This document shows, one piece after another, positions 1 to 26,207 of a DNA stretch of 26,207 bases. A program made the translations under genes and the position numbers. The notes under the pieces were generated by a model. That model searched no databases. It was not told where the DNA came from and saw only the letters and a list, made by a program, of their open reading frames with translations. Within the stretch, counting starts at the first letter, position 1. Every line of letters begins with the position of its first letter. Source of the DNA: a virus; the IMG/VR virus record IMGVR_UViG_3300048922_000036, positions 1 through 26,207 of that record; one strand, given 5' to 3'.

Positions 1-25
1 CGACCACGAACTGGCGAGGGCGTGA
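1..25 (+). CDS. 3' end of an upstream gene (partial)
   Basis: A reading frame beginning before the window ends at the TGA at 23-25, giving only the C-terminal residues DHELARA. The stop overlaps the ATG at 25 in a TGATG arrangement, which is how the following genes are also joined, so this is probably the tail of the preceding operon gene. Too little is visible to name it. The frame that starts at base 1 and runs into the next gene is also open, so the evidence is mostly the overlap pattern. Confidence 0.35.
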
Positions 26-261
26 TGGACTTCACCGCCTTCAGCACCCGCAGCAAGTACGCCGCCCAGATCAACGCCGGGTACTCGGCCCGGCTCAACA
101 GCAAGCGCCTGAGCGATAACCCGCACATCGTCTGGGTCGCGGTAGAGACGGAAGACGGTGCGAACAGAAAGGCCGGGCCGCTCAACGAGAGCGCGCAGGC
201 CTGGCAGCACGGCTGGCGTCAGGCCGATGAGGACGAGAAGAGCAAGGGAGGCGCGCGCTGA
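25..261 (+). CDS. small phage protein with ribosome-modulation-factor-like pattern
   Basis: A 78-residue protein. The ATG at 25 is chosen over the GTG at 22 because GAGG at 15-18 is 6 nt upstream of it and it overlaps the previous stop as TGATG. The sequence has an N-terminal NAGYSARLNSKRLSDNP segment and a C-terminal AWQHGWRQAD. That spacing of G-Y-x-A-x-L, N-P and A-W-x-x-G-W-x-x-A-D resembles the Rmf family of small ribosome-binding proteins, although the two halves are separated by an insertion (IVWVAVETEDGANRKAG). It could instead be an unrelated phage protein. Its stop overlaps the ATG of the Ref-like gene, so it is in the same operon. The RMF resemblance is inferred by eye; a profile search against PF04957 would decide it. 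Confidence 0.6.
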   Translation: MDFTAFSTRSKYAAQINAGYSARLNSKRLSDNPHIVWVAVETEDGANRKAGPLNESAQAWQHGWRQADEDEKSKGGAR

Positions 262-629
262 TGTGGTCGAAAGCACCACCGCCGAATGCCGCCGAGGGCG
301 CCCGGATCGAGGCGGCCAAGGTCGGGCCCTGCATGGCATGCCTGTCGCTGGTAGCGCAGGGGCTGCTCGCCGCAGGCCAGGTGGTTTACGGCTGCGACTA
401 CAACCACGCCAAAAGCGGGAACAAGCGCCGGGGGCACGCCTTCGGGTACGCCCTGTGCGTGTGGCACCACCGCCGTCATCCGATGCAGGGCAAGACCTTC
501 GGCGAGATGCGCGAGATCTACGGCCCGAGCCTGATGGATGGCTCGCGGACCTTCCACGAGACCTACGGGACCGACGACGAGCTGATCGAGCAGCAGACGG
601 TGGTCAACCAACTGAGGGAAGCAGCATGA
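261..629 (+). CDS. ref: Ref-like RecA-dependent nuclease (HNH-type)
   Basis: A 122-residue protein resembling the phage P1 Ref C-terminal nuclease domain, which in P1 cuts DNA at RecA-made D-loops. Visible features: a CxxC pair (C24, C27), a Y-N-H histidine (H49) in place of the usual H-H, the conserved KRRGHAFGYALCVWHHR block (C66, H69, H70) and the family-typical GPSLMDGSRTFHETYG segment near residues 88-103. It lacks the long basic N-terminal extension of P1 Ref, as do the short Ref-like proteins common in lambdoid prophages. The start has AGGGAGG about 9 nt upstream and overlaps the previous stop. It lies two genes upstream of a RusA-type resolvase, giving a recombination pair. Expected role: processing recombination intermediates during phage replication. 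Confidence 0.8.
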   Translation: MWSKAPPPNAAEGARIEAAKVGPCMACLSLVAQGLLAAGQVVYGCDYNHAKSGNKRRGHAFGYALCVWHHRRHPMQGKTFGEMREIYGPSLMDGSRTFHETYGTDDELIEQQTVVNQLREAA

Positions 630-1114
630 GCAAGAAGTACGGTGAACTGACGCAGGAGCTGAGGCAGGTGTTCAACGCCTCCCCGGACCAGTACCTGACC
701 TCCCAGATGCTTTACGAGCGCATGGGCGCGGCCGGCCCGGCTCAGCGGCAGGAACGGGAGAGCATCCGCGACACCTTGCCTTGGCTGGTGCGCTGCGGGT
801 TCTTGGTGAAGCAGGGCCGCGGCATGAAGGCCAGCTTCAAGGCCAGCGGGCAGGGTATGAAGCGCCAGCGCCTCACCGAGGAACAACTGCAGGAGCGCCG
901 CCGCGAGCGCGCTGCCCTGCGATCCCAGCGTGACCGCGCGGCCCGGCTGCAGCGCACGCGGGCATCACGTGTCGGTCTCCGGGCGGCGAACACGCCAGCA
1001 CCAGCCACCGTGAAGGCGGACGGACCGGCTGAGACGGTTGAGCAGTTCCTGGCGCGAGGCGGCCGGGTACAGCGTCTTTCGACGCACTGGGAGCCGATGG
1101 AGCGTGCGGCATGA
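626..1114 (+). CDS. unknown phage protein, basic C-terminal helix
   Basis: A 162-residue protein that starts at the ATG at 626, overlapping the stop of the Ref-like gene (ATGA). Residues about 1-75 (ELTQELRQVFNASPDQYLTSQMLYERM, then RESIRDTLPWLVRCGFLVKQGRG) read like a winged-helix domain of the kind that puts a recognition helix before a short basic wing. Residues about 80-115 are strongly basic and Arg-rich (EEQLQERRRERAALRSQRDRAARL), suggesting a charged helix or coiled coil contacting nucleic acid. I do not recognise a named family. A DNA-binding role is inferred from composition and from its neighbours, which are recombination genes. An in-frame upstream extension to 158 overlaps two genes and is rejected. 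Confidence 0.75.
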   Translation: MSKKYGELTQELRQVFNASPDQYLTSQMLYERMGAAGPAQRQERESIRDTLPWLVRCGFLVKQGRGMKASFKASGQGMKRQRLTEEQLQERRRERAALRSQRDRAARLQRTRASRVGLRAANTPAPATVKADGPAETVEQFLARGGRVQRLSTHWEPMERAA

Positions 1115-1410
1115 GCGAGATCGAGAAGAGGGCGCGGGAGTTGCTGGCTGCGGCGTATCGCCATGCCGGCGTGGAGTTGCAGGCGGCTGCGCTCATGGTT
1201 CAAGGGCACCAGCCTGGCGGTGTGCACTACGCGGCGGTCCACGCGCTCGTCGCTGCACTCACGCCGCCCGAGGGCTACGTGCTTGTGCCGGTGGAGCCAA
1301 CCGAGGCAATGCTGCAGGAGATTCACCTGGTGAAGTCTTTCACCGGTGAAGCGATGCACCGCCGCTATGCAGCAATGATCGCCGCTCGCCCAGAGGTGTT
1401 TGGTGGCTGA
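1111..1410 (+). CDS. unknown small phage protein
   Basis: A 99-residue protein with an ATGA overlap to the previous gene. It is predicted helical in its first half ([27 protein letters not shown]). Its second half contains the phrase [20 protein letters not shown], which recurs in many small hypothetical proteins of siphoviruses and prophages, usually in the middle region between replication and lysis genes. No catalytic motif is visible, and no membrane segment. The start is fixed by the overlap and the operon layout. The function is unknown. The GTG start of the RusA-like gene lies just inside its 3' end. Confidence 0.75.
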
Positions 1411-1819
1411 GCGCGCGCTGGAGCTGGTGCTGCCCTGGCCGAGCAAGGACCTGTCGCCGAACGCGCGGGTTCACTGGCGGGTGAAGGCGAAGGCCACAAA
1501 GGCGGCCCGTCAGGCCGCCGTGTTGCTCGCGTTCGAGGCAGGCCTGCGGGACGCCTGGCTACCGGAAGGGCGCCTTGATCTCTGGTTCGATTTCTACCAG
1601 GCGCCGGGCAAGAAGCTGCCGGACGACGACAACATGCTCGGGCGCTGCAAGGCGTACCGGGACGGGATCGCCCAGGTGCTGGGCATCGACGACAAGCGGT
1701 TCAAGAGCCACCCGGACGTGAAGAGCGAGCGTCGCCCGGGCGGGCAGGTGGTGGTGCGTATCACAGGCGGGGCGGAAGCGGCCAGCCAACAGCAACAGGA
1801 GCAGGGCAATGCAGGTTGA
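1403..1819 (+). CDS. rusA: RusA-family Holliday junction resolvase
   Basis: A 138-residue member of the RusA family, dimeric endonucleases that cut four-way DNA junctions symmetrically and are common in lambdoid phages. The core signature [21 protein letters not shown] followed by VLGIDDKRF is present. It supplies the acidic residues expected at the metal site (D74-D76, D87, D96/D97), with the typical proline-rich N-terminus ([16 protein letters not shown]). The start is GTG 1403, with AGAGG at 1392-1396 six bases upstream; the TTG at 1400 is only three bases away and less likely. It overlaps the preceding gene by 8 bases and the next by 11. The C-terminus ends in a short Gln-rich tail (SQQQQEQ). 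It probably resolves recombination or replication intermediates before packaging, working with the Ref-like nuclease. Confidence 0.85.
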
Positions 1820-2237
1820 CACCTTTGGGGCCTACGTCCGCGCGGAGCTGGAGCACTGGGGCAGGGAGTATGCCTTGCATCGGGACTGCGACTACCTGGG
1901 CCACCAGTCGAAGAACGTCCTGCAGGTGCTGATTGAGCACAAGGGGGACATGCCCGGCAGGGCCCAAGGGTACAAGCCATTGGAGTCCGACAGCCGTGCC
2001 CAAATGATCGAGGACATTGTCGCGAGCATCGCTGGGGACAATGTTGCCATGGCCTGCGCACTCCGTGCGTACCACTGTGGCATGGGCCGCCGGAAGATCG
2101 AGCGTTTTGAGACGGCCATCCTGCTGATGGCGAATTGCGGCGAGCGACCCGTTTCGAACCGTCAGTACCTTAGCCTGGTTGAGCTCGGGTTTCAGCGCAT
2201 CCGAGGTCGCCTGGAGGGTTGGGCCCTAGCAGCCTGA
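1809..2237 (+). CDS. divergent Q-like antiterminator (putative)
   Basis: A 142-residue protein ending 12 bases before a promoter-like sequence. The layout matches Q-type antiterminators of the 82/933W kind. It has an N-terminal LEHWG motif (residues about 14-18) and a weakly conserved middle. A helical segment follows ([34 protein letters not shown]), comparable in position to the region before R-K-I-A in Q. The last helix is [21 protein letters not shown], where Q proteins have a predicted helix-turn-helix. Gene order (RusA, this gene, then late promoter with leader terminator, then lysis genes) is also that of Q. Residue identity to known Q is low by eye, so this rests on pattern plus context. 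It would allow RNA polymerase to read through late-operon terminators. The alternative is another late regulator such as a DUF1133-type protein. Confidence 0.55.
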
Positions 2238-2248
2238 CTTCTTCTGTA

Positions 2249-2276
2249 TTGACGGGCCGAGATTGAGCGATAGCAT
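2249..2276 (+). promoter_or_regulatory. candidate sigma70 promoter upstream of parA-like gene
   Basis: TTGACG at 2249-2254 is followed after 16 bases by TAGCAT at 2271-2276, five of six and four of six matches to the consensus. It sits in the 78-base gap between the Q-like stop and the TTG start at 2316, so it could drive the ParA-like gene independently of the phage cascade. It is also close enough to the Q-like gene to be an ancestral late promoter. Confidence 0.5.
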
Positions 2277-2315
2277 GGAAACTCGCGCGGCAATGGGTTG
2301 CGCAGGGAGCCTCCA

Positions 2316-3338
2316 TTGAACAAGTCGTATGCGTTTTGGAACAACAAAGGCGGGACCGGGAAAACGAGCCTGGCATTTCAGGCGATGTGTAGGTACGCGG
2401 AAAAGCACCCGCAGGAGCGGGTACTGGCCATCGACCTTTGTCCTCAGGCAAATCTTTCAGAGCTACTGCTTGGCGGATTGGCCAACAACGGTAGTGGAAG
2501 GCTTTTGGCACAGTATGCGTCCACACCCCGCCGAAGTATCGGCGGCTATTTCCAGCTCCGCCTTCCGTCGCCTTACACCGCGCCGGCTTTCAACGCCAAG
2601 GACTACATCACTAAACCAAGTCTTCAGAACGTCGCAGTCCCGGTGAACATCGACCTAGTTTGCGGTGACCCTCTCTTGGAGTTGCAGGCCAACGCTGTCA
2701 ACACACTGGCGAACCAGAACATTCCGGGTACGGATACTTGGATAGCGGTAATTGATTGGCTTAATCACTTCATTGCCCAGATCGCGGGCGAATACGACGT
2801 TCTGTTCTTGGATTGCAACCCGAGTTTCTCCATGTACACCCAGATCGGGTTGGCAAGTGCTCAGCGTCTCGTGCTACCCGTGATGGCTGATGATTCGTCC
2901 CGACGTGCGATTCAGAATGCGTTCTCCCTCATCTATGGGTTCCAACTCCCATCGAGTATTTACGCAACTTACATGTTTGGTCATAAGCTACAGGCTGCCG
3001 GTCGGCCTCTTCCGCAAGTGCACCTAATCGCAAAGAACAGATTGACTCAGTACATGGGCGCGGCATCGGCGTACTCCGCAGTACTGGCAGCGATCGATGC
3101 CGATCTCGGCACGTTGGTCGGGTCTAATCCCGGTGTCTTCACGTTCGGCAACGTAGCAAGTGGCGTGGTCGAGGTACGAGATTTTCAGACTACCGGCGTT
3201 GTTGCGTTCGCGAGAGGTCAGCCGTTCTCTAAAGTTGTCCCAGGAAATCAGACGATTAACGGGAAGAAGGTTCGGGTCAAACAGGAGTATTTGACCAATT
3301 GCAGGAATTCGCTGGAACTCCTTGTCAACAAACTCTAG
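2316..3338 (+). CDS. ParA-family ATPase (lone, moron-like)
   Basis: A 340-residue deviant-Walker P-loop ATPase of the ParA/MinD class. The first residues carry the Walker A motif with the signature lysine, NNKGGTGKTS. A second block reads AIDLCPQANLSELLLGG, where the usual D-x-D-P-Q has Cys in place of the second Asp. The Walker B/switch II region reads LFLDCNPSF. The TTG at 2316 is preferred because AGGGAG at 2304-2309 lies 6 bases upstream; the longer TTG at 2298 has no such site. There is no ParB gene and no obvious centromere repeat nearby. Base composition is clearly lower in GC than the flanking genes, and it has its own promoter (2249) and terminator (3388). All this suggests a recently acquired single-gene insertion between Q and the lysis genes. 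Its role is unknown: partition, positioning of a phage product, or exclusion of other phages are all possible. Confidence 0.85.
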   Translation: MNKSYAFWNNKGGTGKTSLAFQAMCRYAEKHPQERVLAIDLCPQANLSELLLGGLANNGSGRLLAQYASTPRRSIGGYFQLRLPSPYTAPAFNAKDYITKPSLQNVAVPVNIDLVCGDPLLELQANAVNTLANQNIPGTDTWIAVIDWLNHFIAQIAGEYDVLFLDCNPSFSMYTQIGLASAQRLVLPVMADDSSRRAIQNAFSLIYGFQLPSSIYATYMFGHKLQAAGRPLPQVHLIAKNRLTQYMGAASAYSAVLAAIDADLGTLVGSNPGVFTFGNVASGVVEVRDFQTTGVVAFARGQPFSKVVPGNQTINGKKVRVKQEYLTNCRNSLELLVNKL

Positions 3339-3369
3339 TTGACAGGTGCACACCTCTAGCTTAGAGTTT
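3330..3369. promoter_or_regulatory. 40-bp concentric dyad over the late promoter (candidate operator)
   Basis: Outer arms AAACTCTA (3330-3337) and TAGAGTTT (3362-3369) are perfect inverted repeats. Inner arms GGTG (3345-3348) and CACC (3351-3354) share exactly the same centre, between 3349 and 3350. The right outer arm contains the -10 element and the left half contains the -35 element and the stop codon of the ParA-like gene. The geometry suggests a dimeric regulator site, or a hairpin at the end of the parA-like transcript. Confidence 0.45.
3339..3367 (+). promoter_or_regulatory. candidate late promoter
   Basis: A perfect -35 TTGACA (3339-3344), 17-base spacer and TAGAGT (3362-3367, four of six matches). 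The predicted start is near 3374, only about 14 bases before the terminator hairpin at 3388. A strong promoter followed immediately by an intrinsic terminator and then the lysis genes is the configuration of lambda pR'-tR', where Q acts. It is the best candidate for the promoter of the whole lysis-packaging-head-tail transcript. Confidence 0.6.
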
Positions 3370-3387
3370 CAGTCACGATGACATAGA

Positions 3388-3419
3388 AGCCTCCGGTTCC
3401 CGCCGGGGGCTTTTTCTTT
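3388..3419 (+). terminator. intrinsic terminator in the late leader / after parA-like gene
   Basis: Stem AGCCTCCGG (3388-3396) pairs with CCGGGGGCT (3403-3411) with one G-U pair, loop TTCCCG, followed by a T-rich tract (3411-3419, one C). It ends the ParA-like transcript. If the promoter at 3339 is the late promoter, it also acts as the leader terminator that the Q-like protein must overcome. Confidence 0.8.
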
Positions 3420-3491
3420 GCCCGCTTCCCAGACCGGATCAACCTTTGCGCCCAGCCGGCGGCGGGGCGGGCGCCCTGACAGAGAAAGCCA

Positions 3492-3980
3492 ATGGCTCGC
3501 ATCACTCCCCAACAAGCAGGCGGCGTGAACGTCGTGGCGTTCCTGGACATGCTGGCCTGGTCCGAGGGCACCGACAACGGCAAGCAGCCAACCAAGGACC
3601 ATGGCTATGACGTGATCGTTGGAGGCAGTCTGTTCACTGGCTATGCCGACCACCCGCGCGAACTGGTGTCGCTGCCCAGGCTGGGGATCAAATCCACGGC
3701 TGCCGGCCGCTACCAGCTGCTGTCGCGATACTACGACGCGTATCGCCGGCTGCTGGCGCTGAAGGACTTCTCACCGCTCAGCCAGGATCTGATCGCTATT
3801 CAGCAGATCAGGGAGCGGCGGGCGCTGGACCTGATCAAGGCTGGCCATGTCGTCAAGGCGATCGGCTTCGTCCGCAACATCTGGGCGAGCCTGCCGGGCG
3901 CCGGCTACGGGCAACACGAGCGGAAGCTGGATGACCTGCTGGCGGCCTACCGCAAAGCCGGTGGCGTGGTCGTGTCATGA
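3492..3980 (+). CDS. R: lambda R-type endolysin (lytic transglycosylase)
   Basis: A 162-residue homologue of lambda endolysin R, a soluble transglycosylase that cleaves the glycan strands of peptidoglycan to form 1,6-anhydro ends. The match is close through the whole protein: FLDMLAWSEGTDNG with the catalytic glutamate at E25, then HGYDVIVGG, DHPRELVSL, STAAGRYQLLSRYYDAYR, LKDFSPLSQDLIAIQQI and NIWASLPGAGYGQHE. Length agrees with lambda R (158 residues). No signal peptide or SAR segment is present, so release needs a holin. The start is ATG 3492, with a weak purine stretch (AGAGAAAG) upstream. It is the first gene of the lysis cassette and overlaps the following gene by 4 bases. Confidence 0.95.
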   Translation: MARITPQQAGGVNVVAFLDMLAWSEGTDNGKQPTKDHGYDVIVGGSLFTGYADHPRELVSLPRLGIKSTAAGRYQLLSRYYDAYRRLLALKDFSPLSQDLIAIQQIRERRALDLIKAGHVVKAIGFVRNIWASLPGAGYGQHERKLDDLLAAYRKAGGVVVS

Positions 3981-4294
3981 CCGAGGAAACCGTCCCCTGG
4001 TGGATGGCCGGCGGTCTCGCCGCGTTCTGGGTGGCAAGGGAGACCTGGGGGGCGCTGCTCTCCCGCCGTAAAGAGCGGACCGAGACAGACGCCAACGTCG
4101 ACCTGTTGAACGGCTTGGTGCAGCGCGTTAAGTCTCTGGAGGAATCCCAGGCGGCGACCACGCTGCAGCTGGCCGAGGAAATCAAGTTGCGCATGATGGC
4201 GCAGGAAGAGGCCCACCGACTGAGGCTGCGGGTTATGTCGTTGGAGTCGGCCATGCGCCAAGTGGGCGCGGTGATCCCGCCGGAGATGCCGTGA
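3977..4294 (+). CDS. membrane-anchored coiled-coil protein, candidate holin
   Basis: A 105-residue protein between endolysin and Rz. The N-terminus has a short hydrophobic stretch (residues about 8-27, PWWMAGGLAAFWVA then RETWGALL) followed by basic residues SRRKER. The remainder is charged and heptad-like (NLLNGLVQ-like leucine pattern, residues about 42-95), predicting a coiled coil. This plan resembles DUF2730-type phage proteins and some single-segment holins. By position it is the only candidate for the pore-forming holin in this cassette, but the hydrophobic segment is interrupted by Arg-Glu and is marginal. It starts with an ATGA overlap on the endolysin stop. The holin assignment is from context only. 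Confidence 0.7.
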   Translation: MTEETVPWWMAGGLAAFWVARETWGALLSRRKERTETDANVDLLNGLVQRVKSLEESQAATTLQLAEEIKLRMMAQEEAHRLRLRVMSLESAMRQVGAVIPPEMP

Positions 4295-4749
4295 TGATCC
4301 GTCTTTACGCGTTGCTGGTAGCCGCGGCACTCGCCTTGTCCTTCTGGGCTGGGTGGTCCTGGCGTGGCGACCGTGCCGACGGCGCGCAGTTCCGTCAGCA
4401 GGCCGGCGCCAGCGCCGCGGTGGCTGACCAGGTCAACCAAGCCCGCACGACCGAGCACACCCAGGCCGACACCATGGCCACCATCGGAGCGAAGCATGAA
4501 CAAGACCGCGCTGCGGCCGAGACCGTCCCTGCTGCTGTTGTCGCTGAGCTGCGTGCTGGCACTGTCCGGTTGCGCCACGACCTCGCGACCTGCCACACCG
4601 GTCGCCTGTCCGAAGCTGCCGCCGGCGCCGCCCAACGTGATGCGCCCGCCGACCTCGGAGTTACGGTTGCGGGCCCTGCTATTGGAATCGGTCGAGACGC
4701 CGACGACCAACTCCGTGCCTGCCAAGCCGTGATCCGGGCAGATAGGTAG
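4294..4749 (+). CDS. Rz: Rz-like inner-membrane spanin subunit
   Basis: A 151-residue protein with an N-terminal signal anchor (IRLYALLVAAALALSFWAGW) followed by a long periplasmic, Ala/Gln/Glu-rich helical domain, as expected for i-spanins that join inner and outer membrane with Rz1. The start is ATG 4294, with GGAG at 4282-4285 eight bases upstream; the adjacent GTG at 4291 is closer than ideal. Two cysteines (in ATCHTGR and RACQAV) could form the intermolecular disulfides known for Rz. It overlaps the stop of the preceding gene and contains the complete Rz1 frame. Its stop TAG shares a base with the GTG start of the HNH gene. Confidence 0.85.
   Translation: MIRLYALLVAAALALSFWAGWSWRGDRADGAQFRQQAGASAAVADQVNQARTTEHTQADTMATIGAKHEQDRAAAETVPAAVVAELRAGTVRLRHDLATCHTGRLSEAAAGAAQRDAPADLGVTVAGPAIGIGRDADDQLRACQAVIRADR
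4496..4732 (+). CDS. Rz1: Rz1-like outer-membrane spanin lipoprotein, nested in Rz
   Basis: A 78-residue frame wholly inside Rz in another reading frame. It starts at ATG 4496 with GGAG at 4486-4489 six bases upstream. It has a basic N-terminus (NKTALRPRP), a hydrophobic core (SLLLLSLSCVLAL) and the lipobox LSGC with lipidated Cys26, then a proline-rich mature part (ACPKLPPAPPNVMRPP). Lambda Rz1 is likewise a small proline-rich lipoprotein embedded +1 within Rz. It would pair with Rz across the periplasm and fuse the two membranes after the endolysin has acted. Confidence 0.9.
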   Translation: MNKTALRPRPSLLLLSLSCVLALSGCATTSRPATPVACPKLPPAPPNVMRPPTSELRLRALLLESVETPTTNSVPAKP

Positions 4750-5093
4750 TGCCGGCGCGTGCCCCAAAGCACCGGCCCCACAAGGTCGAGGCAGCGGTGC
4801 ATGTCCCGGCGGAGGCTATCCGCCTCACCACTGCACAGCGCGGCTACGGCGGGCGATGGCAGAAGGCACGCGAGACGTTCCTCAAGCGTGACCCGCTCTG
4901 CGCGGAGTGTCGGCGAAATCGGCGAGTGACCCTTGCTCGCATCGTCGATCACGTGATTCCCCATCGTGGTGACCAGGAGCTCTTCTGGGACACGAGCAAC
5001 TGGCAGCCGCTGTGCAAGCGCTGCCACGACGTGAAGACGGCAGGCGAGGACGGTGGCTTCGGCAACCGCTCGCGCACCACGCCGCGAAGCTGA
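4749..5093 (+). CDS. HNH endonuclease beside terminase
   Basis: A 114-residue HNH protein. A basic N-terminal arm (residues 1-15) precedes the zinc-binding HNH fold. The fold has the first CxxC (C51, C54), D67-H68 in IVDHVIPHRGD, N84 in TSNWQPLC, the second CxxC (C89, C92) and H93. HNH genes directly next to terminase genes are common in cos-type HK97-like phages. HK97 gp74 is known to stimulate specific terminase cutting, so a packaging role is likely. The start is GTG 4749, overlapping the Rz stop; there is no strong ribosome site, so translation is probably coupled. The candidate cos region follows immediately. Confidence 0.9.
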   Translation: MPARAPKHRPHKVEAAVHVPAEAIRLTTAQRGYGGRWQKARETFLKRDPLCAECRRNRRVTLARIVDHVIPHRGDQELFWDTSNWQPLCKRCHDVKTAGEDGGFGNRSRTTPRS

Positions 5094-5263
5094 ACAGATC
5101 GATCTGAAACTGAACGAGATTCAGCCTCACGAACCTGAACGGGCAGGGGCGGGTCGAAAGTTCAGCGCGCCCGCACGCCTGACCGTGCGCCCAGGCGTTT
5201 ATTTGCACCGTCAGTTGAGAAAAACCATTTTTTCGCGGTCAATCTGCCGCCCTCGGAACGAAC
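5090..5263. other. candidate packaging site (cos/terminase-binding region)
   Basis: A gap of 170 bases between the HNH and small terminase genes. CTGAAC occurs at 5090, 5110 and 5135, CTGAAA at 5104, and the inverted forms ATTCAG at 5119 and GTTCAG at 5160. The repeats at 5110, 5135 and 5160 are spaced 25 bases apart. Downstream is an A/T-tract segment (about 5215-5235, GAGAAAAACCATTTTTTCG) that could be bent or bound by IHF. Short repeats beside an A/T tract just before the small terminase are what lambda cosB looks like. The nick site itself cannot be identified by eye. Confidence 0.4.
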
Positions 5264-5692
5264 ATGGCGAACCCCCGCAAACCGACATCGCTGAAAGTGG
5301 TGGCCGGCACGGATCGCCCTGACCGCGCACCGCCGGCGCCGGCCGCCGAGCTGCCTCTGGTGTCTGACGTGCCGGCGGCGCCGGACTGGTTGCCGAATGC
5401 CCACGCCATCAAGGAATGGGACCGCCTGGCGCCGATCCTGCACGCGAACAAGTTGCTCACCGAAGCCGGTCTGTCTGCCTTCGGCCAGCTGTGCGCACTG
5501 CATGGAAATACCGTGCAGCTCTACGCCGCCGGCCTGGCGCCGGTTGCGTCGATGGTGGCGCAGCTGCGCGCCCTGATGAACGACTTCGGGTTGACGCCAG
5601 TTGCCCAGGGGAAGGTCCGGCCGTCAGGCGATGTCGAGAAGCCCGGGAACGCCTTCGCCAACAACGGTGCGAAGCGGAAGCCCCGTGCGTGA
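5264..5692 (+). CDS. terS: phage terminase small subunit (P27 family)
   Basis: A 142-residue protein with the typical P27/HK97-type features: an N-terminus MANPRKPTSLKVVAGTDRPDR, a Pro/Ala linker, and a helical part with PDWLPNAHAIKEWDRLAPILHANKLLTEAGLSAFGQLCALHG. The small subunit recognises the packaging site and presents DNA to the large subunit. The start is ATG 5264, with GGA upstream. The C-terminus is basic (NNGAKRKPRA). It overlaps the large terminase start. The upstream repeats at 5090-5165 are plausible binding sites for it. Confidence 0.9.
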   Translation: MANPRKPTSLKVVAGTDRPDRAPPAPAAELPLVSDVPAAPDWLPNAHAIKEWDRLAPILHANKLLTEAGLSAFGQLCALHGNTVQLYAAGLAPVASMVAQLRALMNDFGLTPVAQGKVRPSGDVEKPGNAFANNGAKRKPRA

Positions 5693-7376
5693 TTACGTTG
5701 GTATTGCCACGGCATATGCCGAAGAGGCGGTAGCCGACAAGAAGGGCAAGAAGTTCGGCAAGTGGATTCGGCTCGCCGGCAAGCGGTTCCTCGCGGATAT
5801 CAAGCGCGCCAAGCGGAAGCGGCCGCCGTTCCTCTTCGATGAGTGGCACGCATGCGACCCATGCGACTTCATCGAGAAGCTGCCCCACGTTGAAGGGAAG
5901 TGGGCGCGACCGGAGATCGAGCTTCACCGGTCCCACGTGTTCTTCGTGGTTCAGCTGTTCGGCTTCCGCAATCTCGATGGCAGCCGGCGCTTCACCTCGG
6001 CGCTGTTCGCGGTTGCCCGCAAGAACGCCAAGTCCACGTTGGCCGCGGCTATCCTGCTTTACTGCCAATGCTGTGAAGAGGAAGAGGGCGCCCAGATCAT
6101 CTCGGCGGCCACGACCGGCAGCCAGGCGCGGATCATCTTCAACGTCGCCAAGCGGATGACCGAGAAGACGCCCGACCTGCAGGATGCGTTCGGGCTTGCG
6201 TGCTGGGCAAACGCAATCAGCCGGGTGGAGACGGGGGCAACCTTCAAGCCCATCAATTCCAAGGCCAGCACGCAGGACGGCCTGAACCCGTCGCATGTGG
6301 GCCTGGACGAGATCCACGCTCACAAGTCGGCGGACCTGTTGAACGTGCTGACGTCAGCAGCAGGCGCACGCAGCAATCCGCTGTGGCTGTACACCACGAC
6401 CGAGGGATATACCAACCCGGGGCCGTGGGGCGAAATCAGGCAGTTCGCCAAGCAGGTGCTGCAGGGCATCCTTGGGGACTCGGCCGACCACTTCCTGGTG
6501 GTGTTCTTCGCCGTCGACGACGACGACGACGAGTTCGATGAATCAGCTTGGCCGAAGGCCAACCCGCTGATGGACGCCAACCCGCACCTGTTGAAGGCGA
6601 TCCGCAAGGAGGCCGTCGAGGCGCGGCAGATGCCTTCAAAGCTGGCCGAATTCAAGATCAAGCGGCTCAACCGGCCGGCTTCCTCGGCTACCGGCTGGGT
6701 CGACCTGACGAAGTGGCAGAAGTGCGGCGGTGCCGTCGATCTGGACTGGCTAGCGGGGCAGCCGTGCTGGGGCGCATTCGATCTGGCGAGCACACTGGAT
6801 ATGACGTCTTGGCGCCTGGTTTGGAAGGTGGACGACATCTACTACACCTGGGGCCGTCGATTCGTCCCGGCGGACGCGGTGCGGGCGCGCACGGAGCGCG
6901 GCGTCGTGCCGTATGCGGGCTGGGTGGCTGCCGGGTTGATTGAGGCGACCGAAGGCGAGGTCACCGACTACAGCGTGGTGGAGGCGCGGATCCGGGAGGA
7001 CATCGCCCGGTTCGGACCTCTGGCGATCGGCTACGACCGCTGGAACGCCGCTGAAATTGCGCAGCGCCTCTTGGCCGATGGCCACCCGCTGGTCGAGTTC
7101 AACCAGACCACCAAGAACTACCACCCGGCCATGCAGGAGCTGGAGCGGGCGTACATCGGAAAAAAGGTCTGCCATGGGAACGACCAGGTCCTGAACTGGT
7201 GTGCGTCCAACCTCATCGCTGTGAAAGACGGAAACCTGAATATGAAGCCCGACAAGAAGCGATCGCCGGACAAGATCGATGACATGGCGGCACTGCTGAT
7301 GGCGATTGGTCTCAGCATGCCTACCGCTGTTCAGGACGACGCCAGCGACTTCATTTCCAGCCCGGTGATCGGATGA
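5685..7376 (+). CDS. terL: phage terminase large subunit (HK97-type)
   Basis: A 563-residue packaging motor with an N-terminal ATPase and a C-terminal RNase H-like nuclease. The Walker A-like ARKNAKST is at 112-118 and Walker B VGLDEIHAH has D208-E209. Nuclease acidic residues are visible at D366 (GAFDLAST), D451 (GYDRW) and D532/D533 (DKIDDMAALL). GTG 5685 is chosen: it overlaps the small-subunit stop and has GGAAG at 5676-5680. An in-frame upstream start at 5601 would lie deep inside terS and its translation looks unlike terminase. A run of GAC codons near 6512-6531 encodes a five-Asp stretch between the two domains. The protein docks on the portal and cuts and translocates DNA. Confidence 0.95.
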   Translation: MRDYVGIATAYAEEAVADKKGKKFGKWIRLAGKRFLADIKRAKRKRPPFLFDEWHACDPCDFIEKLPHVEGKWARPEIELHRSHVFFVVQLFGFRNLDGSRRFTSALFAVARKNAKSTLAAAILLYCQCCEEEEGAQIISAATTGSQARIIFNVAKRMTEKTPDLQDAFGLACWANAISRVETGATFKPINSKASTQDGLNPSHVGLDEIHAHKSADLLNVLTSAAGARSNPLWLYTTTEGYTNPGPWGEIRQFAKQVLQGILGDSADHFLVVFFAVDDDDDEFDESAWPKANPLMDANPHLLKAIRKEAVEARQMPSKLAEFKIKRLNRPASSATGWVDLTKWQKCGGAVDLDWLAGQPCWGAFDLASTLDMTSWRLVWKVDDIYYTWGRRFVPADAVRARTERGVVPYAGWVAAGLIEATEGEVTDYSVVEARIREDIARFGPLAIGYDRWNAAEIAQRLLADGHPLVEFNQTTKNYHPAMQELERAYIGKKVCHGNDQVLNWCASNLIAVKDGNLNMKPDKKRSPDKIDDMAALLMAIGLSMPTAVQDDASDFISSPVIG

Positions 7377-8665
7377 AGACCAAGGCAGCCAAGCCGGGCC
7401 GCTTGCGCGCTGCGGCACTGAAATGGCTGGGCGTGCCTGTTCACCTGACCGATGGTGACTTCTGGGCTGAGTTCTTCGGGTCGAGTTCGACTGCTGGTGT
7501 TCCGGTCAACCACCAGACGGTGTTGAAACTGTCAGCGGTTTGGTCGTGCGTCCGTCTCATCTCGGAGACAATCTCCACGCTGCCACTCTCGATGTACGAG
7601 AAGACCAGCGGCGGGAAGCGGGTAGCGAGCCATCATCCGCTGCAGTTCATCCTCCACGACCAACCCAATGCGGACACCACTGCGGCGGTCCACTGGGAGG
7701 CGAGCGTGGCCGCGATGCTCCTGCGCGGGAACGCTCGCTGCGAGAAGCTGATGATCGGCGGCAAGGTGATCGGACTGCAGTTCCTGCACCCGGACCGACT
7801 TACCTCGTTCCGCCGCGATGGCGTCAAAGTATGGCGATACACCGACGAGAACGGCACCCATCGCGAGATTTCCAACGATAGAGTCTGGAGCATCCCCGGC
7901 TTCTCTCTCGACGGAAAGGAAGGGGTCTCCGTTATCGGCTACGGTACAGAAGTGTTCGGTGCGGCGATCGGTGCCGACATGGCGGCCAGTTCGACGTTCT
8001 CGAAGGGCTTGCTGCCGACCACGGCCATCACCTACCCGAACACACTGAAGCCCGATCAGCGCAATGACGCGCGCCAGACGCTGGAGGCGCTGAGCGGTGC
8101 GGTCAATGCCGGCCGTCCGGTCATCCTCGAGGCCGGTTCAGAAATCAAGACGATCGGCATCAACCCATCGGATGCGCAGCTGCTCGAATCTCGCGCCTTC
8201 TCAGTGGAGGAAATCTGCCGATGGTTCCGCGTACCACCCTTCATGGTGGGTCACAGCGAGAAATCCACCAGCTGGGGCACGGGCATCGAGCAGCAGATGA
8301 TCGGCTTCCTCACCTTCACCCTGGGGCCGTGGCTTCGACGAATCGAGCAGGCGATCAGCAAGGATCTTCTGACGCCGGCCGAACGACTGAGGTACTACCC
8401 GAAATTTGCGGTGGAAGGGTTGCTCCGTGCTGATAGCGCTGGCCGAGCTTCCTTCTACGCCGCTATGGTCAACAACGGCATCCTGACGCGTGACGAAGTC
8501 CGCGAGCTGGAAGACCGGGAGCCCATGGGCGGAAACGCCGCTGTGCTCACGGTCCAGACGGCGTTGGCGCCACTGGACAAGCTCGGCCAGGCCGAAGACG
8601 GAAACGCAGCCCGCGCATCAATGCGCGCTTTCCTCGGCGTGCCTGACGCCACCAGCAAGGAATAA
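7373..8665 (+). CDS. HK97-family portal protein
   Basis: A 430-residue portal of normal length. Recognisable blocks are the N-terminal VLKLSAVWSCVRLISETISTLPLSMYEK, then PNADTTAAVHWEASVAAMLLRGNA, the SIPGFSLDGKEGVS region, and SVEEICRWFRVPPFMVGHSEKSTSWG toward the C-terminus. It forms the dodecameric ring at one capsid vertex through which terminase drives DNA and to which the connector proteins attach. The start ATG overlaps the terminase stop (ATGA). The gene is followed at once by the head protease, the standard HK97 order. Confidence 0.95.
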   Translation: MKTKAAKPGRLRAAALKWLGVPVHLTDGDFWAEFFGSSSTAGVPVNHQTVLKLSAVWSCVRLISETISTLPLSMYEKTSGGKRVASHHPLQFILHDQPNADTTAAVHWEASVAAMLLRGNARCEKLMIGGKVIGLQFLHPDRLTSFRRDGVKVWRYTDENGTHREISNDRVWSIPGFSLDGKEGVSVIGYGTEVFGAAIGADMAASSTFSKGLLPTTAITYPNTLKPDQRNDARQTLEALSGAVNAGRPVILEAGSEIKTIGINPSDAQLLESRAFSVEEICRWFRVPPFMVGHSEKSTSWGTGIEQQMIGFLTFTLGPWLRRIEQAISKDLLTPAERLRYYPKFAVEGLLRADSAGRASFYAAMVNNGILTRDEVRELEDREPMGGNAAVLTVQTALAPLDKLGQAEDGNAARASMRAFLGVPDATSKE

Positions 8666-8668
8666 GAG

Positions 8669-9535
8669 ATGACCATCCGTGCAACCCCGGGCGTCCCCAG
8701 CGGACGGCCGCAGATGGACGTGCGCAGCTACATCGCGCCGACTGCATTTGATCGCTGGGACTCCAGCATTCGCGCGGCTGCCGAAAGTGAGGAAGACCGC
8801 ACTATCGGCATCTACGACGTCATCGGCGAAGACTGGTGGACGGGCGGCGGCTTCACTGCCAAGCGCATGTCAGCTGCCCTGAGATCGCTCGGCAAGGGTC
8901 CTGTGACCGTGGCGATCAACTCGCCCGGCGGGGACATGTTCGAAGGCTTGGCGATGTACTCGATGCTGAGAGAGCACCCCGGCGAGGTGACCGTGAAGGT
9001 CATGGGAATCGCCGCCTCTGCCGCTTCGATCATTGCAATGGCCGGGGATCAGGTCCAGGTGGCGCGCGCCGGTTTCCTGATGATCCACAACTGCTGGCTG
9101 CTCGCGGCGGGCAACCGACACGAGCTGCGCGAGATCGCCGACCAGCTGGAGCCTTTCGACCAGGCCATGGCCGACGTCTATGCGGCCCGGACCGGTGAAG
9201 ACGTCAAGGCGATGCAGAAGCTGATGGATCGCGAGTCTTACATCGGCGGCAGTGCCGCTGTATCGCAGGGCTTCGCCGATTCCCTTCTCGACTCCGACGA
9301 AATCAGCAAGACCGACGACGGCAAGAACGCGTCAGCCGTTCGCCGTATGGAGGCAGCGCTCCGGGCATCGGGGATGCCCAAGTCCGAGGCAATGCGTCTT
9401 ATCAGCCAATTCAAGTCCAGCGCGGGTGATCCCGCTGGCAGCGGTGAGGGCGAGCCCACCGAACACGGCCAGCGTGACGCTGCCGGCTTCACGACCACCG
9501 CGGCGCTGGCCGCGAACCTCACCAACATCCTGTAA
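8669..9535 (+). CDS. ClpP-like head maturation protease
   Basis: A 288-residue serine protease of the ClpP/crotonase fold that cleaves the capsid protein delta domain during prohead maturation. The family blocks are present: TVAINSPGGDMFEGLAMYSML, GIAASAASIIAMAGD with the catalytic Ser117, and GFLMIHN with His140; the third acid is probably an Asp in the following helix region. The C-terminal 60 residues are low-complexity and charged, possibly a scaffold-like tail. It lies between portal and capsid as in HK97. The start ATG 8669 is three bases after the portal stop with AAGGAA upstream. Confidence 0.95.
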   Translation: MTIRATPGVPSGRPQMDVRSYIAPTAFDRWDSSIRAAAESEEDRTIGIYDVIGEDWWTGGGFTAKRMSAALRSLGKGPVTVAINSPGGDMFEGLAMYSMLREHPGEVTVKVMGIAASAASIIAMAGDQVQVARAGFLMIHNCWLLAAGNRHELREIADQLEPFDQAMADVYAARTGEDVKAMQKLMDRESYIGGSAAVSQGFADSLLDSDEISKTDDGKNASAVRRMEAALRASGMPKSEAMRLISQFKSSAGDPAGSGEGEPTEHGQRDAAGFTTTAALAANLTNIL

Positions 9536-9546
9536 GGAGAGCCTCA

Positions 9547-10758
9547 ATGGCCCAGATCGACGACGACATCAAGAACATCAACGCCAGCCTCGGGCAGGTG
9601 AATGAGCAGCTGAAGAAGCACGCGGAGCAGGCCAAGGCCGACATCAGCGCGCACGCACAGCTGTCCGAAGAAACCAAGGGCAAGGTCGACCAGCTGTTGG
9701 TCGCCCAGGGCGAGCTGCAGGCCAACCTGCAGGCAGCCCAGCAGGTGATCGCCAAGCTCGAGCAGGGCGGTGGGGTGCCGGCCAAGGCCCGCACCATCGG
9801 CGAGGTCGTGGCGACCTCCGACGTGTGCAAGAACTTCAACCCCGGCATGCAGGGCAGTTTCACGGTCAAGGCCGCGATCACCCGCGAGGACGCTTCGGCG
9901 GGCACTCTGATCGAGCCGCAGCGGGTGCCGGGTGTTGTCGCCACGCCGAACCAGCGCCTCTTCCTGCGTGATCTGCTCAGCTGGGGGACTACGACCTCGG
10001 ACAGCATCGAGTACGTGCGTGAGACCGGCTTCACCAACAACGCCGACGTCGTCGCCGAGAATCCGACCAACCCGAAGCCTGAGTCTGACTTGGCCTTCGA
10101 GCTGGACTCGGCGAAGGTCGCCACCATTGCCCACTGGATTCGCGCCTCCAAGCAGGTCCTGCGCGACGCCGGCATGCTGCAGGCCTACATCAACGGCCGC
10201 CTGATGTACGGCCTGAAGCTGAAGGAAGAAGCCCAGCTGTTGAAGGGCTCGGGCGTTGGCCTGAATATCAACGGCCTGTACACCCAGGCGACGAACTACG
10301 CGAACCCGGGTGTGGTGGTGCAGAACGAGACCGCCATCGACCGTCTGCGCATTGCCATGCTGCAAGTCACCCTGGCCGAGTACGAGGCCGACGGCATCGT
10401 GCTGAACCCGATCGACTGGACCACCATCGAGCTCTCGAAGACCACCGAGAACGCCTACCTCTTCGCTACGCCGCGTGGCCTCGCCGTTCCCGGCCTGTGG
10501 GCACGTCCGGTCGTGGCCACCAAGGCCATGGACCTCGGCGACTTCCTGACCGGTGCCTTCAAGATGGGCGCCCAGGGCTGGGACCGCGAGCAGGCGAACA
10601 TCACCGTCTCCAACCAGGACCGCGACAACTTCGTCAAGAACATGGTCACCATCCTCTGCGAAGAGGACGTGGGCTTGACCGTCTTCCGCCCCGAGGCCTT
10701 CGTGAAGGGCGGCTTCGACGGCCTGCCGGTCACCGATGGCGCGGGCGCCGGCGGCTGA
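9547..10758 (+). CDS. HK97-fold major capsid protein
   Basis: A 403-residue capsid protein with an N-terminal coiled-coil delta domain (residues about 1-75, Gln/Ala/Lys-rich helices) that the protease removes after assembly. The HK97-fold shell domain follows, with typical blocks LIEPQRVPGVVATPNQRLFLRDLL, AKVATIAHWIRASKQVLRDAGMLQAYI, VLNPIDWTTIELSKTTENAYLF and RPVVATKAMDLGDFLTGAF. A strong ribosome site (AAGGAG at 9534-9539) precedes the start, fitting the need for very high expression. The gene is followed by a stable hairpin (10766-10790). Confidence 0.95.
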   Translation: MAQIDDDIKNINASLGQVNEQLKKHAEQAKADISAHAQLSEETKGKVDQLLVAQGELQANLQAAQQVIAKLEQGGGVPAKARTIGEVVATSDVCKNFNPGMQGSFTVKAAITREDASAGTLIEPQRVPGVVATPNQRLFLRDLLSWGTTTSDSIEYVRETGFTNNADVVAENPTNPKPESDLAFELDSAKVATIAHWIRASKQVLRDAGMLQAYINGRLMYGLKLKEEAQLLKGSGVGLNINGLYTQATNYANPGVVVQNETAIDRLRIAMLQVTLAEYEADGIVLNPIDWTTIELSKTTENAYLFATPRGLAVPGLWARPVVATKAMDLGDFLTGAFKMGAQGWDREQANITVSNQDRDNFVKNMVTILCEEDVGLTVFRPEAFVKGGFDGLPVTDGAGAGG

Positions 10759-10765
10759 TCCCCTG

Positions 10766-10790
10766 AGGCGCCCGGTAGCCCCGGGCGCTT
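10766..10790 (+). terminator. GC-rich hairpin after capsid gene (weak terminator or mRNA stabiliser)
   Basis: Stem AGGCGCCCGG (10766-10775) pairs with CCGGGCGCTT (10781-10790), ten pairs including one G-U, with a five-base loop TAGCC. Only two T follow before CCCC, so full termination is unlikely. It may protect the capsid mRNA 3' end or partly reduce downstream expression. Confidence 0.5.
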
Positions 10791-10812
10791 CCCCTGACGA
10801 AGGAACCGAATA

Positions 10813-11172
10813 ATGGCCAAGGTCATTGCACTCACCTCGTTCGAACACCACGGAAGCCGCAGCCGCGGCGCGCAGTTCGACGTATCCGCCCAGCACGCAG
10901 ACTTGCTGGCCAAGCGCGGTCTCGTTCAGCTGGCAGGGGAGGCTGCCTTTGCCGGCGGCGGCTACGCAGCGCCGGCTAGCGAGATCAACGATGGCACTCA
11001 ACTGGTCCGCCAGAAGGCTGCTGATGCCATTGCGGCGATTGCAGCGGTGACAGACCTCGCTCTGCTTGAAGCAGCGTTGAAGGCGGAAACAGCCAAGGCC
11101 GACAAAGCTCGTGCCACGGTGGTTGAAGCGATTGAAACCGCCATCAAGTCCGCAACGCAGGCCCAGGCCTGA
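10813..11172 (+). CDS. unknown head-region protein
   Basis: A 119-residue protein directly after the capsid gene, with AAGGAA as ribosome site. The N-terminal 45 residues (KVIALTSFEHHGSRSRGAQFDVSAQHADLLAKRGLVQL) resemble a small fold seen in many phage head or Mu-like accessory proteins, ending in the common L-x-x-R-G-L-V phrase. The C-terminal half is Ala/Lys/Glu-rich and helical (about residues 60-119). Position suggests a head accessory, decoration or connector-associated protein; I cannot name the family. Confidence 0.7.
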   Translation: MAKVIALTSFEHHGSRSRGAQFDVSAQHADLLAKRGLVQLAGEAAFAGGGYAAPASEINDGTQLVRQKAADAIAAIAAVTDLALLEAALKAETAKADKARATVVEAIETAIKSATQAQA

Positions 11173-11175
11173 GCC

Positions 11176-11517
11176 ATGCGCCTGGTAACCATCGAACAGG
11201 CCCGGCAGCATTGCCGGGCCGATAGCGACGACGACCAGATGCTGACGCTCTACGGAGGCGCGGCTGAAGACGCCGCCCAGGACTTCCTGAATCGTCGCGT
11301 CTACGAGGACGAGGATGCGCTCGCGGCAGCGGTTCTGGCCGGCGCCGCGGGTTGTGACCCGATCGTCGTCAACGACGCGATCCGGGCGGCGGTGCTGCTC
11401 ACCCTCGGGCACTTGTACGCGAACCGAGAAAACGTGGTCACCGGCACCATCGTGTCGGAGATGAAGGAAGGGACGCGCAGTCTGCTCTGGCCCTACCGCA
11501 TAGGCTTGGGGGTCTAA
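11176..11517 (+). CDS. head-tail adaptor (HK97 gp6-like)
   Basis: A 113-residue all-helical connector of the gp6/gp15-like family. The pattern MRLVTIEQARQHCRADSDDDQMLTLYGGAAEDAAQDFLNRRVY, then IRAAVLLTLGHLYANRE, is characteristic: these proteins form a ring beneath the portal to which the head-closure protein binds. No clear Shine-Dalgarno is visible. The ATG is three bases after the previous stop, so coupled translation is likely. Confidence 0.9.
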   Translation: MRLVTIEQARQHCRADSDDDQMLTLYGGAAEDAAQDFLNRRVYEDEDALAAAVLAGAAGCDPIVVNDAIRAAVLLTLGHLYANRENVVTGTIVSEMKEGTRSLLWPYRIGLGV

Positions 11518-11518
11518 C

Positions 11519-11857
11519 GTGGGAATCCCTGCCGGCCAGCGGCGCCATCTCATTCGCTTCGAGCGGAAGGTTTCCGTCAGCAACGACCTCGGAGAGGCTG
11601 TGGGTGTTGAGTGGGTCCGCGTCGTTGAGGTTTGGGCGAGGCTCACCAACCAGTTGAGTGCGACGGCTGAGGCAGTCGCCTCAGGCGCGGATTCTTACCG
11701 TGAGCAGGTCCGCTGGGACATTTTGCCGCGAGAGATCGACCCTAGCTGGCGCATCGTCGATCGCATGGGCCGCATCTACGACATCAAGTCTGCCGGCACC
11801 AGCAACGACGGCAGTGAGACGGCGATCATTGCTGTCGCAGGCCTCAATCAAGGCTGA
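11519..11857 (+). CDS. head-closure / head-tail joining protein
   Basis: A 112-residue beta-rich protein of the phage head-tail joining family (SPP1 gp16/HK97 gp7-like). Family signs are MGIPAGQRRHLIRFERKV with the preceding Arg-rich start, VWARLTNQLSATAEAVASGADSY in the middle, and RIVDRMGRIYDIKSAG. It plugs the connector after packaging and provides the interface for the tail. The start is GTG 11519, immediately after the adaptor stop. Confidence 0.9.
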   Translation: MGIPAGQRRHLIRFERKVSVSNDLGEAVGVEWVRVVEVWARLTNQLSATAEAVASGADSYREQVRWDILPREIDPSWRIVDRMGRIYDIKSAGTSNDGSETAIIAVAGLNQG

Positions 11858-11861
11858 TCTC

Positions 11862-12284
11862 ATGAGTATCAACGTCGATATCCGCGGCCTCTCGGGCCTT
11901 GCGGATGATTTCGCGTCCCTGAAGAAGGGAGCCCAACAGCGTGTACTGCGGCAGGCGACCATGGCTGGCGCCCGGGTTGGCCGGGACGCGGTCCGCGATG
12001 CTGCACCGATCGACGAGGGAGCCACTCGCCGGGGCGTGGTCGCAGCAGCGAAGAAGGAAAACGAGCCGGGCACCTTTACCGCTGGTGTGAGAGTCCGATC
12101 GGTAGAGAGGCCCGACCGCCGATCCAGCCCCGCTTACACCTGGCGCTTTTCCGAATTGGGCACCAGCAAGGAGCCGGCCCGGCCATGGATCCGCCCGAGC
12201 TGGGACAGCCATGAGGACGAAATCGCCGATGCAGTACGGGAGCGATTGGCATCCGCGATCGACGAGGCGTTGGGACGGCGATGA
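11862..12284 (+). CDS. HK97 gp10-like tail/neck protein
   Basis: A 140-residue protein starting at ATG 11862; the in-frame stretch back to 11658 overlaps the joining gene and does not look like coding sequence. Blocks include GLADDFASLKKGAQQRVLRQATMAGARVGRDAVRDAAP and the aromatic region YTWRFSELGTSKEPARPWIRP, the typical G-T-x-x-x-x-A-x-P-F/W-x-R-P signature of the HK97 gp10 family. These proteins act at the neck, joining tail to connector. The stop overlaps the next start (ATGA). Confidence 0.9.
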   Translation: MSINVDIRGLSGLADDFASLKKGAQQRVLRQATMAGARVGRDAVRDAAPIDEGATRRGVVAAAKKENEPGTFTAGVRVRSVERPDRRSSPAYTWRFSELGTSKEPARPWIRPSWDSHEDEIADAVRERLASAIDEALGRR

Positions 12285-12640
12285 TTGAGAAAACCATCCA
12301 ACAGCGGCTCTCCGCACTTGCTGGGGGCAGGGTCTACGGCGGCGTGGCGCCCACGCCCGTGGTGCGTCCTTACATCACCCATTTCCATGTTGGCGGCGAG
12401 CTCGGCATGACGTTCTCTGGTGCCGATGGCAGTGATGCCGGCGCCGTGCAGATCGACTGCTGGGCTGATAGCCGCGGCGAAGCCACGGCCCTGGCATGGG
12501 AGGTGAAGCGCCTCTTGGAAGTCCAGGACGCAAATTTTGCCGCCAGCAGCATCCGTCGCCTCCCCGGTGACTACGAGTCCGACACAAAGCTCTTCCGCGT
12601 GTCCTGGGAAGTCGCAGCAACCACTGAAACTCCAACCTGA
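12281..12640 (+). CDS. tail completion protein (DUF3168, gp17-like)
   Basis: A 119-residue protein. The opening IEKTIQQRLSALAGGRVYGGVAP followed by PYITHFHVGG, then AGAVQIDCWADSRGEATALAWEVKRLLE, fits the DUF3168/tail-completion family, which caps the tail tube end that joins the head. The start overlaps the previous stop as ATGA. It is followed by the tail tube gene, the normal order. Confidence 0.88.
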   Translation: MIEKTIQQRLSALAGGRVYGGVAPTPVVRPYITHFHVGGELGMTFSGADGSDAGAVQIDCWADSRGEATALAWEVKRLLEVQDANFAASSIRRLPGDYESDTKLFRVSWEVAATTETPT

Positions 12641-12649
12641 GGAACCATC

Positions 12650-13114
12650 ATGACCTCCAAGTACACCCGATCGCAGGGCACGCGCCTGATGATCTCCATC
12701 GAATCGGCCGAGGCTCTGCCGGTCGGAACCCCGGATGACGAGGATTACATCGAACTCGGCTGCACTCTGAAGGGCTACAACCGCGCCGGTGGCCAGCGGA
12801 CCGAGATCGATGTGTCGACGTTCTGCAGCGAAGTGGTCGAGAAAGACTTCGGCCTGAAGGACAACGGCACGGCGACCTTCAACGGCAACTACTTCGATGG
12901 CGACGAGGCGCAGGATCAGCTCCGCGAGGCCGAGGAAACCGGCGATCGCTATATCTTCCGGGTCATCGACAGCCGAAACCGAGAAGCGCGCTTCGTGGGT
13001 GTGGTCACCCAGACCAGCGAAGAATCCAGCGTCAACGGCGCCTGGTCTGCCACCTTCACGGTCGCGATCGTGAGCCGCATCGTCCGTGTGGCATACGTGC
13101 CGGCCGGGCCGTAA
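12650..13114 (+). CDS. V: major tail tube protein
   Basis: A 154-residue tube protein of the long-tailed siphovirus type, corresponding to the N-terminal part of lambda gpV; the C-terminal Ig-like domain of gpV is absent. Recognisable parts are ELGCTLKGYNRAGGQRTEIDVSTFCSE, FGLKDNGTATFNGNYFDGDEAQDQLREA and NGAWSATFTVAIV. Hexamers stack around the tape measure to form the tube. A good ribosome site (AGGAA) precedes ATG 12650. It is followed by the frameshifted chaperone pair, as in lambda. Confidence 0.9.
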   Translation: MTSKYTRSQGTRLMISIESAEALPVGTPDDEDYIELGCTLKGYNRAGGQRTEIDVSTFCSEVVEKDFGLKDNGTATFNGNYFDGDEAQDQLREAEETGDRYIFRVIDSRNREARFVGVVTQTSEESSVNGAWSATFTVAIVSRIVRVAYVPAGP

Positions 13115-13123
13115 GGAGATCCC

Positions 13124-13528
13124 ATGGCGAAGCAGAGCAACCTGCGCGCCCTCGCCACGGCCCCGCTCACGCCCTTCAAGCATGAGCGGGTCACCGTAGA
13201 CGAATGGGATAGCGCAAAGCTGATCGTGCGGCAGCTCACCGCCGGCGACTGGATCGACTACCGGGCCTTGATCGCGCGAGCCCGCGAGGCCGCTGGGCTC
13301 GAGCCGGGCGAGCCGTCTGAGCGCCCAGTCAACGTGATTCCGGCAACCGCGCTGGTGCTGGTGCGCACGCTCTTCGGAGAGGACGGCAAGCGCGTGCTCA
13401 GCGACCGTGATGCGGACGATGTCGCCGCCTCCTTCTCTGAGGTGCATGGCCGCTTGGTCGACAAGGCGTTCTCGTTGTCGGGAATCACGACCACCTCTGA
13501 TCCGGTGGCCGACGCGGGAAACGTCTGA
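13124..13528 (+). CDS. G: tail assembly chaperone (lambda G analogue)
   Basis: A 134-residue protein in the position of lambda gpG, between tail tube and tape measure. It is acidic, with phrases such as VDEWDSAKLIVRQLTAGDWIDYRALIARAREAAG typical of tail assembly chaperones that coat the tape measure before tube polymerisation. AAGGAG precedes ATG 13124. The last codons before its TGA lie on a canonical slippery heptamer, so a fraction of ribosomes make the longer GT fusion described separately. Most product should be this short form. Confidence 0.9.
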   Translation: MAKQSNLRALATAPLTPFKHERVTVDEWDSAKLIVRQLTAGDWIDYRALIARAREAAGLEPGEPSERPVNVIPATALVLVRTLFGEDGKRVLSDRDADDVAASFSEVHGRLVDKAFSLSGITTTSDPVADAGNV

Positions 13529-13800
13529 CGCAGGAACCGGACCTGCGGTTTATGTGTGACCTCGCGCTCCGGATGGGGCGAACGCTTCGGGAGCTGCGCG
13601 AGACGATGGAGCCGGACGAGCTGGCGATATGGCTCGCGCGCAACCGGGAATCCCCAATCGGCATGGACCGAGAGGACTTCCACGCTGCGCAAGTGGCAGC
13701 CGCCATGGGCGGCGGCAAGATCGGCGATCTGATGCCTCGCTGGGGCGAAACCGCGGGCGACGACCCCGATTCGGCGATGGATCGGCTGATGGGCGGCTGA
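13124..13800 (+). CDS. GT: tail assembly chaperone GT fusion made by -1 frameshift
   Basis: The -1 frame is open from 13501 to the TGA at 13798-13800 and reads RLTQEPDLRFMCDLALRMGR onward. Slipping at 13516-13522 joins residue 133 of G to 92 further residues, giving about 225 residues. The T part is helical and contains LRELRETMEPDELAIWLARN, similar in character to other gpT-like domains, which bind the tube protein. There is an internal ATG at 13552 but no ribosome site before it, so frameshifting is the likely route. The GT form links tape measure (through G) to tube subunits (through T) during tail assembly. Confidence 0.85.
13516..13547 (+). promoter_or_regulatory. programmed -1 ribosomal frameshift signal
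   Basis: Slippery heptamer GGGAAAC at 13516-13522, in the G frame as G-GGA-AAC. A six-base spacer is followed by a hairpin with stem CGCAGG (13529-13534) and CCTGCG (13542-13547) and loop AACCGGA. The zero-frame stop is at 13526-13528, two codons after the slip. Lambda uses GGGAAAG at the same gene junction. Confidence 0.88.
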
Positions 13801-13825
13801 CACCAGCCGCCTTTTCTTTTTCTTC
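13792..13825 (+). terminator. strong intrinsic terminator between GT and tape measure
   Basis: A perfect eight-base stem GGCGGCTG (13792-13799) with CAGCCGCC (13804-13811), loop ACAC, and a tract of T with single C (13812-13825). The stem overlaps the end of the T frame. Located inside the morphogenesis operon, it would cut off the tail genes unless RNA polymerase is antiterminated. Confidence 0.85.
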
Positions 13826-13836
13826 TGGAGTGCTTC

Positions 13837-16800
13837 GTGTCGACGAGCCTGAGAGAGTTGATCGTGTCCGTTACGGCGGACACGACCAAATACCAGCGCG
13901 AGATGGATCGTGCCGGACGTATGGGGGCACAGTACTTCCGCTCCGTGCGACAGGAGGGCGCTCAGGCCTCACAGTCGTGGAATGCCCAGAGGGCGGCGGC
14001 CCGCACCCACGCAAATGCGGTGGAGGCCAGTTCCCAAGCTATCGGCCGGTATGCGGCGGTGGCGGCTGCGGCGTTCAGTGTCGGCAACCTCATCTCCATG
14101 GCCGACGACTGGGGGCAGATCTCTGCCCGGATCAGGCTTGCGACTCAGAGCCAAGATGAGTTCGCCCTGGCGCAGACGCGCCTTCTGGAGATTGCGAACC
14201 GGACGTACCGCGACTTCAACGAAGCAGCCGATCAGTTCGCAGGCACCGCGCAGTCCATGCGCGAGATGGGCTTCGCTGCCTCGGACACACTGGACTCGGC
14301 GGAGGCGCTCGGCCTGGCTCTGGTGGCCGGGGGCAGCAACGCACAGCGCGGCGCATCAGCAAACGACGCCTGGGCCAAATCGATGGTGCAGGGTGCTATC
14401 GCTACGGACCAGTTCCAGACCTTGCTTCTGCAGACGCCACGCGTCGTTCAGGCCTTGGGCGAGGGCCTTGGTAAAACCACCCAGCAGCTGCAGCAGATGG
14501 CTAAAGACGGGCAGCTCACGGCGCAGGTCGTCGTGCCGGCGCTAACCTCCCAGATGGGGAAGCTGCGTGCCGAAGTGGAAGCAATGCCCACGACGGTACA
14601 GGATGCTGGCATCCGGTTCCGCAACGAGCTGCGCGCTTGGGTGGGAAGCCAGAACGATACGTACGGCGCCACGCAGGTTCTGGTGGGCGGGCTGGAGCTG
14701 GTAACCGAGAATCTCGAAGCGCTCATCACCGTCGGCGGCGCTGCCGGTCTCGGTGCTTTGGCTGGCCGCATGGTTCAAATTGGCGCTGCAACGGCGCAAG
14801 CAGCCATTGGAATGGTTCAGGGCAGAGTTGCGGCTATTGCGGAAGCCGTGGCGATAAGGGACGCCACAGCGGCGGGCCTGGCCAAAGCGCAGGCCGACCT
14901 GAGAAGGGCGCAGGCTGCCACGACTGCGGTGCGAGGGACCAGTGAGAGCGCGCGCCAATCCCGGAATCTGGCCAACGCTCTTCTCACCGAGCGGCAGGCT
15001 GCTATTGCCGCGGCCCAGGCTCAGACCAACTACGCCCGCGCGACAAACCTGGCCGCAACGGCTGGACGAGGTGCACTGGCAATGCTGGGGGGACCGGCGG
15101 GCTTGGCTCTGACCCTAGGCACGGTCGCCGCAGGCTGGCTCTTGTTCCGCAGCGGCACCGACGAAGGCAGTCAAGCGTTGATCGATTTCAGCAGCGCTGC
15201 CGACACCGCGATCGACAAGTTCCGCGAGCTAAACGCGCAGCAGCAGGCGGGCCAGCTGCTACGTCTCGATGAGCAGATCACTGAAAGCACCCGAGCGGTG
15301 GACGAGGCGCTTGGGCGGCTGACTGCTGCGGCAGGCGGCTTCGGCAGTGGCGATTTTCTGGGCTCGTACCTTGAACAGATCCGTTCGCTACAGGCTGACT
15401 TCGCGGCTGGCCGGATCGAGGCAGATGCTTTCTCAGGGCGTGTAGCAGCTTTGAATCAGCGCCTATTGGAAGGATCCCCGGCCGCCCAAACGGTTGGTCG
15501 AGATTTCACCCGTTATACGGAGACGTTGGCCACCGCCGCACGTGAGGCGGACCGTAAACGCGGAATCCTGGAAACACTGACACAGGCGAACCGTGAAACT
15601 GGTTCTGTGGCTGCGGGTGCGGCAGGCCAATTTGACCGACAAGCCGGCTCAATACGCGGGGTCGGCATTGCGGCGGCCGACGTTGACCAGCAGCTGCGGA
15701 GCCTAAACACCAGCCTTGATGCGCAAATCGTCAACCTGGTGCGAGTCCGCGACGGTGCCGCCGCCGCGATGAAGGTGGAGATCGGCCAGCAGATCAATGC
15801 AGCCGGTGGCGTAGGCGCCCTTACTGCTGAGCAGCGCGCCGAGTTCAACCGACAGATTGAGATGCGCTCGCGGCTCATCCAGCAAACTGAGGCGGCGCAG
15901 GAGGCCTCCAAGCGTAGTGCCGCCTCCAGCCGTTCCGGGGCAAAGGGCGGAGAGCAGTGGGCGGAGTACAGCGCTCAGCTGCAGCGATCCATTGCTCAAC
16001 AGGACGAGCTTTCTGCGGCCTATGGTCGCGGTGAATCGGCCGTCGCGGCTGCCAATCGCCAGCATGAGATCGAGGTCCAGGTCCTTCGCCTTGGCGAGGC
16101 GCATCGGGCGGAGATTACCCGGCTGATCGATGCGGAGAATGAAGCAAGGTCGCGCGCCTATGGCGCCGAGCAGATCGCCAATCTGGAGCGGCAGATCGCC
16201 ACGTACGGCCTTGTCGGCAACGCAGCGAAGATGGCTTACGAGACGGCGGCCGGATCGCTGTCCATGCTGAGTCAGGAGCAGAAGTCCGCGCTGCAGGATG
16301 GCGCGCGCTGGCTGGACTGGCTTGATGAGATGGCCGACATCGAGAAGGTGTGGGACCAGCAGGCTGCCGGAGCGGCCAAGTTCGCTAGCGAGGCCGAGAG
16401 CAAGTTTGGTGGGCTCTCAGTACAAGCCGACCAGGCCGCCCGCAACATGCAGAGCAGCTTCGCCGACTTCCTGTTCGACCCATTCGAAGACGGCTTGGGC
16501 GGGATGGTCGAGGGGTTCAGTAAAGCGATCCAGCGCATGCTGGCTGAGGCAGCAGCCGCCGAGATTTTCCAGATTGTGGGCAACTGGGCGTCTGGTTACA
16601 GCGGTGCTGGTTCTGGGTGGGTGAACGCTGTGGGCGGGGCTATCTCGCAGGGCGCCGGCAAGGCCGCCGGCGGACCGGTGAGCGCGCGATCCATGCAGCC
16701 GGTCGCTGAGTACGGCCCGGAGCTGCTCCAAGTCGGTGGTCAGACGATGTTGATGATGGGCGCGCAGCCCGGCCTCGTCTCGCCCTTGATGAACGGCCGA

Positions 16801-16992
16801 TCTGGTGGAGGCGCTTCCTCCAACGCCGCACCAATCCAAGTGATCACCAACGTGACCGTCACCGATGGAGGCACCCAGACGACCAGCAGCGGCACCAACG
16901 ACCAGCTGGGCCAGAAGCTGGGGACGCTGGTCAGCAACCTGGTCAAGTCCGAGCTGATCCAGCAGAAGCGCCCCGGCGGCATTCTCGCCTGA
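13837..16992 (+). CDS. H: tail tape measure protein
   Basis: A 1051-residue tape measure protein that sets tail length and passes into the host envelope at ejection. The N-terminal about 250 residues match the tape-measure N-terminal domain: WGQISARIRLATQSQDEF, the NEAADQFAGTAQSMREMGFAAS region, and QTLLLQTPRVVQALGEGLGKTTQQL. A hydrophobic segment near residues 410-435 (ALAMLGGPAGLALTLGTVAA) may insert in the membrane. Long Ala/Gln/Arg-rich helices follow, and a Gly-rich C-terminus with FADFLFDPFEDGLGGMVEGF, a common end module. The start is GTG 13837 with GGAG at 13827-13830. It follows directly after an intrinsic terminator. Confidence 0.95.
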   Translation: MSTSLRELIVSVTADTTKYQREMDRAGRMGAQYFRSVRQEGAQASQSWNAQRAAARTHANAVEASSQAIGRYAAVAAAAFSVGNLISMADDWGQISARIRLATQSQDEFALAQTRLLEIANRTYRDFNEAADQFAGTAQSMREMGFAASDTLDSAEALGLALVAGGSNAQRGASANDAWAKSMVQGAIATDQFQTLLLQTPRVVQALGEGLGKTTQQLQQMAKDGQLTAQVVVPALTSQMGKLRAEVEAMPTTVQDAGIRFRNELRAWVGSQNDTYGATQVLVGGLELVTENLEALITVGGAAGLGALAGRMVQIGAATAQAAIGMVQGRVAAIAEAVAIRDATAAGLAKAQADLRRAQAATTAVRGTSESARQSRNLANALLTERQAAIAAAQAQTNYARATNLAATAGRGALAMLGGPAGLALTLGTVAAGWLLFRSGTDEGSQALIDFSSAADTAIDKFRELNAQQQAGQLLRLDEQITESTRAVDEALGRLTAAAGGFGSGDFLGSYLEQIRSLQADFAAGRIEADAFSGRVAALNQRLLEGSPAAQTVGRDFTRYTETLATAAREADRKRGILETLTQANRETGSVAAGAAGQFDRQAGSIRGVGIAAADVDQQLRSLNTSLDAQIVNLVRVRDGAAAAMKVEIGQQINAAGGVGALTAEQRAEFNRQIEMRSRLIQQTEAAQEASKRSAASSRSGAKGGEQWAEYSAQLQRSIAQQDELSAAYGRGESAVAAANRQHEIEVQVLRLGEAHRAEITRLIDAENEARSRAYGAEQIANLERQIATYGLVGNAAKMAYETAAGSLSMLSQEQKSALQDGARWLDWLDEMADIEKVWDQQAAGAAKFASEAESKFGGLSVQADQAARNMQSSFADFLFDPFEDGLGGMVEGFSKAIQRMLAEAAAAEIFQIVGNWASGYSGAGSGWVNAVGGAISQGAGKAAGGPVSARSMQPVAEYGPELLQVGGQTMLMMGAQPGLVSPLMNGRSGGGASSNAAPIQVITNVTVTDGGTQTTSSGTNDQLGQKLGTLVSNLVKSELIQQKRPGGILA

Positions 16993-17005
16993 CCAAGGAA
17001 CAGCA

Positions 17006-17341
17006 ATGGCTGATGAATTCACCTGGTGCGTGCGCACCGACAGCACCGGTTCTGGCTCGTTTGACGTCAAGGAGGCGCGGTTCGGTGATGGCTACCGGCA
17101 GACGTCCGCCGATGGCCTCAACAATGAGACACAGCAGTGGCCGATCTCGATTGTCGGCCGCGAGGCGAAGGTCCTCCCTGCGCTTGCCTTCCTCCGAGCA
17201 CGGCGTGGCGCGGTGTCTTTCCTGTGGACGCCGCCCCTTGGAGTTCAAGGGCTCTACCTGTGCAAGACCTACAACATCAACGGGCATGGCAATGGCGTAT
17301 TCACGCTGAGTGCCACGTTCGAACAGACGTTCCAGCCGTAA
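17006..17341 (+). CDS. M: minor tail protein M
   Basis: A 111-residue protein of the lambda gpM family. The signature order is present: FTWCVRTDSTG, V-K-E-A-R-F-G-D-G-Y-R-Q, then FLRARRGAVSFLWTPPLG and FEQTF at the end. In lambda it joins the tail tip complex around the distal end of the tape measure. AAGGAA precedes ATG 17006. Unlike lambda, the next gene is not L; a two-gene fibre cassette intervenes. Confidence 0.93.
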   Translation: MADEFTWCVRTDSTGSGSFDVKEARFGDGYRQTSADGLNNETQQWPISIVGREAKVLPALAFLRARRGAVSFLWTPPLGVQGLYLCKTYNINGHGNGVFTLSATFEQTFQP

Positions 17342-17350
17342 GGAATTCCA

Positions 17351-18142
17351 ATGGCACAACAAGTAATTGATACGACGACCCAGAATCCTGGGTGGGTCGG
17401 AGACAATGCTAAGACGGCGTTTACCAAGACGAACGAGAACTTCTCTGACCTGTACCTCGGTGCAGGGCTTTCGCCTGGTCATATCCAAGGTCTGGGATTG
17501 ATCTACGTGTCACCGAACACGATCCGGATCGACACCGGCGCTGCAATGATCCCGTCTGCAGGTCAGGTCCAGAGAGTTTCGGCACCGATCGATAAAGCAG
17601 TGTCGATCGGCGCAAACGCTTGGGGTCACGTCTATCTACTCACGACCGCTGGACAGGCCGCTGTCGAAATCTCAACTGTCGCTCCAGTGGTATATAGCGG
17701 AACGGCAAGAACCAAGAACGGAGCCGCGACGCATCGATACCTCGGCAGCTTTAAGACAGACGCATCCGGGGCTATGCATCGGTTTGCGATGGCGGGTGAC
17801 ATGGTTGCCTACGCCAATCCCAATGCGAATGCCGGTGGCATGTTCCGCGTTCTATCCAACAAGACCACAGCCGCAGAGCAGTCGGTTTCGCTTAGCGGAA
17901 TTCTCCCTGCCGCCGCCACAGCCGTCGTGGTTCGTCAGGTGTTTACGAGAAGTGCTCAGGACAATGCCAGCAATATTGGTTTCGTCGCTGGAAACTACTG
18001 GAACAACATCGGTGGTCTCGGGGTCGGATTCATCGAGATGCCCATCATCACGCTAAACATCTTCGTCAGATTGAACCAAGACATCACCGATGGTAACGGT
18101 GGTCTGTTCATTGATGTCCAAGGATATAGGCTAGGGAGGTAG
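17351..18142 (+). CDS. tail fibre / receptor-binding-like protein
   Basis: A 263-residue protein. The N-terminus has the phage-fibre attachment phrase GDNAKTAFTKTNENFSDLY (residues about 18-36; T-A-F-x-K-x-N-x-N-F-x-x-L-Y), common to many tail fibres and spikes that bind a virion platform. The rest is Gly/Ala/Ser/Asn-rich beta-type sequence with no enzymatic motif, ending in FIDVQGYRLGR. It has its own ribosome site (AAGGAA). The GC content is lower than neighbours, suggesting separate acquisition. It is followed by a tail-fibre assembly-type gene. It probably gives an additional adhesin besides J. Confidence 0.75.
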   Translation: MAQQVIDTTTQNPGWVGDNAKTAFTKTNENFSDLYLGAGLSPGHIQGLGLIYVSPNTIRIDTGAAMIPSAGQVQRVSAPIDKAVSIGANAWGHVYLLTTAGQAAVEISTVAPVVYSGTARTKNGAATHRYLGSFKTDASGAMHRFAMAGDMVAYANPNANAGGMFRVLSNKTTAAEQSVSLSGILPAAATAVVVRQVFTRSAQDNASNIGFVAGNYWNNIGGLGVGFIEMPIITLNIFVRLNQDITDGNGGLFIDVQGYRLGR

Positions 18143-18147
18143 TACCC

Positions 18148-18441
18148 ATGTGGGCAATCACAAGCACCAGCTATCGCGCAATTGGTGACGGCGACACGCT
18201 CGGGCCTGACGAAACGGTGGCCGCTGAGGTTCCCGCCTCCCTACTCGCTGGTATTGCGGCCGCGGAAGGCCGTTCCCTCCGTGAACAGCGTCTTCGGGCC
18301 TCAGACTGGACGCAGATGGCAGACGCGCAGCTCAGCCCGCAGGTACGAGAGCTGTGGATCACCTATCGCCAGCAGCTTCGGGATCTCCCTGAAGTCGATG
18401 GCTTCCCTGACTGTGAGTGGCCAACAGAGCCAGTAACATGA
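18148..18441 (+). CDS. tail fibre assembly chaperone-like protein
   Basis: A 97-residue protein ending in the pattern found in fibre-assembly chaperones and the Phage_TAC/gp37-type C-terminal domain: LREQRLRASDWTQMADAQLS, then RELWITYRQQLRDLPEVDGF and a terminal W-P. A good site GGGAGG lies upstream of ATG 18148. It follows a tail fibre gene with a five-base gap, exactly the usual fibre-chaperone pairing. Its stop overlaps the ATG of L. It probably helps the adjacent fibre trimerise or attach. Confidence 0.85.
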   Translation: MWAITSTSYRAIGDGDTLGPDETVAAEVPASLLAGIAAAEGRSLREQRLRASDWTQMADAQLSPQVRELWITYRQQLRDLPEVDGFPDCEWPTEPVT

Positions 18442-19133
18442 TCACTGCAGATGCCCAGCAGCTCGAGCCAGGTGGCCGGGTCACCGTCTACGAGCTGGAC
18501 GCCAGCAGTTTCGGGGCTGATCAGCTGTTCTTCCACCAGCACCTGCAGACCGGGGTGATCTGGTGGCAGGGCCAGGAATACGGTGCCTGGCCGATCGAGG
18601 CAACTGGCTTTGCCAGGACCAGTGACCAGCCGCCGAACCCGCGCCTGCGCGTGAGCAACATCGACGGGCGCATCGGCGCGCTGTGCCTGATGTTCGACGA
18701 CATGGTCGGCGCGCGCATCATCCGCCGGCAGACGCTGGTGAAGTACCTGGACGCGGCGAACTTCCCTGATGGTAATCCGACAGCCGACCCCAACGAACAC
18801 TTCCTGGACGAAATCTGGTTCATTGAGCGCAAGGTCTCGGAGGACTTCGAAACGGTCGAGTTCGAGCTGGCCACCGCGATCGATCTCAACGGGGAGCAGC
18901 TGCCCGGCCGGCAGATCATCGCCGGCACCTGCGGCTGGCTGATCCGCGGCGGCTACCGGGGGCCGTACTGCACCTACAACGGCTCGGCGTACTTCGATAT
19001 CAACGACAATCCGGTCGCCGATCCGGCTCGCGACGTGTGCGCTGGCCTGGTCCGCAGCTGCAAGAAGCGCTTCGGCGAGAACAACCCGCTTCCCTACGGC
19101 GGATTCCCGGCCGCCGGGTTGCTGCGCACGTAG
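18438..19133 (+). CDS. L: minor tail protein L (Fe-S type)
   Basis: A 231-residue homologue of lambda gpL (232 residues). Clear matches are WWQGQEYGAWPIEATGF, PRLRVSNIDG, LDAANFPDGNPTADPNEHF and LPGRQIIAGTCGW. The four C-terminal cysteines that bind the iron-sulfur cluster in lambda gpL are all kept: C165, C178, C201 and C208. The start ATG 18438 overlaps the previous stop; an in-frame upstream start at 18417 would extend into the chaperone gene and is less likely. It is part of the tail tip with M, I and J. Confidence 0.93.
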   Translation: MITADAQQLEPGGRVTVYELDASSFGADQLFFHQHLQTGVIWWQGQEYGAWPIEATGFARTSDQPPNPRLRVSNIDGRIGALCLMFDDMVGARIIRRQTLVKYLDAANFPDGNPTADPNEHFLDEIWFIERKVSEDFETVEFELATAIDLNGEQLPGRQIIAGTCGWLIRGGYRGPYCTYNGSAYFDINDNPVADPARDVCAGLVRSCKKRFGENNPLPYGGFPAAGLLRT

Positions 19134-19144
19134 TAGACTTTCGA

Positions 19145-19284
19145 TGTCGATGGATAGTCCCGGCCTGGATCGGTGCAGCCGGGGGTCGTAGGGGGCGCGC
19201 CTACCTTCATGCCCATGGGTAAGGCCATGGGATTGGGCCAGCAAGGGTCGCGCCTTGCGGTGGTTCGAATCCACATCATCGACA
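19145..19284 (+). ncRNA. tRNA-like structured RNA between L and K (candidate)
   Basis: There is no gene in this 200-base gap, but it is highly structured. TGTCGATG (19145-19152) pairs perfectly with CATCGACA (19277-19284), closing the element like an acceptor stem. Inside are a CCCGGC/GCCGGG hairpin (19159-19183), a GTAGG/CCTAC stem with a seven-base loop (19188-19204), a GCAAGG/CCTTGC hairpin (19241-19258), and an exact tRNA T-arm: GTGG, loop TTCGAAT, CCAC at 19260-19274, giving GGTTCGAATCC. At about 140 bases it is too long for a normal tRNA, the supposed anticodon loop lacks U33, and no CCA follows. It could be an aberrant tRNA, a tRNA-like regulatory or processing element, or a remnant. 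A terminator follows at once. Confidence 0.4.
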
Positions 19285-19292
19285 CTTCTAAC

Positions 19293-19317
19293 AAGGCCCG
19301 CCAAGTGCGGGCCTTTT
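19293..19317 (+). terminator. intrinsic terminator after tRNA-like element
   Basis: Perfect nine-base stem AAGGCCCGC (19293-19301) with GCGGGCCTT (19307-19315), loop CAAGT, and T run 19314-19317. It would end a short RNA from the 19145-19284 element and also stop late transcription before K unless antiterminated. Confidence 0.85.
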
Positions 19318-19331
19318 CTATGGGTGAAACC

Positions 19332-20072
19332 ATGCAACAAAGCACCCTCGAAGCGATCCAGGCGCATGCCGTGGCCGAGTACCCGCGCGAGTGCTGCGGG
19401 CTGGTGGTGGCCACTGCCGCGGGCGAGCAGTACCTGCCATGCCGCAACACCGCCGAGACCCCCAGCGAGCACTTTCGGCTTCCGGCCGAGGACTTTGCCG
19501 ATGCCGAGGATCAAGGTGAGCTGTTGGCGGTTGTGCACAGCCACCCCAACGCCGCAGCCACGCCGTCGGACGCCGATCGCGTCATGTGCGAGGCGAGCGG
19601 GCTGCCCTGGCACATCGTCAGCGTTGGCCAGGTCACCGGCGAGCCGGCGGAATGCGCAGACCTTCAGACCATTGAGCCTTGCGGCTACGAAGCACCTCTG
19701 ATCGGCCGTGAGTTCGCCCATGGCGTGCTTGACTGCTACAGCCTGGTTCGGGACTTCTACGCGCGCGAGCTGGGCATCGCCCTGAGCCAGTACGACCGCG
19801 AGGACGACTGGTGGGAGAAAGGGCAGGAGCTCTACAGCATGGACCGCATGCAGGCCGAGGGCTTCCAGCCCATCGCCGGCGAGCTGCAGCGCGGCGACAT
19901 GATCCTGATGCAGATCCGCTCGCCGGTGCCAAACCACGCCGGCGTCTACCTGGGCGACGGCCAAATGCTGCACCACCTACATGGCCGGCTGTCTGAGCGT
20001 GTACCCTACGGCGGCATGTGGGCGGAGCGCACCTGCTACATCGTCCGCCACCGGGAGGCCCGCCATGACTGA
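19332..20072 (+). CDS. K: tail assembly protein K (JAMM + NlpC/P60)
   Basis: A 246-residue protein with two enzyme-type domains, as in lambda gpK. The N-terminal JAMM/Mov34 metalloprotease motif has E20 and H69-S-H71 then S79-x-x-D82 (HSHPNAAATPSDAD). The C-terminal NlpC/P60 domain has Cys135 (LDCYSLV) and His202 (NHAGVYLGDG). Lambda gpK is required for tail tip assembly. ATG 19332 is preferred to 19320 because GGTGA lies just upstream of it. The gene is separated from L by the structured element and terminator, whereas in lambda the two are adjacent. Its end overlaps I. Confidence 0.93.
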   Translation: MQQSTLEAIQAHAVAEYPRECCGLVVATAAGEQYLPCRNTAETPSEHFRLPAEDFADAEDQGELLAVVHSHPNAAATPSDADRVMCEASGLPWHIVSVGQVTGEPAECADLQTIEPCGYEAPLIGREFAHGVLDCYSLVRDFYARELGIALSQYDREDDWWEKGQELYSMDRMQAEGFQPIAGELQRGDMILMQIRSPVPNHAGVYLGDGQMLHHLHGRLSERVPYGGMWAERTCYIVRHREARHD

Positions 20073-20667
20073 GCGCGTCCGCACCGTTCGGCTCTATGGC
20101 GTTCTGGGCGCGCGCTTCGGCCGCGAGTTCAAGCTGGCCGTGAACAGTCCGCGCGAGGCCGCCCATGCCCTGAGCATGATGATCCCGGGCTTCCGTGAGT
20201 TCATGCGCGACGCCAAGTCCAAGGGCATGGAGTTCGCCGTGTTCCTTGGCAAGCAGAATCTGCGGCGCGACCAGATCGACGACCCGCCCGGCAGCGACGA
20301 TATCCGGATCGCCCCGGTGCTGGTCGGCTCGAAGCGTGGCGGCGTTTTGCAGACGATCATTGGCGTGGTGCTGATTGTCGTAGGCACATACACCAGCATC
20401 TTCTCCGGCGGCGCGACGAGCTCCTTGGTGGCTATGGGTTGGTCCATGGTCATCGGTGGAGTGGTGCAGATGCTCACGCCTCAGCCAAAAGGGTTGAGCG
20501 CCAAAGACAGCCCCGAGAACGCCCCCAGCTACAGCATGAATGGAACCGTCAACACTCAGGCCCAGGGGAACCCGGCGCCACTGGCCTACGGCGGGCATGA
20601 CACCAAGGGCATGTTCGTTGGATCAGCCGTGATCAGCGGCGGCATTCTCGCAGAGGACCAGCAATGA
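20065..20667 (+). CDS. I: tail assembly protein I
   Basis: A 200-residue lambda gpI-type protein. N-terminal ubiquitin-like part: VRTVRLYGVLGARFGREFKLAVNSPREAAHALSMMIPGFREF. The hydrophobic middle (residues about 93-132, TIIGVVLIVVGTYTSIF and SSLVAMGWSMVIGGVVQML) and the terminal GNPAPLAYGG are the standard features. ATG 20065 overlaps the K stop, and GGGAGG lies upstream. The longer upstream frame beginning at 19981 lies within K. The stop overlaps J (ATGA). Confidence 0.93.
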   Translation: MTERVRTVRLYGVLGARFGREFKLAVNSPREAAHALSMMIPGFREFMRDAKSKGMEFAVFLGKQNLRRDQIDDPPGSDDIRIAPVLVGSKRGGVLQTIIGVVLIVVGTYTSIFSGGATSSLVAMGWSMVIGGVVQMLTPQPKGLSAKDSPENAPSYSMNGTVNTQAQGNPAPLAYGGHDTKGMFVGSAVISGGILAEDQQ

Positions 20668-23600
20668 ACCCTCCCGTGGATCTGCGTGTCCCCGGCAAAG
20701 AACTGGCGTTGGCGACTGCGTGCCGTGACCTCGTCGGCGCCGGCGGAAAAGGCGGCAGCAATGCTCGAACCCCGGTGGAGACGCCGGACAGCTTGCGCTC
20801 GATTGCGCGTGCGCGCCTCCTGGACTTTATTGCCGAGGGCGAGCTGCGCGGCCTGGTAGCTGGCAACCAGTCTATCTACCTGGATCAGGTCCCGATCCAG
20901 AACGGCGACGGCACGATGAACTTCCAAGGGGTACGGGTCGAAACCCGGTCTGGCACTCAAGATCAGGAGCACATCGCTGGCTTCCCTTCTGTCGAGAACG
21001 AGATCGCAGTGAACGTCGAGCTGCGCAGCGACAGCCCGGTTGTGCGCACCGCCACGGGCGCTGACCTCTCGGCCGTGCGCGTCCGCCTTGCTGTTCCCGC
21101 CCTGCAGAAGATCGACACCAGTAATGGCGACACCAACGGCTACAGCATCGGTTACGCCATCGATCTGGCGACAAACGGTGGTCCTTACTCCACGGTGCTC
21201 TCCAGCGCCTTCACGGGCAAGACCACGACCCAGTATGAGCGCAGCCACCGCATCGATCTTCCGGCAGGTAGCCAGTGGCAGATCCGGATCCGGCGACTGA
21301 CTCCGAACGCGAATAGTGGGACCGTCTCGGACACGGTGAACGTGCTCTCCATGACCGAGGTCATCGACGCGAAGCTTCGCTATCCGAACTGCGCACTCGC
21401 CGCGGTGGAGGTAGACGCCAGCCAGTTCCAGAACATCCCCACTCGTTCATATCGCGTCTGGGGGCGGATCATCCGCATTCCGAGCAACTACAACCCTCTG
21501 ACTCGCGATTACAGCGGGGTTTGGGATGGGACGTTCAAGACCGGATGGACGAGCAACCCGGCTTGGGCGTTCTTCGACATTGTCACCAACGACCGGTTTG
21601 GGCTTGGCCACCGCATCCCGTTGGACTGGGTCGATAAGTGGCGCCTGTACCAGATCGCCCAGTACTGCGATCAGCTTGTCAGTGATGGCCAGGGCAACAT
21701 GGAGCCACGGTTCACGTGCAGCCTGTACATGCAGACCCGCGCTGACGCCTACCGCGTGCTGCAGGACATGGCGTCCATCTTCCGCGGCATCAGCTTCTAT
21801 GCGGCAGGCCAAGTGATGGCCTCTGCCGACATGCCGGCGGATCCCGTTTTCACATACACCCAGGCAAACGTCATCGATGGCCGATTCACCTACGAAGGCA
21901 CCGGTCGGAAGGCCCGCCACACGGTGGCTCTGGTGTCCTGGACGGACCCCGATGACTTCGGTCGCCAGAAGGTGGAGCCAGTGCAGTACATGCCTGGCGT
22001 GCAGCGGTACGGGATCCAACAGACCGAGGTGACGGCCGTCGGATGCCATTCCCGATCGCAGGCCCAGCGCATTGGCAACCATATCCTCTACACCGAGAGC
22101 CTTGAAACTGAGACGGTCAGCTTCGCCGTTGGCCTGGATGTGCTGAACTGCATGCCCGGTGACGTGATCCAGGTTGCCGACCCGGCGCGCGCTGGCCGCC
22201 GCAATGGTGGGCGAGTGAAGAGCGCTACTGCGGACACGCTCCTTCTGGACAAGCTGCCTGAGGTGATAGCTCCGGGCGATACGCTGCGCGCCACCCTGCC
22301 AACGGGCAAAACGCAGGCTCGGACTGTGGAGTCGATTACCGGCAATGTAGTCAAAGTGACCGCGCCGTGGTCGGCCGTGCCCGTCGCGCAGTCCGTTTGG
22401 TCTCTGGAGAGCGCTGAGCTCGCCCTGCAGCAGTTTCGCGTGGTGGCTATCGCCGAGACCCCGATCACTGAAGATGAAGGCATCACCTTCCGCGTGACTG
22501 CGCTCAAGCACGTGCCTGGCAAGTATGCCGCAATCGATGACGGCACTCGGCTCGAGCTGCCGCCCGTCAGCATTATCCCGCCGAGCGTCCAGCCCCCGCC
22601 CACGAATGTGCGGTTGTCGTCGCATTCGGTCATCGACCAGGGCATCGCAAGTCACGTGCTGACGATCGAGTGGGATGCCGCTGACAAGGCCATTGCCTAC
22701 GACGTCGAGTGGCGGCGGGACGATCTTGACTGGGTGAGGGCAGGGCGCGTAGCCACTGCCAGCATCGAGGTGCGCGGTATCTACGCCGGCAACTACTTGG
22801 CCCGCGTGAGGGCGGTGAACGCCCTCAATGCCGTGTCGCAGCCGACGATGAGCGCCCTCACGGCGATCACTGGCAAGACCGAGCCGCCGCCGGCCCTGAC
22901 CTCCCTGACGACGTCCAGCGACGTGTTCTCGATTGGGCTGGCTTGGGCATTCCCGAACGGCGCCACCGACACACAGCGGACGGAGATCTGGTACGGACCC
23001 TCCCCTGATCGGGCAGCCGCCATCAAGCTGGGCGACTTCGCCTTTCCGCAGGCGCGCCACCAGATCAACGGCCTGGCAGCCGGTGCCCGGTTCTACTTCT
23101 GGGGCCGGCTGGTTGATCGGAGCGCGAACATCGGCCCGTGGTATCCGGCAACAACCGGGATCATGGGAGAGGCGAGCACCGATCAGAGCAAGTACGACGA
23201 GTATTTCTCTGGCCGGATCAGCGAGAGTGCACTGGGCCAGGACCTGCTCTCGAAGATCGACTCGATCGACCAGCTCGTTCCGCTGATCTGGGACGAGGAC
23301 GCGAGCTACACCAACGGCCAGACGGTGATCTACAACGGGCGGATCTACAGCTGGGAGGCCAGCGCCGCCGGCAACGAGACACCCCCGGGCACGAACTGGA
23401 AGGACGTGGGGCAGGCCATCGCTGATGCAGGGGCCATCGTGGGCCGGGTAGACCAGCTGGAGATGGACATCATCGACCTCGATGGTGAGGTGTCCGCCCA
23501 GGGCCAGAAGGTTGACGGTATGTTCGCGCAGCTCGACGCGCAGGGGGCTGGCGACACCGACTGGGGCGCAGGCTCCACGACGGTCTACGCAGGCACGGTG

Positions 23601-24185
23601 ACCATCCAAACGGTCATTGCCGAGGGCGATCGCGCGCTGGCCAGCCGTGTGGATCAGGTGCAGGCATCCATCGGCGACGTGGACTTGACCGGCATCGAGG
23701 CCTCGGTACAGCAGGTGAGCCAGGCCGTGGTCGACCTCAACGGGCGGGTCAGCGCCACGTACACCGTCAAGGCGCAGATCACCAGCGCTGGCCAGATTTA
23801 CATGGCCGGCATGGGTATCGGTGTCGAGCAACAGCCCGACGGCACCTACCAGAGTCAGATCCTGTTCCAAGCCGATCGCTTTGCGCTGATCAACGTGGTC
23901 AACGGACAGGTGACGTCACCCTTCGTCATCCAAGGCGGGCAGACCTTCATCAGCCAGGCGCTGATTGGCACGGGCTGGATCCAGGACGCGATGATCGGGA
24001 ATGTGATCCAGTCGACCGCCGTTGGCGCTGGTGGGCTGCCTCGTTGGAAGCTGGACAAGAATGCCTCCCTGACTATGCGCGGGGTGAATGCCAACGGGGG
24101 CTTCATGGAGCTGACCGACAGCGCGCTGCGCTTCTGGAACAGCGCGGGCAACGTGGCGTTGATCGAGCTCGGGGAGCTGCAGTAA
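20664..24185 (+). CDS. J: host-specificity / central tail tip protein J
   Basis: A 1173-residue protein similar in size and layout to lambda J (1132 residues). The N-terminal hub contains LRSIARARLLDFIAEGELRGL and IYLDQVPIQNGDGTMNFQGV, then the large tail-hub domain with YRVWGRIIRIPSNYNP and the DRFGLGHRI region (about residues 250-320). Fibronectin type III-like modules follow at about 640-840, after PSVQPPPTNVRLSSHS. Near residues 878-915 is a short Y-T-N-G-Q-T-V-I-Y-N-G-R-I-Y-S segment ending NWKDVG that looks like a CBM5/12-type carbohydrate-binding module. The end has coiled-coil and DUF1983-type central fibre sequence. It trimerises at the tail tip and contacts the host receptor. Confidence 0.95.
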   Translation: MNPPVDLRVPGKELALATACRDLVGAGGKGGSNARTPVETPDSLRSIARARLLDFIAEGELRGLVAGNQSIYLDQVPIQNGDGTMNFQGVRVETRSGTQDQEHIAGFPSVENEIAVNVELRSDSPVVRTATGADLSAVRVRLAVPALQKIDTSNGDTNGYSIGYAIDLATNGGPYSTVLSSAFTGKTTTQYERSHRIDLPAGSQWQIRIRRLTPNANSGTVSDTVNVLSMTEVIDAKLRYPNCALAAVEVDASQFQNIPTRSYRVWGRIIRIPSNYNPLTRDYSGVWDGTFKTGWTSNPAWAFFDIVTNDRFGLGHRIPLDWVDKWRLYQIAQYCDQLVSDGQGNMEPRFTCSLYMQTRADAYRVLQDMASIFRGISFYAAGQVMASADMPADPVFTYTQANVIDGRFTYEGTGRKARHTVALVSWTDPDDFGRQKVEPVQYMPGVQRYGIQQTEVTAVGCHSRSQAQRIGNHILYTESLETETVSFAVGLDVLNCMPGDVIQVADPARAGRRNGGRVKSATADTLLLDKLPEVIAPGDTLRATLPTGKTQARTVESITGNVVKVTAPWSAVPVAQSVWSLESAELALQQFRVVAIAETPITEDEGITFRVTALKHVPGKYAAIDDGTRLELPPVSIIPPSVQPPPTNVRLSSHSVIDQGIASHVLTIEWDAADKAIAYDVEWRRDDLDWVRAGRVATASIEVRGIYAGNYLARVRAVNALNAVSQPTMSALTAITGKTEPPPALTSLTTSSDVFSIGLAWAFPNGATDTQRTEIWYGPSPDRAAAIKLGDFAFPQARHQINGLAAGARFYFWGRLVDRSANIGPWYPATTGIMGEASTDQSKYDEYFSGRISESALGQDLLSKIDSIDQLVPLIWDEDASYTNGQTVIYNGRIYSWEASAAGNETPPGTNWKDVGQAIADAGAIVGRVDQLEMDIIDLDGEVSAQGQKVDGMFAQLDAQGAGDTDWGAGSTTVYAGTVTIQTVIAEGDRALASRVDQVQASIGDVDLTGIEASVQQVSQAVVDLNGRVSATYTVKAQITSAGQIYMAGMGIGVEQQPDGTYQSQILFQADRFALINVVNGQVTSPFVIQGGQTFISQALIGTGWIQDAMIGNVIQSTAVGAGGLPRWKLDKNASLTMRGVNANGGFMELTDSALRFWNSAGNVALIELGELQ

Positions 24186-24478
24186 TGGTCATGGGTTTCC
24201 GCCAGCGGGATCCATCGGGGAACTTGCTGGTGGATATCACGACCCGCATGCCCCGCATCATGGGGAGAGTCGCAATCAGCCCTGGAGTCAGCGGTTCGGT
24301 GTCCGTGCCAGCGAGTGGCACCAACCCGCTGTTCTACTGGTTCAATGCCTCCGCCGCACAGCCTGATTTCAACGCGTCACCCAAGTTCACCGACAACGGC
24401 ACGGTCATCTCTTGGACATTCGGCGCGGCGAACGCTGCCTACAACCGTGGTGGTTCGCTGGTCTATGGGAGGTACTGA
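24185..24478 (+). CDS. small tail-tip-associated protein of unknown function
   Basis: A 97-residue protein whose ATG overlaps the J stop (TAATG). It begins VMGFRQRDPSGNLLVDITTRMPRIMG, a pattern found at the start of many small proteins encoded after J in lambda-like phages. The remainder is beta-type and rich in Gly, Asn and Ser. The opening resembles the next protein's (ARIRNEGGSLVQIDPGWECLAM), suggesting the two are distant relatives or alternative parts of one structure. No enzymatic motif is visible. Probably a virion or fibre-accessory component. Confidence 0.75.
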   Translation: MVMGFRQRDPSGNLLVDITTRMPRIMGRVAISPGVSGSVSVPASGTNPLFYWFNASAAQPDFNASPKFTDNGTVISWTFGAANAAYNRGGSLVYGRY

Positions 24479-24481
24479 GTA

Positions 24482-25219
24482 ATGGTCGTAGGCGCGCGCA
24501 TTCGAAACGAAGGAGGTTCTCTGGTCCAGATCGATCCGGGCTGGGAATGCCTGGCAATGAAGATCGGGCCCATGACCGTCCAGACGGTCTCCTTCACTGC
24601 ACCGGGCAATGGGGGTAAGACATATGGCCGGGCAGTCATCACGGTTGGCGGCTGCAACGAACCAATCCTGGCGCTGGCCTGTGCCGGCGCCTTCGTTGGC
24701 GTCATGCGAAAGACGCAGTCGGGCACGACCTTCGAGTGGGAGCTGGTGACCGATGTGGTTGGCGCAGTCGTCACGTACTGGGTGTTCGACACCACAGACG
24801 TGGCAGCCATGCAGTTCATCAGCACGAAGGGTCTGCGCATCCGCAACCCGGCTAACAACCGGGTGATCTTCGACTCGCGCTACAAGTACATGCGGATTGT
24901 TCAAATGGTCAGCGTGACCGCCGGCACGGTGGTCACGAATCAACCAGTCGCGCTGACGTCAGGCTACGCGGTGGGGGTATCTACGACGGGGCTCTACACC
25001 ATGGTTACTGGCGGGCCAGTTGGTGGTGGTCCCTCATGGCTTGTAAACACTTCGGGCTACGTGGTTGGCGTTCGGACCAACAGCAATGGAACCATCAGTG
25101 TGACGTTGATCAACCTGCGACTGAGCATTACCGATGGACAGTCCCCGCCTTATCCCCAAACGGGCTTGATGGGCGACAACACGCTGACGGGGCTGATCCT
25201 CGATATGCGCAACTATTAG
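24482..25219 (+). CDS. tail-tip-associated protein of unknown function
   Basis: A 245-residue protein, last gene of the rightward late operon, with GGGAGG upstream of ATG 24482. The N-terminal 150 residues are mixed beta-type (MVVGARIRNEGGSLVQIDPGW, then AVITVGGCNEPILALACAGAF and GLRIRNPANNRVIFDSRYKYMRIV). The last phrase recurs in phage proteins found after J. The C-terminal part is Gly/Thr/Ser-rich, like a fibre tip. No signal peptide or enzyme motif is visible. Its stop overlaps by four bases the stop of the gene on the opposite strand, so the operon ends convergently here without a clear terminator between. Confidence 0.75.
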   Translation: MVVGARIRNEGGSLVQIDPGWECLAMKIGPMTVQTVSFTAPGNGGKTYGRAVITVGGCNEPILALACAGAFVGVMRKTQSGTTFEWELVTDVVGAVVTYWVFDTTDVAAMQFISTKGLRIRNPANNRVIFDSRYKYMRIVQMVSVTAGTVVTNQPVALTSGYAVGVSTTGLYTMVTGGPVGGGPSWLVNTSGYVVGVRTNSNGTISVTLINLRLSITDGQSPPYPQTGLMGDNTLTGLILDMRNY

Positions 25220-25650
25220 CGGATGGTGCGGGGGCGCTTTACCACGCCGTCCTGGTGCTTCACCGACCAAGGCGTAACGAGATATCCCGCGCGCTGCCAG
25301 TTCATCTGCGAGAAGTGGTTCTCGCGCTTGTCTACGGCCGTTCCATTCACCAGCACGTAGGGCTGTGCGGTCTTCGGCAGATCGCAGGTGCTGGTGTACC
25401 CATCGGTCTTGACCTTGACGATGTATGGGCCACTTCCCTCGATCTGGCCGCATACCGTGGCACGCGCGTCCTCCGACGCTTGCAGGGCGCGGGGGGCGAC
25501 GCGCACGACGAAATCGTCCAACGTCTCGCCGGGGTTCGACTCTTCCTGGTATAGATCCACGGTGCGACCGTGGATGATGCCAGTATCTGCGGCCGCTGCA
25601 CTTCCTGCGGCGGCGATGGCGAGTAGGGTGGTAATCAGCACTGCGCGCAT
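25216..25650 (-). CDS. small secreted protein of unknown function
   Basis: A 144-residue protein with a clear Sec signal peptide (MRAVLITTLLAIAAAGSAAAA, cleavage before DTG). The mature part (about 120 residues) has two cysteines (in ATVCGQIE and TSTCDLPK) that could form a disulfide, and ends in basic residues KRPRTIR. I do not recognise a family. The start is the ATG whose first base is at 25650, because GGAG lies 6 bases upstream on this strand; the longer start at 25662 would include that site. It is the opposite orientation to the phage late genes, overlaps the last tail-gene stop, and lies beside SRAP. It is a candidate lysogenic-conversion gene. Confidence 0.75.
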   Translation of the reverse strand: MRAVLITTLLAIAAAGSAAAADTGIIHGRTVDLYQEESNPGETLDDFVVRVAPRALQASEDARATVCGQIEGSGPYIVKVKTDGYTSTCDLPKTAQPYVLVNGTAVDKRENHFSQMNWQRAGYLVTPWSVKHQDGVVKRPRTIR

Positions 25651-25662
25651 AACGCTCTCCAT

Positions 25663-25681
25663 GTGTTGTTTCGAACAACAC
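25663..25681. repeat. 19-bp inverted repeat upstream of secreted-protein gene
   Basis: GTGTTGTT (25663-25670), TCG, AACAACAC (25674-25681): perfect eight-base arms. It lies 13 bases before the start of the secreted-protein gene on the minus strand, so it could be an operator or a 5' leader hairpin next to the ribosome site. No convincing -35/-10 pair was found around it. Confidence 0.5.
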
Positions 25682-25694
25682 CAGCGTAGCGGCT

Positions 25695-25711
25695 AAAAAA
25701 GGCGATCGCCT
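25695..25711 (-). terminator. weak terminator-like palindrome downstream of SRAP gene
   Basis: The palindrome AGGCGATCGCCT (25700-25711) is followed on the minus strand by five more T (25699-25695). As a hairpin it has only four stem pairs around GATC, so termination is uncertain. A second stem on the plus strand, CGCGA (25713-25717) with TCGCG (25725-25729) then TTTT, faces the other way. Confidence 0.3.
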
Positions 25712-25746
25712 GCGCGAGAACCATTCGCGTTTTCGGTGCGCGAATG

Positions 25747-26207
25747 TCAGGCCACTGCGTCCAGCAATTCCGCGCGGTTGTTCCTCGGTGTGTTCATTGC
25801 ACGGCTGACGCGATAGGCCTCCATCGCCGGTGGCTCGCTGGCCAGCAGCATCGCCATCGCGTCGTCGGGATCGGCCGCCAGCCACTCATCGGCTTGGCCG
25901 GCGGTCAGCCACACCGGCATCCGGTCGTGGATATCGGCCGACACGCCACTGCTGTCACCGGTGATCACGGTGAATGTGCCCAGGTTGTCCGGGTCGAGCA
26001 GGGGGCTGGTGTCTTCCCACAGGCCGGCCGCCAGCAGCGGTCCGGTCGCGTGGATGAACCACGGATCCTTCTTGCCGTCTTCGGGGTTCACCGACCACTC
26101 GTAGTACCCGGCCATGGGGATCAGGCAGCGGCGCTTCTTGAACGCGGATCGGAATGCTGGCTTGGTGGCCACCGTCTCGATGCGGGCGTTGATCGTGGAG
26201 CTCTGCA
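25747..26207 (-). CDS. SRAP/YedK-type DNA-protein crosslinking protein (5' part outside window)
   Basis: At least 152 residues of a SOS response-associated peptidase-family protein, running off the window end. In bacteria YedK (HMCES in animals) forms a covalent link to abasic sites in single-stranded DNA. Visible family blocks are N-A-R-x-E-T-V-A-x-K-P-A-F-R, RRCLIPMAGYYEW with the catalytic-site glutamate in the Y-Y-E-W, FTVITGDSSG, and IHDRMPVWL with the conserved histidine. The N-terminal Cys2 nucleophile lies beyond the edge and cannot be checked. The C-terminus is intact. Same strand as the secreted-protein gene, 96 bases upstream of it. It may be phage-borne or the first host gene. Confidence 0.9.
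   Translation of the reverse strand, partial: QSSTINARIETVATKPAFRSAFKKRRCLIPMAGYYEWSVNPEDGKKDPWFIHATGPLLAAGLWEDTSPLLDPDNLGTFTVITGDSSGVSADIHDRMPVWLTAGQADEWLAADPDDAMAMLLASEPPAMEAYRVSRAMNTPRNNRAELLDAVA

Follow-up and report, generated by a model that had tools for sequence, protein, structure and literature searches.

The gap between the tail tip genes L and K of a temperate, Stenotrophomonas-type phage with lambda-like tail genes is occupied by a structured RNA of about 140 nt that is real, is under selection and occurs in two unrelated phage contexts. The phage is represented by the window, the whole stretch of 26,207 nt that was analysed (IMG/VR virus record IMGVR_UViG_3300048922_000036, positions 1 to 26,207). 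The RNA is tRNA-like and is not a tRNA, since a G at position 33 and an additional hairpin, referred to here as hairpin B, argue in its sequence against a working tRNA. The explanation that we favour, tentatively and with a confidence somewhat short of even, is that of a trans-acting, phage-carried ('moron') tRNA mimic, which would be cut from the late transcript by the tRNA-processing enzymes.

A gap of about 200 bases between L and K had been pointed out in the initial annotation, and it is real, since L stops at 19133 and K begins at 19332 or at an alternative in-frame ATG at 19320. From L to K, the gap consists of a leader of 14 nt, the ~140-nt RNA, a spacer of 8 nt and the intrinsic terminator (Table 1). 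In both of its known contexts the RNA has the same orientation as the late-operon genes around it, and no promoter was found adjacent to the window copy. Several of the other inserts of the L-K gap also begin with TAGTA at the stop codon of L. In one genome that also carries the RNA (L321:238-1488), the L gene is enlarged to 416 aa, as against 238, by roughly 180 codons inserted in frame between the residues that correspond to NFP and DRNPTAD of L.

Table 1. Features of the L-K region of the window, with positions counted from its first nucleotide.
Feature	Position	Strand	Remarks
Tail tip gene L, upstream neighbour	18417..19133	+	Pfam Phage_tail_L PF05100, E 1.6e-74; stop codon TAG at 19131-19133
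Leader TAGTAGACTTTCGA	19131..19144	+	Same in all five L-K copies; starts from the L stop codon; left insertion border
tRNA-like RNA, conserved core, ~140 nt	19145..19284	+	Six copies with compensatory changes; 184 bits with covariance model R1
Acceptor-like stem, 5' strand	19146..19153	+	8 bp with 19276-19283, inner end G-U; two double compensatory changes
D-arm-like hairpin	19158..19184	+	7-bp stem 19158-19164/19178-19184, GG in loop; from the fold, stem invariant
Anticodon-arm-like hairpin	19188..19204	+	5-bp stem, 7-nt loop GGGCGCG; one double compensatory change, A-U to G-C
Extra hairpin B, CCCAUGG/CCAUGGG	19212..19231	+	From the fold; invariant; without tRNA counterpart
Hairpin C, in the position taken by a long variable arm in type II tRNAs	19241..19258	+	Conserved loop GUCGCG; three double compensatory changes
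T-arm GUGG-UUCGAAU-CCAC	19260..19274	+	4-bp stem, loop TTCGAAT (19264-19270); CGGTGGTTCGAATCCAC identical in host tRNA-Tyr
Acceptor-like stem, 3' strand (19276-19283), and A at discriminator position (19284)	19276..19284	+	Followed by CUU in the window, CCA in L164
Intrinsic terminator of the L-K gap	19293..19319	+	9-bp hairpin AAGGCCCGC...GCGGGCCTT, then TTCT; older than the RNA insert
Tail tip gene K, downstream neighbour	19332..20072	+	JAB and NlpC/P60 domains

The closing stem of the window copy comprises 9 bp (19145-19153 with 19276-19284) when the terminal U-A is counted. This outermost pair, U19145-A19284, is a C/A mismatch in four of the six copies of the RNA, and the conserved stem is therefore made of the eight pairs that follow it. 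The eight-pair closing stem of the initial annotation is thus present, although the conserved one sits one pair inward of 19145-19152/19277-19284, where it had been placed. The several hairpins reported from the gap are recovered in the fold as the D-like and anticodon-like arms and hairpins B and C, and the exact T-arm with paired flanks was likewise borne out. The motif GGTTCGAATCC occurs once in the window, at 19262-19272, against a chance expectation of 0.35 when up to one mismatch is allowed, and the design of a T-arm with an adjacent 8-bp acceptor appears in one of 100 dinucleotide shuffles (one strand). The folding energy is lower than that of shuffled sequences, with z = -3.0 for the whole gap and z = -2.5 for the RNA alone. 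When the window copy is folded by itself, thermodynamics favours pairing its anticodon-like arm and hairpin C in another way; this alternative long-arm fold is ruled out because its pairing is broken in the diverged copy, L164.

Six distinct copies of the RNA have been identified. Five of them lie in the L-K gap of diverged phages, namely those of the window, L161 (identical to L165), L163, L327 and L321, these four being further distinct phages or prophages and the last lying in a Stenotrophomonas-group genome, and one (L164) is found elsewhere. The survey of the gap was made on K/L relatives from viral contigs and genomes and included 157 viral-contig loci with both genes. In most of the close relatives the gap is 58-95 nt long and holds the terminator alone, and in more distant ones it is absent. 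The RNA is 96-99% identical among the L-K copies and the leader 100%, whereas the third codon positions of L and K in the same phages are 55-75% identical; the spacer and the terminator vary. Strong selection on the RNA or its recent exchange as a unit is therefore indicated. The L164 copy is encoded by an unrelated phage, downstream of the tail-terminator gene and after the capsid and neck genes, and is followed by two terminators.

The comparison of the L164 copy (173 bits with model R1) with that of the window reveals double compensatory changes at two pairs of the acceptor stem (U-A to C-G and C-G to U-A), one of the anticodon-like arm and three of hairpin C. The loops [AG]G[AG]CGCG and GUCGCG are kept in L164 despite the changes in their stems. 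In the alignment of the six copies 97.4% of the cells pair, as compared with 28-47% in slid controls, and six pairs have changed on both sides where 1.0 is expected, none of 500 shuffles being as good. The initial annotation had proposed to look for covariation in relatives and for compensatory changes in the closing stem; both are present, the stem contributing two of the six double-changed pairs. The whole of this signal corresponds to one split, L164 against the others, because just one copy has diverged, and the D-like arm, hairpin B and the T-stem are invariant and have the support of the fold alone. L164 also encodes ACCA directly after the acceptor stem, which is the position of the discriminator and CCA in tRNAs, where the L-K copies have ACUU.

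A covariance search of 345 Xanthomonadaceae genomes and 369 genomes of the same class yielded one true copy (G032, a Stenotrophomonas-group genome). Two weak matches in those genomes were judged to be due to chance, as they are partial alignments without the T-arm, and the pattern matches in the viral contigs L162, L166-L168, L325, L326 and L328-L332 are ordinary tRNAs or chance. The window RNA has no BLAST match among GenBank phages and plasmids, and the single weak match of the L164 copy in the same collections was taken as chance. No match to the window was obtained in Rfam 15, and permissive scans with two of the copies gave none above the gathering score. No published family for the RNA was found in a search that covered few subscription papers.

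The terminator had been described as perfect and as the RNA's own. It is neither. Relatives without the RNA have the same terminator, with a GGCCCGC-type stem, in their gap of 58-95 nt, so it is not the RNA's own and predates the insertion; its T run is short and a consensus scan did not list it. A conserved terminator between the essential tail genes L and K is seen in the Stenotrophomonas phage group and is absent from most distant relatives, in which the two genes abut.

The main rival explanation is that the RNA acts in cis on this terminator, either as a put-like antiterminator or as an attenuator that sets the dosage of K-I-J. In both contexts the RNA is directly followed by intrinsic terminators, and these by the next late gene, and a terminator within an essential tail operon must be read through to some extent. 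Pairing with the GGCCC arm of the terminator would be open to UUGGGCC (19233-19239), which is conserved and apparently unpaired, but GGCCC/GGGCC complementarity arises easily by chance in such GC-rich DNA. Many of the relatives without the RNA keep the terminator, so the RNA is unnecessary for passing it, and control in cis would leave the T-loop, the 8+4 branch and the ACCA of L164 without a role. We consider this explanation unlikely.

A further possibility, also listed in the initial annotation as an RNase P/E signal, is that the RNA serves in processing or stability, as a tRNA-like hook at which RNase P or RNase E cuts the late mRNA between L and K and from which the freed RNA is of no use. 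Such a hook would agree with a tRNA-like acceptor branch lying on the same strand within the late operon. A bare T-arm and acceptor would not need the loops CGCG, GUCGCG and GUNAGG to be kept on changing stems, however, and the element is absent from most relatives; we regard it as rather improbable. The body of the RNA appears to be used, beyond serving as a cleavage hook, because its conserved loops sit on stems that change.

A working aberrant tRNA, charged and decoding with an Arg-like or suppressor anticodon, would have to be of the 8/4 allo-tRNA type, a form reportedly described by Mukai et al. in 2017. The acceptor branch has 8 + 4 bp in all copies, stacking to 12 bp, in place of the 7 + 5 of the canonical tRNA; the T-loop agrees with the canonical TTCRANY on a paired stem. 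An anticodon-like arm with a 5-bp stem and a 7-nt loop speaks for a tRNA, as does the ACCA end of L164. Against it, position 33 is G in six of the six copies, with a loop of the form [AG]G[AG]CGCG across the family, hairpin B is additional, and the would-be anticodon varies between GCG and ACG among the copies. The absences of U33 and of a 3' CCA from the window copy, where ACUU is found instead, had been recorded at the outset and stand. ARAGORN detected no tRNA when run without introns and gave forced, inconsistent Pro and Lys readings with them; the best Rfam tRNA score is 15.2 bits, for tRNA-Sec, against a cut-off of 47, and no tmRNA was found by ARAGORN or by tmRNA models. In its 8/4 branch and in the length of its D-stem and variable region the RNA is like the allo-tRNAs of 8/4 and 9/3 type, in which a long acceptor and a short T-stem also add up to 12 bp, the 9/3 tRNAs having a lengthened acceptor and a shortened T-stem (PMC7590224). 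The window RNA differs from them in the extra hairpin, in the lack of U33, in its length (140 nt as against about 90-100) and in being missed by ARAGORN. With G33 and hairpin B the RNA is unlikely to be translationally active, and a working tRNA is on the whole quite improbable.

The resemblance to the host tRNA-Tyr, a type II tRNA, comprises 17 nt that match exactly at the T-arm and 27 nt at 93% when the end of the variable arm is included. The two share the T-arm, similar bases just 5' of it and an A at the discriminator position, but the host tRNA has a GUA anticodon and a different acceptor, D-arm and variable region, and the tRNA-Tyr-like variable-arm sequence is absent from L164. The tRNA-Tyr resemblance of the T-arm region may be taken as suggestive. 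That the RNA is what remains of a host tRNA gene or attachment site, as the 17-nt match would suggest, is hardly credible and is largely refuted by the covariation; with compensatory evolution and strong conservation in six copies, a second, unrelated location and a host tRNA match limited to one T-arm, with no longer match, this reading is unsupported. Among the options listed in the initial annotation, a new small RNA or tRNA mimic is thus the best supported, because six pairs covary (0 of 500 shuffles), while the degraded tRNA or att remnant falls away. A coding role, in which translation from an ATG at 19209 would extend K at its N-terminus or yield a small peptide, has next to nothing to commend it: the frame from this ATG is open into K in the window, but it does not reach the K protein in the other L-K copies checked, these breaks refuting the reading, and of the codons spanning the RNA five differ between the window and L164, each by a non-synonymous change and mostly within compensatory base pairs.

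The L-K gap is an exchange site that is occupied by the tRNA-like RNA, by a second, unrelated structured RNA or by small ORFs. The second class of RNA has been identified in the L-K gaps of L012 (2255-2501), L013 (2345-2501), L038 (2301-2501), L045 and others, and further elements are found in L145 (3211-3462), L334-L370 and L374-L378. It has a freely covarying closing stem of 6-12 bp (variants GGUGGUG/CACCACC, GGCGGUG/CACCGCC, GGAGGCG/CGCCUCC and GGGGGUG/CACCCCC), two hairpins and a variable middle of 48-148 nt. The loop of the 3' hairpin, GCCGG-AGAUCAGCA-CCGGC, can pair with that of the 5' hairpin, GCGCA-GGCUGA-UGCGC, as a kissing-loop (GCUGAU/AUCAGC). The 3'-hairpin pattern is matched by 38 viral contigs, and the full architecture is seen in 28 distinct elements. 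A blastn search with one element revealed 167 GenBank phage records (Klebsiella, Pseudomonas, Escherichia and others), the matches being to the conserved ends and the full fold not having been checked record by record. No matching family for this class is present in Rfam 15. Adjacency to tRNAs, considered as a general trait of the class, was rejected, as it holds for only 5 of 35 elements. A short viral contig (L359:1629-1924) carries a permuted tmRNA (RF04321, 106 bits) and two tRNA genes together with a kissing-loop RNA.

Small ORFs of about 70-80 codons occupy the slot in L007 and L009 (gaps of 313-315 nt), L157 (371 nt) and L100/L105 (293 nt, the ORF being on the opposite strand). Three slot ORFs had no family in PHROGs.

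The T4 species 1 RNA (rnaC), of 139 nt as compared with about 140 nt here, is likewise phage-encoded, and is a stable RNA. Like the window RNA it terminates in an exact GGTTCGAATCC T-arm (GGGTTCGAATCCC) and has an acceptor-like closing region, with hairpins in between. The covariance model R1 gives it 5.5 bits and matches the T-arm alone, and the likeness is therefore one of design, kinship being unsupported. The T-stem has 5 bp in rnaC and 4 bp in the window RNA, and rnaC adjoins rnaD and the tRNA cluster, whereas the window RNA stands alone between structural genes. In the T4 genome (L371; AF158101, 70908-71046) the species 1 RNA ends in the perfect T-arm GGGTTCGAATCCC and has no Rfam family above the gathering score. 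The window RNA resembles both rnaC and the allo-tRNAs and is assigned to neither.

For the favoured trans-acting tRNA mimic, the processing, the action in trans and the target are steps that we infer. The RNA would be carried as an accessory 'moron' insert in the late operon and co-transcribed with the tail genes; it is accessory because in relatives the same gap is empty or is taken up by small ORFs or by a different structured RNA. It combines a tRNA-type acceptor branch, a D-like arm and an anticodon-like arm with an enlarged, two-hairpin variable region. The host RNase P would cut the late transcript at the 5' end of the acceptor stem, and the 3' end would be trimmed and given its CCA by the host tRNA enzymes, so that a stable RNA is released. 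Once free it may mimic a tRNA in trans or serve as a decoy, and plausible targets are tRNA-directed enzymes or tRNA-cleaving defences.

Phage tRNAs are known to counter tRNA-cutting defences, and Septu and the retron PtuAB act at the variable arm of tRNA-Tyr (PMC13096335, PMC11555353). The tRNA-Tyr of T5 and T6, which acts against retron-Eco7 and Septu, has in common with the window RNA a tRNA-like body and a hairpin resembling a variable arm, the part that the nucleases cut; the T5/T6 RNAs are true tRNAs and the window RNA is likened to them by structure alone. To serve as a tRNA decoy would be the most natural activity of the RNA, and we give this about one chance in three. In the fuller proposal, phages have a hitherto undescribed family of tRNA mimics, distinguished by the 8/4 branch and a fifth arm, which are swapped as a mobile RNA 'moron' in a tail-operon slot that also hosts the second RNA class and which shield the phage as decoys for a tRNA-directed host system; this combination is conceivable, and we hold it to be less probable than not.

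The T4 species 1 RNA has been recognised for decades as a small stable RNA coded by a phage, and to our knowledge no function has been assigned to it. A temperate phage of lambda type, from a different group of hosts, is now seen to carry an RNA that matches it in size and plan. The role of phage tRNA-like RNAs could be tested here by clean deletion, because the window RNA is small, alone in its gap and apparently dispensable. The tail-gene slot further indicates that an accessory locus in a phage can consist of RNA alone, and such loci escape the protein-based searches for moron and anti-defence genes.
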